A DNA stretch of 64,000 nucleotides from Streptomyces sp. NBC_01445 (lineage in GTDB: Bacteria; Actinomycetota; Actinomycetes; Streptomycetales; Streptomycetaceae): positions 9,641,001 through 9,705,000 of the forward strand of contig NZ_CP109485.1 in assembly GCF_035918235.1 (NCBI RefSeq). The letters are read 5' to 3'. Under the pieces are notes generated by a model. It had not been told where the DNA came from, made no database searches, and saw nothing but the letters and a program-made list of their open reading frames with translations. A program made the translations under genes and the position numbers. Positions 1 through 64,000 of the stretch are shown piece by piece. The stretch's first letter is position 1; every line of letters begins with the position of its first letter.

Positions 1-1
1 C

Positions 2-256
2 CCGGCAGGCGTCGGGCGTCAGCTCGGAGCGATGATCCTCGACGGCTCGCGTGCGGAGGCACTGCGGACCCTTCGGGTACCGACTCTGGTGATCCACGGC
101 TTGGACGACACACTGATCGCCCCGAGCGGTGGGGAGCGCACCGCGGAACTCGTCCCCGGAGCGAAGCTCTTGCTGATCCCCGACATGGGCCACGACCGCC
201 CGCGCGAACTCTGGCCCGAGATCATCGGCGCGGTGCGGACGCACACTGAAGTGTAG
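2..256 (+). CDS. alpha/beta hydrolase, C-terminal part (5' end outside window)
   Basis: The open frame enters from the left edge of the window and ends at a TAG after about 84 codons. It carries the typical C-terminal third of an alpha/beta hydrolase: the strand with the acid residue (LVIHGLDDTLIAP) and the loop with the catalytic histidine (PDMGHDRP). An internal ATG at 32 exists, but the preceding codons read on as the same fold, so this is the 3' end of a longer gene. The substrate cannot be told from this fragment. Confidence 0.7.
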   Translation, partial: PAGVGRQLGAMILDGSRAEALRTLRVPTLVIHGLDDTLIAPSGGERTAELVPGAKLLLIPDMGHDRPRELWPEIIGAVRTHTEV

Positions 257-343
257 TGCGGGGGACTGACTGTCGGCGACATCAACTCCCTCTGCCTACG
301 AGGTTGTTGGTGGGGCTACTGATCTCCGACGGTAACGGTGCTC

Positions 344-586
344 GTCTGCTCGAGGTGGGCCTCGATCAGGGCGATGGTGGCCGCCGAAAGCCGGCTGTGG
401 CCGCCGGGCGAGGCCATGGCCGTTGCGTACGGCGCCGCCTACACCGACGCGGCCATGTTCTGTTCGAGCCTCGGCGACGCCGTGGAGGGAGTGTCAGCCT
501 TCCGCGAGAAGTTCCCTCTCCTCGCGCAGCCTGCCGCCGATATGCCGCCGTTCTACGGCGGCTGGATCGCTTCGACGGCATCCTGA
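344..586 (+). pseudogene. possible enoyl-CoA hydratase (crotonase) C-terminal remnant
   Basis: The frame ending at 586 contains DAVEGVSAFREK, which resembles the tail of crotonase-fold enoyl-CoA hydratases (a DA.EGV.AFREKR motif), preceded by an alanine-rich helical stretch that also fits that tail. No catalytic core, oxyanion-hole motif or good start lies upstream, so if real it is a 3' remnant. The match is short and may be chance. Confidence 0.35.
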
Positions 587-589
587 GCG

Positions 590-1259
590 CCGTCCACCTT
601 TCGATGGTGATCGGGTTCGGGACGGGCCGGTGTGCCGTCATGGTGGACACGCCTGCCGAGGTGATCCCCGCGAGGGAGCGTGCGATGACGAAGGCCACAC
701 GGACCGCGAACACTCCGGCACCACCGTGGCACTCGCCCTGATCTACCTCGACGACCAGGTCGTCTTTTCCGGGGGAGGGCACGGTGCTTTCCTCCGTGAT
801 CCCCCTCGGCCCCGGAACGGCCTGACCTCGGCCGGATGCCGGGCGCGCACGCCGGACACCAAGACCGGCACGGCCACCGCCCGGAGTACTCGCGAGCTCT
901 CCGGAAGGTGCAGCCACAGGTGGGTGGGCACGGCGTTGCGGCACTGAGCTACCGATGGCTGCAACAATCTCGATATATCCAAGATGCGCCTTTGATCCCT
1001 CGACGTTTACTGATGCAAACTGTCCAAGTCCCAGGACCGGCTGATCGCTGGAGGACGAGCGTGGGCACGCTGACCGTTTCGGGCTCGCTCACCGCCCGCA
1101 TGGTCCTCATGGTCACCGCCTTCACCGGTGCCATGGTCCTGACCTCTCCGAGTGTGCTGTCCGACGCAGTCCTGGCCTGCGTCGCCGTCCGGGCGACGCG
1201 TCGGCGAACAGCGCAGCTACGGCCGGGCCCCACCTCGGCCACAGAAGCGCGGTGACCCC
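590..1259. other. stretch without a supportable gene
   Basis: Several open frames cross this stretch on both strands, but none shows a recognisable fold, a convincing start or a sensible composition. A locally AT-richer patch near 960-1030 could hold promoter elements for the membrane protein gene that follows. I see no hairpin or repeat worth naming. Confidence 0.4.
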
Positions 1260-2225
1260 GTGCCACGCTCTCGATCGGAACTCCCTGACACACCTCCGGG
1301 GCTGTCGCCCACACGGTGGCTCCTCCGGGTGGCACTCGACGATCCGCAGTGCCTCCCGGAGACCCTGGCCGCCTTCGCGGTGCGGCGGCTCGGCCCAGCC
1401 GCTGCCCGCTCGGTCGCCCGTATCAGGAAGGACCACCCGGATATGGATCCGGCAGGGCTCCGTGCACTGGTGACGGCCAGGGGGCGGCGTGCCACGGTCT
1501 CCGAAGGCGCCTTCGTGGGTGGCCCGTTCCTGCTTTTCGTACCTGTCGCGTTCTGCGCTGCGCTGCTCAGGCAGGCCCGTACGGTCCTGGAGCTGGCCGC
1601 GCTGAGAGGCGACGATCCCACGGCCGACGACCGCGCCGCCGAGCTTCTCGTCCTCCAGGGCGTGCACGAGAACCCCGTCCGGGCACGGGAGGCTCTCAGG
1701 GTCTGCCACGGGGAACACTCGGCCACCCGCAAGCGGTCCGCGCTTCGGCATCCCGTCGTGCTGTGGAACCTGACCCTGCGCATGGCCCGGGTGCTGGGAC
1801 TGCTCACGGCGCCCGAGCGCACCGGCTGGTCACACAGGCTGGTGCAGGCAGGCCGATGGGTTCTGTTGGGGCTGGTGTTCGTGGTGGGCATCGTCGCCCC
1901 TCTGGTCTGGCTGCCCTACATGGCGATGTCGTATCACCAGGCCACCACTCGGTTGACGGACCGGGCCACAGCCTTCTACTTCACCGATTCCGCGCTGGTC
2001 TCCCGGCGGCGGTCGCACCTCGACCCTGCCTCGCTCGCCGGCGCCGCCCGCACCCTCCTCTCCCTTCTGGTGCCGGTCGCCCTGGTCGCGGCCACCCTCG
2101 TCACGGGCGTACGGATCGCCGGCAGCAGTTGGCCGGTCGTGGGCATCCTCCTGTTCACTGCCTCCGTCGCGGCCGGCGCAGTGTGGCACTGGCGTCGGCG
2201 CCGCCACAGGAAATCCGGCGGGTGA
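1260..2225 (+). CDS. integral membrane protein, possibly EcsC-like
   Basis: I chose the GTG at 1260 because the codons before it read as low-quality sequence, while after it the protein (about 321 residues) looks genuine. The N-terminal half is soluble and helical. Near residues 80-140 it has a segment (FVGGPFLLFVPVAF, then LELAALRGDDP) resembling EcsC-family proteins. The C-terminal half has two or three strong membrane segments (VLLGLVFVVGIVAPLVWLPY and, after a charged loop, LLSLLVPVALVAATLV and VVGILLFTASVAAGAV) followed by a basic tail. Function is unknown and the EcsC link is tentative. Confidence 0.6.
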   Translation: MPRSRSELPDTPPGLSPTRWLLRVALDDPQCLPETLAAFAVRRLGPAAARSVARIRKDHPDMDPAGLRALVTARGRRATVSEGAFVGGPFLLFVPVAFCAALLRQARTVLELAALRGDDPTADDRAAELLVLQGVHENPVRAREALRVCHGEHSATRKRSALRHPVVLWNLTLRMARVLGLLTAPERTGWSHRLVQAGRWVLLGLVFVVGIVAPLVWLPYMAMSYHQATTRLTDRATAFYFTDSALVSRRRSHLDPASLAGAARTLLSLLVPVALVAATLVTGVRIAGSSWPVVGILLFTASVAAGAVWHWRRRRHRKSGG

Positions 2226-2335
2226 CAGAGGGCGGGAAGCGGAGGGCATTCGCCAACTCGGCTTCCTGCCCCTGGTGCGGCCCGCCGAGTTGTGGGCGGG
2301 CCGGCGGCCGGGTCCCGGTGGGTACGCTCGACTGC

Positions 2336-2701
2336 ATGGTGCAGAGCGGCGCGGAAGACGTCGACGGGTATCTCGACGAGGTGGCGGAGGGGCGCAGGGA
2401 AGCCCTGACCAGGCTGCGGCAGCTGTGTTGTACGGAGCTCAAGGGGTTCGAGGAGGTCATGGCGTACGGAATGCCCGCATACGTGCGGGACGGCGCTGCC
2501 GAGATCGCCTTCGCGAGCCAGAAGCAGTACGTCTCGTTCTATCTTCTGCGGTCTGATGTCCGGGAGGCGTTCACAGCGCGGCTGGCTGCGCAGGACATGG
2601 GCAAGGGCTGCCTGCGATTCCGGAAACCGGAGGGCATCGACTTCGACTTGGTGCGAGACCTGTTGAGGGCTACCGCGGCCGCGTCGGGCAAGAGCTGCTG
2701 A
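2336..2701 (+). CDS. DUF1801 / YdhG-like small protein
   Basis: A 121-residue protein with the DUF1801 pattern: an N-terminal helix (VDGYLDEVAEGRREALTRLRQL), then MAYGMPAY, then a strand with the conserved QKQYVSFYLL and a late MGKGCLRFRK segment. The ATG at 2336 starts the conserved domain; the same frame is open far upstream but reads as shadow of the membrane gene. The family has a CyaY/YdhG fold with no agreed function. It stands alone here, with about 100 bp before the convergent MerR gene. Confidence 0.8.
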   Translation: MVQSGAEDVDGYLDEVAEGRREALTRLRQLCCTELKGFEEVMAYGMPAYVRDGAAEIAFASQKQYVSFYLLRSDVREAFTARLAAQDMGKGCLRFRKPEGIDFDLVRDLLRATAAASGKSC

Positions 2702-2804
2702 CGGCCGGGGCAGGCGACGCCGCAAGCACGCCGCGGCCAGGCGTCAGCTGGCTCCATCCTGAACCGCCTCTGGCGCTAGTTCCCTTCGGCTGTCGACCGA
2801 ATTC

Positions 2805-3554
2805 TCAGCCGCGCTCGCGGAGGTATGCGTCCAGCTCTGCGGCCCCGGTCAGCATCGCCCGCCCGCGGGCGGACAGCCGGCCCCGCCAGTCGCACAGTGC
2901 GGCCTCCAGCGGCTCAAGGCCGCCGGCCGCCCGTACTTGGGCGATCAGCGGGGCGATCTGCTCCAGCAGGTAGCCGCCCCGCCTGAGTTGATGGGCGAGC
3001 CGGGCGTCCCGTACGTCGGCGTCGTCGTAGACCCGGTACCCGGTCCGCGCGTCGCGGCGCGGGTGCACCAGCCCGGCGCCCTCCCACTTGCGCAGGGTCG
3101 CGGGCCGGATTCCGAGCTTGGCTGCCAGCGGCCCGATGAACGTGCCGCCGGACCCGGTCACGGCAGCCGGCTCGGACCCCGCACCGGGCTCGGGCGCGGT
3201 GGTGGGATCCAGGTCGACAAGGGCGTTCTCCACGGCCTGAAGGGTCCGGCGGTCGTCGAGGAGCTGGGCGTGGCTCTCGTCGACGAGGCGGAACGCCTCC
3301 TCGGCCGCGCCCTCGTTCAACGCCCGCATGATCGATGTCGCCCTCTGGTGACCGTGGCCGGGCAGCAGGGCGAGGAACGCGCGCAGGGCTCCCGCGTGCA
3401 GCGAGGTATAGGTGCGGTAGCCGTGAGGTGTGCGACGGGCGGCCGGAAGGATGCCGGCCTCCTCGTAGTTCCTGACCGCCTGGGTCGACAGGCCGTGCTC
3501 GCGCGCCAGATCAACCGGCCTGAGCCGCACCCTGCTTTGAAGGTCTGATCCCAT
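2805..3554 (-). CDS. MerR-family regulator with two HTH_MerR domains
   Basis: The 249-residue protein has a first MerR winged-helix near residues 10-60 (VDLAREHGLSTQAVRNYEEAGILP, PHGYRTY) and a second, partly degenerate one near 145-190 (AAKLGIRPATLRKWEGAGL, ARTGYRVYDD). This TioE-like layout with two MerR heads is typical of actinomycete regulators. It is divergent from an erythromycin-esterase-like gene with 68 bp between the starts, so it probably controls that gene and itself. The inducer is unknown. Confidence 0.85.
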   Translation of the reverse strand: MGSDLQSRVRLRPVDLAREHGLSTQAVRNYEEAGILPAARRTPHGYRTYTSLHAGALRAFLALLPGHGHQRATSIMRALNEGAAEEAFRLVDESHAQLLDDRRTLQAVENALVDLDPTTAPEPGAGSEPAAVTGSGGTFIGPLAAKLGIRPATLRKWEGAGLVHPRRDARTGYRVYDDADVRDARLAHQLRRGGYLLEQIAPLIAQVRAAGGLEPLEAALCDWRGRLSARGRAMLTGAAELDAYLRERG

Positions 3555-3587
3555 GAGCCTGCCGAATCCTGCCGGTATCGCGGAAAA

Positions 3588-3608
3588 GTTTCAAACGAAG
3601 GTTCAACG
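3588..3608. promoter_or_regulatory. candidate MerR operator/promoter between divergent genes
   Basis: The short divergent region contains two related elements, GTTTCAAAC (3588-3596) and GTTCAACG (3601-3608), 13 bp apart. Read on the minus strand these give TTGAAC and TTTGAAA, which could be a -35 hexamer or a regulator half-site pair. Placement between the MerR gene and the esterase makes a regulatory role likely, but the exact site is inferred. Confidence 0.4.
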
Positions 3609-3622
3609 ATAGCGTTTAAGGC

Positions 3623-4825
3623 ATGGCTACGGACATCAAGGACACCGCCCACGCTGTCGAAGCGGCCGCCGTCATGAGGCTGCTCCCGGCCCGGCCGCGG
3701 CTGCTCGCTCTGGGGGAGCCCACTCACGGTGAGGACGCTCTGCTCGACGTGCGCAACGAGCTCTTCCGGCAACTCGTAGAGCAGGAGGGCTACCGGACGA
3801 TCGCGATCGAGAGCGACTGCATGATGGGCCTGGTCGTGGACGACTACGTCACCACGGGCACGGGCACCCTCGACGCAGTCATGGCGCACGGATTCAGCCA
3901 CGGCTGGGGAGAGTCTGCGGCCAACCGCGAGCTCGTACGTTGGATGCGTGCCCACAACGAGGGTCGGCCCGAGTCCGAACGGCTCCGCTTCGCCGGGTTC
4001 GACGGCCCGCTGGAGATCACCGGCGCCGCGAGCCCCCGGCAGGCTCTCACCGCACTTCACGGCTACCTCTCGGCCTGGGTGGACGCGAGCCTGCTTCCCT
4101 GCACCGCGGAGACACTCGACCGTCTTCTCGGCGCCGACGCCCCGTGGACCAATCCCGCGGCGATGCTGGACCCGGCCGAGTCCGTGGGGCAGTCGGCCGA
4201 GACGAGGGAGCTGCGGATGCTCGCCGACGATCTGGTGGCGCTGTTCGACGAGCAGACACCTCACCTGATCGCTGCGACATCGCGGGACGACTGGGACCGG
4301 GCGCGCCTGCACGGGCGTACCGCAACGGGCCTGCTGCGCTACCACTTCTGGATGGCCCACACCTCACCGAGCCGCATGACACGGCTGGTCGGCCTGCGGG
4401 ATTCGATGATGGCCGCAAACCTCCTCGCCCTCGCCGAACGGGACCCGGCACTGATCCACGCCCACAACGGCCATCTCCAGCGGGACAAGAGCACGATGCG
4501 GATGGGCGGCCAGTCGCTGGAGTGGTGGAGCGCCGGCGCGCTCGTGAACTCCCAACTGGGCGAGGGGTACGCCTTCCTGGCCACGGCCCTCGGCACGATC
4601 CAGCACCAGGGAGTGGACACCCCGCCCCCGGACACCGTCGAAGGACTCCTGTACGCCCTCCAGGAGGACCTCTCTGTCGTCTCTGCCCACGGCCTGACCG
4701 CCGCCCTCGGCGACACGCAGCCGACCGCCCGCGTGTCCCCCTACTACGGCTACGCCCCACTCGATCCGGCCCACCTGGACGGGTACGACGGGATCGTGTT
4801 CGTCAAGGACGTCCCGCGGAGCTAG
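3623..4825 (+). CDS. erythromycin esterase family protein
   Basis: The 400-residue protein carries the family signature LGEPTHGEDALLDVRNELF near residues 30-48 (E32 and H35 are the expected catalytic positions), then AIESD, FAGFDGP and a C-terminal HNGHLQRDKS block with the second histidine. Family members hydrolyse the lactone of macrolides, but most actinomycete homologues are uncharacterised. Length is normal. It is divergent from the two-headed MerR gene, which suggests inducible expression. The start ATG has only a weak AAGG just upstream, so translation may be leaderless or poorly initiated. Confidence 0.85.
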   Translation: MATDIKDTAHAVEAAAVMRLLPARPRLLALGEPTHGEDALLDVRNELFRQLVEQEGYRTIAIESDCMMGLVVDDYVTTGTGTLDAVMAHGFSHGWGESAANRELVRWMRAHNEGRPESERLRFAGFDGPLEITGAASPRQALTALHGYLSAWVDASLLPCTAETLDRLLGADAPWTNPAAMLDPAESVGQSAETRELRMLADDLVALFDEQTPHLIAATSRDDWDRARLHGRTATGLLRYHFWMAHTSPSRMTRLVGLRDSMMAANLLALAERDPALIHAHNGHLQRDKSTMRMGGQSLEWWSAGALVNSQLGEGYAFLATALGTIQHQGVDTPPPDTVEGLLYALQEDLSVVSAHGLTAALGDTQPTARVSPYYGYAPLDPAHLDGYDGIVFVKDVPRS

Positions 4826-5000
4826 CGTGCGCGACGACCCGATCGATGCGGCGGCGCCAAGAGCCGGTTCGGCTCGTCCGCGTTCGACATGAACAGGCGG
4901 GCCGAACTCGACCTGTCCGCACGGTCGGTGACGGTGCCCAGGCCACGTATTCCTGAAGGCAAGGCCGGCGCGGCCCCCGCGTGATCGAGACGGGCACACG

Positions 5001-5579
5001 TCACCCCAGAGCGGCCAGCTGATGATGTACCGCGGCGGTGGTGCGCGCGGTCTCGCCCGTGGCGAGCAGGTCCAGCATCGCGCCCCGCAGGACAGCGAGT
5101 ACGAGGGTGCGCTGGGTGAGAGCGGCCTCGGTGTCACGTAGCGCGGCGGGCTGGCCGACGGCGAGCAGCGCCAGCCAGTCGCCGACCGTGTCGCGGGCGA
5201 ACCCGGCCCACGGCCCGTCGGGTTCGATGAGGGAACGGGCATAGCTCTCGACCCACAGCGTCAGGAGCCCGCGGTGAGCCTCGTCGGAAAGCCATCGCCA
5301 CAACTCCAGGGCGACAGGCTGCAGCCCCTCGCCCCGGTCCTGTGACTCGGCGACCCGCTGCATGTGTGCCAGTTCGTCGGCTCTGGCCCGCGCGAGCAGG
5401 GCGCGGATCAGGCCGTCCTTGCTGCCGAACAGGTAAAGCAACACGCGCGGGCTGGAGTGGATCTCCTCGGCCAGCGGGCGCAGGGACAGCTCGCCCAGGC
5501 CGCTGCGCAGGGCATAGGCGTAGGCCGCTTCCAGCAGCTCCTGCCGTCGCGGGGAGGGGGTTGGTTCGGATCGGCTCAC
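5001..5579 (-). CDS. TetR-family transcriptional regulator
   Basis: The 192-residue protein has an N-terminal TetR HTH (RRQELLEAAYAYALRSGLGELSLRPLAEEI, then SPRVLLYLFGSKDGLIRAL) and a helical ligand-binding C-terminal domain. It is divergent from a GNAT acetyltransferase gene, and a perfect inverted repeat lies between them. It probably represses itself and the acetyltransferase. The ligand is unknown. Confidence 0.9.
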   Translation of the reverse strand: MSRSEPTPSPRRQELLEAAYAYALRSGLGELSLRPLAEEIHSSPRVLLYLFGSKDGLIRALLARARADELAHMQRVAESQDRGEGLQPVALELWRWLSDEAHRGLLTLWVESYARSLIEPDGPWAGFARDTVGDWLALLAVGQPAALRDTEAALTQRTLVLAVLRGAMLDLLATGETARTTAAVHHQLAALG

Positions 5580-5590
5580 CGCGTTAGTCT

Positions 5591-5610
5591 ACTGAAACAG
5601 TCGTTTCAGT
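5591..5610. promoter_or_regulatory. TetR operator: perfect inverted repeat
   Basis: ACTGAAAC-N4-GTTTCAGT is a perfect 8+8 dyad lying between the TetR gene (starts at 5579) and the acetyltransferase (ATG at 5636). Size, symmetry and placement fit a TetR dimer site serving both promoters. Confidence 0.8.
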
Positions 5611-5635
5611 GAGCGGGACTGGAGGCGAGGCCGAC

Positions 5636-6127
5636 ATGGCAGAGCGCGAGACGGTTGTCCGGGCGCTGGGCCGGCCCGGCGACCTGGGCTGGGTGGTGAT
5701 GGCGCACGGTGAGTTCTACGACCGAGAGTTCGGCTGGGACACCGGCTTCGAGACGTTGGTCAGCCGGATCGTCGCCGACTACGCCGAGGGGAAGAACCAA
5801 GGTCCGCAGGCGGCCTGGATCGCCGAGGTCGACGGAGCGCGGGCCGGCTGCGTGTTCTGCGTTCGCCATGACGACCGGACGGCGAAGCTGCGCCTGCTGC
5901 TCGTCGACCCGAACGCACGCGGCCTTGGCCTGGGAGCCCGCCTGGTCGAGGAGTGCCTGAGCTTCGCGCGGGAAGCCGGGTACGAGGCGATCACCCTGTG
6001 GACCAACGACGTGCTCGGTTCGGCCCGCCGCATCTACCAGAAGCACGGCTTCGAACTCGTCGCCGAAGAGCCCCACCACAGCTTCGGCCAGGACCTGGTC
6101 GGGCAGACCTGGCAGCGCAGTCTTTGA
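5636..6127 (+). CDS. GNAT-family N-acetyltransferase
   Basis: The protein (163 residues) has the GNAT core: strand LRLLLVDPNARGLGLGARLVEECL with the RGLGLG acetyl-CoA pyrophosphate loop, and the C-terminal AITLWTNDVLGSARRIYQKHGFELV. I prefer the ATG at 5636, which has a GGAGG about 10 bases upstream, over the GTG at 5609, which lies inside the operator. Substrate is unknown. The IS200/IS605 element begins within a few bases of its stop codon. Confidence 0.88.
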   Translation: MAERETVVRALGRPGDLGWVVMAHGEFYDREFGWDTGFETLVSRIVADYAEGKNQGPQAAWIAEVDGARAGCVFCVRHDDRTAKLRLLLVDPNARGLGLGARLVEECLSFAREAGYEAITLWTNDVLGSARRIYQKHGFELVAEEPHHSFGQDLVGQTWQRSL

Positions 6128-6132
6128 AATCC

Positions 6133-6154
6133 TCTGCCCCGTAAACGGGGCAGA
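6133..6154. repeat. RE hairpin of IS200/IS605 element
   Basis: TCTGCCCCG-TAAA-CGGGGCAGA is a perfect 9-bp stem with a 4-base loop just beyond the tnpB stop. In this family such a structure is bound by TnpA and also forms the 3' part of the TnpB-associated omega RNA. Confidence 0.75.
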
Positions 6155-6166
6155 ATCCCATCCGTG

Positions 6167-7444
6167 TCAGAGTGCGACTGGATGGGTGGTTGACGCTTCA
6201 CGGCCTGCCCACTGGCTAAGGCTCCACGTCCTGACACCCACAATTTCCTGGGGCGTTTGGTACTTGGTGGCTATCTCGATGTTGAACGAGCCGTTGGTGT
6301 CGGCGTTGCCGGACCAGCCGCAGGTCTCGTTTTTGCACACGAACACGGCCTGGGTCTCGCGGTTGCCTTCGGTGATGAAACCGCAGGCGTGGCAGCGGCG
6401 TGAGGTGTTCGGGGCGGGGACCTTGATCAGGTGTCCGCCCCGATCGGAGAGTTTGTATTCCAGCAGGGTGACCGTTCGGCCCCATGCCTCTGCGCTGATC
6501 GAGCGGTTGAGTTCGGCTTTCTGCCGGACGTTTCTTCCCGGCTCCTCGGCGGTGCCTCTGGCTGACTTGACCATGTTCGTGATCTTGAGTGCTTCGACTC
6601 CGACGACGCCGAACATGTCGGCGATGCCGGTGGTCGTCTTGTGCTGCCAGTCGAGGGTGCGGCGCTTGGCTCTCGCGTTGTACCCGGCGATCAGGCGGTT
6701 TGTGCGGCGAAGCCGGTTCGAGGTCTTCTCGCCCGGCTTGCGGTGTTGCTTCTGTCGTTCGCGGGTGCGCTCCAGACGACGCAGGCGCTCGGCTTCCTTC
6801 GGCCTCAGCCACTTGTCGTGGTCTCGGAACGTCCCGTCCGAGAGGGCCATGGGGCGGCTGATACCGACGTCGATGCCGACGCCGGGACCCTTGTGGGGCT
6901 TCGGCTGGTCCACGGTCAGCTCGGTGCGGAACACGATGTGCCAGCCGAGGGCATCCTTGACCAGACGGGCCCCAGTGACGCGAGCGGCGGGGCTGCTCTT
7001 GGTGGTGCCGGGGAGGTCTTTGGTCCAGCGGAAGCGGACCAGGCCGACCATCGGTACCCACACCTGGCCCCAGCGGCGGTTGATGCGCGTGATGCGCAGG
7101 TCGCGCCCCTGGGGAATGTCGACGGCCGCGCGGGTGCGGAACCGGGCCTTGAAGTTCGGCTCCTGCGCACGCCCTTCCCAGCAGTTCACCCAGGCCCGCA
7201 TGTACGTCTTGAGGATCTGCTGTGCGGCCTGGGCGGGGAGCTTGGCGAGCCAGTCGATTTCCTTGCGGGCGCGGCGTATCTCCGCGTCCATGCGGGACAG
7301 CGACCGTTGGCACTTCGGCGTCATCGTCCACAAGTCGTGCAGCAGGTTCCACATCGCGCGGGCGGCGTGGCCCTGGTCTTCGATCTTCCACAACTGGACG
7401 GGGGTGAGGTCAAGCCGGGCCTTGTGGCCGCGTTGCTGCTTCAA
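6167..7444 (-). CDS. tnpB: RNA-guided endonuclease TnpB / IS605 OrfB
   Basis: The 425-residue protein has a RuvC-like nuclease with all three acidic residues visible: GIDVGIS (D), GVEALKI (E) and GNADTNGSFN (D). Between the last two is a zinc ribbon (CHACGF and a later C-x4-C, slightly wider than the usual C-x2-C). The N-terminal half carries the RNA- and DNA-binding region. Length is in the usual range and nothing looks broken. It is divergent from tnpA with 55 bp between starts. Known family members cut DNA guided by an RNA made from the element's own right end. Confidence 0.9.
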   Translation of the reverse strand: MKQQRGHKARLDLTPVQLWKIEDQGHAARAMWNLLHDLWTMTPKCQRSLSRMDAEIRRARKEIDWLAKLPAQAAQQILKTYMRAWVNCWEGRAQEPNFKARFRTRAAVDIPQGRDLRITRINRRWGQVWVPMVGLVRFRWTKDLPGTTKSSPAARVTGARLVKDALGWHIVFRTELTVDQPKPHKGPGVGIDVGISRPMALSDGTFRDHDKWLRPKEAERLRRLERTRERQKQHRKPGEKTSNRLRRTNRLIAGYNARAKRRTLDWQHKTTTGIADMFGVVGVEALKITNMVKSARGTAEEPGRNVRQKAELNRSISAEAWGRTVTLLEYKLSDRGGHLIKVPAPNTSRRCHACGFITEGNRETQAVFVCKNETCGWSGNADTNGSFNIEIATKYQTPQEIVGVRTWSLSQWAGREASTTHPVAL

Positions 7445-7499
7445 CTTCCCTCCCCGGTCGGCTCGTTGATCGGTACGCTGCTCATCCTACGCTTGGTGC

Positions 7500-7928
7500 A
7501 TGTCACCACGATGGGAAGCAGCGCCCGACATCAGGCGCGGAGCACACGTTGTCTACAACCTGCATGTGCACTTGGTGTTTGTGACGAAGTACCGGCGGAG
7601 CATGATGGATGGCGCCATGCTGACGCGCTGCGAGGAGATCCTGCGCGAGGTCTGCGGGAGCTTCGATGCGGAGCTGAAGGAGTTCAACGGCGAACGCGAT
7701 CACGTGCATCTTCTGGTGCACTACCCTCCGAAAGTCGCGCTCTCGAAGCTGATCAACAGCCTGAAGGGCGTCAGCTCGCGGTACCTGCGGCAGGAGTTCA
7801 CCGGCCAGGCCAACCGGGCCATCATGCACGGCCGATTCTGGTCCCGCTCCTACTTCGCTGGCTCATGCGGCGGAGCACCGATATCGGTGGTCCGTCAGTA
7901 CATCGAGCAGCAAAAACGCCCGTACTGA
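7500..7928 (+). CDS. tnpA: IS200/IS605 family transposase TnpA (Y1 HUH)
   Basis: The 142-residue protein shows the HUH metal-binding motif in HVHLLVHYPP near residues 75-84 and the catalytic tyrosine in VVRQYIEQQ near the C-terminus. An N-terminal YNLHVHLVFVTKYRR block is a family hallmark. It catalyses single-strand excision and insertion via the subterminal hairpins. It looks intact, so the element may still be mobile. Confidence 0.92.
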   Translation: MSPRWEAAPDIRRGAHVVYNLHVHLVFVTKYRRSMMDGAMLTRCEEILREVCGSFDAELKEFNGERDHVHLLVHYPPKVALSKLINSLKGVSSRYLRQEFTGQANRAIMHGRFWSRSYFAGSCGGAPISVVRQYIEQQKRPY

Positions 7929-7963
7929 CCTGCGGGTCCGAGCAGTCTTGAGATGGCCTACAC

Positions 7964-7983
7964 CCCCCGCCTGAAGGCGGGGG
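7964..7983. repeat. LE hairpin of IS200/IS605 element
   Basis: CCCCCGCC-TGAA-GGCGGGGG forms a perfect 8-bp stem with a 4-base loop, about 35 bp after the tnpA stop. It is the counterpart of the hairpin at the other end. Confidence 0.7.
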
Positions 7984-8009
7984 CACTGGCCAAGATCATC
8001 GGTAGGAGG

Positions 8010-8435
8010 GCGTCAGGGGTGGCGGGAGGGCGACCGGACTGCTGGTCTGGGGCGCGCTCACGATGGCCGGACTCGCAGTCGTGCTGGCCGCCTCGCCCTC
8101 GACATACCTGCCCGTGCCCGGCCCATGGGGAGCCCGTGGCGGACCGGCTTGGTCAGCAACGTCCTCAATCCCGAAGATCACCGTCTCCTGCACCGGACTG
8201 CTCCCCACGCCGGCGCCGCCCCAACTTCTGGCTGCCTTGGCCACGATGCTCCTCGTTCTCCGCGCCGCACTCACGCTCGCCCTGGCTGGGCAGTTACGTG
8301 TTCCTGCTGTCCAAGGCGGAGCGGCCCCCGGAGGATCCGCGGATCCGCAGAGCGCTGGGGCGGCGGACCACAGGCGTCGTACTGATCGGCTTCGGCTTCG
8401 GCTTCGGCCTCGTGGTCGCGACCGTCTCCGTCTGA
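8010..8435 (+). pseudogene. frameshifted small membrane protein remnant
   Basis: Just right of the IS element one frame reads TGLLVWGALTMAGLAVVLAA and LLAALATMLLVLRAALTLAL, both membrane-like. A second frame then continues with SYVFLLSKAERPPEDP and TTGVVLIGFGFGFGLVVATV to a stop at 8435. Joined with a shift near 8280 these make a plausible three-helix membrane protein with no start on the element side. I infer a gene broken by frameshift and perhaps truncated by the insertion. The family is not recognised. Confidence 0.4.
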
Positions 8436-8532
8436 GTTCTGACCGGGGGCGGGCGATGGCGTGCTCGACGAAGGCGCGGACCTGTGTTCCACCGGTCACC
8501 GCCCTGCCGCCCCAAGTCGGGGGCGACCGGAT

Positions 8533-10092
8533 TCATCGTGACGCAGCATTGTCGGCAGGGTGGCTGCCTTTGGGCACTGTCACGTCGGCCTCTCCGTCAT
8601 CCGGTGCGGGTGTGCGGACGAGTCGCACCAACAACGGACCGATCAGGGCGAGTGCGGCCAGCACAAGGATGGCTGCCGAGAGGGGTCGGGTGACGAAGAC
8701 GGTCCAGTCGCCCTCGGCGAGGGTGAGGGCGCGGCGGAACTGGGTCTCGGTCAGGGGGCCGAGGACAGCGCCGAGGACCAGAGGGGCCACGGGGTATCCG
8801 GTGCGGCGCATCAGGAAGCCCAGGACACCGAAGGCGAGGGCGATGGCCAGGTCGAACGGGTTCTGGGAGAGGGCGTAGACGCCGAGCGCGGCGAAGAGCA
8901 GGATTCCGGCGGTGAGCAGGGGGCGTTCGATCTTCAGGAGCTTCACCCAGAGCGGGATCATCGGCAGGTTCAGGGCGAGGAGCACCACGTTGCCTATGTA
9001 GAGGCTGGCGATCAGCGTCCATACCAGCGTCGGCTGGGTCTCGAAGAGCTGTGGTCCGGGCTGGACGTTGTACATCTGGAAGGCGATGAGCAGCATGGAA
9101 GCCGTCGCCGAGGTGGGGATGCCGAGGGTGAGCAGCGGGACCAGGACACCGGAGAAGGCGGCGTTGTTGGCGGCTTCCGGGCCGGCGACGCCTTCGATGG
9201 CACCCTTGCCGAACTGCTGCTTGTGCTTGGAGAGTCGGCGTTCCAGGTTGTAGCTGAGGAACGTGGGGATCTCCGCGCCGCCGGCCGGGAGCGCACCTAT
9301 GGGCAGGCCGAGTGCGGTGCCGCGCAGCCAGGGCTTCCAGGAGCGTCGCCAGTCGTCGCGGGTCATGCCGATGCGGCCGCGCAGCGGCAGCGGATCGGGG
9401 TCGGGTGCCCGGCGCAGCCGGGCCGCGGTGTGCAGGGCCTCGGCGATGGCGAAGAGGCCGACGGCGACGGCCACCAGGGCGATTCCGTCGAAGAGTTCGG
9501 GGACGCCGAAGGTGTAGCGGGCCTGCCCGGTGAGGCTGTCGATGCCCACAAGGCCGATGGCGAGCCCCAGGAAGAGGCTGCACAATCCGCGCAGCGGGGC
9601 CTCGGCCACGACCGCGGTGACGGTGGCGAAGGCGAGCACCATGACCGCGAAGTACTCGGCGGGCTGTATGTGTTCGGCGATGGCGGAGAAGGCGGGCCCG
9701 GCGAAGGTGATGCCGACGGTGGAGATCGTGCCGGCGACGAAGGAGCCGATGGCGGCGGTGGCGAGGGCCGCGCCGGCCCGGCCCGCACGGGCCATCGGGA
9801 AGCCCTCGAGGGTGGTGGGAACGGAGGCCGTCTCGCCAGGCACGTTGAGGAGGATCGCGGTGGTCGATCCGCCGTACATGCCTCCGTAGTAGATGCCGGC
9901 GAACAACACGAGCGCGCCGACGGGGTCGACGACGTAGGTGACGGGCAGGAGCAGGGCGACGGTGGTGGCGGGGCCGAGTCCGGGCAGCACACCGACCAGG
10001 GACCCGAGCAGGCAGCCGGCGAAGGCGAGCAGCAGGTGCACCGGGCTGAAGGCGTTGGCGAATCCGTCGCCGAGGTGGGAGAGCACGTCCAT
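8533..10092 (-). CDS. tctA: tripartite tricarboxylate transporter permease TctA
   Basis: The 519-residue protein is the large membrane subunit of a TTT transporter. It has the family glycine-proline motif ([17 protein letters not shown]), the [20 protein letters not shown] signature and about twelve hydrophobic segments. It is last in a tctC-tctB-tctA operon, with only 3 bp between tctB and this gene. It would carry a tri- or dicarboxylate across the cytoplasmic membrane using the TctC-captured substrate. Substrate is not determined by sequence. Confidence 0.93.
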
Positions 10093-10095
10093 GGG

Positions 10096-10608
10096 TCAGA
10101 ACGCCAATCGCAGGTAGCCGGGCGGGAGATGGATGCCGAGGAGCCGGTCGAAGAGCAGGTACGCGGTCACGGCGAGGGCGAGTCCGATGAGCGCGTCGCG
10201 CACGGCTCGGCGGCTGCCGAGGACACGGGCGACGACAGCGAACAGGACCGTGCTGGTCTGCCAGTAGCCGAAGAACTCAAGGGTCAGGCAGTACGCGGCG
10301 AGGGCAGCGACCAGCAGGCCGACCGGACGCCACTCGGTGACCCTGGCCTCCTCGCGGGCCGCGCTGTCCTGGGTGGGGTCGGTGCCGCGGAAGCACTGCA
10401 CGGCGTTGAGGGCGGCGACGACGGTGAGCCCGGCGCCGACCAGGAGGGGGAAGGCGCGCGGGCCGACGTCGGTGCCTTCGGCGAGGGCAGCGTCGGGGAT
10501 GGTGAAGGCAAAGGTCAGCACGGCGAATCCGGCGACGAGGAGGGCGGCAGCCGTGATCCGGGGCGCGAGCGGACGCCTGTTGTCGGGCATGGGTGCGGGG
10601 GTGGTCAT
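10096..10608 (-). CDS. tctB: tripartite tricarboxylate transporter small subunit TctB
   Basis: The 170-residue protein has four hydrophobic segments separated by a charged loop (EEARVTEWRP), as in TctB proteins. Its start overlaps the tctC stop by 4 bp (ATGA), so the two are translationally coupled. It forms the membrane complex with TctA. Confidence 0.88.
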   Translation of the reverse strand: MTTPAPMPDNRRPLAPRITAAALLVAGFAVLTFAFTIPDAALAEGTDVGPRAFPLLVGAGLTVVAALNAVQCFRGTDPTQDSAAREEARVTEWRPVGLLVAALAAYCLTLEFFGYWQTSTVLFAVVARVLGSRRAVRDALIGLALAVTAYLLFDRLLGIHLPPGYLRLAF

Positions 10609-11651
10609 CCGAGCCCGACCTCCTTCAGGACGCCGCCGACCTGGCCGCGCTGACGGTGGATCAGATCGCCGAACTTCTTGCCGGGCAGCCAGACCTCGTC
10701 CCAGTCGTTCTCGCGCAAGGTGCGTTTCCAGCAGTCGGTGTGGCGCATCTTGTCAATGAGCGCGACGACCGCGCGCTGTTCCGTGCGGTTGAGCCCGGGC
10801 GGGGCCATCACGCCGCCGATGGCGTCCACGGCGTCCTTGCCGTAGCCGAGGTGCTCCAGTGTGGGCGGCGTTCCGAGATCCTTCGGTGAGTCCCCGCCGC
10901 TGACCGCGAGGATGCGCAGCTTTCCGGCCTCGACCTGGGGGCGGATCTCGGAGAGCGTGGAGAGCCCTGCTGTGGCGACACCGCTGAGCAGCATGTTGAG
11001 GACCTCGCCCCCGCCGCCGGTGGGCACGTACGTGACCTTGTCGGGGGGCACATGCGCGGATTCGGCGAGCGAGGCGACGGTGATGTGGTCCGGGCCGCCG
11101 AGCGACCCGCCGACCCACTTCGTGCCGCGCGGGTTCTTCGCCATCGCCCGCATCAGGGAGGCGAAGTCACGGTGCGAAGAGTGGGCGGGTACGACGATCG
11201 CGGTGGTGGAGACGGTGAGGCCGGCGACCGGGGTGAGCTGGGTGAGGGAGACCGGGGAGTGGTTCTGGATCTCACCGCCGAGGAGGGTGACGGTGTCCAT
11301 GGTCATCAGCTGGTACGGGTCGTCGGCCCGGCCCGCCATCCGTGCCAGGCCGATGGTTCCGGCGGCGCCCGGGGCGTTGGACACGGTGATGTCCTGACCG
11401 GTGATCCCACACTTGTTCAGGGCCGAACCGATGCCACGGGCACGGGAGTCGAAGCCGCCGCCGACACTACCGGGGGCGAGGATCGCCAGTCCCCGGGCGG
11501 GGTAGTCCTCGACGGTGGCGCCGGAGTCGACCGGGCCGAACGCGCAGCCGCCGAGGGCGGCCGTGAGCGCGGTGGCGAAGAAGGCGAACAGCACCGGTCG
11601 GCGCGGGCCGGGCGGGCGGGGAACCGGCCCGGGGGGAACGAACGGGGACAT
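10605..11651 (-). CDS. tctC: tripartite tricarboxylate transporter substrate-binding lipoprotein TctC
   Basis: The protein (348 residues) begins with a lipoprotein signal ending in ALGGC, so it is probably membrane-anchored outside the cell. The mature part is a Bug/TctC solute receptor (PARGLAILAPGSVGGGFDSRARGI near the N-terminus, VSNAPGAAGTIGLARMA, and a late LGYGKDAVDAIGGVMAPPG). The ATG at 11651 has a GGAG seven bases upstream and gives a proper signal peptide; an earlier in-frame start adds only proline-rich sequence. It heads the tct operon, divergent from its probable regulator. Confidence 0.92.
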   Translation of the reverse strand: MSPFVPPGPVPRPPGPRRPVLFAFFATALTAALGGCAFGPVDSGATVEDYPARGLAILAPGSVGGGFDSRARGIGSALNKCGITGQDITVSNAPGAAGTIGLARMAGRADDPYQLMTMDTVTLLGGEIQNHSPVSLTQLTPVAGLTVSTTAIVVPAHSSHRDFASLMRAMAKNPRGTKWVGGSLGGPDHITVASLAESAHVPPDKVTYVPTGGGGEVLNMLLSGVATAGLSTLSEIRPQVEAGKLRILAVSGGDSPKDLGTPPTLEHLGYGKDAVDAIGGVMAPPGLNRTEQRAVVALIDKMRHTDCWKRTLRENDWDEVWLPGKKFGDLIHRQRGQVGGVLKEVGLG

Positions 11652-11732
11652 GGATGAGCTCCAGCGCGGAGGGGGCGGGTATGGGGAAGGTGTCGGGGGA
11701 TCCTGCGTGCCCCGGCGTCGCGGCAGCAAGAG

Positions 11733-11754
11733 GATTGACAGTAAGCAATCAATC
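11733..11754. promoter_or_regulatory. operator copy 1 (GATTG-N12-CAATC) between tctC and its regulator
   Basis: The dyad GATTG-N12-CAATC sits in the 118-bp divergent region. Its left half runs into TTGACA, a good -35 hexamer, and a CTTGAG follows the right half. The same GATTGACA-N9-CAATC arrangement recurs at 12861 before the hydrolase gene, so the site is probably bound by the regulator encoded between them. Confidence 0.7.
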
Positions 11755-11769
11755 CTTGAGGGTCGGCGG

Positions 11770-12840
11770 ATGCCCGTCGTGATCGAACCAGGTCCTGATC
11801 CGGACCGTGCCGTGGCTCCGCGGCTCTCCCCGCTCGCCGAACTCTGCGCCTGCCTGCACGCCCTGCAGACACCCGGTCACCATCCGGCCAGTCGCCGTTG
11901 GGTGGACGCGGTACGGCAGGACGCCGACCCCGCGCTTCTCGCCCGGGCCGCCGCGCTGTCGCCGCTGTGGAGCGCTTTCCGGGCCCGTTATCTACTGCCG
12001 TTGTCGGCGGGCGTCGAGCGCTCCCTCGAGGAGGAGATCGCTGACATCACCACCCTGGATCTGGAGCAGTTCACCGGGATGACGGCGCAGGCGCTGCTCG
12101 GGAAGAACTCGCCGCGGCCCGGGGCAACGCTCGAGAAGCCGGACCGGTTCCTGTCGCGGCTGCGGCAGCATGCCGAGGAACGGTTCACGCTGGGCGCCCG
12201 GCTGCTGTCCGACCCCGAGGGGCTGCGCGACACGGTCACCGGGTTCCTCACCGCGGCGGGCGAGGAGTGGTTCGGCGCGGAGTGGGAGCGGCTGGCCGGC
12301 CCGCTGCGGGCGGAGGTCAGGGGCCGGTTCGCGGAGCACCGGAACGACGGGGTGGCGGTGCTCGCCTCGTTCCCGAGCGCGCGGCTGCTGACAGATCCGC
12401 CGCGGATCGAGTTCGAGAAGCTGTACCGGGCACGGGTGCCGCTGGCAGGCACGGACTGTCTCCTGACGCCGTCCCTGCACGTCAACCCGCATCTGGCGAT
12501 CAAGCACTATCCGGGCTTTCCGGTGGTGGTGCAGTATCCGGTGCGGGGGCCCGGCAGCATGGGCCCGCCTTCCCTCGACCTGGTGCGGCACCGAATCAAG
12601 GCTCTCCAGGAACCGCTCCGGATCGACCTGTGCCGCACCCTGCTGCGGGAGGCGATGACCACGACCGAACTGGCCGAGCAGTACGCGATGACCCCCCCGC
12701 AGATGTCCCGGCACCTACGACGGCTGCGCGAAGCGGGGATGGTGGTCACGCACCGCCGCGGAGCCCAGGTCCACTACCAGCTGGACCAGGAGGCGGTCCG
12801 CACCCTGGGGCACGACCTGCTCGCCGCCCTGCACCGCTGA
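11770..12840 (+). CDS. DUF5937 / ArsR-type winged-helix regulator
   Basis: The ATG at 11770 gives a 356-residue protein with a long N-terminal domain of the kind called DUF5937 in actinomycetes and a C-terminal ArsR-like winged helix (EPLRIDLCRTLLREAMTTTELAEQYAMTPPQMSRHLRRLREAGMV, then HRRGAQVHYQLD). A frame upstream of this ATG is only shadow. It is divergent from tctCBA and followed by a hydrolase gene, and a shared operator motif lies before each unit. I infer that it controls the transporter, the hydrolase and itself. Confidence 0.85.
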   Translation: MPVVIEPGPDPDRAVAPRLSPLAELCACLHALQTPGHHPASRRWVDAVRQDADPALLARAAALSPLWSAFRARYLLPLSAGVERSLEEEIADITTLDLEQFTGMTAQALLGKNSPRPGATLEKPDRFLSRLRQHAEERFTLGARLLSDPEGLRDTVTGFLTAAGEEWFGAEWERLAGPLRAEVRGRFAEHRNDGVAVLASFPSARLLTDPPRIEFEKLYRARVPLAGTDCLLTPSLHVNPHLAIKHYPGFPVVVQYPVRGPGSMGPPSLDLVRHRIKALQEPLRIDLCRTLLREAMTTTELAEQYAMTPPQMSRHLRRLREAGMVVTHRRGAQVHYQLDQEAVRTLGHDLLAALHR

Positions 12841-12860
12841 ACCCGTCCTCGTACCGGGAA

Positions 12861-12882
12861 GATTGACATACAGGCGGCAATC
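12861..12882. promoter_or_regulatory. operator copy 2 (GATTG-N12-CAATC) before the hydrolase gene
   Basis: GATTG-N12-CAATC, again with GATTGACA as the left half and TTGAG shortly after the right half, lies between the regulator stop and the hydrolase ATG. The outer bases extend the symmetry to GAAGATTG/CAATCTTC. Its likeness to the copy at 11733 is the main evidence for function. Confidence 0.7.
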
Positions 12883-12952
12883 TTCTTGAGCCGCCCGCTT
12901 TTCGTGGCGAGGGTGAGCGGGACCGCACCACGAAGATCGAGGTCCACGCCCC

Positions 12953-13807
12953 ATGACAAGCAGCCCTGCCATCACCGCCACCGCCCGTACCAAGACCACC
13001 TCCGCCTTCTATGTCACCGGCGCCACCACGCAGTTCGCCTCCCGCTACGACCAGCGTCTCTCGTACTGTCTCTACGTCCCGTCCGCGCACGAGACGGCCA
13101 CCGAGCCGCTCCCCCTGCTGGTGATGCAGCACGGCACCGGCCGCTCCGGGCCCCAGTACCGGGACGCGATGGCCGAGTTCGCCGAGGAGCACGGCATCGT
13201 CGTGCTCGCCCCGCTCTTCCCCGCCGGGCTCGGCGACGACCCCGACGACCTCCACAACTTCAAGTTCATCGCGCACCAGGGCATCCGCTTCGACCTGGCG
13301 CTGCTCGCGATCGTCGACGAGGCCGCGGAGCGGGTTGATATCGACACCTCGCGGTTCGTGCTGCACGGCTTCTCCGGCGGCGGCCAGTTCGCTCACCGGT
13401 TCCTCCTGCTGCATCCGGACCGGCTCGCCGGAGTCTCCATCGGCGCCCCGGGCAGGGTCACGCTGATCGATCCGGAACGGGAGTGGTGGCTGGGCACCAA
13501 GGGGTTCGCCGAACGGTTCGGCGCCCCCGTCGACCTGGACCAAGTGCGCGACGTCCCGGTGCATATGGTGATCGGCGCCGAGGACACCGAGACCTGGGAG
13601 ATCAACAACCCGGGCGACTCCAACTGGATGGACGGCGCGGACGCCGTCGGCCGCACCCGCGTCGAACGCATCTCGGCACTGCGTGACAACTACCGCGCCC
13701 ACGGGATCGACGTCGCCTTCGATGTCGTACCCGGGCTCGGCCACGACGGCATGGGTGTGTTGGAGCAGGTCCGGGATTTCGCCGCCCGTGTGCTGCGGGC
13801 CGGATAG
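12953..13807 (+). CDS. alpha/beta hydrolase (esterase / PHB-depolymerase-like)
   Basis: The 284-residue protein has an oxyanion strand LLVMQHGTGRSGP, the nucleophile elbow GFSGGGQF (serine), an acid-bearing strand (VIGAEDTETW) and the catalytic histidine in GLGHDGMGVLEQV. There is no signal peptide, so it acts in the cytoplasm. It lies behind the DUF5937/ArsR regulator and carries the same operator as the tct operon. A likely role is processing the compound imported by TctCBA, perhaps an ester or lactone, though this is inference from context. Confidence 0.85.
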   Translation: MTSSPAITATARTKTTSAFYVTGATTQFASRYDQRLSYCLYVPSAHETATEPLPLLVMQHGTGRSGPQYRDAMAEFAEEHGIVVLAPLFPAGLGDDPDDLHNFKFIAHQGIRFDLALLAIVDEAAERVDIDTSRFVLHGFSGGGQFAHRFLLLHPDRLAGVSIGAPGRVTLIDPEREWWLGTKGFAERFGAPVDLDQVRDVPVHMVIGAEDTETWEINNPGDSNWMDGADAVGRTRVERISALRDNYRAHGIDVAFDVVPGLGHDGMGVLEQVRDFAARVLRAG

Positions 13808-13949
13808 GGAGTACAAGGGTGCGGCTAGCCCGGCATCCCGCAGCCGGGCGGCCTCGACCAGGGCGGGCTGGTAGGACCACAGGGACGAGTCGGTTTCGTG
13901 GCCGGCTGCCGTGAAGCTCTCCAGGCCCTGCATGCACCAGCCCCGAGCC

Positions 13950-14726
13950 TCAGCTCTTGCCCAAGGTGCGGGCGAGGAGGGGGAGCAGGCGGTCCCAGTG
14001 GCGCTGTAGCCCGGAGCCGTTGAAGGCTTCGGTGTCGGACATGGTGAAGCCGTGGACGGTGCCGGGGTAGATCTCGGCGGTGTGACCGAGACCTGCGGCA
14101 TCCAGAGCCTCGTTGAGCTCGCTGATCGCCTCGGACGGCAAGTCGTCGGAGAGGCCGAGATGAACCTCGGCGGTGAGCTCGGGGATGAGGCGGTGCGGGC
14201 TGTCGGGTGTGTCGGTAACCACGAAGCCGGGGTGGAATCCGGCGACGGCGGCCACCTGGTCGGGGTGGGCCGCTGCGGTGCGCATCGCGAAGAGGGTGCC
14301 GATGCAGTAGCCGATCACGGCAACCGGTCCGGCGCTGACCTCGGGCTGGATGGTGAGGAACCGGAGGTAGGCGTCGGCGTCGCGCTGGGCATGTTCGGTG
14401 GTGTGCGCCTCGAGCAAGGGCATCAGCTGCGCGATGACCGCGGGCCGGACCTCTTCTCCGATGTACTCGGGAAGGTCCACCACCGGTGCCGGGCCGTGCC
14501 GGTAGTAGAGGTTGGGGACGAGCACGTAGTAGCCGTGCCCGGCCAGTTCGCGGGCCTTGTCCTCCAACTCGGGCCGCAGGCCGAAGGCGTCCGAGTACAA
14601 CAGCACCCCCGGGTGCGGCGCGCCGTCGTCGGGAAAGGCGGCGAAAGCGTCTGCCTGGCCATCGGCGGTGGGAATCTGCAGGGTCTTGGCGGGAATAGCG
14701 GATCTTCCTTCCTGGAGTTCGCTCAA
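13950..14726 (-). CDS. dienelactone hydrolase family protein
   Basis: The protein (258 residues from the TTG at 14726) is a DLH-type alpha/beta hydrolase with a cysteine nucleophile in GYCIGTLFAM, and with HPGVLLYSDAFGL, GHGYYVLVPNLYYRHGP and the late GTVHGFTM histidine block. The start is uncertain. No ATG or GTG lies near the conserved N-terminus, and the best Shine-Dalgarno (AGGAAGGA) sits inside the TTG-initiated frame, about 9 bases before an ATT codon. The gene is divergent from a MarR regulator, with two operator-like dyads between them. Confidence 0.85.
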   Translation of the reverse strand: MSELQEGRSAIPAKTLQIPTADGQADAFAAFPDDGAPHPGVLLYSDAFGLRPELEDKARELAGHGYYVLVPNLYYRHGPAPVVDLPEYIGEEVRPAVIAQLMPLLEAHTTEHAQRDADAYLRFLTIQPEVSAGPVAVIGYCIGTLFAMRTAAAHPDQVAAVAGFHPGFVVTDTPDSPHRLIPELTAEVHLGLSDDLPSEAISELNEALDAAGLGHTAEIYPGTVHGFTMSDTEAFNGSGLQRHWDRLLPLLARTLGKS

Positions 14727-14729
14727 CTG

Positions 14730-14748
14730 CCGTTAGTTGCACTAACGG
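14730..14748. promoter_or_regulatory. MarR operator 1
   Basis: CCGTTAGT-TGC-ACTAACGG is a perfect 8+8 inverted repeat immediately upstream of the dienelactone hydrolase start. A related dyad follows at 14774. Such paired palindromes are typical MarR sites. Confidence 0.75.
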
Positions 14749-14773
14749 TGCTGGCGCGCGAGCGAACGTACAT

Positions 14774-14790
14774 CGTTAGCCGGACTAACG
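14774..14790. promoter_or_regulatory. MarR operator 2
   Basis: CGTTAG-N5-CTAACG shares its arms with the first dyad. The two centres are about 43 bp apart, roughly four helical turns, so two dimers could bind one face of the DNA between the divergent genes. Confidence 0.7.
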
Positions 14791-14810
14791 CAACGGGTAG
14801 GATCGGCGCC

Positions 14811-15293
14811 ATGATCAGAGCCGATGCCGCAGACCTGCCCGACGACGGCGCGCGCAAGACGCCCGACCGGCTGCGTCGACGGGCGAGCCGGCTGTTGTCA
14901 CAGCTGACCGCGCGGTCGGACCGGCTGATTACCGAGGGGCTGGCACAGGCCGACGCCCGCAAGTGGCATTACGCCGTACTCGCCTCGCTGCAGGACTTCG
15001 GGCCGGGCAGTCAGGCGACGCTGAGCAGGCGCACAGGCATCTACCGCAGCGACATGGTCGGTGTGCTCAACGAACTGGCGAAGCGTGACCTCGTCGAGCG
15101 GGCGCCCGATCCCGACGACCAGCGCCGCAACATCATTACGATCTCTGCCAAGGGCCGCCGTCAACTACGCCGCCTCGACACGGTCCTGGACACACTCCAC
15201 GACGAACTGCTCGCTCCGTTGAGTCCGACCGAACGCGACCAGCTCGTGGAGTTGCTCAACCGCTTGCTGGACCATCACGCCGGGACAGCCTGA
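14811..15293 (+). CDS. MarR-family transcriptional regulator
   Basis: The 160-residue protein has the MarR winged helix: GSQATLSRRTGIYRSDMVGVLNELAKRDLVERAPDPDDQRRNIITIS, with the DxRxN-type wing, flanked by dimerisation helices. The ATG at 14811 follows the two CGTTAG dyads. It is divergent from the dienelactone hydrolase gene and probably represses both. Confidence 0.88.
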   Translation: MIRADAADLPDDGARKTPDRLRRRASRLLSQLTARSDRLITEGLAQADARKWHYAVLASLQDFGPGSQATLSRRTGIYRSDMVGVLNELAKRDLVERAPDPDDQRRNIITISAKGRRQLRRLDTVLDTLHDELLAPLSPTERDQLVELLNRLLDHHAGTA

Positions 15294-15388
15294 CCGCGCG
15301 AGTGGTGGCAGCAGGCATCAGCCGTCCGTGCAGGCGATGGACGGCTTGGTGCAGGGCGCGTCGGCTGCCGCCGGCGGGGGAAGAGCCC

Positions 15389-15755
15389 TTACCGGGGCGT
15401 CCCGGTCAGGCTCTCGGAGACCCTGGCCGTGAGCTGGCGCAGGATCCGCTTGACCTCGTCGAAGCCGTTCGCCGGCAGGCCAGGGAGTCGCCGATGGCGG
15501 CCGGTACGGTCCGGGCGCCCTCGCGGAGTTGAGTGCCCTGTTCGGTCAGACTGACCTGGACGGTGCGCTCGTCGTCGGGCCGCCGCTCGCGCCGGACCAG
15601 GCCGGAGGCCTCCAGGCGCTTGATCAATGGGGTCAGGGTTCCGTAGTCGAGTTGGAGAGCGGCGCCGATGTCCTTGGTGGGACCGGAGTGATCCATCATC
15701 AACTTGACGTACCAGGCGAGCACTTGACCTGACGGCACCGTCAGATGGTGCTCCC
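15389..15755 (-). pseudogene. OhrR-like MarR regulator, frameshifted and 5'-decayed
   Basis: The minus strand reads GAALQLDYGTLTPLIKRLEASGLVRRERRPDDERTVQVSLTEQG, the DNA-binding core of an OhrR-type MarR protein. After GDSL the frame is wrong. A single base added near 15478 would restore a normal tail (LPANGFDEVKRILRQLTARVSESL) ending at a TAA at 15389-15391. The first 40 or so residues, where OhrR carries its redox cysteine, are not recognisable. I treat it as a pseudogene, although the 3' shift alone could be a sequencing error. Confidence 0.65.
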
Positions 15756-15860
15756 TGGTCGCATGTGGGGTCCCGATCCCGGGAGAGGCCGAGCCCGGAG
15801 GCCGCCGCACGGCGTCGCCGCCTCCCGTGGAGACGGCGACGTGCCCGGTGATCGTACGGA

Positions 15861-17279
<1,419 letters not shown>

Positions 17280-17467
17280 TTACGTTGGGTCTGGTCAAAG
17301 GGGGAAGCGGCCGAAGTGGTACGCAGTGCCATGCGGCCCACTTGGACGGGATTGCGTGGCGCTGGGATGAGCCGACGGGCGCCTCATCAGCGTTGATCCA
17401 GATCGACAGTACGGCAATTGGGCCGCACGGCGCTGTGGTTGAGCGGCGATGACCAACAGGTGAAACG

Positions 17468-17513
17468 CCACCGTCGCTACCGGCCGATCGGGGCGGGCCG
17501 GTAGCGACGGTGG
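17468..17513 (-). terminator. strong hairpin terminator after SDR remnant
   Basis: A perfect 18-bp inverted repeat (arms 17468-17485 and 17496-17513, CCACCGTCGC...GCGACGGTGG) with a 10-base loop. It lies 8 bp past the stop of the SDR remnant on the minus strand, as a transcription terminator would. There is no clear U-tract, as is common in high-GC actinomycetes. Confidence 0.8.
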
Positions 17514-17521
17514 GATGGGCA

Positions 17522-17700
17522 TCACCGGGTTCGGAAGCGTCCGTCCACGACCAGTTCGGTGCCTGTGATGAAGCTCGCGTCATCGCTGACGAGGTAGGCA
17601 CCGGCTGCGGCGAGTTCGGAGGAATCCGCGCGCCGGCCGAGCGGTGTCTCGGGAATCACGGTGTTGCCGCCTTCCGTCAGCCTGGTACGGAGGGTGTGAG
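17522..17700 (-). pseudogene. short-chain dehydrogenase/reductase, 3' remnant
   Basis: The minus strand encodes PLGRRADSSELAAAGAYLVSDDASFITGTELVVDGRF before a TGA at 17522-17524. This is the classic SDR C-terminal block (P-GR-----E-A----L-SD-ASF-TG--L-VDG). Preceding codons (RTRLTEGG) still fit, but farther upstream the Rossmann fold and the YxxxK motif are absent. It is a truncated gene whose terminator survives. Confidence 0.7.
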
Positions 17701-17786
17701 GGTGTGTGCTTCGTACCAGTTGTTGAGGTGGTCTTCTCGCCGGCTGAGAGCGGCGGGCCAGTCACTGCCTGGCGTCGGTCCGGCCG

Positions 17787-18611
17787 TCAAAGGCCCTCCA
17801 CGGTTTTCCATCCCCAGGTGGTGAGCATGCCGGCCGACAGCGCGGCGCATTCGTCGGAGTCCAGGTACCGGACGGCCGAGTCGACGGCCGCGTCATCGAC
17901 GAGTCCGGTGGCAAGCATCGCCGCTCTGCTGCGTTCCCATGTGTCGGCCCAGAAGCGGCTGATGGGGCTGGCCGGCAGCAGCGGCGGCACATGGATCTCG
18001 GCAGCCACGGACACGAGCCCCGCCCCGCGCAGCAGCTGAGGGTACGACGGAACCCAGGAGACGTCGGTGCCGATGGCGGCCCGCAGCCCCTGCCACATCG
18101 CGCGCATCATCACGGCGTACGGCGTGTCGGGCGTCCGGTCACTCGTCAGGTCGACCGCGTCACTGAGTACCAGCACGCCGCCGGGCGCGACGAGTTCGGT
18201 CAGAGCCGTGATCAGACGCTCGCGCTCGGGCAGGTGCATCAGCACGAAGCGCGCGTGGACGAGCCGGAACCGGCCGGGGGCGAAGTCCGGGGCAGTGACG
18301 TCTGCTTCCAGCACGTCGAGCCCGGGCACGAGCCGTGCGCCGAGGAAGCGTGTGTCGCGGTCCGCGGCGAGCACACTTGCCACCCCGACCTCGTCCAGCA
18401 GCCGGCGCGAAACCGTGCCCGTGCCGGCGCCCACGTCGAGGCAGTGCCATCCCGGGCCGACGCCGAGTTCCCGCAGTCGCGCCATGGTGATGTCGTCGTA
18501 GGCGAGGGCGCCGAAGTCGATGCGCTCGGCCTCACCGGCCTGTTCGGGACGGAAGACGGCCTCGCCATAGCGATCGCCGCCTGGCACGTCCCCGTGCGGA
18601 GTGGCGGTCAC
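17787..18611 (-). CDS. SAM-dependent methyltransferase
   Basis: The 274-residue protein has the class I methyltransferase motif I (CLDVGAGTGTVSRRLLDEVG), an acidic motif II strand (VLAADRD, VLEADV), FRLVHARFVLMHLPERERL and LVAPGGVLVLSDAVDL. The substrate is unknown; the helical C-terminal part is like small-molecule methyltransferases of secondary metabolism. No operon partner is evident. Confidence 0.85.
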   Translation of the reverse strand: MTATPHGDVPGGDRYGEAVFRPEQAGEAERIDFGALAYDDITMARLRELGVGPGWHCLDVGAGTGTVSRRLLDEVGVASVLAADRDTRFLGARLVPGLDVLEADVTAPDFAPGRFRLVHARFVLMHLPERERLITALTELVAPGGVLVLSDAVDLTSDRTPDTPYAVMMRAMWQGLRAAIGTDVSWVPSYPQLLRGAGLVSVAAEIHVPPLLPASPISRFWADTWERSRAAMLATGLVDDAAVDSAVRYLDSDECAALSAGMLTTWGWKTVEGL

Positions 18612-18730
18612 ATCGCGGCCCTGGCCGAGACGCCGTGGGCGTCGTCATCGATGAGTACCGATGCCCGGTCGGCGAGAGGCTGGAACGGCGGGTCGTTGAG
18701 CAGTTTCAAGGCCGGACCTCTTCATCTGTG

Positions 18731-18776
18731 GGTCGGTGGGGCGGCGGCCCTTTACGAGGTCGCCGCCCCACCGATC
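18731..18776 (-). terminator. hairpin terminator after the polysaccharide operon
   Basis: Arms 18731-18746 and 18761-18776 (GGTCGGTGGGGCGGCG and its near-perfect complement, one mismatch) form a 16-bp stem with a 14-base loop. It lies about 120 bp past the acyltransferase stop on the minus strand. Confidence 0.7.
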
Positions 18777-18893
18777 TTCCATCGGCGGCCGCCGGCGCTG
18801 CCGAGGCGCGCCGGGCCGCTACCCGGACGACGCAGAGCCGTGCCGGCGTCGCCGGAAGCATGGCTCAAGGTGTGCTTCCAGCGACCGACCACC

Positions 18894-20108
18894 TCAGGGC
18901 AGCAGCCGAGGCCGTCGCTTCGCCGCGACGTCCTCCACCCAGCCCACCAGCGGGATCGCCGCGGCGATCAGCACCCAGCCGACACCGAACATGAACCACT
19001 GGCTCTCCAGCGGCAGGTACTTCACGAATGCGGGCACGTTCCAGAACTGATCGATCAGCGGCACCGCGAGGATCAGTGCGATCTCGTGCCAGAGGTAGAT
19101 CGTCATCGCCCGCGCGTTGAAGACCGACACGATCCGGTCGAGCCGTTTGAAGCGCGCCAGCCACGCGAAGTCGACCTTGAAGTACGCCTTCGAGTACATC
19201 AGTAGCATCACAAACCCGGCCGACCAGAAAGCCTGCGCAAGCGGGATGTCGTCCAGGTCGTAACTCCCGTACTCCGCCTGGTGGGTGAGGGCGAACCAGG
19301 CGCCGTAGGCAAGCGCCGCGATGGACAGCACGACGACGGGTCCCGGACGCAGACGGGCCAGGACGCCCTCACGGTGCGCGAAACCGGCGAGCCAGCAGAA
19401 CAGGAACGTCGCGAAGTCGAGAAGACCGCTGCCGAACCGGTTGTCCGGCGGCTGCCACACAAACTGGAGCACCAGGATCGGCGTGAGCGAAGCGAGCAGC
19501 ACCGCCACCGGCGCCAGGCGGAACACCTTCAAGAGCAGCGGCGACAGGAGCACGAACCACAGGTAGGCGCGCAGATACCAGAGGATCTCCCAGGCCTGCA
19601 TGCCCCAGGTGTTACCCGGCGGGTCGCCGAGGGGCACCACCCAGTACACGACCTGCCATTTCGGCATCCAGCCGTGCAGCAGCATCGCGAGGACGACGAA
19701 GATGCCCCAGAGCCAGAAGGGCGGCAGCAGGCGTCGTGTCCGGCTTCTGATCACCGAAAGGGCCGGCCGTTCAAGGGACTTGGCCATAAGTGACCCGGCG
19801 AGCGCGAACATGACGCCCATGGAGGGGAAGGCGAGGCCCGCCCACACCCAGCCGAACGTGTGGTAGGCCACGACGCGAATCAGTGCGAGGGCGCGAAGCG
19901 TGTCGAAGTACCGGTCGCGGCCGCCCGCCCGGACCGCTGACCGCTCGGGCACGGCGGGTTCTCGGTCGCCCGGCTCGGTCACACGGAGAGGTGTGGTGTC
20001 CTGATCAAGGCCCTGCGTTCCCGGTATTTCAGGTGCTTCAGGCTTTTCGGGAGTTCCGCGCGTGCGCCGAGCGGCTCTGTGACGATTCCCTTGGGCCTCC
20101 GAGGTCAC
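18894..20108 (-). CDS. acyltransferase 3 family membrane protein
   Basis: The GTG at 20108 overlaps the stop of the upstream synthase gene by 4 bp (GTGA) and gives a 404-residue protein. After a charged leader it starts the family block DRYFDTLRALALIRVVAYHTFGW (the R and H expected in acyltransferase 3) and has about ten membrane segments (PPFWLWGIFVVLAML, AYLWFVLLSPLLL, MTIYLWHEIALIL). Such proteins O-acetylate or O-succinylate sugars of exported polysaccharides. Coupling to the synthase implies modification of its product. Confidence 0.88.
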   Translation of the reverse strand: MTSEAQGNRHRAARRTRGTPEKPEAPEIPGTQGLDQDTTPLRVTEPGDREPAVPERSAVRAGGRDRYFDTLRALALIRVVAYHTFGWVWAGLAFPSMGVMFALAGSLMAKSLERPALSVIRSRTRRLLPPFWLWGIFVVLAMLLHGWMPKWQVVYWVVPLGDPPGNTWGMQAWEILWYLRAYLWFVLLSPLLLKVFRLAPVAVLLASLTPILVLQFVWQPPDNRFGSGLLDFATFLFCWLAGFAHREGVLARLRPGPVVVLSIAALAYGAWFALTHQAEYGSYDLDDIPLAQAFWSAGFVMLLMYSKAYFKVDFAWLARFKRLDRIVSVFNARAMTIYLWHEIALILAVPLIDQFWNVPAFVKYLPLESQWFMFGVGWVLIAAAIPLVGWVEDVAAKRRPRLLP

Positions 20109-22490
20109 CGCCCCACCCCCGTCGGCGTCCCGACCTCGCCGGTGCGCTTGAGTTTCTGCCAGCGCAGCCGGCCGCCCGTGAGGGCGGTGATGGAGGAGTG
20201 GATGAGCACCAGGTACATCATCTGGCGGTACGCGATCTGCTGGAGCGGGAGCATCCACAGGTAGCGGTACTTCTCTCCGTCGAGGCGGAACGCGTAGGCG
20301 GCGCACACGAGTTGGATGCCGAGCACAGCCAGCCAGGCGAGCAGGGACGCCTTGAAGTCCACGAAGATCATCGAGTAGAGGGTGAAGAGGTCGATCAGCG
20401 GCGCGAAGACCGGCGTGACGATCTGGAAGAGCACCACGAGGGGCATGCCCACCCGTCCGAAGCGACCCGAAGGCCCCTTGTCCACGAGGGACTTGCGGTG
20501 CTTCCACAGCGCCTGCATGGTGCCGTACGACCAACGGTAGCGCTGGCTCCACAGCTGTTTGAGCGAGGCCGGCGCCTCCGTCCAGGCCCGCGCATGCTCC
20601 TGGTACACCACACGCCATCCGGCGCGGTGCATCGCGATGGTGATGTCGGTGTCCTCCGCGAGGGTGTCCTCGCTCATGCCGCCGACCTCGAGGACGGCCT
20701 GGCGCCGGAACGCTCCGATCGCTCCGGGGATGGTGGGCATGCAGCGCAGCAGGTCGTACATGCGGCGGTCCAGGTTGAAGCCCATCACGTACTCGATGTG
20801 CTGCCAGGCGCCGATGACCGTGTTGCGGTTGCCGACCTTGGCGTTGCCCGCGACCGCGCCGATGTCCGGGGCGGCGAAAGGCTGCACGAGCTGCCGGACG
20901 GTGTCCGGCTCGAAGACCGTGTCGCCGTCCATCATCACGACGATGTCGTAACTGGCGTTGCGTACCCCGTTGTTGAGCGCCGCGGGCTTGCCCGCGTTCT
21001 CCTGACGGATCACTCGCACGTTGGGCAGGCCGAGGGACTCGGCGATCTCCTTCGTACCGTCGGTGGAGCCGTCGTCCACGACGATGATCTCGATGGGATG
21101 CGTGCTCTGGGCGAGGGAGTTGAGGGTGTTGGCGATGCACTCCTTCTCGTTGTACGCGGGCACGATCACGCTGACCGGCCTGGTGACGGGCGCCCCCCAG
21201 CTGAACCGGCGTTTGTTGCGCTGCCTGTAGTGGCGCCGCGCGAGGAGCAGCATCATCGCGAACCGCGCCATCACGGCGACTCCGACGACCGCGAGGAAGA
21301 CGGCCAGCGTCGGCACGGTCCACTCGGCGATCGCGACCGCCACGATGAGCGCCTTGCCCTCGTAGAGGGTGGTGCCGGTGGCTTCGGAGTGGGCGGCCTG
21401 GTCGACATTGCGGGCGCCGCCCGGAGCGTTCGTGCCGGAGGAGGGAGGGGTTCCCTGCTGGGCCGCGCCACCCGGTGCCTGACCGGACCTCTGCGCCCCA
21501 CCGGGCTGAGCGCTTCCGTCCTGTGTGTCGCCATCCTGCGCACCGGTGCCCTGAGCGGAGCCGCTCCCGGCGGAGCCGTTCTGTGCGGAGCCGCCGCCCA
21601 GCGCCCCCGTCTTGGCCATGGCGCCGCTGACCGTAGTGAAGGTGTAGCCCTTCGCCTTCATCTTCTTGATGTACTTGGGCAGCGCCTTGAGCGTCTGGTC
21701 ACGGTTGCCGCCGGCGTCGTGGAAGAGCACCGACGCGCCTTTGCTCTTCTTCGGCGTCGCCCACTGGACGATCTTCGAGACGCCCGGCTTCTTCCAGTCG
21801 TCGCTGTCGGTGTCGACGAAGACGCTGGTGTAGCCCATGGCGCCGAGCTTCTTGTAGACCGGCCAGCTGTAGTTGTCGATCGCGGCGGCCTCGGACGAGT
21901 AGGGCGCACGCACCAGCTTCGTGGTGATGCCGGCCGCTCCCGCGAGCGCCAGCTGGGTCTGCGTGAGCTCACGCTTGACGCGGGCGTCGCTCTGATAGGA
22001 GAGGTCGACATGGGTGAAGGTGTGCAGGCCGACCTCGTTCCCCTGCTCGACCATGTCCTTCACGATGCCGGGCTGCCGGGCGATCATGGAACCCACGAGG
22101 AAGAACGTGCCGTTCACATCGTTGTCCGCGAGGATCTTGAGGACCTTCTCGGTGTACGTGGCGTCGGGACCGTCGTCGAAGGTGAGCACGATGGTCTTCT
22201 TCGGAACGGACTGCGTCTGCATGGAACCGTTGGTCGAGGTCAGAATCGGGGCCGCCGTCGAGGATGCGCTGCGGCACCTTGTCGTAGGACGCGTCGGTGC
22301 GGACGCGGTGGTCGCCCAGGACCTCGGCCCGCAGATATCCGTCGAGCATCATCACGCTGACGAGTCCGAGGACGAGAACGAGCGCGAGGACGACGCGTGG
22401 CCGCTGCAGAGCGGCGGCTCGACGCCCGGCGCGCTCCAAGCGGGAGGGAGCGGCACGGCGACGGCGCCGCGCGGAGGTGTTGCTGGTCAT
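20105..22490 (-). CDS. bifunctional polysaccharide deacetylase (NodB)-GT2 glycosyltransferase, one-base frameshift
   Basis: The gene starts at ATG 22490 with a membrane anchor (VVLALVLVLGLVSVMML), followed by an extracytoplasmic NodB domain with intact motifs (TFDDGPD, HTFTH, RAPYSS, LFHDAGGN). Then come a Gly/Gln/Ser-rich linker, further membrane segments and a GT2 synthase domain (VVDDGSTDGT, MMDGDTVFEPD, EDTDI, QRYRW). The frame breaks after ILDGGP: removing one G from the run at 22248-22251 restores a continuous protein of about 794 residues. Without the repair, only the part from ATG 22222 (705 residues, no Shine-Dalgarno, no anchor) is open. The layout resembles the Streptomyces Mat-type aggregation polysaccharide synthase, which is known to make a PNAG-like glycan. 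Confidence 0.85.
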
Positions 22491-22509
22491 GTTTTCCCTT
22501 ACCTGCGCG

Positions 22510-22926
22510 TCAGTGGGCGTCGGCGGCTGCTGACGCCGAGGGGGCGGGCAGTGAAGGGCTGGGCGAGAGGGAGGGGCGGGTGGTCGGAGGCGTTCCTTGC
22601 TGCTGACCGGCGCCGCCCGCGGCGCCGTACCCGGCGGCCGGACCACGACCGGTGTCGGCGCCGCCACCTCCGCCTCCACCACCTGCGCCGCCGAAGGGCA
22701 GCAGGTCCGTCGTGCTCACGGACACACCCCACCCCATGAACGACAGGCCGAGGACGACCGCGTAGCCCAGACAGGCGACGACCACGGCGAGGCCGAACCT
22801 GCGCAGCAGCTTGGCCCGCCGTCCGGAACTGTCGACGAATACGGGGCCTTCATCGGCCCCTTTTCCACGTTTGCGGTGGCTTCCGCGCCCACTGGCACGG
22901 TTTTCGACGGAGGAATCGAAATGCAT
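22510..22926 (-). CDS. small single-pass membrane protein of polysaccharide locus
   Basis: The 138-residue protein has a basic N-terminal part, one strong membrane helix (LAVVVACLGYAVVLGLSFMGW) and a Gly-, Pro- and Ser-rich external tail. It lies 19 bp upstream of the NodB-GT2 gene in the same direction, so the two are almost surely co-transcribed. It may be an accessory subunit of the synthase. The family is not recognised beyond this context. Confidence 0.7.
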   Translation of the reverse strand: MHFDSSVENRASGRGSHRKRGKGADEGPVFVDSSGRRAKLLRRFGLAVVVACLGYAVVLGLSFMGWGVSVSTTDLLPFGGAGGGGGGGGADTGRGPAAGYGAAGGAGQQQGTPPTTRPSLSPSPSLPAPSASAAADAH

Positions 22927-23087
22927 TCTCGGGACGCTAAGGGATCTTTATGTGGCCCATCACAGGCATTCCTGTGCGCACCCTGAGAAGGCCCTGATTT
23001 CGCTGTGATTTGCCTCATGGCACCTGGATCACAGGCTTCCGTGTTTCAGTTCCGGGACGAGACCGAGAAGAAATGGGTGCATGCACG

Positions 23088-24113
23088 ATGAGGAATGTTC
23101 TGGGGAGGCCGGCCGCCGCCTTCGTGTCGCTGGTGGCGGCTGCGACCTGCGCGGGGTGCTCGTCGGGGAGCTCGGGCTCGGCCGACGCGTCACCGCACGG
23201 CGCGCCCTCGCAGGCCGCGAGCGCACCCTCGTCATCCAGCCCGTTCGCCCCCTACGTCAGTGCCACGGACGCTTCGGACCTGGACGCGGCCGGGTCCCCC
23301 TCCGCGTACAACCTGGCCTTCACCATCGCGGACGGCAGCTCCTGCACGCCCACGTGGAACGGCACCGAGGCCGTCAGCGACGCGACGGTGAAGAAGCGGA
23401 TCTCGGCACTCGAGTCGTCCGGCGCGACCGTGCGCGTCTCCTTCGGCGGGGCGTCCGGCAAGGAACTGGCCGAGACGTGCGGCAGCGCGTCCGCTCTGGC
23501 CGACGCCTACGCCGCCACGCTCGACGCCGCGGGCGCCACCCGGGCCGACTTCGACATCGAGGGCGATGCGCTGAAGGACTCCGACTCGGTGACCCTGCGC
23601 TCGAAGGCGATCGCCCTGCTCCAGAAGAAGCGCACCGACCTCAACGTGTCTTTCACACTTCCCGTGATGCCCTCGGGCCTGGACGCGGACGGCGTGGCCC
23701 TCCTGGAGTCGGCCAACGACCAAGGCGTCAAGGTGTCCAGCGTCAACATCATGACGATGAACTACGGCACGTCCTACACCGGCGACATGGGCGACTACGC
23801 CATTACGTCGGCCAAGGCGGCCCACGCCCAACTCGCGGACATTTTCGGGCTGTCGGACAGGAACGCGTGGCGCGGACTCGCCGTGACGCCGATGCTCGGC
23901 ACGAACGACGTCGACAAGGAGACGTTCACCCTTTCCGATGCCGCCCAACTGCGTGCCTTCGCGGAGACGAAGGAGCTTGCCTGGGTCTCCATGTGGTCCA
24001 CGTTCCGCGACCAGCAGTGCTCCTCTGCCGACACGTCGTCGGACGACGCGCTCACCAACTGCAGTGGTGTGCAGCAGAGTTCGGGAGCCTTCGGCAAGGC
24101 TCTGTCCGGCTGA
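23088..24113 (+). CDS. GH18-like (chitinase-type) lipoprotein
   Basis: From ATG 23088 the protein has 341 residues with a secretion signal ending in ATCAGC, which could be a lipobox although -3 is not the usual Leu. A Ser/Ala-rich spacer and a GH18-type TIM barrel follow. The catalytic strand reads ADFDIEG, which keeps the DxDxE pattern with its acid/base glutamate; VRVSFGGASG and MTMNYG are also typical of GH18 barrels. An ATG at 23073 is an alternative start. It is divergent from the polysaccharide operon and may trim the glycan made there. Confidence 0.82.
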   Translation: MRNVLGRPAAAFVSLVAAATCAGCSSGSSGSADASPHGAPSQAASAPSSSSPFAPYVSATDASDLDAAGSPSAYNLAFTIADGSSCTPTWNGTEAVSDATVKKRISALESSGATVRVSFGGASGKELAETCGSASALADAYAATLDAAGATRADFDIEGDALKDSDSVTLRSKAIALLQKKRTDLNVSFTLPVMPSGLDADGVALLESANDQGVKVSSVNIMTMNYGTSYTGDMGDYAITSAKAAHAQLADIFGLSDRNAWRGLAVTPMLGTNDVDKETFTLSDAAQLRAFAETKELAWVSMWSTFRDQQCSSADTSSDDALTNCSGVQQSSGAFGKALSG

Positions 24114-24229
24114 GGCGACGTTTTCGGGACAGGTGCGGTGCCGATGCCTTCTTCGAGAGCGAGACCGTGACCGACGCACCTCGGGCGCCTGTCCCGCGTC
24201 ACTCAGTCCGACGGCACTGATGCGGCATC

Positions 24230-25522
24230 ATGCTCCGCATGAGCGACTCTCCCCACCCTCGAGGTGCCGGCGGCAATCTGGCGCACAGTCGGGTGCCGAT
24301 GACTGGCCGCGATCCCCAAGAACCCGGACGGGTCTCTTCACCGCTGGAGCTGTTGTTCGACCTGACGTTTGTGGTCGCGGTAGGAACCGCCTCCTCCCAA
24401 TTCGCCGAGATGGTCGCCGGGGGGCATACGGGAGAGGCGGTCACCGCGTTTGTGCTGGCGATGTTCGCGATCAGTGTCGCGTGGATCAGCTTCAGCTGGT
24501 TCGCGTCGGCGTTCGGCACGGACGACTGGCTCTACCGCGCGCTGACGATGTTGCAGATGATCGGCGTCGTCGTGTTCTCGCTCGGCCTGCCCGCGATGTT
24601 CCACTCGGTCGAAGAGGGCGAACACCTCGACCTGAGGGTGATGGTGCTCGGGTATGTCGTGATGCGGATCGCGATGGTGCTGCAGTGGTGGCGTGCCGCC
24701 CGGGAGTCCCCCACATTCCGGGACGTCGGAATGGCGAACATCCGCTGGACGGTGATCGTCCAAGTCGGCTGGGTCGTCGTCGCGTTCACGCATCTGCCGC
24801 TCAACGCGGTGTTCGTCGCGTTCGTCGTCCTCGGTGTGCTCGAACTGGCATTGCCCGTTCTCACCCAGGGCGATTCGGGCGGAACTCCGTGGCACCCTCA
24901 CCATGTCGCGGAGCGGTACGGCCTGTTCGCCATCATCGTCCTCGGGGAGGGCGTGGTGGGTACCGTCGCGTCCTCGGGCGAGCTTCTCGGCGGTGTGGAC
25001 GGAACCCATTGGAGCGGCAACGCGATCGCCGTGGTCGTCGCCGGCGTCGGACTGACCTTCGGCATGTGGTGGGTGTACTTCGCCACCCCCTTCGGCGACA
25101 TCCTCGTGCACCGCCGCAGCCGCGGATACCTCTTCGGCTACGGGCACATCCCGCTCTTCGCCGGGGTGGCCGGCGCCGGAGCCGGGCTCCACGTGGCGGG
25201 CCTGCACCTGGAGCACCACTCGGAGATCAGTGACGTCGCCGTGGTGCTGTCCCTGGCCATCCCGGTCGGCCTCTACCTGCTCATGGTGTATCTCCTCCAC
25301 ACGCTGTTGCTGTCCACGGCCGACCCGTTCCACGTGCTGCTGATCTCGCTCACGCTGGCCGTACTGCTCGCGGCGGTGCTCCTGTCCGTGGCCGGCGTCG
25401 CCATCGCGGCGTGCCTCCTCATCGTGATGCTGGCCCCCTTCGTCACCGTGGTCGGCTACGAGACGATCGGCCACCGCCACCAGCGCCGGATGCTGGAAGG
25501 ACTCGGCTCGCAGAACCAGTGA
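24230..25522 (+). CDS. ltrA: low temperature requirement protein A (LtrA)
   Basis: The 430-residue polytopic membrane protein has the LtrA signature: ELLFDLTFVVAVG near the start, HHVAERYGLFAIIVLGEGVVGTV in the middle and about ten to twelve hydrophobic segments. Function in the family is poorly defined; the name comes from a Listeria mutant. An ATG at 24239 is an alternative start. It appears monocistronic. Confidence 0.88.
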   Translation: MLRMSDSPHPRGAGGNLAHSRVPMTGRDPQEPGRVSSPLELLFDLTFVVAVGTASSQFAEMVAGGHTGEAVTAFVLAMFAISVAWISFSWFASAFGTDDWLYRALTMLQMIGVVVFSLGLPAMFHSVEEGEHLDLRVMVLGYVVMRIAMVLQWWRAARESPTFRDVGMANIRWTVIVQVGWVVVAFTHLPLNAVFVAFVVLGVLELALPVLTQGDSGGTPWHPHHVAERYGLFAIIVLGEGVVGTVASSGELLGGVDGTHWSGNAIAVVVAGVGLTFGMWWVYFATPFGDILVHRRSRGYLFGYGHIPLFAGVAGAGAGLHVAGLHLEHHSEISDVAVVLSLAIPVGLYLLMVYLLHTLLLSTADPFHVLLISLTLAVLLAAVLLSVAGVAIAACLLIVMLAPFVTVVGYETIGHRHQRRMLEGLGSQNQ

Positions 25523-25655
25523 CAACTGCCCGCGGATACGGGGGCGATGGGCACAGGTGCAGGCCCTGGTGGCCCGCCCGTCGGCCTTCGCCCCGTCCGA
25601 CTTCCCACGAGGCCGGCGTGGTCGTGCGGTGATTCCTCGCTGGTACTGTCCAGCC

Positions 25656-26906
25656 ATGCCGCGCCTGGTGGAAGTTCCTGGGTACGTACGCTTCTGGACC
25701 GCCTCAGCGGTATCCGCTTTCGGTTCTCAGGTCACGGGGCTGGCCTTGCAGATCCTCACCGCCGTGGCGCTGAGCGCATCCGCCACTGAGGTCGGCATCG
25801 TCAATGCCGCCCGCTGGCTTCCGTATCTGCTCTTCGGACTCGTGGCCGGGGTAGTGGTGGACCGCCGCCGACGCAAGCCGATGATGGTCACCACGGACCT
25901 CGGAAGGGCGGTTCTGCTCGGCGCGATACCCGTGCTGTATGCGCTGGACCGGCTCACTGTCCCCACGCTGTGCTTGTTCGTCTTCGCGTTCGGGGTGCTG
26001 TCACTGCTGTTCGACGCGGCGAACCAGTCGTACGTGCCACAGCTGGTACCAAAAGAACTGCTCAACTCGGGGTACGCCCGTATGGAGCAGGCGGGCGCGG
26101 TGGCCGGTTCGACCGGCCCTCTGATCGGCGGGGTACTGATCAAAATCATGGGGGCGCCGCTGGCCGTGCTGGTGGACGCCGTCACTTATCTGATGTCGGC
26201 CTTGTTGCTCGCCTCGGTGAAGGCGCCCGACCCCGTCCCCGCTGGCGGCGCACGGCGTAGCCTCGGCAGCGAGCTGCGCGAAGGGGTGGCATGGGTCTAC
26301 CGGCATCGCACCCTGGCATCCATCGCCCTGACCTCACACGCGATGCTGCTTTTCAACAGCATGGTCAGCACCGTCTTCGTTGTCTTCGCCCTGAACGAGC
26401 TCAAGATCGGCGAATTCGGCCTGGCGGCCACGTATGCCTTCGCGAGTGTCGGAGCGGTACTCGGCGGCGCGTTCTCCGCACGCGTGGCCGGCAGGATGGA
26501 CGTCGGCCCCACGCTGATCGCCTTCCGCCTGCTCGCCGCGATCGGCTGGCTGCCCCTGGTCCTGGCCGGACGTGGACCGTGGGCGCTTGCCTCCGTGTCG
26601 CTCGCCTTCTTCATCGTGTCCCTGGCCATCGGCATCGAGAGCCCGGTGGAGATGAGCTATCGGCAAGCGGTGACACCCGACCGGCTGCGCGGCCGCATGA
26701 ACGCGACGATCCGCTCGATGAACTGGGGAATGGTAGCCGTGGGGGCACCGCTCGGTGGAGTACTCGCCGACCAGGTCAGCTATCGCTTCGCCCTGTGGAT
26801 CGGACTGTCCGGAGCCGTCGTCCAGGCGCTCGCACTGACGGTCTCTCGTACCCGCAGGGCCCGCACCACCGACGAACTCGATTTCCCAGCAGAGGCCTGC
26901 GCATGA
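25656..26906 (+). CDS. MFS transporter
   Basis: From ATG 25656 the protein has 416 residues and about twelve membrane segments. It carries the loop 2-3 MFS motif GVVVDRRRRKPMM, the QSYVPQLVPKELLNSGYAR block of the enterobactin-exporter-like MFS subgroup, and RQAVTPDRLRGRMNATIRSMNWG in the second half. It is most likely a drug or siderophore efflux pump. The longer open frame from 25557 has no good start. No regulator is adjacent. Confidence 0.88.
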   Translation: MPRLVEVPGYVRFWTASAVSAFGSQVTGLALQILTAVALSASATEVGIVNAARWLPYLLFGLVAGVVVDRRRRKPMMVTTDLGRAVLLGAIPVLYALDRLTVPTLCLFVFAFGVLSLLFDAANQSYVPQLVPKELLNSGYARMEQAGAVAGSTGPLIGGVLIKIMGAPLAVLVDAVTYLMSALLLASVKAPDPVPAGGARRSLGSELREGVAWVYRHRTLASIALTSHAMLLFNSMVSTVFVVFALNELKIGEFGLAATYAFASVGAVLGGAFSARVAGRMDVGPTLIAFRLLAAIGWLPLVLAGRGPWALASVSLAFFIVSLAIGIESPVEMSYRQAVTPDRLRGRMNATIRSMNWGMVAVGAPLGGVLADQVSYRFALWIGLSGAVVQALALTVSRTRRARTTDELDFPAEACA

Positions 26907-27308
26907 CCAAGAAAGGGCGCGGGGCCATCTCGCGTCTGCGCATTCGTCGACGAAGGCGCTGTCATGTGCCAGTACGGCGGTCAGGACACGGCGGAGAAGA
27001 CTTTCTGCCACGACCCTGGCCCGCCGAGCCCGTGAATTCGGGTGGGCCGCGTGGCCGCGTACCGGACTGAGCAGGGTGGATCGGCCACGTGAGGCGCGCC
27101 CGCCCTTCACCCGTGGCCGGTCGGCAACTGGCTCGTCATTACTCCCCGTCGGCGAGCCAGGTGCGGGCGGCGCCCAGCAGGGCACGTACGCCCAGCTCGA
27201 TCGTCGGGTCCCGGAGCGGCGCGTACTGCGGCGAGTCGGGGGGACCTCCTTGCGAACCCGCCGCTGGAGACGCTGGGCTGCCGTGCCTGAACCATCCTCC
27301 GTGCTCGG
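26907..27308. other. stretch without an intact gene
   Basis: No complete gene is supported. On the minus strand, a frame ending in TAA at 27139-27141 reads YAPLRDPTIELGVRALLGAA and looks like the tail of a real protein, but it has no start and I cannot name a family. It may be a decayed 3' end. Confidence 0.35.
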
Positions 27309-28421
27309 TCAGCCGGTGTGGAGGATTCGAAAGCGATCGGGTTCCGCCGGATCCCGGTCAACCACCTGGACCGACGTCCAGGCCCATTGCCACACGCTGA
27401 TGCCAGGCGTGCGGGAGAACTTGATCTGCCCGCGGGTGCCTTCGACTGCAACGCGCGGCCAGGATTCGGCAATGCGCGACCGGTCCGCGCCGTGCGCACG
27501 CAGCACATCGGCGAGGACAGCGATCGTGTCGTAGCCCTCGAAGGCGACGAAGGAGGGCGCTTCGCCCAGCCGCTCACGGAGTGCCGCCTCGACTCGTGCA
27601 CCGAGTGGGCTGAGGTGCTCCGGCAGGTAGCGCAGGAACGGGATCCCGGCGCCGTCGTCGCCCAGCAGCTTCGCCCATTCTGCGCACTCCGGTTGCCCCG
27701 CCGGAGCACCGATCAGCATCTCGGCGAGGCGCTGGTCGTGGCGTACGGACTTGACGATCGACACTGCCGGCTCAGGATGGCCGACCAGAAGAAGCAGGGC
27801 TGTCGCGTGATTGTCGACGAGTTCGTCGCACAGCGCCGCGGGGTCGAACTCGCGCATGTCGAGTTCGATGACGGCGCCGCCGCGTGGAGCGAGGTAATCC
27901 CGCAGAATGCGGGCCCCGGATGCCCAGTACACACTCGGCTGGGCCGCCACGGCGATGCGGCTGTGACCCGCGCCGAGGAGGAAGTCCGCGTATATCTGCC
28001 ACCCGTGGGACTGCGCCGGCGCGAGGCGCGCGACCCATTCCGTAGGCTGATCGGTGAGCGCGTCGAGAACCGCTGACGAGCAGAGGTAGGGCAGGCCGAG
28101 GGCGTCGGCCCTGGCAGCGGCGGCGCGAGCGACGACGCTGTGATATCCGCCCGCCAATGCCGCCACGCCCATGCGAGCCAATTCATCCACTGCCGCCGCG
28201 GCCTTCTGCGGATCAGCGGCCGTGTCTCGGACCACCAGCTCGAGAGGCCTTCCGACGATTCCGCCGCCGTCATTGACTTCGCGAACGGCCAACTCGAGTC
28301 CAGCGAGGAGGTGTTGGCCTGCCTCGACCCAGCCGGGCGGAGTCAGCGGAACGAGAGCGCCGATCCGGACGGGTGATCCGTCGGTCTGCTCCACTCCAGG
28401 CGGTGATGCTGGCGTATTCAT
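27309..28421 (-). CDS. type 1 periplasmic-binding-fold protein (Leu/Ile/Val- or AmiC-like) lacking a signal peptide
   Basis: From ATG 28421 the protein has 370 residues and a full ABC branched-chain amino-acid receptor fold: IGALVPLTPPGWVEAGQHLLAGLELAVREVNDGGGIVGRPLELVVRD, then VAALAGGYHSVVA and VAFEGYDTIAVLADVLRA. No hydrophobic signal or lipobox precedes it, so it is probably cytoplasmic. No ABC permease or ATPase genes are nearby. That favours a ligand-sensing role, as in AmiC-type proteins, over transport. A longer frame to 28484 adds nothing signal-like. Confidence 0.8.
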   Translation of the reverse strand: MNTPASPPGVEQTDGSPVRIGALVPLTPPGWVEAGQHLLAGLELAVREVNDGGGIVGRPLELVVRDTAADPQKAAAAVDELARMGVAALAGGYHSVVARAAAARADALGLPYLCSSAVLDALTDQPTEWVARLAPAQSHGWQIYADFLLGAGHSRIAVAAQPSVYWASGARILRDYLAPRGGAVIELDMREFDPAALCDELVDNHATALLLLVGHPEPAVSIVKSVRHDQRLAEMLIGAPAGQPECAEWAKLLGDDGAGIPFLRYLPEHLSPLGARVEAALRERLGEAPSFVAFEGYDTIAVLADVLRAHGADRSRIAESWPRVAVEGTRGQIKFSRTPGISVWQWAWTSVQVVDRDPAEPDRFRILHTG

Positions 28422-28615
28422 GAGTTGGTGCCCCCTGAGTGACGATCCAGTGGCACTTCGTCCGGATCGGATCGCAGAGTGCACGTCAGTGGCGCCGAGA
28501 GTAGCCGAGCCGAGAACGGCCGGCTTCGGCGACCCATCCGGTGCGCGACCTCCGACGCGCGCTCACCGCCCCGCGGTCCGGGCCCGGGGCGGCAAGCGTC
28601 GGTCGATGGATCCTG

Positions 28616-30499
28616 TCAGTGGTCGTCGCGGCCGACGATCGTCCACGGGCGCATCAGGTCGTCGTCTTCGTGCTCGAGGATGTGGCAGTGCTGGACGTAC
28701 GTCGCCGGCAGCTCGGTGCCGCTTCCCGGCAGCCCGGCGATCCTTTCCGTCGGCGGGTCGAATTCATTGCTGACGATTCTGGTCACTGTTTCCGGATAGG
28801 ACTTGAACGTGTCCTTGCGGGACAGTGCTTCATCCGGGTCCGGCGGAATCGGCGGACCGGTGAGATAGTTCGCCAACACCGGCTTGTCCTCCGGTTTGCG
28901 GCCACCGTCGATCCACCTTTCGTATTGGTCCTGGTAGCCGGCCGCGTCGATCGGCTGCCTGTTCAACACCTGGAAGTTGACGAGGTGGACATGCATCGGG
29001 TGGCCGTCGTGGTTGGGATTGACGTACTCCCAGATCTCGGTCGAGCCCGCCTTGATGAAGTCCTCGGACGGCTCCATGAACGGCACCGCGTTGAACGTCA
29101 TGGTGCCGAATAGCTGGTGCTGGTAGAGGACCCATTCCCGCCGGCGAGTATGCGCCGTCACCTCGATGGGTGCGGCCTTCGGCAGCTCGAGCTCCATGGG
29201 CGGCGTTGTCCTGTCTCCGCCTCCGGACAACGGTTTGGTGATGCGGAATTCCATGATTTCCGAGATTTCCGGTCCGTCGCCGCCGGGGAAGTGCACGGGC
29301 GCGTTGTAGTTCGTCAGCGTGACCTTCGTGCCCATGGGCAATTTGCTGAAGTCGACGATCAGGTCGTACCGCTCGGCCGGCGAGATCAGGAAGTTCAGCA
29401 TGCGCAACGGGGTGCGGAGACCGCCGTCGGTGCCGATCAGCCAGAACGGCAGGACGGGCTGAGGCAGTACGTCCTCGGGAACGTCGAACCTCAGCCGCCA
29501 GAAGCGCTCGTTCGAAGCGTTGAGAACGCGCAGCCGGTAGCGTCGTCGCTCGACCTCCAGGAAGGGGTATGCCTTCCCGTTGACGACCGGGGTGTCCTCG
29601 CCCTGCTGCAAGGTCATGGTGTAGGCGAGCGAGCCGTCCGGGTGGAAGGTCCGGTCCTGCAGGATGAGGGGGACCTCGAATTCGCCTTGCGGCAGTCCGA
29701 GCCGATCGTCGGCGGGGTCATGGATGAAGTAGAGACCGGCAAGGCCCGCGTAGACGTTGACGCTGGTCATCCCCATGCCGTGGTCGTGATACCAGAGCAT
29801 GCACGAACGGTCGTGGTTGGTGTAGCCGCAGATCGCCTCGTTGGGTGCGACCCGCTTCGGGTCCAGGGTGGTGTAGGACTCGGCGTGGATGCCGTCCGGG
29901 CTGAACGACTGGAGCGGCAGGCCGTCGGACTGCGGCGCCGTGAAACCGCCGTGCTGGTGTACGACGTTCCACACGTTGACATTCTCGGGGAACGGCTGCA
30001 TCGGCTTGTAGGGGGGCGGAGGGGTCGGGGTGAGCTGGGGGTCCCCCGAGCGAATCTTGTCGATCACGAACTGGAACAGGTGGGTGGTCGGCAGGTGGTT
30101 GCGCCACTTGACGAGCGTCGGGTGGTCCCTGGTCACGTTGAGGGTCGGCCCCAGGTAGCCCATGCCGATCGGCTTGCGGGGGTCGTGCGGGTTCGCGGCC
30201 CAGTAGCCCCACACCTTGGCCCGCCCGAGATCCCGGTGGAAGCGCCACCGGCCCGGCCGCATCGTGATGTCGTAGAAGTCGGCGCCCGGATAGACGGAAG
30301 GATCCGAGATGGCTGCCCTCGGGATGGGCAGCGGGTCAACGTACTTCTCCAGCTTCGGGGTGTGCGGAATCGACGGGTCCCCAGCCGCCGACCCGTGACC
30401 GTGACCGTCCGCTGCAGACGCTTGCGCTCCCGCCCCCCGTGGGAGCATGGCCGCACCACCCATGGCACCGGCCATGAGGAATCTCCGTCGCCCAACCAT
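28616..30499 (-). CDS. multicopper oxidase, Tat-exported (CotA / phenoxazinone-synthase-like)
   Basis: From ATG 30499 the 627-residue protein starts with a twin-arginine signal (GRRRFLMAGAMGGAAML). All four copper-ligand blocks are visible: HQHGG, WYHDHGMG, HPMHVHLVNFQ and HCHILEHED. The three-cupredoxin layout and length fit the CotA/bilirubin oxidase/phenoxazinone synthase group, which oxidises phenols or metal ions with O2. It is exported folded with copper. No copper chaperone lies next to it. Confidence 0.9.
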   Translation of the reverse strand: MVGRRRFLMAGAMGGAAMLPRGAGAQASAADGHGHGSAAGDPSIPHTPKLEKYVDPLPIPRAAISDPSVYPGADFYDITMRPGRWRFHRDLGRAKVWGYWAANPHDPRKPIGMGYLGPTLNVTRDHPTLVKWRNHLPTTHLFQFVIDKIRSGDPQLTPTPPPPYKPMQPFPENVNVWNVVHQHGGFTAPQSDGLPLQSFSPDGIHAESYTTLDPKRVAPNEAICGYTNHDRSCMLWYHDHGMGMTSVNVYAGLAGLYFIHDPADDRLGLPQGEFEVPLILQDRTFHPDGSLAYTMTLQQGEDTPVVNGKAYPFLEVERRRYRLRVLNASNERFWRLRFDVPEDVLPQPVLPFWLIGTDGGLRTPLRMLNFLISPAERYDLIVDFSKLPMGTKVTLTNYNAPVHFPGGDGPEISEIMEFRITKPLSGGGDRTTPPMELELPKAAPIEVTAHTRRREWVLYQHQLFGTMTFNAVPFMEPSEDFIKAGSTEIWEYVNPNHDGHPMHVHLVNFQVLNRQPIDAAGYQDQYERWIDGGRKPEDKPVLANYLTGPPIPPDPDEALSRKDTFKSYPETVTRIVSNEFDPPTERIAGLPGSGTELPATYVQHCHILEHEDDDLMRPWTIVGRDDH

Positions 30500-30879
30500 C
30501 GTCGTCAGCCTTTCGTCGCCTCGCGTGACGATGAATAGATACAGGGCTGGTTCGGAACGTTGCCAGAGCGCGTCGGTCCGGGCTGAGAATGCCACTCATT
30601 GAGCCGATCTCAGCAGGAATTCGGAAGGTATCGGGATTGGAATCGAATGATTACCGCCACCCTGAGCTCGTGTGCTGAGCACTCTGCTGATGCGTCATAT
30701 TCGGCTGTGGGGCGGGCTGTTGGTCCGATTCGTCGCCGATTTCCTCTGCCTCAGTTGCCCACGTTGTGACCCATTCGATGCTGCTGCCCTTTCGGGATAC
30801 CGGCGGAACGCGATACCTCGGGCATGCCGGCGTCCATGTGTCCGTGCCGGGAGCCTGCCGCGGAGATGAGTGCTCAGCG

Positions 30880-31330
30880 CCGACAGCCTCCGGCTGCTCG
30901 ACCGCGAGATGCCCGATGGCGCATGCCTCCAGGGTGGCATCGGCGATCCCGTCCGCGAGCTCCCGCGCGTGGTCGAGAGGGGTGGCGGTGTCGAGGGAGC
31001 AGCCGACGACGAGAGTGGGGGCGGTGATGCGGGCCAGGCCGGATCGCAGGTGGTAGACGGCGAATGCGTCGCAGCAGGCCGCGTAGCCGACCGGATCGCT
31101 TTCGGCGAGGTCCCGCAACAGAGCCCGCCCGAGAGGGGTTTCGGCGGTCTTCGGATAGCCGAACCAGCGGCCCGGGCCGGTCTCCACCACGGGCCCGCCC
31201 CGTCGCGCCGCACCAGAGCGGCACGCTCCTGCCAAGGCCCCGATGGCCCGAAGTGGGCGGAGGCGCAGACCAGCCCCAGCGAGGCGACACGTTCCGGGTG
31301 CCCCGGAAGGTCCCAGCGGAGGAGCGGTGC
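30880..31330 (-). pseudogene. 3-oxoadipate enol-lactonase-like hydrolase (pcaD), decayed
   Basis: One minus frame reads HPERVASLGLVCASAHFG and PWQERAALVRRDG. Another reads GRWFGYPKT, LLRDLAESDPVGYAACCDAFAVYHLRS and APTLVVGCSLDTATPLDHARELADGI. Together these are the middle and C-terminal parts of a PcaD-type enol-lactone hydrolase, split by a frameshift near 31195. The N-terminal part with the nucleophile elbow is not recognisable. It sits beside genes of the same beta-ketoadipate end pathway. Confidence 0.7.
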
Positions 31331-31562
31331 GACTGCACGAGAGTGGCCAGTTGTGGACTCCACACAGACCATGCTGGGTCGACGACTGCCGTGGGCGGCA
31401 ATGGAGTTCATCGGATTGCTGGTGTAGCTCTTGGGCCCACCGAAGCCGAGGGACGAGCTCGGGTTGGCATCCAGGACATCCGGTGGAATGTTCTCTGCCG
31501 ACGCTGAGAAGTCTGCCACCGTGTGTACGCAGCAACGCCGAACGAGCAGGAGGGGCCGCTCC

Positions 31563-32516
31563 ATGTCCGCGCCGCAGAACGCAGCACATCCCGCAGGACT
31601 TCCGCCAGCCCGACCCGATGGCCGGTCCGAGAAGCGCGGCGCGCCGCCGGAGCAACAGCGCCAGGTGGAAGCGGAGTTGGTGCAAACAGTCCTGGCCTCG
31701 TTCCGTGACACCCCGGACCCGCGCCTCAAGGAGCTGATGCAGGCACTGGTCAGGCACCTGCACGGGTTCATCCGTGAGGTACGTCTGACCGAGGCGGAGT
31801 GGCAGCAGGCCGTCGACTTCCTCACCGCGGCCGGGCACATCACCACTGACCGGCGTCAGGAGTTCGTGCTCCTGTCAGACGTGCTCGGGGCCTCCATGCA
31901 GACCATCAACGTCAATCATGACGCCGCCGGGCACGCAACCGAAGCGACAGTGGTCGGACCGTTCTTCGTGGACGGCTCCCCGGAGATTCCCATCGGCGGC
32001 GACCTGGCGGGGGGAGCCCGAGGAGAGCCCTGCTGGGTCGAGGGCACCGTCACCGACACCGACGGAAACCCGGTCGTCGGAGCCCGGCTCGACGTATGGG
32101 AAGCCGACGAGGACGGCCTCTACGACGTGCAGTACGGGCCGGAGCACACGGCGGGCCGGGGGCATCTCTTCACCGATGACCAGGGACGTTACGCGTTCTG
32201 GGGACTCACCCCCACCCCGTACCCGATCCCGCACGACGGGCCGGTCGGTGAACTCCTGGAGAAGACCGGACGCTCCCCGCTGCGCGCCTCCCATCTGCAC
32301 TTCAAGGCGACCGCCCCCGACCACCGCGCCGTGATCACTCACATCTTCGTCGAAGGCGACCAACTCCTCACGCAGGACGCTGTGTTCGGCGTCAAGGGCT
32401 CCCTCGTCAAGGGGTTCAACCGGCAGGCACCCGACACACCGGCCCCCGACGGCCGTACCCTCACCGACCTGAGCTGGACCCGCGTCCGCTTCGACATAGT
32501 GCTGCGGCGCGCGTGA
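31563..32516 (+). CDS. hydroxyquinol 1,2-dioxygenase (intradiol ring-cleavage)
   Basis: The ATG at 31563 follows AGGAGG at good spacing and gives 317 residues. The protein has the N-terminal dimerisation helices of the catechol/hydroxyquinol group and an intradiol beta-sandwich with the non-haem Fe(III) ligands in view: two tyrosines ([14 protein letters not shown]) and two histidines (SHLHFKA). Pairing with maleylacetate reductase points to hydroxyquinol rather than catechol as substrate, giving maleylacetate. It acts in the cytoplasm in resorcinol or hydroxyquinol breakdown. Confidence 0.88.
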
Positions 32517-32524
32517 CGCGACCG

Positions 32525-32572
32525 TCGGAGCAGGAATCGGAGCAGGAACCCGCGCAGGAATCGGAGCGAAAA
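32525..32572 (+). repeat. 12-bp tandem repeats at dioxygenase-reductase junction
   Basis: Four 12-bp units follow each other: TCGGAGCAGGAA twice, CCCGCGCAGGAA, then TCGGAGCGAAAA. If translated from the GTG at 32513 they encode SEQE-SEQE-PAQE-SERK. They end just before the AAGGAG that serves the reductase ATG at 32585. Confidence 0.85.
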
Positions 32573-32584
32573 GGAGAACGACCC

Positions 32585-33682
32585 ATGCGATTCGAGCACG
32601 AGACGCTGCCGCAGCGCGTCCACTTCGCCTCCGGCGACGCACGCGCGGCCGTGCGCACCGAGGTCGAACGGCTGGGCGGCGCCCGCGTGATGGTCATCGC
32701 GACGGTCCGCGAAGCCGAACGGGCCAAGTCCGTCACCGCCGACGTCCCGGTGGTCGTGCACCACGACGACGTGGCGATGCACGTCCCATTCGGCACGGCC
32801 GAACGGGCCCGGGTGGCAGCGGCTCGGCACGATGCGGACGTGCTGATCTGCGTCGGCGGTGGCTCTACGACCGGCCTGGCCAAGGCCGTCGCGCTCACGA
32901 CGGGGCTGCCGATCGTGGCCGTCCCGACCACGTACGCGGGGTCGGAGGCGACCAGCGTCTGGGGCCTCACCGAGGGTGGCCACAAGACGACCGGCGTGGA
33001 CGCCCGCGTCCTGCCGCGCGCGATCGTCTACGACGCGATGCTCACCCTCACTCTCCCCGTGCCGATGAGTGTCGCATCGGGCCTCAACGCCCTTGCCCAC
33101 TGCGTCGATTCGATGTGGGCACCACGCACCGACCCGGTCGACCAGGCAATGGCCGGTGAGGGCATCCGCGCGCTCGCTGCCGGACTGCCCGCAGTCGTCG
33201 CCGATCCCTCCGGCAGTGAGGGCCGCGAGCAGATGCTGTACGGGGCGTACCTGTCGGCGGTCGCATTCTCGTCGGCGGGGTCGGGCCTGCACCACAAGAT
33301 CTGCCATGTACTCGGCGGCCGCTACGACCTGCCGCACGCCCAGACGCACGCCGTCGTCCTGCCGTACGTGCTCGCCTTCAACGCTCCCGCCGCGCCGCAC
33401 GCCGAGCGCAGGATCGCGGAGGCGTTCGGCACGGGATCGGCGCTCGACGGACTGCAGCGGCTGCGCCGGGCGGTGGACGCGCCGACCGCGCTACTTGACT
33501 ACGGCCTCGCCGAGCCGGACATCGACGACGCGGTGCCGGCGATCCTGGAGGCGGCCCCGGCGAACAATCCGCGTCCGGTCACGGCCGACGGCGTACGAGG
33601 GTTGCTGCGGGCGGCGTGGGAGGGCGCGGATCCGGCGACGGGTGCGTGGACTTGGTCAGGACATACAGGCGCCCCTGAGTGA
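32585..33682 (+). CDS. maleylacetate reductase
   Basis: The protein (365 residues) is an iron-alcohol-dehydrogenase-fold enzyme with the maleylacetate reductase blocks CVGGGSTTGLAKAVALTTGLP, VPTTYAGSEATSVWGLT, SGLNALAHCVDSMWA and LHHKICHVLGG (metal or active-site histidines). I chose ATG 32585, which has AAAGGAG nine bases upstream. A GTG at 32513 overlaps the dioxygenase stop and would add a repetitive 24-residue leader. It reduces maleylacetate to 3-oxoadipate with NAD(P)H, the step after the dioxygenase. Confidence 0.9.
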   Translation: MRFEHETLPQRVHFASGDARAAVRTEVERLGGARVMVIATVREAERAKSVTADVPVVVHHDDVAMHVPFGTAERARVAAARHDADVLICVGGGSTTGLAKAVALTTGLPIVAVPTTYAGSEATSVWGLTEGGHKTTGVDARVLPRAIVYDAMLTLTLPVPMSVASGLNALAHCVDSMWAPRTDPVDQAMAGEGIRALAAGLPAVVADPSGSEGREQMLYGAYLSAVAFSSAGSGLHHKICHVLGGRYDLPHAQTHAVVLPYVLAFNAPAAPHAERRIAEAFGTGSALDGLQRLRRAVDAPTALLDYGLAEPDIDDAVPAILEAAPANNPRPVTADGVRGLLRAAWEGADPATGAWTWSGHTGAPE

Positions 33683-33810
33683 CCGTGAGTCTCCGGCCCC
33701 CGAATTGGGATGGGACACTTCGATCAAGAAATACCGTAATGAGCTAGTCTGTCCGCATTGTTGACTTGGTCGGTGGCTGGCAGAGCGCTGAGCGTGAGAG
33801 GCGGTCACCC

Positions 33811-34464
33811 ATGGTGATCCATGTCCTGGTCGCCGACGACAGCGAGATTGTCCGCCGGGGACTGGGCGACATTCTTTCCTCCGCAGACGACATCCACGTG
33901 GTGGACCAGGCATGGGACGGACGCAGTGCCGTCGACGCAGCGCGCCGCCTTCGCCCTGACGTGGCGCTTCTCGACATTCGGATGCCGGGCATGGACGGCA
34001 TCGCCGCCACCCGCGAGCTGCAGGCGCTCCCCGATCCGCCCCGGGTTCTCATCCTCACCATGTTCGCGGAAGACGAGTACGTGGATGAAGCGGTCAGCGC
34101 GGGAGCCAGCGGCTTTCTGCTCAAAGACACGCCCCCCGAAGAGTTGCTGCGGTCGGTGCGCCTCGTGGCCGCCGGTAAATCCACCCTCGATCCCTCGGTC
34201 ACGGGGCGCGTCATGGAGCAGCTCGCCCAGCACGCGATTCGGCTGACGACTGATGAACAGCAGGCCCTCGACTCGTTGACCGCCCGCGAGCGGGAGATCC
34301 TCGGCCTCATCGGACGAGGCATGACCAACGCGGGCATCGGCAAGGAACTCCACGCCAGCGAAGGGACCGTGAAGAACCAAGTGAGCCGCCTCCTGGCGAA
34401 GATCGGGGCGGACAACCGGGTCCAGGCGGCCCGCCTGGCGTACCGGGCGGGAATGGAACGCTGA
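33811..34464 (+). CDS. NarL/LuxR-family response regulator
   Basis: From ATG 33811 the 217-residue protein has a receiver domain (VLVADDSEIVRRGL with the acidic pair, VALLDIRMPGMDG with the phosphorylated Asp, LLKDTPPEELLRSV with the conserved Lys). A C-terminal LuxR HTH follows (LTAREREILGLIGRGMTNAGIGKELHASEGTVKNQVSRLLAKIG). The adjacent downstream histidine kinase is truncated, so this regulator is probably an orphan. Confidence 0.92.
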   Translation: MVIHVLVADDSEIVRRGLGDILSSADDIHVVDQAWDGRSAVDAARRLRPDVALLDIRMPGMDGIAATRELQALPDPPRVLILTMFAEDEYVDEAVSAGASGFLLKDTPPEELLRSVRLVAAGKSTLDPSVTGRVMEQLAQHAIRLTTDEQQALDSLTAREREILGLIGRGMTNAGIGKELHASEGTVKNQVSRLLAKIGADNRVQAARLAYRAGMER

Positions 34465-34505
34465 ACACCAGGTCCGGTCGGGCGGCGTGGAGGGAGAAAG
34501 GCCCC

Positions 34506-35348
34506 TTGCGCTGGATCGCGTGGAACGATGCGACGCCGTCGTCCCTGCGGCGTCTGGACGCGTCGGTGGCAGCGGCTGCCGCACTCGTAGGGTTCGGAAA
34601 CAGCTGGGTCAAGCCCTCGAACGGTCTCCTCACGGGGGCTCCCACCGTGACGGTCGCGGTGCTCTCCGGAGCCGTCGGACTCCTGCTGTGGTGGAGACGC
34701 ACGCGGACCGTCATGGTCGGGTGGCTCGTCGTACTCTGCCACCTCCTCCTCTTCACCCCCACGGCCTTGGCCGTCGCGCTGTACACGGTGGGATCCACGT
34801 ACCCGAACCGATGGAGGCTGCTCGCCTGGTTCGCCGTCCTGGGTTGCCTGTCGGACGCGGGCGCCCTGTGGCTCGGCGGAGCGTGGGACTTCCGGGGAGC
34901 CACGTACTCGCTGGCGCTGGTCGTCGGACCGCTGGTCGTCGGTTACGCCGTCGCCCTCCGCCGTGACCTGGCCACGGCCGCCCAGACCGAACTCGCCACG
35001 AGGGAGCGCGAGCACGTGCTGCTGGTCGAGCAGGCGCGGGTCAACGAACGGAGCCGGATTGCCCGGGACATGCACGACGTGGTGGCGCACCGGGTCGGGC
35101 ACATCGTGCTGCTGGCCGCCGCACTGCGGGTGGGCCCCGGGGTGGCGAACCCCAAGGTCGCGGACGACGCGGAACAGATCCGGCACGAGGGGCGTCGTGC
35201 CCTTGAGGAGCTGCGCGCGATTCTCGGAGTGCTCACGCCCGACCGTGCCGGTCGGCCCGCACCGCGCGCCCTACGAGTGGACGCCGGCGACCTCGACGAC
35301 CTGGTGCGCAGCCGAGCGCCCTCTCCAAGCGCGGGTGGACCTGCGTGA
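34506..35348 (+). CDS. NarL-type sensor histidine kinase, truncated (no ATPase domain)
   Basis: Starting at TTG 34506, behind a GAGGGAGAAAGG, the protein has four or five membrane segments and a HisKA_3 dimerisation domain with the phospho-acceptor histidine (ERSRIARDMHDVVAHRVGHIVLLAAALRVG). It then runs out at residue 280. The HATPase domain with its N and G boxes is missing. The frame is replaced near 35305 by an IS110-type transposase fragment on the opposite strand. It cannot autophosphorylate and is best seen as a disrupted gene. Confidence 0.8.
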   Translation: MRWIAWNDATPSSLRRLDASVAAAAALVGFGNSWVKPSNGLLTGAPTVTVAVLSGAVGLLLWWRRTRTVMVGWLVVLCHLLLFTPTALAVALYTVGSTYPNRWRLLAWFAVLGCLSDAGALWLGGAWDFRGATYSLALVVGPLVVGYAVALRRDLATAAQTELATREREHVLLVEQARVNERSRIARDMHDVVAHRVGHIVLLAAALRVGPGVANPKVADDAEQIRHEGRRALEELRAILGVLTPDRAGRPAPRALRVDAGDLDDLVRSRAPSPSAGGPA

Positions 35349-35500
35349 ACAGGCCGCGCAGCCGGTTGGAGAGCCGGTTGCCTCCGAGACGAGGTTGTCG
35401 TCGAAGCCGACGAGCATCTCCAGCTCGGCGATGGTCTCGCCGTTGAGTTCGAGCGAGTTCGCCTTGTTCTGCGATCCCAGCTTCGAGTTCAACTGCGCGC
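35305..35500 (-). mobile_element. IS110-family transposase remnant
   Basis: The minus strand carries ELEMLVGFDDNLVSEAT in one frame and NRLRGLFTQVHPRLERALG in the next, which together match the middle part of IS110-type transposases (LVGFDDDLA-EATR--NRLRGLLTQIHP-LER-LG). A frameshift separates them and both ends are gone. It lies exactly where the histidine kinase gene is cut. Confidence 0.65.
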
Positions 35501-36316
35501 GAACTCAAGGAGGTCGGCGTTGAACTGTTCGGCGAACTTGGGCACCATCGCGAGACCGTGCGGGGCGCCGGGGTAGACCTTGTAGATCGAGTCCTTGACG
35601 AGCTTCGAGCTCTTGTCGCCGGAGGCCACGATGGGCACGATCTGGTCGTCGTCGCCGTGCACGATCAGCGTGGGCACGTCGATCTTCTTGAGGTCCTCGG
35701 TGGTGTCCGTCTCGGAGAACGCCTTGACGCAGTCGTAGGCGGCTTTGATCCCGACGGTCATGCCCCAAAGCCAGAACTCGTCGCGGGTGCCTTGCGTGAC
35801 GGTCGAGTCGTCGCGGTTGGCTCCGTAGAACGAGCCGCTGAGGTCTTGGTAGAACTGAGAGCGATCCGTCTTCACACCCTCGCGGATTCCGTCGAAGAGC
35901 TCGAGAGGCTGGCCCTCGGGGTTGGCGTCCGTCTTGAGCATGAGCGGGGGGATCGCTCCGACCAGGACGGCCTTGGCGACGCGGCCGGTGCCGTGCCGGC
36001 CGATGTAGCGGGTGACCTCGCCGCCGCCGGTGGAGTGGCCGACCAGGATGACGTCGTGGAGGTCCTCGGCCTCGATGACCGCGGCCAGGTCGTCGGCGTA
36101 CGTGTCGAGGTCGTTGCCCTCCCAGGGCTGGCCGGAGCGTCCGCCACCGCGCCGGTCGTGGGCGATGGCACGGAAGCCGTTGTCCGCCATCACCTTCATC
36201 TGGGGATCCCAGGCATCGGCGTTCAGCGGCCAGCCGTGGGAGAAGACAACGGGCTGGCCCGATCCCCAGTCCTTGTAGAAGATCTGCGTGCCGTCCTTGG
36301 CAGTGGCGAAGGGCAT
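35489..36316 (-). CDS. alpha/beta hydrolase, non-haem chloroperoxidase type
   Basis: The 275-residue protein has the perhydrolase/chloroperoxidase pattern: [34 protein letters not shown], the nucleophile elbow [17 protein letters not shown] (acid) and GAPHGLAMV (histidine). There is no signal peptide, so it is cytoplasmic. Such enzymes act as esterases or perhydrolases; halogenation is a side activity. It stands alone between two decayed regions. Confidence 0.9.
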
Positions 36317-36818
36317 GTGTGTTCCTCTCGAAACTCGTCCAGAACTCCACGGGTCACGCGAGCTCAGTGCCCGAGCCGGGCTTTTTGCAACGCCACGAAC
36401 CAGCTTCGGACGTACACGGGGGCCAACGGAGAGGGTGGCGGCGAAAAGACCGGAATGGGCATTTTGTCGACGTCACTCTAGCTGAGGGGCACCATTTCGG
36501 CGCGTCGAGAAATCCTCATCGAGAAGGTGGTGTCGATGGCCGGCGTGAAAGCGCCGCCCTCGAGCCGGGTGCAGGTGAACTCGACTGCACCTGCGCGCCG
36601 TTGAGGGGAGCTCGTGACGGGAAAGAGACGGGAAACTCGGTCCTCCACCGAATGGCATCACGTGGGCTCTTGCGGCCGGGGACCAGAATCAGAGTCTGCG
36701 GCCATTCAGTGCGTCGCGACGATGGCATGCACCCCAAATGCGATGATTTGCCCCAGTCAAGGCTGGTCGTAGTGTTTGGAGCGCCGACCCGTTCGCGCAT
36801 CGCAAGGGGCCCTCTTGC

Positions 36819-37104
36819 GGTTACCGTCAGTGACGTCTTCTCTGGAATTCTTCGTCATCATGGAGTGAAGGCAGTGTTCGGAATCCGGGATCGAATGAAC
36901 TCTCCTTCCGTACAGGGCGCCCGGACGACATCCCGTACTACCTGGTTCTCCAGGAGGGCGCCGCGATCGACATCGCCGACGGCTTCGCCCAGGCATCGGA
37001 CACCATCGGATTGGAACCGGCAATGCGATGGGCTGCATGACCAACACGGCCAGCTGTCACACGCCGATGGTGATCACGGCTGGTCAGCAGGCGCGGCGCT
37101 ATGT
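36819..37104 (+). pseudogene. benzoylformate decarboxylase-like TPP enzyme, N-terminal remnant in three frames
   Basis: The plus strand reads DVFSGILRHHGVKAVFG in one frame, PDDIPYYLVLQEGAAIDIADGFAQAS in the next and [29 protein letters not shown] in the third. In order these match the N-terminal TPP-binding domain of benzoylformate decarboxylase-type enzymes (VFGNPGSNELP, LQE-----IADGYAQAS, GNAMG, H-P-V-TAGQQ). At least two frameshifts and loss of everything downstream make it a pseudogene. Its last codons run into the DUF1348 gene. Confidence 0.75.
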
Positions 37105-37529
37105 GCATGGCGGAGGATGGATGGAACAGCCGGGACCCGCACAAGGTGTCCTTGGCGTATGCAGAGGACTCGCGTTGGCGAAATCGCAGCGAGTTTGTCA
37201 CGGGACGCGAGGAGATTGTCGAGTTTCTGACCCGTAAGTGGGAAAAGGAGCTCGAGTATCGGCTCATCAAGGAGCTCTGGGCATTCGGTGGCGATCGCAT
37301 CGCGGTGCGGTTCGCTTATGAATCACGTGACACCGATGGAAACTGGTTCCGATCCTACGGAAATGAGAACTGGGAGTTCAATCCGGACGGGCTCATGGCC
37401 GTGCGGCATGCCTCGATCAACGATGTACCCATTACGGAGGCCGACCGCAAATATCTCTGGCCGCTCGGGCGACGACCCGATGGACATCCCGGACTCAGTG
37501 AGCTGGGGCTGTCAACTACCCGGTCGTGA
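37101..37529 (+). CDS. DUF1348 (SnoaL/NTF2-like) protein, N-terminally truncated
   Basis: The frame encodes the DUF1348 core almost whole: [53 protein letters not shown] and [18 protein letters not shown], ending [15 protein letters not shown]. The usual first 15-20 residues are missing; the gene begins at the junction with the TPP-enzyme remnant, and ATG 37101 may be fortuitous. The last five codons (STTRS) come from the end of the tnpB element. Family function is unknown. Confidence 0.75.
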
Positions 37530-37539
37530 AACGACCGGG
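37519..37539. repeat. RE hairpin of tnpB element
   Basis: CCCGGTCGT-GAA-ACGACCGGG is a perfect 9-bp stem with a 3-base loop, about 50 bp past the tnpB stop. It is equivalent to the hairpin of the first element and would lie near the 3' end of the omega RNA. Confidence 0.75.
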
Positions 37540-37590
37540 CTTGCTGCTCGAGTCATCACTGGCTGTGATGGGGTCGGCTGCGTCCAGTTC

Positions 37591-38763
37591 TCACGCGATG
37601 AGGGTGAGTTCAGGGGCCGTTGACTGAGCCCCGCAGACCCACGCCATCCAGCCACGTTGGTGGATGTTGTGGGACGCGTTGTGGTCTGCGTGATCAACGA
37701 AGCCGCAGACCCGGCACGAGAAGACGGCCTGGGAGGGCCTGTTTGCGCGTTCGGTGTGATGGCACTGGGAGCATTCCTGGCTGGTGTAGGCCGGGTCGAC
37801 GTGCACGACCGGCGCTCCGGCCTTCTTCGCTTTGTAGGCGATGAACGAGCCGAGTTGCGCGAAGGGCCAGGAGTGGATCTTGACGCGTTGGGGCTTTCTC
37901 AGCCGTGCCCGCTCGCGGATGCCCGTGAGTGTCTCCAGGGCGATCCCGCGACCGGTGCGTTCAGCCTCCGCCACGATCCGCTTCGAAATCTTGTGGTTGA
38001 TGTCCTTGTTCCGCCGGGCTTCCTTGCCCGCATGCTTCTTCGCCCGCCGCTTGGCGGACTTGGTGTTCTTCTTCTGCAGCTTGGACCGCAGCTTCCGGTC
38101 ACTCTCGCGCTTGCGGTTGATCCGACGCCCGCAGTGGCGCTCGCCGTCGGAGGTGGCGGCGATGTTCACGATCCCCAGGTCGACGCCGAGGAACCCGGCC
38201 GGATGCGTGTTCAGATCCCCCTCGGGGATCTCGCAGGTCGCGATCAGGAACCATTTCCCGTCCTGGCACACCAGGTCGGACTCACCCTTGCGGTGCGCGG
38301 CCAGGACCTCCAGCTTCCCGGCCTGCCCGGTGTACGCCACGCCCTTGAGCCGGCCCGCGGTGGTCCAGATGGACACCGTGCGTGCCTGGTGCTGCCAGGA
38401 CAGCATCCGGTCGTCGTAGGGCTGCGCCGCTTGGGGCCGGAAGACCACCGGCTTGCCCGAGGCGCGAGTGTGCCGCCTGGTCCCGGGCCGCCCGTAACGA
38501 CCGTTACGCAGGTTCACCTTCAAGGTGGCGTAGGCGTCACAGGTCTTCTTGATCGCGTGCTGGGCGGCCTGCGCGCCAAGCCCCCACCTGACCCGGATCT
38601 CGGCATAGGCGTGCTTGCGGAGCTCCAGCGGACGTCGCGCGTTTTCCTCGAATGCAACCCCGGCCGCCCAGGTCGCCGCTTGATTGCAGGCGTGCAGGGT
38701 CGCCTCAAGTGCCGCCGCCTGTACGGGCGTCGGCAGCAGCTTCACCCGCACCACCAGCTTCAC
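37591..38763 (-). CDS. tnpB: RNA-guided endonuclease TnpB family protein
   Basis: The GTG at 38763 (VKLVVRVKLLPTP, a usual TnpB start) gives 390 residues; the frame is open further upstream but reads as junk. The RuvC residues are present: LGVDLGIVN (D), ALETLTGI (E) and HADHNASHN (D). A zinc ribbon with CSQCHH and CRVCG lies before the last Asp, and a basic bridging helix rich in Lys and Arg lies in the middle. The protein looks intact and differs clearly in sequence from the first TnpB. Confidence 0.88.
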   Translation of the reverse strand: MKLVVRVKLLPTPVQAAALEATLHACNQAATWAAGVAFEENARRPLELRKHAYAEIRVRWGLGAQAAQHAIKKTCDAYATLKVNLRNGRYGRPGTRRHTRASGKPVVFRPQAAQPYDDRMLSWQHQARTVSIWTTAGRLKGVAYTGQAGKLEVLAAHRKGESDLVCQDGKWFLIATCEIPEGDLNTHPAGFLGVDLGIVNIAATSDGERHCGRRINRKRESDRKLRSKLQKKNTKSAKRRAKKHAGKEARRNKDINHKISKRIVAEAERTGRGIALETLTGIRERARLRKPQRVKIHSWPFAQLGSFIAYKAKKAGAPVVHVDPAYTSQECSQCHHTERANRPSQAVFSCRVCGFVDHADHNASHNIHQRGWMAWVCGAQSTAPELTLIA

Positions 38764-39399
38764 GATCAGCGAACCTATACACCTGGACGAAGACCCACCA
38801 CACGTTCGCCCCACCTCACCCGAACGAGCGACACCCACCCCGACCCTCCCCGCGCACACCGCCGAAAAATCCCGGCTCCGCCTGAACGCCTCCCGGCAGC
38901 TCCGCGGCCGTGATGGCCTGCGGCACGTCACGGCGACGCTCCGCGTCACACCCCGTGGATGCGATTCCTCCCGAGCGTAAACGCCCAGGGCTCCTCGCAA
39001 GAATCCGCTGAAGAAGAGCAGGCCCAAGCACACGGCGAACCATGGGAAACAACACCCGGTCCTGGGCTCGGTGAGGGGCTTGAATGCCTTCCAGGACGGC
39101 TAGGAGGATGTGGGGCCCCACGTGGGCCCCGGGGCGAACCGGAATTCCACCCGTACCACCACCCGTCGGCCGCGGTGCACGGACATGTTGACTCGCAGGG
39201 AGTAGGCCATTGCAGGTCGAGTCGAGCTGGGGGACCACCACTGACCAGTGCTGACCACGGTGCAGCGCGTAGGGGAGCGGAGGACACCTTCGACGGCCAC
39301 ACGCGGATCGGCTGTCACGGGGTGCGGTTGCCCACGCCGCAGAAGTTCATCACCCTGGAAGGGGGATCCACGGCCCCGGGGTTGTGGGGAAGCGGTGCC
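38764..39399. other. stretch without a supportable gene
   Basis: Open frames here have no recognisable family. If the IS630 copy is removed in thought, this is the upstream region of the SpoIIE-type regulator gene and should hold its promoter; it ends in a good Shine-Dalgarno at 39400. I see no clear promoter hexamers. Confidence 0.4.
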
Positions 39400-39405
39400 A
39401 GGAGG
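39400..39405 (+). promoter_or_regulatory. orphaned Shine-Dalgarno of the SpoIIE-type gene
   Basis: AGGAGG at 39400-39405 is directly followed by TGCC and then the TA at which IS630 inserted. Without the element it would stand 8 bases before the GTG now at 40545, an ideal spacing. Confidence 0.75.
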
Positions 39406-39408
39406 TGC

Positions 39409-40497
39409 CTAGTGTCCTGAGTCATTAATTCGTGTGCAGTATGCGGCGAGGGTGTCGATGACGTCGTCGGCCCTTTTCGTCCAGACGAACGGCTTTGGGT
39501 TCTTGTTCCACTCGTTGATCCAGCCGCGGATGTCCCGTTCGAGTTCGACGACGCTGCGGTGGGCCGAGCGGCGGAGCTTGCGGCAGGTCAGCTCGGCGAA
39601 CCAGCGCTCGACGAGGTTGAGCCAGGACGCCGAGGTAGGCGTGAAGTGCAGGTGGAAGCGAGGGTGACGCAGCAGCCACTTCTTGACCGGCTCGGTCTTG
39701 TGGGTGGCGTAGTTGTCCAGGACCAGGTGAAGTTCGAGGTCCTTGGGGACAGCGGCGTCGATGACCTTCAGGAAGCGGAGGAACTCCTGGTGACGGTGGC
39801 GGCGGTAATGCTGGGCGATGACCGAGCCGGAGGCGATGTCCAGGGCCGCGAACAGACTGGTTGTGCCGTGCCGGACGTAGTCGTGGGTCATCTTCGCCGG
39901 CGTGGTCGGCGCCATCGGCAGCACGGGCTGGGTTCGGTCCAGGGCCTGTATCTGCGACTTCTCGTCCACAGCCAGGACCAGGGCGTTCTCCGGCGGCGAC
40001 AGGTAAATACCCACCACGTCACGGACCTTGGTCACGAACTGCGGGTCGGTCGAGAGCTTCCACGTCTCCACGATGTGCGGCTTGAGGCCGAACGCCCGCC
40101 AGATCCGCGAGACAGCCGACTGCGACATGCCCGCCGCCTCGGCCATCGAACGCGTCGACCAGTGCGAATCACCCTTCGGCGGCACCTGGTCGAGGGTCCT
40201 GGCGACCAGGGCTTCGACCTGCTCGTCCGTGATCTTCCGCGGCGCCCCCGCGCGTGGTCGGTCCACCAGACCCTCCAGCCGGTCCGTGGCGAACCGGGCC
40301 CGCCACTTACGTACGGTCTCCCGCGAGACACCCAGGTCCTCCGCGACCCGCGCGTTCGACAGGCCTTCAGCGCACGCCAGCACGATCCTCGACCGGAGTA
40401 CCAGCGCCTGCGACGCGGTCTGCTTGCGCAACCAGCCGCGTAGCACCCGGCGTTCGTGATCGGACAGCTCCAGCGACAACGGCTTCGGACCCGGCAT
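39409..40497 (-). CDS. IS630-family transposase
   Basis: The 362-residue protein has an N-terminal HTH (NARVAEDLGVSRETVRKWRARF), a second HTH-like region and the IS630/Tc1 DDE domain: AVDEKSQIQALDR (D), HLVLDNYATHKT (D) and SWLNLVERWFAELTCRKL (E). It appears intact and in one frame. Its TAG stop is completed by the TA target duplication and the flanking G. Confidence 0.92.
   Translation of the reverse strand: MPGPKPLSLELSDHERRVLRGWLRKQTASQALVLRSRIVLACAEGLSNARVAEDLGVSRETVRKWRARFATDRLEGLVDRPRAGAPRKITDEQVEALVARTLDQVPPKGDSHWSTRSMAEAAGMSQSAVSRIWRAFGLKPHIVETWKLSTDPQFVTKVRDVVGIYLSPPENALVLAVDEKSQIQALDRTQPVLPMAPTTPAKMTHDYVRHGTTSLFAALDIASGSVIAQHYRRHRHQEFLRFLKVIDAAVPKDLELHLVLDNYATHKTEPVKKWLLRHPRFHLHFTPTSASWLNLVERWFAELTCRKLRRSAHRSVVELERDIRGWINEWNKNPKPFVWTKRADDVIDTLAAYCTRINDSGH
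39410..39432. repeat. IS630 terminal inverted repeat, transposase 3' side
   Basis: The end TAGTGTCCTGAGTCATTAAT... matches the complement of the other end at 20 of 23 positions, including the TA target dinucleotide. This marks one terminus of the element. Confidence 0.85.
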
Positions 40498-40540
40498 CGC
40501 TCCACCCTACAACCGCAAGCGAACTAACGACTCAAGACAC
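39412..40540 (-). mobile_element. complete IS630-family insertion sequence
   Basis: An element of about 1.13 kb bounded by inverted repeats and flanked by TA at both sides (39410-39411 and 40541-40542), the normal IS630 target duplication. It carries one transposase gene on the minus strand. It separates a ribosome-binding site from its start codon. Confidence 0.88.
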
Positions 40541-40542
40541 TA
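40520..40542. repeat. IS630 terminal inverted repeat, transposase 5' side
   Basis: Read on the minus strand the end is TAGTGTCTTGAGTCGTTAGT..., the partner of the repeat at 39410. It ends in the second TA copy. Confidence 0.85.
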
Positions 40543-40544
40543 GC

Positions 40545-42812
40545 GTGGCTCACGACAGTTCATTCACCGTGGACGAGAACGGAATAGTCGTCGGCTGGCA
40601 CCATGAATCAGACCACATCTCACCTGCCTCGGCCCGCGAGATAGTCGGCCAGCCTGTGGGGCTGCTTCTTGGTCGTCTCCTCGATCAGTTCGGCGAATCC
40701 CACGTGGGCAACCCAGTGGCATTGCAGCTCCACGCTGAGCGGGAGGGCTCAAATACCGTCATTTCCATTCGAGACGCTGTCTGCGGAAGCCCCATATCGG
40801 GGGTCGAAGCCGTCTTCGAAACCGCAGCGTTCGAGCAGTCTGCGGCAGGCCTCGAGGCCTATGACACCAATTTGCACGTCTTGCGAAGCAACTCTTCCGC
40901 CCTCGCTATGCGCGGCCTCCCGGCCGACCGCGTTCTGGCACACCCGGTTGCAGACCTCGGCTCGCGTCTACCCCTCACACACCTTCTTGGGCGGGTCCTG
41001 AGCGGCAGCGAACCGGCAGTTCACGAGACTGTCCATGGCCACGACGGGCGCGGAGGCCAGCAGATCTTCTCTGTCACCGCGTTCAAGCTGCAAGAGGAGC
41101 TGCGGACCATCGGTGTCGGCGCCGTGATCCACGACGTCACGGGCCAGGAACGCGCTCAGTCCGCGGTACATCTGCTCGCTCGGGCTGAAACGGAGATCGG
41201 AACGACGCTCGACGCCATGCGCACGTCTCGTGACTTGGCTTCGGTCGCGACTCACGATTTCGCTGACGCCACTTCGGTGGACCTCGTCGATGCGGTCCTG
41301 CAAGGAGACGAGGCACCCGCGCCGCCACTATCCACCGACGTACCACTACGGCGAGCCGCTTTCGAATCAACAGGCGACACGCACGCCCTTTACCCGGTGG
41401 GAGAGACGAGTCAATTCGTCTCTCCCAGCCCGTACATGCAGGTGCTGACAGACCTTACGCCGCGGCTACTGGACCCGAAAACCTCAATGTCGGACTGGTT
41501 GATGCACGATGCCGCTCGTGCGGGCGCACTGCGGGATGCCGGCATCCATTCGATGATCATTGTTCCCTTGTCCTTCCACGGGCGTGTGTTGGGGCTGGTC
41601 AGTTTCTACCGTGGGCGACAGAATTCCGTTGCTTTCGATACATCCGATGTGGCGTTGGCGAAACAGCTGAGCGCGAAAGCGTCGGCCCACCTGGAGAACG
41701 CGCGCTGCTACACGAGGGAGCGCAACACCGCTGTCACGCTGCAGCGCAGTCTGCTGCCGCGGTCCTTCCCCGATCTTTCCGCGGTGAATACGGCGCACTT
41801 CTACACGCCTGGGGCCCGGCAGACCGTTTGGTTCGACGTCATCGAGCTCTCTGGGGCGCGGGTCGGGCTCGTTATCGGGCAGGTTTCCCGGCAAGGCCTG
41901 AATGAATCCGCCACCATGGGCCGCTTCCGCACCGCTGTGGGCACGCTTGCTGCCCTTGATCTCCCTCCAGATGAACTGCTGGTGCATCTCGACGACGCTG
42001 CCCGCTACATCCTCCCCGACCCTGCCGGCCCCCAGGCACTCTCGGGCTCCCTGCGATGCCAGTACGCCATCTACGATTCCGTGACCGGCGAACTCGCCAT
42101 CGCCGCCGCCGGGTGGCCGCCGCCTTTGCTGACCTCCCCGGCCGGCAGCGTCACTGAAGTGGACCTGCCGGTCGGCCCGCCCCTGGGGCAGGGGGCAAGT
42201 TACGAGTCACACCGCCAACACATCGCACCGCAGAGCACGCTGACGTTTTACTCCCCCTCGCTGCTGGGCCCGGGGCCCCGCTCAGAAGAACGTATTACCG
42301 AGCTACGGCAGGCTGTCGCCCACACTGATGACGGCCCGAAAGCCACCTGCGACAGCATCGTCGAGCGCCTGATGGGCCAACGTGCCGATGACGGCACCGC
42401 CATCCTCGTCGCGCAGACGCATCGCCTTCCCGACAGCTGTATTGCTACCTGGACAGTAAGTCGGGATTCCAGTGCGGTCTCTGCGTGCAGGCGACGGACC
42501 AGTCGCCAACTCAGGGACTGGGGCCTGGACTCGCTCGCCTTCACCACGGAGTTGGTCGTCAGCGAACTAGTGACCAACGTGATCAGGCATACCAGCGGTA
42601 TTCCTACTGTGCGCCTCATACGCGACCGCACGTTGACGGTCGAGGTCTCCGATGAAGCCGCAACATCGCCGCATTTGCGTCATGCCCGGGCCCAAGATGA
42701 GGACGGGCGCGGCCTGTTGATCGTCGCCTCTCTTGCCCAGCGCTGGGGAACCCGCTACAGGTCGAACGGGAAAATCATCTGGGTTGAAGAATCGCTTGAC
42801 AAAGGCACGTAG
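40545..42812 (+). CDS. multidomain regulator: PAS-like, GAF, degenerate SpoIIE/PP2C phosphatase, HATPase
   Basis: From GTG 40545 the protein has 755 residues. An N-terminal PAS-like sensor region comes first, then a GAF-type region to about residue 385, the RNTAVTLQRSLLP linker at about 394, a SpoIIE phosphatase fold, and an anti-sigma-type HATPase (ELVVSELVTNVIRHT at about 670, EDGRGLLIV G-box). In the phosphatase, GGDWYDV is changed to QTVWFDV and GDVxGHG to GQVSRQG, so two metal-binding Asp are lost; dephosphorylation is unlikely. The HATPase looks active. The gene's Shine-Dalgarno lies on the far side of IS630, so translation is probably poor. Confidence 0.85.
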   Translation: MAHDSSFTVDENGIVVGWHHESDHISPASAREIVGQPVGLLLGRLLDQFGESHVGNPVALQLHAEREGSNTVISIRDAVCGSPISGVEAVFETAAFEQSAAGLEAYDTNLHVLRSNSSALAMRGLPADRVLAHPVADLGSRLPLTHLLGRVLSGSEPAVHETVHGHDGRGGQQIFSVTAFKLQEELRTIGVGAVIHDVTGQERAQSAVHLLARAETEIGTTLDAMRTSRDLASVATHDFADATSVDLVDAVLQGDEAPAPPLSTDVPLRRAAFESTGDTHALYPVGETSQFVSPSPYMQVLTDLTPRLLDPKTSMSDWLMHDAARAGALRDAGIHSMIIVPLSFHGRVLGLVSFYRGRQNSVAFDTSDVALAKQLSAKASAHLENARCYTRERNTAVTLQRSLLPRSFPDLSAVNTAHFYTPGARQTVWFDVIELSGARVGLVIGQVSRQGLNESATMGRFRTAVGTLAALDLPPDELLVHLDDAARYILPDPAGPQALSGSLRCQYAIYDSVTGELAIAAAGWPPPLLTSPAGSVTEVDLPVGPPLGQGASYESHRQHIAPQSTLTFYSPSLLGPGPRSEERITELRQAVAHTDDGPKATCDSIVERLMGQRADDGTAILVAQTHRLPDSCIATWTVSRDSSAVSACRRRTSRQLRDWGLDSLAFTTELVVSELVTNVIRHTSGIPTVRLIRDRTLTVEVSDEAATSPHLRHARAQDEDGRGLLIVASLAQRWGTRYRSNGKIIWVEESLDKGT

Positions 42813-42850
42813 AGTGCGAGCGCTTCCTGCGAACGGGTAAAGCCCTTCGT

Positions 42851-43114
42851 GTCGGCGATTTATCGGGGGACGTGCAGTTGGCTCATCTCGGGTTGCCTTC
42901 GCTGGGGGCCTCGGCCTCGACTTGGCGCCGCTGCTCCCAATACCGGCTGGTCGCACCGATGGCGGAGCTGCACATCCACGGAGCAGAACCCGCACTGACC
43001 GGTCGCTGCCCCGGATGCGGTGCCATCGCCCTGCGGCTCGTGCGTCAGCCTGAACACGTTTGGCTGCAACTCGGCATCCTACAGGCGGCGTTCCGCTTCG
43101 ACTCGCCACGCTGA
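42851..43114 (+). pseudogene. DUF6510-like zinc-ribbon protein, N-terminally decayed
   Basis: The frame ends with MAELHIHGAEPALTGRCPGCG and ALRLVRQPEHVWLQLG, which resembles the second half of small DUF6510 proteins (RCP-C----LRLVR-P---WL-L-G). The first CxxC pair expected before it reads WRRC, so one zinc ligand is lost, and there is no good start. I regard it as a decayed small gene. Confidence 0.4.
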
Positions 43115-43169
43115 CGGCTCCGGGAACAGTTGTGCCGGCGCTGGTCGGCGTGCGCCGCTGCTCCGATGT

Positions 43170-43505
43170 CCAGACGTATCTGATTGCGTTGTGGCAAAGA
43201 AAGCGGTCGTGGCGGCCGGCCGTTGAGTGACCCCCAGGACGTTCGCCTGGCTTTCCGGCAGGCAGGCGGCGAACACGGGGTGCACCTTGTCAAGCCTGCG
43301 GTACAGGTCCGTCCCGCTCGTAGTGCCGGTCTGGCAGCGCACTTCGCCAGTAGCCGTGGCGAGGGCGCTGGGGAAGCAGGCGGACAGGGACACTCCGCTC
43401 TCGCCGATGTCGACACCAGGGACTTCACGTCGGTTGCCTGCGGCAACTGAGCTGATGACGGCACCGCCGTACGAGTGGCCTGCCAGGACGATAGGCCACC
43501 CCAGA
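43170..43505 (-). pseudogene. alpha/beta hydrolase remnant
   Basis: The minus strand encodes PIVLAGHSYGGAVISSVAAGN, the nucleophile elbow of a common actinomycete alpha/beta hydrolase, then GESGVSLSACFPSALA, GTDLYRRLDKVHPVFAACLPESQANVLGVTQRP. The strand after the elbow (usually ALVYVAAFAPDEG) is deleted and the catalytic histidine end is absent. There is no start or stop of its own. Confidence 0.6.
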
Positions 43506-43597
43506 GTCCGCCGACGAGTGGGCGCAGGTCGCACACAACGCCAAGTAGAGGCCCTGGGAACCAGAGGTAAGTCCCATGTCCTGGCAAGATGTGCGGC

Positions 43598-43951
43598 ATG
43601 GAACGTGTGCTTGGTATCGGTGGGTATTTCATGCGGGCCGACGACCCGGCGGCCCTGAGCGCGTGGTATCGCGACTGCCTGGGCCTGGACGCCGATGAGC
43701 ACGGCCTGTGGCGTCAGGGAGCCGGGCAGACAGTGTTCGCGACGTTCGAGTCCGAGACCGACTACTTCGGGTCCCGCGCCCAGCAGACCATGCTCAACTT
43801 CCGGGTCCGCGACCTGGACGCGATGCTCGCGCAGTTGCGCGCCAAGGGCGCGGACGTGGCCGAGGAAACGCAGGACATGGAGGGTGTCGGTCGATTCGGC
43901 TGGGTCACCGATCCTGAGGGCAATCGGGTCGAGCTGTGGCAGCCCGCCTGA
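43598..43951 (+). CDS. VOC (glyoxalase/bleomycin resistance) family protein
   Basis: From ATG 43598 (another ATG at 43589) the 117-residue protein has both beta-alpha-beta-beta-beta modules of the VOC fold: GIGGYFMRADDPAALSAWYRDCLGL and LNFRVRDLDAMLAQLRAKGADV, ending WVTDPEGNRVELWQP. It has the length of a single-domain member that dimerises. Substrate is unknown. It is an intact island among decayed genes. Confidence 0.88.
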   Translation: MERVLGIGGYFMRADDPAALSAWYRDCLGLDADEHGLWRQGAGQTVFATFESETDYFGSRAQQTMLNFRVRDLDAMLAQLRAKGADVAEETQDMEGVGRFGWVTDPEGNRVELWQPA

Positions 43952-43999
43952 CCACGTCGTCACGCGGGCGGTGACGGAATGTTCTCACGGCCGCCGGGG

Positions 44000-44281
44000 G
44001 CGTGGTGGGGCACTACGTGACCGGGCCGGCGGCGTCCACCGGTGCCGAGGTGACGGCGGTCAGCGCCACCGCGGAACGCGGAGCCACGCTGTTGCGGCTC
44101 GGCGCCGCCGAGTTGGGCGCCTCGGTGGAGCCCAGACCCGGCCGCCCTGGTCCGCCTGGTCGCCGCCGGCCGGCTCCACCCCGAGGTCGGCACCGTGGGC
44201 GACTGGGGCCGCACTGCTGAGGTCATCGCTGACCTGCGCGGCCGGAAGGTCCGCGGCAACGCGGGTCTGACCGTTGCCTGA
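44000..44281 (+). pseudogene. medium-chain (zinc-type) dehydrogenase remnant with internal deletion
   Basis: One frame has GHYVTGPAASTGAEVTAVSATAERGATLLRLGAAE, part of the NADP-binding Rossmann fold of quinone-oxidoreductase-type enzymes. A second frame, starting near 44134, has DPAALVRLVAAGRLHPEVGTVGDWGRTAEVIADLRGRKVRGNAGLTV to a TGA at 44279-44281, the family C-terminus. About 80 residues between them and the whole catalytic domain are missing. Confidence 0.65.
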
Positions 44282-44365
44282 CGAACCGCCAGTCTTCTGA
44301 ACGAGGCTCTGATCACGAGGTGCCATCCTGATCGAGAGGCCGACTGGGGGAGAACCTGTAGGCCC

Positions 44366-44818
44366 TCACACGTCGGACCACTGGTATCCCTCGGCGTAGT
44401 TGTGCCAACCCCGGAAGAACCATCCGGCCAGATCGCTGATTCGTTCAATGCAGGCTTCGTAGTAGGCCGCGGGGGTCGGTCTGGGAAAGTTCGGATGTGA
44501 GGTCCAGACCGGTACCCACGTCGCGATCTCATAGAACCCTTCGGCCAGCCATCGATCGAGCTTCTCGCTGCCCTGGGAGCGCTCGCAGGCGGTCCGCATC
44601 GCCCGCTCGAGACGGCTGAAGGCAGTCCGATCCCACTCCAGATCCCCACGCAACCGCAGCAGGAAGCTTCCTTCCTCCGCCTCGAACTCCCGCCTCAGAA
44701 CCTCGATGACCTCGTCCACGAACGAGATTATGACCGCACGGTTCCGGCCGTTGCCGCAGTTGCCGCTTCCTGACCAGGGGCGGCCGGCGGTTCCGCGATA
44801 CCGATGAGGTTTCGCCAT
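44366..44818 (-). CDS. hypothetical protein
   Basis: A 150-residue, Trp-, Glu- and Arg-rich protein (VIISFVDEVIEVLRREFEAEEGSFLLRLRGDLEWDRTAFSRLERAMRTACE; RWLAEGFYEIATWVPVWTSHPNFPRP; YYEACIERISDLAGWFF). It is soluble and mostly helical, and composition supports a real gene. I do not know the family; it has the look of a conserved actinomycete protein of unknown role. It follows the phosphomannomutase gene by 12 bp in the same direction and could be its last operon member. Confidence 0.6.
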   Translation of the reverse strand: MAKPHRYRGTAGRPWSGSGNCGNGRNRAVIISFVDEVIEVLRREFEAEEGSFLLRLRGDLEWDRTAFSRLERAMRTACERSQGSEKLDRWLAEGFYEIATWVPVWTSHPNFPRPTPAAYYEACIERISDLAGWFFRGWHNYAEGYQWSDV

Positions 44819-44830
44819 GACTTCGCGCGC

Positions 44831-46216
44831 TCAGGCGCGGATCGTCGCCAGTACCTCGTCTCGCAGGGCGCGCATCGCCGACTCGGTCGGGGCTTCGACG
44901 TTGAGTCGCAGCAGCGGCTCCGTGTTCGAGGGGCGGACGTTGAACCACCAGTCGGTTCCGCTGACGGTCAGGCCGTCGAGGTCGTCGAGCGTCACGTCCG
45001 GGTGGGTGCTCCATGCCGCGCGCACCGCCGCGGTCCGCGCGCTCGGGTCGCCAATGGCGGAGTTGATCTCACCAGAGGCGGCGTAGCGCTCGAAGCTGCT
45101 GGTCAGGTCGGACAGCGGGGTGCTCTGCGTGCCCAGGGCGGCGAGGACGTGGAGGGCCGCGAGCATGCCGGTGTCGGCGTTCCAGAAGTCGCGGAAGTAG
45201 TAGTGGGCGGAGTGCTCGCCGCCGAAGACGGCGCCCGCGCGGGCCATTTCCCGCTTGATGAAGGAGTGGCCGACGCGGGTGCGGACCGGTGTGCCGCCCG
45301 CCTCGCGGATCGCCTCCGGCACCGTGCGGGAGGTGATGAGGTTGTGGATGACGGTGGCCCCGGGGTGCCGCGCCAGTTCCCGCGAGGCGACCAGCGCGGT
45401 GACAGCGGAGGGTGAGACCGGGTCGCCGTTCTCGTCGACGACGAAGCAGCGGTCCGCGTCGCCGTCGAAGGCGATACCGATGTCGGCGCCCTCGGCGCGC
45501 ACGCGTGCCTGCAGGTCGACGATGTTGGCGGGGTCCAGCGGATTGGCCTCGTGGTTGGGGAACGTACCGTCCAGCTCGAAGTACATCGGGACGATGTCCA
45601 GCGGCAGACCGGCGAGGACCGTCGGCACGGTGTGCCCGCCCATGCCGTTGCCGGCGTCGACCACGACCTTGAGCGGGCGGATCGCCGACAGGTCCACGAG
45701 AGAGCGCAGGTACGTCGCGTAGTCGGCGAGCGTGTCCCTGGTGGTGACGGCGCCCGTCCGGTTGGCCGTCGCCGGGGCGCCGTTGTCCGTCCACTCTTCG
45801 ACCAAGGTGCGGATCTCGGCGAGGCCCGTGTCCTGGCCGACCGGTTCGGCGCCGGCGCGGCACAGCTTGATGCCGTTGTACTGGGCCGGGTTGTGCGAGG
45901 CCGTGAACATCGCGCCGGGGAGGCCGAGAGAGCCGGACGCGTAGTACAGCTGGTCCGTCGAGCAGAGGCCGATCTCGGTGACGTCGGCGCCCTGGGCGGT
46001 CGCGCCGCGGGCGAAGGCGCGGGCCAGGCCGGGGGACGAGGGACGCATGTCATGGCCCGTCACGATCGCGTCCGCGCCGGTGACCTGGACGAACGCGGCG
46101 CCGAAGAGCTCGGCCGTCGCCTCGCCCCACTGGTCGGGGACCACGCCTCGCACGTCGTACGCCTTGACGAGTCCTGACAGGTCGGTGCGGTGCGTCGCGT
46201 CAGTCGCGCGTGTCAT
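44831..46216 (-). CDS. manB: phosphomannomutase / phosphoglucomutase
   Basis: From ATG 46216 the 461-residue protein is an alpha-D-phosphohexomutase with the phosphoserine loop TASHNPAQYNGIK, the Mg loop FDGDADR, the sugar loop GGEHSAHYYF and the phosphate-binding RPSNTEPLLRLN. The sugar loop favours the PMM/PGM branch. Its start overlaps the upstream GH13 gene by 17 bp. In an operon with a GH130 phosphorylase the expected reaction is mannose-1-phosphate to mannose-6-phosphate. Confidence 0.9.
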   Translation of the reverse strand: MTRATDATHRTDLSGLVKAYDVRGVVPDQWGEATAELFGAAFVQVTGADAIVTGHDMRPSSPGLARAFARGATAQGADVTEIGLCSTDQLYYASGSLGLPGAMFTASHNPAQYNGIKLCRAGAEPVGQDTGLAEIRTLVEEWTDNGAPATANRTGAVTTRDTLADYATYLRSLVDLSAIRPLKVVVDAGNGMGGHTVPTVLAGLPLDIVPMYFELDGTFPNHEANPLDPANIVDLQARVRAEGADIGIAFDGDADRCFVVDENGDPVSPSAVTALVASRELARHPGATVIHNLITSRTVPEAIREAGGTPVRTRVGHSFIKREMARAGAVFGGEHSAHYYFRDFWNADTGMLAALHVLAALGTQSTPLSDLTSSFERYAASGEINSAIGDPSARTAAVRAAWSTHPDVTLDDLDGLTVSGTDWWFNVRPSNTEPLLRLNVEAPTESAMRALRDEVLATIRA

Positions 46217-47822
46217 CGGTGTCGCTTTCGGCGAGTTGGGCGGGGGCGGTCGGATCGAGAAGCCACAGCGCGGTGTCGGCCGGCAACGTGTCGCCGTCGA
46301 GCGGTCCGCTGCCGAGCGTCGCCCGGCCGGGCAGACCAAGTGAGGAGAGGCGCAGGGGCTCGGCGCCCAGGTTGACGAGGCAGACCAGCGCGCCGCGGCG
46401 GAAGGCGAGGTACGGGGCGTCGGGTGCGGACAGCCAGGTCGGCGGGGCCGTCGGGTCCGGTGCCGGATGGGTGCGGCGGATCCGCAGTGCCGCCCGGTAC
46501 AGGGCGAGCGTTGAGTCGGGGTCCCGCTGCTGCGCGGCGACAGTCAGGCCCGACCAGTCGTCCGGCTGAGGCAGCCAGGTGCGGTCGGGCGCCACGGTGC
46601 TGAATCCGTACGGTGCGTGCCCACCCGCCCATGGCAGCGGCACACGCGCGCCGTCACGGCCGCGCTCCGTGCGACCCGAGCGTTCCCACAGCGGGTCGAG
46701 GATGCGGTCGATGGGCACGTCGGCCTGCGGCAGTCCCAGCTCCTCGCCCTGAAAGAGGTACGCGGAGCCGGGCAGGGCCAGCATCAGCAGCGCGGCCGCA
46801 CGGGCGCGCGCCAGGGAGCCGTACCGGGTGACCGGGCGGACCGCGTCGTGGCTGGAGAGCAGCCAGGTGACCGCGCTGCCCGGCACGGCGAACGAGCCGT
46901 CGACGACCCGGCGCAGCTCCGCTGCCTCCCAAGGCGCCTCCAGGAAGGCGAAGTTGAAGGCCTGGTGCATCTCGTCGGGCCGGATGTAGCGGCTGAGGCG
47001 GGCCGGTTCGAAGACGGCGGACTCGGCGACCATCACCCGGTCCTGGGGTGCCACCGCGCCGGCGGGGGCGGGATGGGTGTCCAGCAGGGCCCGCCATTCG
47101 CGGTAGAGCGGGTGCAGCTCCTCCTGGTCGTAGTACGGCATCAGGTGGTTGCGCAGCGGGTCGGTGTGCTGGCCGGGGCCCGCGTCGGGCAGCCCTTCCG
47201 CCTTGAACAGGGCGTGGGCGACGTCCACGCGGAAGCCGTCCACGCCGCGGTCGAGCCAGTGCCGCAGTACCTCGGTGAAGGCGCTCTGCACCTTGGGGTT
47301 GCGCCAGTTGAGGTCGGGCTGCTCGGCGGCGTGGAGGTGGCAGTACCACTCGCCGTCCGCGACCCGGGTCCAGGCGGGGCCGCCGAACGCCGACTGCCAG
47401 TCGTTGGGCGGCAGTTCGCCGTCCGCGCCCCGGCCGGGTCGGAACAGGTACATCTCCCGCTCCGTCGAACCGGGCCCCGCGGCCAGAGCCTCCTGGAACC
47501 AGGGGTGCTGGTCGGAGGTGTGGTTCGGCACCAGGTCGATGATGAATTTGAGGCCCAACTCATGTGCACGGAAAATCAGTTGGGCGGCGTCGTCGTCCGT
47601 TCCCAGGTCCGATGCCACGCCGGTGTAATCCGCGATGTCGTAGCCGCCGTCGGCCAGCGGCGACGGGTAGAACGGGGTGCACCACACGGCGTCCGCGCCC
47701 AGATCCTTGATGTGCTCAAGGCGTTCTGTCAGGCCCGGCAGGTCACCGATCCCGTCGCCGTCCGAGTCGGCGAAGGCGCGCGGGTAGACCTCGTAGCAGA
47801 CCATGTCCTGCCACCAGCTCAT
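46200..47822 (-). CDS. GH13 alpha-glucosidase (oligo-1,6-glucosidase-like)
   Basis: The 540-residue cytoplasmic enzyme has the GH13 regions: WWQDMVCYEVYPRAFADSDGDGIGD, DLVPNHTSD, GFRVDVAHAL (nucleophile Asp), VMVAESAVF (acid/base Glu) and LLSSHDAVR (third Asp; Ser replaces the usual Asn before His). No signal peptide is present. Starts and stops overlap both neighbours (ATGA with the oxidoreductase). It probably removes alpha-glucosyl units from the imported oligosaccharide. Confidence 0.88.
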   Translation of the reverse strand: MSWWQDMVCYEVYPRAFADSDGDGIGDLPGLTERLEHIKDLGADAVWCTPFYPSPLADGGYDIADYTGVASDLGTDDDAAQLIFRAHELGLKFIIDLVPNHTSDQHPWFQEALAAGPGSTEREMYLFRPGRGADGELPPNDWQSAFGGPAWTRVADGEWYCHLHAAEQPDLNWRNPKVQSAFTEVLRHWLDRGVDGFRVDVAHALFKAEGLPDAGPGQHTDPLRNHLMPYYDQEELHPLYREWRALLDTHPAPAGAVAPQDRVMVAESAVFEPARLSRYIRPDEMHQAFNFAFLEAPWEAAELRRVVDGSFAVPGSAVTWLLSSHDAVRPVTRYGSLARARAAALLMLALPGSAYLFQGEELGLPQADVPIDRILDPLWERSGRTERGRDGARVPLPWAGGHAPYGFSTVAPDRTWLPQPDDWSGLTVAAQQRDPDSTLALYRAALRIRRTHPAPDPTAPPTWLSAPDAPYLAFRRGALVCLVNLGAEPLRLSSLGLPGRATLGSGPLDGDTLPADTALWLLDPTAPAQLAESDTDDTRD

Positions 47823-49048
47823 GCGGAGGCTCCCTCGGAGACGGCCAGGTCGGGGGAGGGGACAGGCTGTTCGGTACCGGTGGAGGCGGCCAGGGTGGCC
47901 GCCTCGGCGACGGCGACCGCGGCGAATCCGCTGACGGCGTCCGCGACCGGCGGCGTGTCCTCACGGAAGGCCCGGACCAGATCGGCCATCGCGGCACGCA
48001 CGCTCTGCGCGTACACGTACGGCTTGCGTGCCTCGCCGCCCAGGTCGAGGACGGCGGTGACGTGGTGCGGGACCGTGCGCTGTTCGCCGCGCCCTCGGGC
48101 CGGGGCGGCGGAGCCGGCGTCACGCTCGACGCGGACGGTGATCCGCTCCTCGCCGTGCGGCCGGAAGCCGTCGACGGACACCAACTCGCCCAGCTCGTCA
48201 GGTAGTTGCTCCCAGCGGCGGGCACCCGCCTCGTCGGTCCACGCCGATATCTCGGCCCGCACGGGGATCCAGCCGTTGATCCGCGTCTCGGCGAACCCGT
48301 GGTCCAGACGCATGAGTTGACGCTCGGCACGGTGGGCGTGCGTGAAGGAGTGCAGGTGGGAGGCGAGGACGCCGCCGGGGTGGACGACGTCGGCGCTCAC
48401 CATGTCGACCGGGCCTCCGGGCCGGGCCACGGCGGTCGCCCGCACGCTGACCGGGTCCGAGCCCAGGAGTGCGCGGGCGGCGTCGAAGAAGTGGACGCCG
48501 TGCTCGACGAAGATGCCGCCGCTGTGTGCCGGGTCCCAGAACCAGTGGTCGGGGCCCAGGTCCTCGTCGGAGGCGTCGTTCTCGAACAGGAACCGGCGCG
48601 GGGGCGCGAGCAGCCCCCGCTCTGTCAGGTGTCGCACGGCCCGCAGCAGCGGGTTGTAGCGCAGCACGTGGTCCACGACCAGGACGCGCCCGGCGAGCCG
48701 CGCCTCGTGGGCGACCGCCGAGGCGTCCTCGGTCGTGGTGGCGAGAGGCTTCTCGCAGAAGACATGGCGCCCCGCACGCAGCGCGGTGATGGCCATCGCG
48801 GCATGGGTGGCTGGCGGCGTGGCGATCAGCACGGCCGCCACGTCGTCCCGTTCGAGGAGCTCGTCGAGGGAAGCGAGCGCCGGGACGCCGTGCCGCGTGC
48901 CGAGCCGCTCGGCGCGTTCGCGCGAGGGGTCGGCGACGGCCGCGAGGTGCAGGCCGGGCAGGTCCGCGACGGCGTCCAGGACGAACTCGGCGAACCCGCC
49001 GCAGCCGACCAGGCCGACTCCGAGAGGTGCGAGGGCGCCGCCGGTCAT
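47819..49048 (-). CDS. Gfo/Idh/MocA family oxidoreductase
   Basis: From ATG 49048 the 409-residue protein has the N-terminal Rossmann fold (GVGLVGCGGFAEFVLDAVADLPGLHLAAVADPS), ATPPATHAAMAITALRAGRHVFCEKPLATT with the EKP motif, and a C-terminal substrate domain (GGIFVEHGVHFFDAARALLG with a catalytic histidine). It uses NAD(P) to oxidise or reduce a sugar or polyol. Overlaps of 4 bp with genes on both sides place it firmly in the sugar operon; the exact substrate is unknown. Confidence 0.88.
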   Translation of the reverse strand: MTGGALAPLGVGLVGCGGFAEFVLDAVADLPGLHLAAVADPSRERAERLGTRHGVPALASLDELLERDDVAAVLIATPPATHAAMAITALRAGRHVFCEKPLATTTEDASAVAHEARLAGRVLVVDHVLRYNPLLRAVRHLTERGLLAPPRRFLFENDASDEDLGPDHWFWDPAHSGGIFVEHGVHFFDAARALLGSDPVSVRATAVARPGGPVDMVSADVVHPGGVLASHLHSFTHAHRAERQLMRLDHGFAETRINGWIPVRAEISAWTDEAGARRWEQLPDELGELVSVDGFRPHGEERITVRVERDAGSAAPARGRGEQRTVPHHVTAVLDLGGEARKPYVYAQSVRAAMADLVRAFREDTPPVADAVSGFAAVAVAEAATLAASTGTEQPVPSPDLAVSEGASA

Positions 49049-50124
49049 GCCGTGCGCTCCAGGAGGGCGACTCCGATGTGCGCGTCGGCCATGCCGTAGA
49101 AGACGTAGAGCCGGCCGTCGATCTCTTCGACGGCCGTCGGGAAGACGACGTTCGGGACCGTGCCCGAGATCTCCTCCTCGGTCTCCGGGGCCATGAGCGG
49201 CTCGTCGGAGCGTGCGAGCACCTTCGACGGGTCGGCCGGGTCGAGGATCATCGCGCCGGCGGCGTACGACACCTTCTGGTTCTGCGCCCACGGGTCCTCG
49301 ATCGATCCGGAGACACCGTGGTGGATGAGCAGCCAGCCCTCGGGCACGCGGATGGGGGCCGGGCCGCCGCCGATCTTCAGCGACTCCCACGGGAACTCGG
49401 ACAGGGCCAGCAGACGGTGGTCACGCGGGCGGGTCAGGGCGCGGATGTCGGCCTCGACCTCGGCGACCGGCACGTACGAGATCCAGATGCCGGGACGCTC
49501 GTCGGTGACACCGGCGGGCAGGTGCACGCCCTCGCCCGGACGGAACCAGCCCAGGTCCCACATCGGACGGTGCAGCATGGCGTACGCCATCTCGCCGTCC
49601 GGGCCCGGGACGGGCTCGGGGAAGTGAACGACGTCCTTGTTCGGGAAGAGGTTGAGGTCGGTGTCCAGGTCTGCCTGGTACTGGAACTGGACCGGCCCGA
49701 GTCGGGTCCAGTCGGTGAGGTTCTCGGAGACGGCGAGCGCCGGCTTCGGGCCGAGCGGGCCGTAGGCGACGTAACTCATGACGTGCTTGCCGAGCGAGGG
49801 GACCCAGGTGATGCGGGGGTCCTCGACGCCGGCGTTGTTCTTGCCGCGCTCCCAGCCCTCGTCGGGGGAGAGGACGACGCCGCGGCGCTCGACGGCGCTG
49901 GGCACGCCCGTCTCGTCGAAGGTGACCTCGGCGAGGCCGACGCGGGAGACATTGCCCTCGGCGACCAGGCGCGGCAGCAGGTGCAGCGTGCCGTCCGGGG
50001 TGCGGCCGGAGGCGGGGTTCAGGACGCCCTCGACCTCGTTCGCCTCACCGGCCAGGGGGGACATGACCACGCCCTTGCGCACCATGCGGTAGGGGATGTC
50101 GGTGGCGACGGTGGTGTTGCTCAT
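49045..50124 (-). CDS. GH130 family glycoside phosphorylase (mannoside phosphorylase type)
   Basis: From ATG 50124 the 359-residue protein is a five-bladed propeller with GH130 motifs: NPASGRTPDGTLHLLPRLVAEGN, the GVEDPRIT block carrying the catalytic Asp, IRVPEGWLLIHHGV with the phosphate-binding histidines, and SGTVPNVVFPTAVE near the end. GH130 enzymes cleave beta-mannosides with phosphate to give alpha-mannose-1-phosphate. It lies 5 bp behind the ABC permease gene. The phosphomannomutase in the same operon supports a phosphorolytic role. Confidence 0.88.
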   Translation of the reverse strand: MSNTTVATDIPYRMVRKGVVMSPLAGEANEVEGVLNPASGRTPDGTLHLLPRLVAEGNVSRVGLAEVTFDETGVPSAVERRGVVLSPDEGWERGKNNAGVEDPRITWVPSLGKHVMSYVAYGPLGPKPALAVSENLTDWTRLGPVQFQYQADLDTDLNLFPNKDVVHFPEPVPGPDGEMAYAMLHRPMWDLGWFRPGEGVHLPAGVTDERPGIWISYVPVAEVEADIRALTRPRDHRLLALSEFPWESLKIGGGPAPIRVPEGWLLIHHGVSGSIEDPWAQNQKVSYAAGAMILDPADPSKVLARSDEPLMAPETEEEISGTVPNVVFPTAVEEIDGRLYVFYGMADAHIGVALLERTA

Positions 50125-50129
50125 GGCGA

Positions 50130-50978
50130 TTAGCCCTTTACTCCGGAGTCGATGTCGGTAGAGGTGAAGTGGCGCTGGAACAGGAGGAACAGGGCCACCG
50201 CGGGGACGGCCAGCACACATGCGCCGGCCAGCAGGGCACCGGCCGGGTTGGCGACCGTGCCCTGGAGGTTGGAGAGGAAGCTGGCCAGCGAGACGGCCAG
50301 CGGCTGCATGTCGGCGTTCTTGGTGACCAGGAACGGCCACAGGAACTCGTTCCACGGCCCGATGAACGTCAGCAGCAGCGCGGTCAGCACCGCCGGACGT
50401 GCCATCGGCAGCGCGATCTGCCACAGGATCCGCAGCTCGCTCGCCCCGTCGATCCGCGCCGCCTCGAAGAGGGACTGCGGCAGCTGGGAGAAGAACTGGC
50501 GGAAGAGGAACACCGCCGTCGAGTTGATCGCGAACGGAAGGATCATGCCGAGGTAGTTGTCGCCGAGCCCGTAGTCGCGGACGACGAGCAGGTACAGCGG
50601 CAGTGTGAGCAGCTGGAACGGGATCATCTGTACGAGGAGCAGTGCGGCGAAGACGGCGCCCTTGCCGCGGAAGCGCAGCTGGGCGAGCGCGTATCCGGCG
50701 AGTACGCCGAAGACGAGCGTGCAGACCAGGACACCGATGGTCATGATCCCCGAGTTGAGCAGGGAACGGCCCAGCGAGATCGCGCCGTTGACGGCCGTGT
50801 AGTTGGCACCGGTCAGCCCGGCCGGGACCGCGGCGGACAGATCACCGACCGTCGTCCCGCGCAGCGAGCCGACGACCATGTAGTAGAAGGGGAACAGGAA
50901 GGCGACCGCACCGAGCGACAGCAGGATGTAGCGGACCGCGCTCCCGCCGCGGTGGCGGGTCTCCAGGGTGTCACTCAT
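50130..50978 (-). CDS. carbohydrate ABC transporter permease (MalG type)
   Basis: The 282-residue protein has six membrane segments and the ABC permease EAA loop (LFEAARIDGASELRILWQIALPMARPA). The CUT1 MalG-like C-terminus (FQRHFTSTDIDSGVKG) is intact. It pairs with the MalF-type permease whose stop lies one base upstream of this start. No ATPase gene is present in the operon, so a shared MsiK-type ATPase encoded elsewhere is expected, as is usual in Streptomyces. Confidence 0.93.
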   Translation of the reverse strand: MSDTLETRHRGGSAVRYILLSLGAVAFLFPFYYMVVGSLRGTTVGDLSAAVPAGLTGANYTAVNGAISLGRSLLNSGIMTIGVLVCTLVFGVLAGYALAQLRFRGKGAVFAALLLVQMIPFQLLTLPLYLLVVRDYGLGDNYLGMILPFAINSTAVFLFRQFFSQLPQSLFEAARIDGASELRILWQIALPMARPAVLTALLLTFIGPWNEFLWPFLVTKNADMQPLAVSLASFLSNLQGTVANPAGALLAGACVLAVPAVALFLLFQRHFTSTDIDSGVKG

Positions 50979-50979
50979 G

Positions 50980-51924
50980 TCAGTTGCCCCTCTCGGTGAG
51001 CTTGCGGGCGGCGAGCGAGACGACCATGACGAACGCGACGAGGACGACGCCGAGCGCGGCCGCGAAGTCGGGGTGCCCCTGCTCGATGCCCTTCTGGTAC
51101 ATCAGCAGCACCGGCGAGGTGGAGGCGTGGTCGGGACCGCCTCCCCCGGTCAGCAGATACGGCTCGCTGAACAGGTTGGCGCCGGTGATGATCGCGTAGA
51201 TCACGACGAGCGTCGTCGCCGGGCGCACACCGGGCACGGTCACCGAGAAGAACTGCCGCACGCGGCCCGCGCCGTCCATGGCGGACGCCTCGTACAGCTC
51301 CTTGCCGACGTTCTGCAGCGAAGCCAGGTACAGCATCACGAAGAAGCCGAGCTGCTTCCAGGTCACGAAGACGGCGATCATCGGCATCGCGAGATGCGAG
51401 TTCACCAGCCACGACGGGTCGGGAGCGTGCGAGCCGAGCAGGTGGTTGACGAACCCGTCCGAGCCGAACAGGAACTGCCACACAGCGACCAGCGCGACGC
51501 TCGCGGTCACATACGGGAGGTAGAACGCGGCGCGGAAGAACGCGCGGCCCCGTATCTTCGCGTTCAGTGCCGTGGCCAGGACCAGTGAGACGCCCACGGT
51601 GAGCGGCACGTTGATGACCAGGAAGATCACGATGTTGAGGAAGGCCCGGCCGACCACGGGATCGGTGAAGACGTCCTTGTAGTTCGACAGGCCCACCCAT
51701 GGCGAGTCGACGTCGGTGCCCGGAGCCGTGAAGTAGAAGCGGTGGAAGGAGATCCACACCGTGTAGACCAGCGGAACGGCGAAGACCACCACGAGGAACA
51801 GCACGTACGGCGACACGAACAGCGCGCCGACACGGGACAGGCCACGAGCCTTGCGCGGACCCTCCCGCCGGGCGGGAGCGCTGTCCCTGACGGCGGCGGG
51901 CGCTGACTGGAGATTCACGCTCAT
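50980..51924 (-). CDS. carbohydrate ABC transporter permease (MalF type)
   Basis: From ATG 51924 the 314-residue protein has an N-terminal cytoplasmic tail, six membrane segments and the EAA loop (ELYEASAMDGAGRVRQFFSVTVPGVRPA). The start overlaps the stop of the solute-binding protein gene by 4 bp. It forms the heterodimeric channel with the next gene product. Confidence 0.93.
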   Translation of the reverse strand: MSVNLQSAPAAVRDSAPARREGPRKARGLSRVGALFVSPYVLFLVVVFAVPLVYTVWISFHRFYFTAPGTDVDSPWVGLSNYKDVFTDPVVGRAFLNIVIFLVINVPLTVGVSLVLATALNAKIRGRAFFRAAFYLPYVTASVALVAVWQFLFGSDGFVNHLLGSHAPDPSWLVNSHLAMPMIAVFVTWKQLGFFVMLYLASLQNVGKELYEASAMDGAGRVRQFFSVTVPGVRPATTLVVIYAIITGANLFSEPYLLTGGGGPDHASTSPVLLMYQKGIEQGHPDFAAALGVVLVAFVMVVSLAARKLTERGN

Positions 51925-53213
51925 GACGGGTCCCCGTACTCGTTCAGCAGGTCGGTGATCTCGGACGAGGCGTTGCGCAGACCCGCCGGTGTGGACTCCC
52001 GGCCGAAGACGACCGACTTCGTCCACTCGTCGCGGAAGGTCTGCCAGATGTCGATGGAACCCGGCACGTTGGGCACCTCGACGACGCGCTCCGCCTGGTC
52101 GGCGAAGGCCTTGTATGTCGGGTGCGCCTCGAAGTAGCCGGCGTACTTCTCGGTCAGGTGCTCGCGCATCGGCATCTGCCCGGTCGTCTCGAGGAAGTTC
52201 CCGTCCTGGCCGGCGGAGCTCGCGAACTTGAGCACGTCCCAGGCCGTGGCCCGGTTCTTGCAGGAGCTGAACATCGCCGCGGACTTCTCGTCGCTGAACG
52301 AGTGCTTGTCCGAGCCGCCGTCAGCGGTCGGGACCGGCGCGACACCGATGTCCACGCTGTTCTTGTACGCGGCGAGAGCCCAGGGACCGACCGTGGCCAT
52401 CGCGGCCTTGCCGTCGTTGAGCGAATCGCCCGGGTAGGCCTCCTGCGGCGCCAGCTTCTCGGCGTAGAGCCTGCGCCAGAACCCCGCGACCTGGCGGCCC
52501 GCGGACGAGTCGAACTGCGGCTTGCCGTCCTCGATCAGCTGCTTGCCGCCGCTCTGCGCGGCGAAGGCCGGGTAGAAGTCGTACCAGGGCTGGAAGAAGT
52601 CGCTGCTGGGAGACGGCCAGATCGCCGCCTTCGCGGCGCCGCTGTGCACGAGCTTGCGCGACGTGTCGAGGAACTCCTTGTACGTCGCGAGCTTCGGGTG
52701 CTCCGGGTCCAGACCGGCTTTCGCGAAGAGCTTCTTGTTGTAGAGGATCATGACGGGGTTGCTCTTCCAGGGCAGCTGGTAGAACTTGCCGTCCGTCGAC
52801 CGGTACTGGTCCGTGAGGGAGCCACCGCGCTCGGTGATGTACTTCTCGCCGTCCGGGAAGTCACTGAGGGAGACGAGCCCGTTCTGCTTCTGGAACGTCG
52901 GCACCGCCGCGGGAGAGGTGTTGAAGGCGAGACAGGCCGTCGTCCCCGCGATGATCGAAGCGCTGATGGCCTCCTCGGACGTCTTGCCGGCCGGGATCTG
53001 CTGCGCTGTCACGTGCTGGTCGGGATGGCGCTCGTTCCACGAGGCGACCATGGCCTTGCCCCACTGGACCTCTTGCGCGTTGTTGGAAAGCCAGACCGTG
53101 ATCGGACCGCGCGCGTCAGCGGCGGCGGCCGGATCCGGAGCCGACCGGCCGCAGGCTGTCGCCGTGCCCGCGAGTGCGAGCACGAGCAGCGCGTACGCCG
53201 TTCTCCTCAGCAT
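51921..53213 (-). CDS. ABC sugar transporter solute-binding lipoprotein
   Basis: The 430-residue protein has a signal peptide ending in TATACG, where the Cys is the likely lipidation site, then a CUT1 family 1 receptor: ITVWLSNNAQEVQWGKAMVASWNERHPDQHVTAQQI, YQLPWKSNPVMILYNKKLFAKAGLD and NDGKAAMATVGPWALAAYK. It delivers an oligosaccharide to the two permeases. It is first in the seven-gene operon, 108 bp after the LacI gene. Confidence 0.92.
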   Translation of the reverse strand: MLRRTAYALLVLALAGTATACGRSAPDPAAAADARGPITVWLSNNAQEVQWGKAMVASWNERHPDQHVTAQQIPAGKTSEEAISASIIAGTTACLAFNTSPAAVPTFQKQNGLVSLSDFPDGEKYITERGGSLTDQYRSTDGKFYQLPWKSNPVMILYNKKLFAKAGLDPEHPKLATYKEFLDTSRKLVHSGAAKAAIWPSPSSDFFQPWYDFYPAFAAQSGGKQLIEDGKPQFDSSAGRQVAGFWRRLYAEKLAPQEAYPGDSLNDGKAAMATVGPWALAAYKNSVDIGVAPVPTADGGSDKHSFSDEKSAAMFSSCKNRATAWDVLKFASSAGQDGNFLETTGQMPMREHLTEKYAGYFEAHPTYKAFADQAERVVEVPNVPGSIDIWQTFRDEWTKSVVFGRESTPAGLRNASSEITDLLNEYGDPS

Positions 53214-53314
53214 GATTGATCTCCGAACTGTTCACGCGCGGCCTCGTCGCCGAGCGGAATTTCCGGTCGGCGCCAGCGCGACCGGTGCTTGGTCCCTGCG
53301 TGCGGGAGTGCGGT

Positions 53315-53333
53315 CCCCGCGTCACTCGCGGGG
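53315..53333 (-). terminator. hairpin at the lacI 3' end
   Basis: CCCCGCG-TCACT-CGCGGGG forms a 7-bp GC stem over the last codons and stop of the LacI gene. It could end or attenuate lacI transcription so that the transport operon uses its own promoter in the 53214-53315 gap. There is no U-tract, so the role is inferred. Confidence 0.45.
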
Positions 53334-54341
53334 CACGGGCCCGATCGACGCGCGGGGCACGAACTGGGCGGGCGGCAGCTCTACGTGTGCCGCGGTGCCG
53401 AGGGCGATCACCGCGTCCAGGGCGCGGGCCGCCGCCTCTCCCCAGCCGCGGGCGTCCGCGCGGGCGGAGGCGAGCGGCGGGTAGCTGTATCGCGTGAGGG
53501 GGGCGTCGTCGTAGCCGACCACCGACAGCTGATCGGGGACGCGGACGCCCAGCTCCTGGGCGACCGAGAGCCCGGCCATCGCGGCAAGATCGTTGCCGTA
53601 GACGATCGCGGTCGGGGGCTCGGGGAGCGTGAGCAGCTCCCGCGTGGCCCGGGCGCCGCCCTCAGGGCTGAACCCGCCGGGCAGCACCGGTCCTGCGGGC
53701 AGACCGAGCGTGCCCAGCGTCTGTTCCCAGGCCGTCCGGCGCCGGTGGGCGTGCCGCAGTTCCTGGGGGCCCTCGACGTGGGCGATGCGCCGGTGTCCCA
53801 GGTCCGCGAGCCGGCGGATCGCGTCGGCGTAGGCGGGTTCGTCGTCCAGGCTCACCGCCGTCAGGCCGCCGCCCCACTCGGGCTGGCCCACCACGACGGC
53901 GGGCAGACCGAGTTCGCGCATGAGCGGGGGGCGCGGGTCGTCGCGGCGCAGGTCGGTCAGGAGGACACCGTCCACCTGCCGCTGTGCGGCAAGGCGTTCG
54001 TACACGCCCTGCTCCTGCTCGGGGGTGGTCACGTGCACCATGAGCCCGTCGCCGCGCTGCCCGATGACGGCTTCGACGCCGGCGATGAACGCCGGGAAGA
54101 ACGGGTCCGCCCCGATCTGCTCCGCCTCGCGGGCCAGAACCAGACCGAAGGCTCCGGCCTTGCCCAGGGAGAGGCCGCGTGCCTGACGGCTCGGCGTCCA
54201 GCCGAGGTCGGCGGCGGCCGCCAGAACCCGGGCCTTGGTTTCCCCCGCGATGCCGGGCCGGTCGTTGAGCGCGAAGGAGACGGTGGCGCGCGAGACGCCC
54301 GCACGCTGTGCGACATCCGCGATGGTGGGCTTGCGTGCCAT
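53322..54341 (-). CDS. LacI-family transcriptional regulator
   Basis: The ATG at 54341 begins the canonical LacI head piece (KPTIADVAQRAGVSRATVSFALNDRPGIAGETKARVLAAAADLGW), giving 339 residues with a periplasmic-binding-type sensor domain (VSLDDEPAYADAIRRLADLGHRRIAHVEGP; SVVGYDDAPLTRYSYPPLASAR). It is codirectional with and just upstream of the sugar operon and most likely represses it. Two perfect palindromes precede the gene. Confidence 0.92.
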   Translation of the reverse strand: MARKPTIADVAQRAGVSRATVSFALNDRPGIAGETKARVLAAAADLGWTPSRQARGLSLGKAGAFGLVLAREAEQIGADPFFPAFIAGVEAVIGQRGDGLMVHVTTPEQEQGVYERLAAQRQVDGVLLTDLRRDDPRPPLMRELGLPAVVVGQPEWGGGLTAVSLDDEPAYADAIRRLADLGHRRIAHVEGPQELRHAHRRRTAWEQTLGTLGLPAGPVLPGGFSPEGGARATRELLTLPEPPTAIVYGNDLAAMAGLSVAQELGVRVPDQLSVVGYDDAPLTRYSYPPLASARADARGWGEAAARALDAVIALGTAAHVELPPAQFVPRASIGPVPRE

Positions 54342-54432
54342 GGTGCTGGACTCCCTGGGTGCGGCCTTGGACGAGCCGGAGCGCGACGAACCGTCCAGCT
54401 GACACGGGGACGATGGTCCGCCACCGGTCCTT

Positions 54433-54442
54433 AAACCGGTTT
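54433..54442. promoter_or_regulatory. LacI operator 1 (AAACCGGTTT)
   Basis: A perfect 10-bp palindrome with the central CG typical of LacI-family sites, about 90 bp upstream of the lacI start. A second identical copy follows 32 bp away. Confidence 0.8.
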
Positions 54443-54464
54443 GAGTCGCTGAACGAGGCCGACT

Positions 54465-54474
54465 AAACCGGTTT
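54465..54474. promoter_or_regulatory. LacI operator 2 (AAACCGGTTT)
   Basis: Identical to the site at 54433. The flanks are also alike (TAAACCGGTTTGA in both), and the centre-to-centre distance is 32 bp, about three helical turns, so two dimers can bind one DNA face. Confidence 0.8.
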
Positions 54475-54589
54475 GAACGTCGGGGGTCAAGGGGTCGGCG
54501 GATGTGATCTGTGTCGTTCTCCGGGTTCGCGCGCTGCCTCTGGAGCGGGAGCCGTCCCGGCGAGTGTCCTCGCGTACGCGTCCGCCGGG

Positions 54590-55474
54590 TTACGTTCCGC
54601 GGAACGCTCCTGGCGTCATGCCCGTCCGCAGTCGGAAGAACTTCGTGAAGTCGCTCGCGTCCGTGAACCCGAGCCGGACGGTGACCTCCTTCGCTGTCAG
54701 GCCGCTGTGCTGCAACAGGCGCTTGGCCTCCAGAAGGACCCGGTCGTCGACGTACTGCTTGGCCGTACGTCCCGTCGCGGCGAGCGTGGCCCGGGTCAGC
54801 GTGCGTGTGCTGTAGCCGAGCGCCGCCGCGTAGTCCTCGACGCGCCGCGTCACCGCGTGGTCCCGCTCGACGGCCGCGTGAAAGCGACGGAACGTCTCCG
54901 ACGCGGTGGTCGGCCGCGGCGCCGGGCCGCGCGCCTGCGCGAGCCGCACCACGAGTACGGACACCAGCGCGCGGAGCACCTCGGTGTGTGCCTGGAGAGG
55001 GAGCGAGGCCATCGCCCCGTACTCGTACACGAGATGGTCGAGCGCCCGGCGAACGCCTTCCGCGTCCGAGCCCTCGAGGACCGACGGGCGCTGTTCGTAC
55101 GGCGGATCCATGTGTGCCGCCGAAACGGTCGCCGGCGGCAGGAAGCCGGGCTGGAACAGCACGATCACCCCGTCCGCCGCCACCAGGTCGGGCCCGAACC
55201 GCTGCACCTGACCCGGCCGGATCCACAGCCACGACCCGGGCCTCAGCTCGTGCTCGACGAAGTCGACCCACATGCGCAGCGGCCGTTCACGGGCGCCGAT
55301 CAGCTGGTGGAAGGCGGGGCGCAGGGGCGCGTACGGGTCATTGCCGTGGCGCCGCGAGCGTTCGAGCAGGTCGGCGAGTTCCATCACCTCGACTCCGGCC
55401 GGTGCGCCCACGGCCGGGGTGTACTCCAGGTCCCTGACGTCGGGGCGCCCTGCAGGGTGTCCGTTTTTCCCCAT
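54590..55474 (-). CDS. AraC-family transcriptional regulator
   Basis: The ATG at 55474 gives a 294-residue protein with an N-terminal cupin-like sensor (LRPAFHQLIGARERPLRMWVDFVEHELRPGSWLWIRPGQVQRFG) and a C-terminal double AraC HTH (VEDYAAALGYSTRTLTRATLAATGRTAKQYVDDRVLLEAKRLLQHSG; LGFTDASDFTKFFRLRTGMTPGAFR). It is divergent from the hydroxyarylate decarboxylase operon with 84 bp between, so it is the likely aromatic-acid-responsive activator of that operon. Confidence 0.88.
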   Translation of the reverse strand: MGKNGHPAGRPDVRDLEYTPAVGAPAGVEVMELADLLERSRRHGNDPYAPLRPAFHQLIGARERPLRMWVDFVEHELRPGSWLWIRPGQVQRFGPDLVAADGVIVLFQPGFLPPATVSAAHMDPPYEQRPSVLEGSDAEGVRRALDHLVYEYGAMASLPLQAHTEVLRALVSVLVVRLAQARGPAPRPTTASETFRRFHAAVERDHAVTRRVEDYAAALGYSTRTLTRATLAATGRTAKQYVDDRVLLEAKRLLQHSGLTAKEVTVRLGFTDASDFTKFFRLRTGMTPGAFRGT

Positions 55475-55509
55475 CGATGGTCCCGAGGGTACCGCTGCCG
55501 CGTCCAGAT

Positions 55510-55521
55510 CGCTACGTAGCG
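55510..55521. promoter_or_regulatory. palindrome between araC-type gene and decarboxylase operon
   Basis: CGCTACGTAGCG is a perfect 12-bp palindrome about 40 bp from each start in the divergent promoter region. AraC proteins usually bind direct repeats, so this may be the site of another regulator or one arm of a larger site. Confidence 0.45.
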
Positions 55522-55558
55522 TGAAAGCACAGGTCAGCGACGTCTTTGAGGTGGTCCA

Positions 55559-56161
55559 ATGCGATTGGTCGTGGGAATGACCGGGGCGACGGGTGCCCCG
55601 TTCGGTGTCCGTCTGCTGGAGAATCTGCGCGAGCTGCCGGGCGTGGAGACGCACCTCGTGCTGTCCCGCTGGGCGCGCACCACCATCGAGCTGGAGACGG
55701 GCCTGTCCGTGGCCGAGGTGTCCGCCCTCGCGGACGTCACGCACCATCCCGAGGACCAGGGCGCCACCATCTCCTCCGGGTCGTTCCGCACCGACGGCAT
55801 GGTGATTGTGCCGTGCTCCATGAAGACCCTCGCCGGCATCAGGACCGGATACGCCGAAGGGCTCGTCGCCCGGGCCGCCGACGTGGTTCTCAAGGAGCGA
55901 CGCAGGCTCGTCCTCGTCCCGCGCGAGACACCGCTGAACGAGATCCACCTCCAGAACATGCTCGAACTCGCCCGCATGGGTGTGCAACTGGTCCCGCCCA
56001 TGCCCGCCTTCTACAACAACCCGCAGACCGTCGACGACATCGTCGACCACGTGGTGGCACGCATCCTCGACCAGTTCGACCTGCCCGCGCCGGCCGCCCG
56101 GCGCTGGGCCGGGATGCGCGCCGCCCGCGCCGCTTCCCGATCCTTCGGCGACGCCGCCTGA
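55559..56161 (+). CDS. vdcB: UbiX-family flavin prenyltransferase (VdcB type)
   Basis: The 200-residue protein has UbiX motifs: LVVGMTGATGAPFGVRLLENL at the N-terminus (FMN site), ISSGSFRTDGMVIVPCSMKTLAGIRTGYAEGL and LVLVPRETPLNEIHLQNML. It makes the prenylated FMN cofactor needed by the UbiD-type partner encoded next. The three-gene order and lengths (200, 475 and 79 residues) match the vanillate decarboxylase trio of Streptomyces. Confidence 0.88.
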   Translation: MRLVVGMTGATGAPFGVRLLENLRELPGVETHLVLSRWARTTIELETGLSVAEVSALADVTHHPEDQGATISSGSFRTDGMVIVPCSMKTLAGIRTGYAEGLVARAADVVLKERRRLVLVPRETPLNEIHLQNMLELARMGVQLVPPMPAFYNNPQTVDDIVDHVVARILDQFDLPAPAARRWAGMRAARAASRSFGDAA

Positions 56162-56189
56162 AGTCCCCTGCCCCGTAAAGGAATTCACC

Positions 56190-57617
56190 ATGGCCTACGA
56201 CGACTTGCGCAGCTTCCTCGACACCTTGGAGAAGGAGGGGCAGCTGCTGCGCATCACCGACGAGGTGCTGCCCGAGCCGGATCTCGCGGCCGCCGCCAAC
56301 GCGACGGGCCGCATCGGAGAGAACGCCCCCGCCCTCCACTTCGACAACGTCAAGGGTTTCACCGACGCCCGGATCGCGATGAACGTGCACGGCTCCTGGG
56401 CCAACCACGCGCTCGCGCTCGGGTTGCCGAAGAACACGCCGGTCAAGGAGCAGGTGGAGGAGTTCGCGCGGCGCTGGGACGCCTTTCCCGTCGCGCCCGA
56501 GCGCCGCGAGGACGCCCCCTGGCGCGAGAACACCCAGGAGGGCGAGGACGTCGACGTGTTCTCGGTGCTTCCCCTCTTCCGCCTCAACGACGGAGACGGC
56601 GGCTTCTATCTCGACAAGGCCGCCGTCGTCTCCCGCGACCCGGATGACCCGGACGACTTCGGCAAGCAGAACGTCGGTACGTACCGCATCCAGGTCATCG
56701 GCACCAACCGGCTCGCCTTCCAGCCCGTGCCCATGCACGACGTGGCCCAGCACCTGCGCAAGGCCGAGGAGAAGGGTGAGGACCTGCCCATCGCCATCAC
56801 CCTCGGCAACGACCCCGTGATGGCGATCGTGGCCGGGATGCCGATGGCGTACGACCAGAGCGAGTACGAGATGGCGGGCGCCCTGCGCGGCGCGCCCGCG
56901 CCGATCGCCACCGCGCCGCTCACCGGCTTCGACGTGCCCTGGGGGAGCGAGGTCGTCATCGAGGGCGTCATCGAGTCCCGCAAGCGCCAGATAGAGGGCC
57001 CCTTCGGCGAGTTCACCGGTCACTACTCGGGGGGCCGCCGCATGCCCGTCATCCGCGTGGACCGCGTCTCGTACCGCACGAACCCGGTTTTCGAGTCGCT
57101 CTACCTCGGCATGCCGTGGACGGAGTGCGACTACCTCGTCGGCCCCAACACGTGCGTGCCGCTGCTCAAGCAACTGCGCGCCGAGTTCCCCGAGGTGCAG
57201 GCCGTCAACGCCATGTACACACACGGCCTGATGGTGATCATCTCCACGGCCAAGCGGTACGGCGGCTTCGCCAAGGCCGTCGGCATGCGCGCCATGACGA
57301 CGCCGCACGGGCTCGGCTACGTGGCCCAGGTGATCCTCGTCGACGAGGACGTCGACCCGTTCAACCTGCCGCAGGTCATGTGGGCCATGTCCGCCAAGGT
57401 CAACCCGAAGGACGACGTCGTCGTCATCCCCAACCTGTCGGTCCTGGAACTCGCGCCCGCCGCGCAGCCCGCCGGCATCAGCAGCAAGATGATCATCGAT
57501 GCGACGACGCCGGTCGCCCCGGACATCCGCGGCAACTTCTCCACTCCGGCCAAGGACCTGCCCGAGACCGCCGAGTGGGCCGCCCGCCTGCAGCGCCTCA
57601 TCGCGGCCCGCGGCTGA
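56190..57617 (+). CDS. vdcC: UbiD-family non-oxidative hydroxyarylic acid decarboxylase, C subunit
   Basis: The 475-residue protein is a UbiD decarboxylase, seen in FDNVKGF, the prFMN and metal region (NVGTYRIQVIGTNRLAFQPVPMHDVAQHL), the E-x-R-rich catalytic stretch EYEMAGALRGAPAPIATAPLTGFDVPW and EFTGHYSGGRRMPVIRV. It reversibly decarboxylates a hydroxyaryl acid such as vanillate or 4-hydroxybenzoate. It starts 28 bp after the prenyltransferase with a GTAAAGGA region upstream. There is no sign of damage. Confidence 0.9.
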   Translation: MAYDDLRSFLDTLEKEGQLLRITDEVLPEPDLAAAANATGRIGENAPALHFDNVKGFTDARIAMNVHGSWANHALALGLPKNTPVKEQVEEFARRWDAFPVAPERREDAPWRENTQEGEDVDVFSVLPLFRLNDGDGGFYLDKAAVVSRDPDDPDDFGKQNVGTYRIQVIGTNRLAFQPVPMHDVAQHLRKAEEKGEDLPIAITLGNDPVMAIVAGMPMAYDQSEYEMAGALRGAPAPIATAPLTGFDVPWGSEVVIEGVIESRKRQIEGPFGEFTGHYSGGRRMPVIRVDRVSYRTNPVFESLYLGMPWTECDYLVGPNTCVPLLKQLRAEFPEVQAVNAMYTHGLMVIISTAKRYGGFAKAVGMRAMTTPHGLGYVAQVILVDEDVDPFNLPQVMWAMSAKVNPKDDVVVIPNLSVLELAPAAQPAGISSKMIIDATTPVAPDIRGNFSTPAKDLPETAEWAARLQRLIAARG

Positions 57618-57649
57618 CCCCACTGATCCTCGCCGAAAGGACAACTCCC

Positions 57650-57889
57650 GTGAACCACCTGCCTGTTGAATGCCCTCGCTGCGCCTTTGCGGAGATCTCC
57701 CTGCTTGCCACGTCCCCCGTCCCGGGCGTGTGGGACGTGGTCCAGTGCGGCCGCTGCCTCTACACCTGGCGCACCATCGAACCCGCCCGCCGCACCCAGC
57801 GCGACGCCTACCCCGACACCTTCAAGCTGACGGAGGCGGACATCGAGAACGCGATCGAGGTGCCTGCGGTGCCGCCACTGCTCAAGTGA
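57650..57889 (+). CDS. vdcD: non-oxidative hydroxyarylic acid decarboxylase, D subunit (zinc-ribbon)
   Basis: The GTG at 57650, with AAAGGA nine bases upstream, gives 79 residues. Two zinc-knuckle pairs are visible (CPRC near residue 8 and CGRC near 34), followed by the family tail RDAYPDTFKLTEADIENAIEVPAVPPL. It is the small partner of the UbiD subunit and completes the BCD operon. Confidence 0.88.
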   Translation: MNHLPVECPRCAFAEISLLATSPVPGVWDVVQCGRCLYTWRTIEPARRTQRDAYPDTFKLTEADIENAIEVPAVPPLLK

Positions 57890-58139
57890 CGTTCCTGGCG
57901 CGTCCGATGGAGCCGTCCGCATCGACACACGGAGCCGCCAGGGTCTGCGGGCAGGCCGCCGCGGAGGCTCTCGCCGGACGGACACTGACCTGCACCTGAC
58001 CGGCCGACGGCACGCCGACCGGGAGGCGTCGTAAAGGCGGACGGCTCCGATCCGACGTAGCGCTGACAAGGCCTCCCGCTCCTGCACCACTGCCCATGGG
58101 GTAGCCCGGTGGGGCCATCCGTGGCTACCGCGCCGTCAT
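57890..58139. other. intergenic stretch, no gene seen
   Basis: Between the decarboxylase operon and the C-S lyase gene I find no supportable gene. One short frame on the plus strand ends in CGQAAAEALAGRTLTCT but has no family. The region presumably holds the terminator of the operon and the promoter of the next gene. Confidence 0.4.
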
Positions 58140-58157
58140 CGACCCGACCTCGGGTCG
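58140..58157. promoter_or_regulatory. inverted repeat upstream of the C-S lyase gene
   Basis: CGACCCGA-CC-TCGGGTCG is a perfect 8+8 dyad ending 17 bp before the ATG at 58175. It may be an operator or a leader hairpin. Confidence 0.5.
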
Positions 58158-58174
58158 TGGCTAGCATCACGACC

Positions 58175-59404
58175 ATGCCATCCGACACGGATCCGTCGAT
58201 CATGAACCCGCTCGAACAGTTGACGATCGACCAGCTGCGGGCCCGGACCAGCATGAAGTGGACCACCTTTCCGGCCGACGTACTGCCCCTCTGGGTGGCC
58301 GAGATGGACGTGCCGCTCGCCGAGCCGGTCGCGGCCAGGCTGCACGAGGCCATCGCCGCCGGCGACACCGGCTATCCCAGCGGCCGTGCCTACGCCCGTG
58401 CCCTCCGGTCGTTCGCCGCGGACCGCTGGGACTGGCGGGGCCTCGAGGTCGAGCAGACGGCCATCGTCCCTGACGTGATGATGGGCATCGTCGAGGCGCT
58501 GCGGCTGATCACGTCTTCGGGCGATGCCGTGGTGGTGTGCCCGCCCGTCTACCCGCCGTTCTACGCCTTCGTCACCCACGCCGACAGGAGAGTGATCGAA
58601 GCGCCGCTCGGACCCGACGGCCGACTCGACATGGAGACGCTCAGGGTGGCCTTCGCCTCGGCCCAGCGCGTCTCGGCACGGACCGTGCTGCTGCTGGCCA
58701 ACCCCCACAACCCCACCGGAACCGTGCACACCAGGAGCGAACTCATCGCGGTCGCTGCTCTGGCCAGGTCCTTCGGAGTGCGAGTCGTCTCGGACGAGAT
58801 TCACGCACCCTTGGTCCTGCCTGGTGCCGAGTTCGTCCCCTACCTGACCGTCCCCGGAGCCGAGGACGCGTTCGCCCTGCACTCCGCGTCGAAGGCCTGG
58901 AATCTCGCCGGTCTGAAGGCGGCACTGCTGGTAGCCGGACCGAACGCGGTCGACGACCTGCACCGGCTTCCGGAGGAGGTAAGCCATGGACCCAGCCACG
59001 TAGGCATCCTCGCCCACACCGCCGCTTTCGAGGAGGGACGGCCCTGGCTGGACGCATTGCTGCGTGGTCTCGACAGCAACCGGGCGCTACTCGCCGACCT
59101 CATCGCCGAGCGACTTCCAGGGCTCACCCTGATGTGGCCGGAGGCCACCTATCTCGCCTGGCTCGACTGCCGCACCCTCGGGCTCCATGCGACGTCGCCG
59201 ACCACTGCCACTCCGGTGGTCAGTGACATCGCCGGCCCCGCCCAGCTGTTCCTCGACCAGGCGCGGGTCGCGTTGAGCTCAGGGCACGCGTTCGGCAGCG
59301 GGGGCGCAGGGTTCGTACGGATCAACTACGCCACCTCTTCGGCGATCCTTCGCGAAGCGGTGGACCGCATGGCCGCCGCGGTGTCCGGCCTCGAAGCCCC
59401 CTGA
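58175..59404 (+). CDS. MalY/PatB-type pyridoxal phosphate C-S lyase (aminotransferase class I/II fold)
   Basis: From ATG 58175 (or 58202) the 409-residue protein shows the MalY/PatB pattern: [39 protein letters not shown], the cofactor-binding [26 protein letters not shown] and the PLP lysine in [13 protein letters not shown]. This group cleaves cystathionine or related C-S bonds. It stands alone between the decarboxylase operon and the glycan cluster. Confidence 0.88.
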
Positions 59405-59490
59405 CCAGCCGAGAAAAGCACCACATGTCCAGGTCCGTGACCAACCACGAGAAGTCGGCCACGGCGCCGGCCGGAAGACCGTACTGTCCG

Positions 59491-61647
59491 TCAGAGAATG
59501 CGCAGCGTGCCGCGTGCCTCCGCCGTTGAGTTCGTCCCCGCGTAGACGTCGACGCGGCCGCGCTCCACGACGTACGTCCCTGCCGGGTCGTTCGTCCAGA
59601 AGCCGAGGTCATCGGCGCCGAGCCGGAAGCGGACCGTTGTGCTCCCGCCCGGCTCCAGCGTCACCCGCTCGAAGCCGCGCAGCCGGCGCACCGGCTGTGC
59701 GATGCTCGCCGCGACGTCGTGGATGTAGAGCTGGACCACCTCGTCGCCGACGCAGTCGCCGGTGTTGGTGACCGTCACCGTGACCTCGAGCGTCTCGCCC
59801 GCCGCCAGCTCGTCGCGGGTGATCTCGGCGCGCGGCAGCTCCGGGGCGCCGGTGGTGAACGTCGTGTAGCTCAGGCCGTGCCCGAACGGGAGCTGCGGGG
59901 TCTCGTCCAGGTCCAGGTACTTCGAGACGAACTTCGGGTCGGCGCCGGGGGCATGGGCGGGGCGGCCGGTGTTCTCGTGGTTGTAGTAGACCGGAATCTG
60001 GCCCACCGCCCGCGGGAAGGACACGGGCAGCTTGCCGCCGGGGTTGACCGTGCCGAACAGCACGTCCGCCACGGCGTGCCCCGCCTCGATGCCCGGGTGC
60101 CAGGCCTCAAGGACCGCGGGCGCGGTGTCCAGCCAGCCGCCGATCGTCAGGGGCCTGCCGTTCAGGAGCACCACGGCGTACGGCTTGCCGGTCGCGGCGA
60201 CGGCGGCGATCAGCTCCTCCTGCCCGGAGGGCAGTCCGATGTCGCTGCGCACGGACGCCTCGCCGCTGAGCGCGGGGGGTTCGCCGACCACGACGACCGT
60301 TACCTCGGCCTCCTGCGCCGATGCGACCGCGGCCGTGATGTCGCCATCGGAGTGGATGATGCGGGCGCCGGGCGCCGCCGTGCGCACCGCGTCCACGATG
60401 CTCACGGACGGAAGGTGGAAGCCGCCGGGACCGGCCCAAGTGCCGTGCAGGTCCGTGGAGTTCGCGAGCGGGCCGACGACCGCGATCGAGGGTGTGATGC
60501 GCTCCAGAGGGAGAACACCGCCGTCGTTCTTGAGCAGCACCATCGACCGGGCGCCGGCGGCTCGCGCCGCTTCCCGTGCGGCCGGCGTCGGACCGGTGAT
60601 CTCGGCGGGCTCGTCGGTGTACGGCTGGTCGAACAAACCGAGGGCGAACTTGAGGCGCAGGATGCGCGTGACCGCGTCGTCGAGGCGGGTCTCGCCGATC
60701 AGGCCGTCGGCCACGAGCTGCTCGCCGTGCTCGGTCACGTTGGTGGAGACCATCTCCATGTCGAGCCCGGCGTTGAAGGCGAGGCGTGCCGCGTCGGCAC
60801 CGTCCTCGGCGAAGCCGTGCGCGATGAGTTCCTCGACACCCGTGTAGTCGCTCACGACGAAGCCGTCGAAGCCCCACTCCTCCTTGAGGATCGCGTTCAT
60901 CGTATGCGGATTGCCGTGCGCCGGTACCCCCGCGACCGTGTTGAACGCGGCCATCACCGTGGCCACGCCCGCGTCCACGGCGGCCTTGAACGGCGGCAGA
61001 TAGTGGTTGCGCAGCCGCTGCTCGGAGACATCGACCGTGTTGTAGTCGCGGCCGCCCTCCGCCCCGCCGTAGGCGACGAAGTGCTTGGCGCACGCCGCGA
61101 TGCGCTCCCCGTCCGCCAACTCGCCGCCACCGTCGGAACCTTGGTAGCCGCGGACCTTGGCCACCGCGAAGGCGGCGTTGACGTACGGATCCTCGCCGCA
61201 GCCCTCCGCGATGCGGCCCCAGCGCGGCTCATGGGTGACGTCCATCATCGGCGAGAACGTCCAGCGCACACCGTTCGAGCGGGTCTCCGCTGCCGACACC
61301 TCGGCGTCGCGGCGGGCCACCTCCGGGTCGAAGGAGGCCGCCTGGGCCAGCGGGATCGGGAACGTGGTCCAGAAGCCGTGGATGACGTCGAGGCCGAACA
61401 GGAGCGGGATGCCGAGCCGGGACTCCTCGACGGCCATCCGCTGCAGGGCGTTGGTGTGCGCCGCACCATGGATGTTGAGCACCGAGCCGAGCAGACCGGC
61501 GCGCGCCGCCGCCTCGATGTGCGCGGTCTGGCCGCCGCCAGGACCCGTGTCACCGGTCCAGGTCAGCTGTTGCAGCTGACCCAGTTTCTCCGCGGTGGTC
61601 ATCTGGTCGAGAAGCCCCTTGACCTGGTCCTCATATCCTCGAAGCAT
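59491..61647 (-). CDS. GH3 family beta-glucosidase (BglX type)
   Basis: The 718-residue protein has the full GH3 layout: a TIM barrel (LLFGLDVIHGFWTTFPIPLAQAASFDP, CAKHFVAYGGAEGGRDYNTVD, nucleophile Asp in GFVVSDYTGVEEL), an alpha/beta sandwich (VVVVGEPPALSGEASVRSDIGLPSGQEELI) and a C-terminal FnIII-like domain (QLYIHDVAASIAQPVRRLRGFERV). There is no signal peptide, so it acts inside the cell on imported beta-glucosides. It is divergent from the phosphodiesterase-fold gene with 108 bp between. Confidence 0.93.
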   Translation of the reverse strand: MLRGYEDQVKGLLDQMTTAEKLGQLQQLTWTGDTGPGGGQTAHIEAAARAGLLGSVLNIHGAAHTNALQRMAVEESRLGIPLLFGLDVIHGFWTTFPIPLAQAASFDPEVARRDAEVSAAETRSNGVRWTFSPMMDVTHEPRWGRIAEGCGEDPYVNAAFAVAKVRGYQGSDGGGELADGERIAACAKHFVAYGGAEGGRDYNTVDVSEQRLRNHYLPPFKAAVDAGVATVMAAFNTVAGVPAHGNPHTMNAILKEEWGFDGFVVSDYTGVEELIAHGFAEDGADAARLAFNAGLDMEMVSTNVTEHGEQLVADGLIGETRLDDAVTRILRLKFALGLFDQPYTDEPAEITGPTPAAREAARAAGARSMVLLKNDGGVLPLERITPSIAVVGPLANSTDLHGTWAGPGGFHLPSVSIVDAVRTAAPGARIIHSDGDITAAVASAQEAEVTVVVVGEPPALSGEASVRSDIGLPSGQEELIAAVAATGKPYAVVLLNGRPLTIGGWLDTAPAVLEAWHPGIEAGHAVADVLFGTVNPGGKLPVSFPRAVGQIPVYYNHENTGRPAHAPGADPKFVSKYLDLDETPQLPFGHGLSYTTFTTGAPELPRAEITRDELAAGETLEVTVTVTNTGDCVGDEVVQLYIHDVAASIAQPVRRLRGFERVTLEPGGSTTVRFRLGADDLGFWTNDPAGTYVVERGRVDVYAGTNSTAEARGTLRIL

Positions 61648-61711
61648 GCGAGCCCCTCACCGCTCTATTGCCGCATCGCCCATGCGAAGTTAACGTGTGC
61701 GCCAGTCATGT

Positions 61712-61732
61712 AAGCGCATTCAGGAAGCGCAT
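61712..61732. promoter_or_regulatory. AAGCGCAT direct repeats between GH3 and EEP genes
   Basis: AAGCGCAT occurs at 61712-61719 and again at 61725-61732, 13 bp apart, in the divergent promoter region. The GCGC cores look like degraded LacI-family boxes, but neither copy is a good palindrome and neither resembles the AAACCGGTTT sites at 54 kb. Confidence 0.4.
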
Positions 61733-61755
61733 ACAAGTGGGGGTGGAGGTTTCTG

Positions 61756-62610
61756 ATGGCCGACCTCGGGATTCCGACGGCCGGGGACGGACTGCACGTC
61801 ATGAGTTTCAATCTGCAGGTCCACTGGGACAACCCGCCCCACACCTGGCCCGAGCGCAGACAGACGGTCGCCGAGCTACTGCGCCGTCAACGTCCTCACC
61901 TCATCGGCACCCAGGAAGGCCTGCGGCACCAAGTGCACGATGTCGAGGCCGCCCTGGGCGAGTACGGTGACGACTACGGCTGGATCGGCGAGGGCCGGGA
62001 GGGCGGTGACGACGGCGAGTTCATGGCCATCTTCTACGACCGCCGGCGCCTGGCCCCCCTGACACACGGTCACTTCTGGCTCTCCGGCACACCGGACATC
62101 CCGGCCTCCAACACCTGGGGCGGCGGCTGCCCCCGCATGGTCACCTGGGTCCACTTCCGCGACCTGGCCACGGGCGGCGAGCTGCACGCCGCCAACACCC
62201 ACTTCGACCATGCGAGCGCCCACGCCCGCGACCGCTCCGCGGCCCTGCTCGCCGAGCGGCTGAGCGCGCTCGCACCCGACATCCCGACCGTCGTCACCGG
62301 CGACTTCAACACCCCCGCGGGACCGGACAGTTCGCCGTACGTCCGCCTACTCGCCGACGCGGGACTCGTGGACGCCTGGGACGCGGCCGAGGAACGCGGC
62401 CCGGACCTGGGCACCTTCCACGACTACTTGCCCCCGGTCCCTGACGGCGAGCGCATCGACTGGATTCTCGTCTCGCGAGGCGTCCGGGTCCGCTCGGCAC
62501 ACGCCCACACCTTCGCGCCCAGCGGCCGCTTCCCCAGCGACCACCTGCCGATCGAGGCTGTTCTGCACACCGCACCACCCCGACCGTCCTCGGAGGACCC
62601 CACCCCATGA
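61756..62610 (+). CDS. endonuclease/exonuclease/phosphatase-fold hydrolase
   Basis: The 284-residue protein has all the EEP catalytic blocks: VMSFNLQVHWD, IGTQEGL (metal Glu), NTHFDHAS, TVVTGDFNTP, RIDWILVS and PSDHLPIEAVL (His base). There is no signal peptide. It shares an ATGA overlap with the following GH13 gene, so the pair is translationally coupled. Placed in a glycan cluster it is likely to cleave a phosphodiester on a sugar or related small molecule rather than DNA; this is inference. Confidence 0.88.
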   Translation: MADLGIPTAGDGLHVMSFNLQVHWDNPPHTWPERRQTVAELLRRQRPHLIGTQEGLRHQVHDVEAALGEYGDDYGWIGEGREGGDDGEFMAIFYDRRRLAPLTHGHFWLSGTPDIPASNTWGGGCPRMVTWVHFRDLATGGELHAANTHFDHASAHARDRSAALLAERLSALAPDIPTVVTGDFNTPAGPDSSPYVRLLADAGLVDAWDAAEERGPDLGTFHDYLPPVPDGERIDWILVSRGVRVRSAHAHTFAPSGRFPSDHLPIEAVLHTAPPRPSSEDPTP

Positions 62611-64000
62611 CCTCTCGCCGCCCCGCCACCGAGTGGCTCGCCGACGCCGTCCTCTACCAGATCTATCCGCAGTCCTTCGCCGACTCCGACGGCGACGGCA
62701 TCGGCGACTTCGCCGGTGCCGAGGCCAAGCTGGACCACCTCGCCTGGCTCGGCGTGAACACCGTCTGGTTCAACCCGTGCTTCGCCTCGCCGTTCCGGGA
62801 CGCGGGCTACGACGTCAGCGACTACCTCACCGTCGCCCCGCGCTACGGCACCAACGACGACCTGGTCAACCTCGTCGACGCCGCCCGACGCCGCGGCATC
62901 CGCGTCCTGCTCGACCTGGTCGCCGGCCACACCTCCGACGAACACGCCTGGTTCAAGGCATCGGCCGACGACCCCGCCGACCAGCGCTACATCTGGGCCG
63001 ACACCGAGACGGCGCCGCCCGGCTTCGTCGCCTCGCCCGGGACCCGTTCCGGCTTCTACCAGCCCAACTTCTTCGAGTCGCAGCCCGCCCTCAACTTCGG
63101 CCACGCCCGCATGAACGCTGACGAGCCCTGGCGCCTGCCCGTCGACGCCGAAGGACCCCGCGCCAACCGCCGCGCCCTGCGCGACATCATGGACCACTGG
63201 CTCTCCCTCGGCCTGTCCGGCTTCCGCGTAGACATGGCCGCATCGCTGATCAAGGACGACCCCGGCCACGTCGAGACCGCCAAGCTGTGGCGGGAACTGC
63301 GCGGCTGGCTCGACACCAGGCACCCGCACGCGGCACTCCTGTCCGAATGGGGCGACCCGGCGACCTCCGTCCCGGCCGGCTTCCACGCCGACTTCTTCCT
63401 GCAGTTCGGCTCCGAGAACGACGGCCTGTACCTGCGCTCCCTGTGGAACAACTTCGCCGGCACGGTCAGTGAGCCCTGGGCGCCGCAAGCCCCGTACTTC
63501 GACGCCTCGGGCGAAGGCTCCCCGCGTACCTTCCTCGACGGCTGGCGCGCAGCCCGCGACGCCATCGGCGACGCCGGCTTCATCGCCCTGCCCACCGCCA
63601 ACCACGACTTCTCCCGCCTCACCTGCGGGCCCCGCACCGCCGAGCAGCTGCCCGCCGCCTTCGCGTTCCAGCTCACCTGGCCCACGCTGCCCGCGATCTA
63701 CTACGGCGACGAGATCGGCATGCGCTACGTCCCCGGCCTGCCCGACCACGAGGGCAGCCGCCTCGGCCCCCGCTACAACCGGGCCGGCTCACGCACCCCC
63801 ATGCAGTGGGACGACACTCCCAACGCGGGCTTCTCCACTGCCCCGGCCGACCGCCTCTACCTGCCCGTCGACCCCGACGCGAACCGGCCCACGGTCGCCG
63901 CCCAGCAGGCCGAACCCGACTCCCTTCTGAACCTGGTCCGACGCCTCATCACCCTGCGCCGCGCCACCCCGGAACTCGGCCCCGACGGAAGCACCGAAGT
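62607..64000 (+). CDS. GH13 alpha-glucosidase/trehalose-synthase-like enzyme (3' end outside window)
   Basis: The frame opens at ATG 62607, overlapping the previous stop by 4 bp, and is still open at the window edge after 464 codons. GH13 regions are intact: VLYQIYPQSFADSDGDGIGDFAG, DLVAGHTSDEHAWF, GFRVDMAASL (nucleophile), LLSEWGDP (acid/base) and LPTANHDFSR (third Asp). The VAGHTSD block differs from the usual VPNHTS. It probably hydrolyses or transglycosylates an alpha-glucoside in the cytoplasm. Confidence 0.9.
   Translation, partial: MTSRRPATEWLADAVLYQIYPQSFADSDGDGIGDFAGAEAKLDHLAWLGVNTVWFNPCFASPFRDAGYDVSDYLTVAPRYGTNDDLVNLVDAARRRGIRVLLDLVAGHTSDEHAWFKASADDPADQRYIWADTETAPPGFVASPGTRSGFYQPNFFESQPALNFGHARMNADEPWRLPVDAEGPRANRRALRDIMDHWLSLGLSGFRVDMAASLIKDDPGHVETAKLWRELRGWLDTRHPHAALLSEWGDPATSVPAGFHADFFLQFGSENDGLYLRSLWNNFAGTVSEPWAPQAPYFDASGEGSPRTFLDGWRAARDAIGDAGFIALPTANHDFSRLTCGPRTAEQLPAAFAFQLTWPTLPAIYYGDEIGMRYVPGLPDHEGSRLGPRYNRAGSRTPMQWDDTPNAGFSTAPADRLYLPVDPDANRPTVAAQQAEPDSLLNLVRRLITLRRATPELGPDGSTE

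Follow-up and report, generated by a model that had tools for sequence, protein, structure and literature searches.

We found an IS630-family element with a full-length transposase lodged between the Shine-Dalgarno (SD) sequence and the GTG start codon of a SpoIIE-type phosphatase gene in Streptomyces sp. NBC_01445. The element probably entered a CTAG in the spacer between SD and start, and it is likely that it silences the gene through loss of both the SD and the leader, with any promoter that the leader holds. The whole stretch of DNA analysed, hereafter the window, is 64,000 nucleotides long and comes from an 11.47-Mb genome assembled as two contigs.

Results

Both junctions could be read directly. 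On the left, AGGAGG (39400 to 39405, plus strand), the now stranded SD of the SpoIIE-type gene, is followed by TGCC (39406 to 39409), TA (39410 to 39411) and the element (39412 to 40540, minus strand); on the right stand TA (40541 to 40542), GC and the GTG at 40545. An earlier sequence-only reading had given this same layout, AGGAGG-TGCC-TA-IS630-TA-GC-GTG, and its coordinates are right. Once the element and one TA are taken out, the flanks read AGGAGG-TGCCTAGC-GTG, a spacing of 8. The native leader and presumed promoter region of the gene (39147 to 39399, plus strand) has been moved 1.1 kb away from the coding sequence. The element is 1129 bp long, begins GTGTCCTGAG and closes CTCAAGACAC, and has imperfect terminal inverted repeats (GTGTCCTGAGTCATTAATTCG and GTGTCTTGAGTCGTTAGTTCG) in which 18 of the 21 terminal bases match between the two ends; the ends of its relatives are similar. 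Its terminal G and C produce a CTAG at each junction, composed on the left (39409 to 39412) of C-TA from the target and the element's first G, and on the right (40540 to 40543) of the element's last C and TA-G from the target. The earlier reading was silent on CTAG as a target and on the transposase stop codon that derives from it.

The minus strand of the element encodes an IS630 transposase of 362 aa (39409 to 40497), which scored 275.9 bits against NF033545 transpos_IS630 (cut-off 100) and 61.9 bits against PF13358 DDE_3 (cut-off 28.6) and is full length when aligned with its relatives; the transposases of 12 of 15 relatives align across all 362 residues, those at L045, L046 and L053 being partial frames. 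With a DDE transposase, terminal inverted repeats, a TA duplication and a preference for CTAG, the element is, judged by its sequence, a member of the IS630 family (Tc1/mariner superfamily). It is present in a single copy in its own genome, where six other matches are 71–75% identical.

A natural allele that lacks the element is carried by Streptomyces sp. CB01635, the nearest named genome found, whose protein is 97% identical to that of the window and whose contig places equate it with a genome (G200) labelled as the same species as the window's. This allele, AGGAGGTGCCTAGCGTG, has the same sequence as the two flanks in the window when these are fused around a single TA, an exact match to the arrangement proposed in the earlier reading, in which removal of the element and one TA leaves AGGAGG eight bases from GTG; two copies of TA in the window and one in the natural empty allele represent the target duplication. 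A scan of genome contigs returned one locus (L038, the CB01635 allele, at 97% identity), in which the counterpart of window positions 39147 to 39412 (95.9% identity) directly adjoins the start.

More distant homologues preserve the same arrangement. A relative at E ≤ 1e-190 occurs in 7 of 392 same-genus genomes, the window's own included. In loci L061 (63% identity) and L009 (59%), GGAGGTGCC is followed at a spacing of 8 nt by the aligned ATG, which in L009 is preceded by another ATG one codon away. At L062 and L010 a spacing of 9 nt separates AGGAGG from an ATG that opens a similar N-terminus, and L063 has GGAGG 7 nt before GTG (−9.5 kcal/mol). All 21 aligned homologues start no more than one residue away from the GTG of the window, most of their starts being database predictions; these homologues were taken from the best 22 of 120 listed proteins, P0015 (682 aa) being omitted as shorter, and P0023 and those below it were also omitted. 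Any other native start is ruled out by these 21 starts together with the orthologous loci L061 and L009, and the SD and the GTG start are both well supported by these alignments. The comparison with related strains proposed in the earlier reading thus yields AGGAGG, 8 nt and GTG in CB01635, and its possible refutation, a different start or no SD in element-free relatives, failed, as CB01635, L061 and L009 all keep SD and start.

The SpoIIE-type gene itself (40545 to 42812, plus strand) has its native GTG and an intact coding sequence of 755 aa, in agreement with the start and length shared by its homologues. A Pfam scan identified PAS_4 (PF08448), GAF (PF13185/PF01590), SpoIIE (PF07228, 90.9 bits) and HATPase (PF13581) domains, and the product, with a SpoIIE domain accompanied by sensor and HATPase domains, belongs to the class of SpoIIE-type phosphatase regulators. 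The claim that the coding sequence is whole while the SD is parted from its start was borne out: the 755-aa frame is intact and AGGAGG lies across the 1129-bp element. A search of the window's own genome with the protein gave 10 matches, 10 having been scored out of 125 first-look candidates, and the best-scoring paralogue is 39% identical over residues 7–754. Comparison with CB01635 gave dN 0.015 and dS 0.052 for the gene (dN/dS ∼0.29), the two alleles differing synonymously at 27 codons and non-synonymously at 23. When the 23 amino-acid differences were polarised with three homologues at 87–89% identity, 9 were assigned to the branch of the window and 11 to that of CB01635 (including two in CB01635's altered tail), while 3 could be assigned to neither. 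Two of the window-branch changes, V54 and Q359, also occur in P0001, a 98% identical protein cluster of nine members, leaving 7 of the 9 seen in the window alone; Q359 had been considered as a window-lineage change at an invariant site, a candidate that was dropped because P0001 also has Q and the change need not postdate the insertion. Neither dN/dS against CB01635 nor the polarised changes gave any sign of gene decay or relaxed selection after insertion, and an intact coding sequence in this state fits either a recent insertion or continued use.

Predicted anti-SD pairing between the 16S tail and the 20 nt before GTG falls from −13.9 kcal/mol in the empty allele to −0.5 kcal/mol in the occupied one; for comparison, 3000 random positions in the window gave a mean of −4.4 kcal/mol, with 0.8% at −12 or below and 0.2% at −14 or below. 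Upstream of the native start the reading frame continues without a stop into the element (GTG 40254 to 42812, 852 aa), where GTG 40254 is the only in-frame upstream start before a stop and pairs at −1.7 kcal/mol; eight further in-frame starts within the first 130 codons pair at −5.9 kcal/mol or weaker. This anti-SD scan, covering the upstream region and the first 130 codons, found no replacement start or SD for the gene, in keeping with the earlier observation that none is visible at the element's end (−0.5 kcal/mol at the GTG, −1.7 at GTG 40254).

A promoter scan of 39100–40700 found no sigma-70-like promoter, and no TANNNT, the relevant −10 motif, lies inside 40380–40545; one TANNNT, found by eye, overlaps the GTG itself (40541–40546) and is shared with the empty allele. 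TANNNT is likewise absent from the native leader (39147–39405), and the native promoter of the gene may be of another type. Because the native leader gives no promoter signal either, the absence of one in the element argues only weakly against transcription from it. The promoter scan returned 2 terminator-like sites versus 0.7 expected, one of them within the left end of the element (39454–39471, plus strand); Rfam gave no match in 36500–41000.

To define the target of the element we compared 16 close copies, one from the window and 15 from 12 other genomes among the 392 same-genus genomes searched. The left flank is CTA in 16 of 16 and the right flank TAG in all 15 that have one, although L041 and L051 share flanks and represent one insertion in a terminal repeat, so that there is one fewer independent copy; in L053 the first base of the element differs. 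Exact matches to the 21-base end pattern, which are ends rather than independent insertions and which miss variant ends, numbered 49 in 18 of the 392 genomes, and CTA precedes 48 of them, in 17 genomes, the sole exception being a 40-bp remnant with no transposase that is flanked by CCA. We therefore conclude that the target is CTAG. This word is rare: the window contains 10 (two of which are the element's own junctions) versus 185 expected from base composition, and by extrapolation from the window the genome would contain ∼1,800. The arrangement GGAGG-CTAG-RTG occurs 19 times in the window's genome (15 distinct), as raw pattern matches of unchecked gene-start status; a reversed-pattern control gave far more matches (131 and 96) but was judged an unfair null, as it has GATC in place of the rare CTAG. 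A CTAG between SD and start is thus uncommon in this genome but not unique, and with 15 distinct such arrangements and ∼1,800 CTAGs, one insertion of this kind is a mild coincidence rather than a mark of SD-seeking. That the element seeks an SD or a start as such is ruled out, since CTAG is the target at the 14 further loci whose two flanks could be read (13 distinct insertions) and at none of these 14 does the CTAG separate a strong SD from its start (starts within 30 nt, frames of at least 80 aa scanned); L040 and L047 do have a start with an SD near the CTAG, but with SD and start on one side.

The target also completes the transposase gene. The open reading frame passes through the left inverted repeat with no stop of its own, and its stop codon is the minus-strand TAG at 39411–39409, the complement of the target CTA. 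The same holds in 21 of 21 copies (18 distinct insertions after merging identical flanks, with L007 left out), including own-genome copies at 64–66% protein identity; even L045 and L046, whose transposase frames are broken, have the same target-closed end.

Discussion

The features of this insertion have precedents in known systems. IS870 is an element of Agrobacterium. The title of the paper describing it (Fournier et al. 1993, cited in PMC6471742) states that CTAG is required and that it generates the stop codon of the large ORF1, and by that title IS870 resembles our element in having its target close an ORF; the trait is here present in 21 of 21 IS630 copies of this genus, whereas for IS870 the likeness is one of title. 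Our literature search for target-supplied stops led to that title by way of the citing paper PMC6471742, and the target-completed transposase stop is thus a fresh instance of a known trait and not a new principle. IS630 of Shigella sonnei (Tenzen 1990; Tenzen and Ohtsubo 1991) prefers TA within CTAG, as cited in PMC2170065, and shares with our element its family, TA duplication and CTAG preference; host and sequence differ, the likeness being one of description rather than of sequence comparison, and here 48 of 49 exact ends lie in CTAG and the copy in the window has come to stand between an SD and its start. ISY100 of Synechocystis is also of the Tc1/mariner/IS630 family and duplicates TA but, unlike our element, enters TA almost exclusively, with no CTAG requirement in the available parts of its description (PMC2170065). 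Among titles and abstract openings returned by a literature search, no report of an insertion sequence between an SD and a start codon was found.

We thus envision that an IS630-family element whose transposase is full length inserted into a CTAG in the spacer between SD and start, duplicating TA, and that its position there would reflect the coincidental location of that CTAG; the event as a whole is an ordinary case of an IS630 element entering its usual target. Silencing would then arise through transcription and translation together, by removal of the SD and by separation from the leader and its promoter. The sequence-only reading had proposed a translational knock-out, which is correct as to loss of the SD and in that silencing is probable, but too narrow: transcription is probably hit too, because 1.1 kb with an antisense transposase gene now stands between leader and gene, and with the leader and any promoter so far away behind an opposite-strand gene, loss of transcription would explain silence as readily as loss of the SD.

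Silencing is not the only reading of the sequence. Leaderless mRNAs are common in Streptomyces, arising from 21% of primary transcription start sites in S. coelicolor (PMC4895711), so that loss of an SD is by itself no proof of silence. One could envision an outward promoter in the element yielding a leaderless or short-leader transcript near GTG 40545, or a longer fusion through the frame that is open from inside the element (GTG 40254 to 42812, 852 aa). The coding sequence has no excess of changes, and dN/dS of ∼0.29 without excess change on the window branch is also what is expected of a gene still in use. However, 39100–40700 holds no promoter-like site, 40380–40545 contains no TANNNT and no hexamer at leaderless spacing fits that motif, the only upstream in-frame start has no SD (−1.7 kcal/mol), and leaderless genes of S. 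coelicolor favor AUG (76.4%; PMC4895711); we thus regard continued expression as unlikely. There is a considerable chance, though we lean against it, that the insertion has no phenotype because the gene is one of many paralogues, for which the 10 own-genome matches to its protein (10 of 125 first-look candidates scored) speak. Redundancy is not evident, however, when the best-scoring paralogue is 39% identical (residues 7–754), and this explanation concerns the phenotype rather than whether the gene is silenced.

Alternatively, the element could act as a reversible switch, its excision returning the SD to a workable distance and turning the gene on at a useful frequency. The full-length transposase and both ends are present, and in a non-coding site a small footprint would be harmless to the protein; excision from the spacer could in principle bring back at least some initiation. 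Yet the one same-species element-free allele available, that of CB01635, is neither an excised nor a footprint allele: its spacer is 8 nt as in L009 and L061, and it therefore looks never visited rather than excised. Excision of ISY100 proceeds through double-strand breaks, with cuts placed two bases within its 5′ ends, as reported in the available parts of PMC2170065, and such cuts predict imprecise repair with footprints. A footprint of 2–4 bp in the spacer would spare the protein but move AGGAGG from 8 to 10–12 nt before the GTG. Efficiently translated genes in S. coelicolor are marked by a polypurine motif 8–12 bp upstream (PMC4895711), and initiation restored across a footprint would probably be weaker. 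Moreover, the element has only one copy in the genome and shows no link to SDs, as none of the 14 further loci with two readable flanks has a strong SD parted from its start in this way (starts within 30 nt). A switch that works at this locus is accordingly very improbable, and reversal by precise excision, which the sequence-only reading had put forward as possible, is unsupported; the broader notion that CTAG-seeking IS630 elements, dependent on the target's TAG to close their transposase gene, serve as reversible switches in such non-coding spacers, even imprecise excision returning an at least partly working ribosome-binding site, is fainter still.

A CTAG-targeted insertion that probably silences the SpoIIE-type gene thus remains our preferred reading, and the target word of the element decides which genes can be silenced by insertion. 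The target-supplied stop suggests an account of the strict CTAG habit of this subfamily and would give it a simple selective reason, as another TA would leave the transposase without a stop. Regardless of how the gene now fares, the pair of occupied and empty alleles, with 97% identical proteins, is well suited for testing the importance of an SD for a Streptomyces regulator.

Immediately upstream of the site occupied by the IS630-family element and the SpoIIE-type gene lies a TnpB-family gene (37591-39033, minus strand; NF040570, 200 bits). Sequence comparison showed that approximately 1.7 kb of the window (37432-39146) is missing from Streptomyces sp. CB01635, whose natural allele lacks the IS630 element (corresponding place, L038:7462-7999); the missing segment takes in TnpB and the 3' end of an adjacent 142-aa gene (37101-37529). 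Because the tail of the latter gene in the window resembles the usual tail of its family, the difference appears more likely to reflect a deletion in CB01635 than a gain of DNA in the window. The SpoIIE-type protein of CB01635 has changed final residues and ends at 750 aa (WVEIA) versus 755 (L038:10230-10253), as would be expected if the gene had undergone a small frameshift near its 3' terminus.

CTAG, the target of the IS630 element, occurs only 10 times in the 64-kb window (1-64000), as compared to 185 expected from base composition. Among 49 exact element ends found across 392 same-genus genomes, the sole one without an adjoining CTA is a solitary 40-bp left end in genome G233 (L064:1200-1239, on G233:C46), which has no transposase and is flanked by CCA.

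Three more distant IS630 copies in the window's own genome (L003, G000:C2:51429; L004, G000:C1:10381025; L005, G000:C1:51431) have an identical left flank, and each lies ∼51-52 kb from a contig end, two of them towards opposite ends of the 10.4-Mb contig and the third towards one end of the 1.04-Mb contig. The shared flank and these distances suggest that the chromosome and a linear plasmid have long terminal inverted repeats in common.
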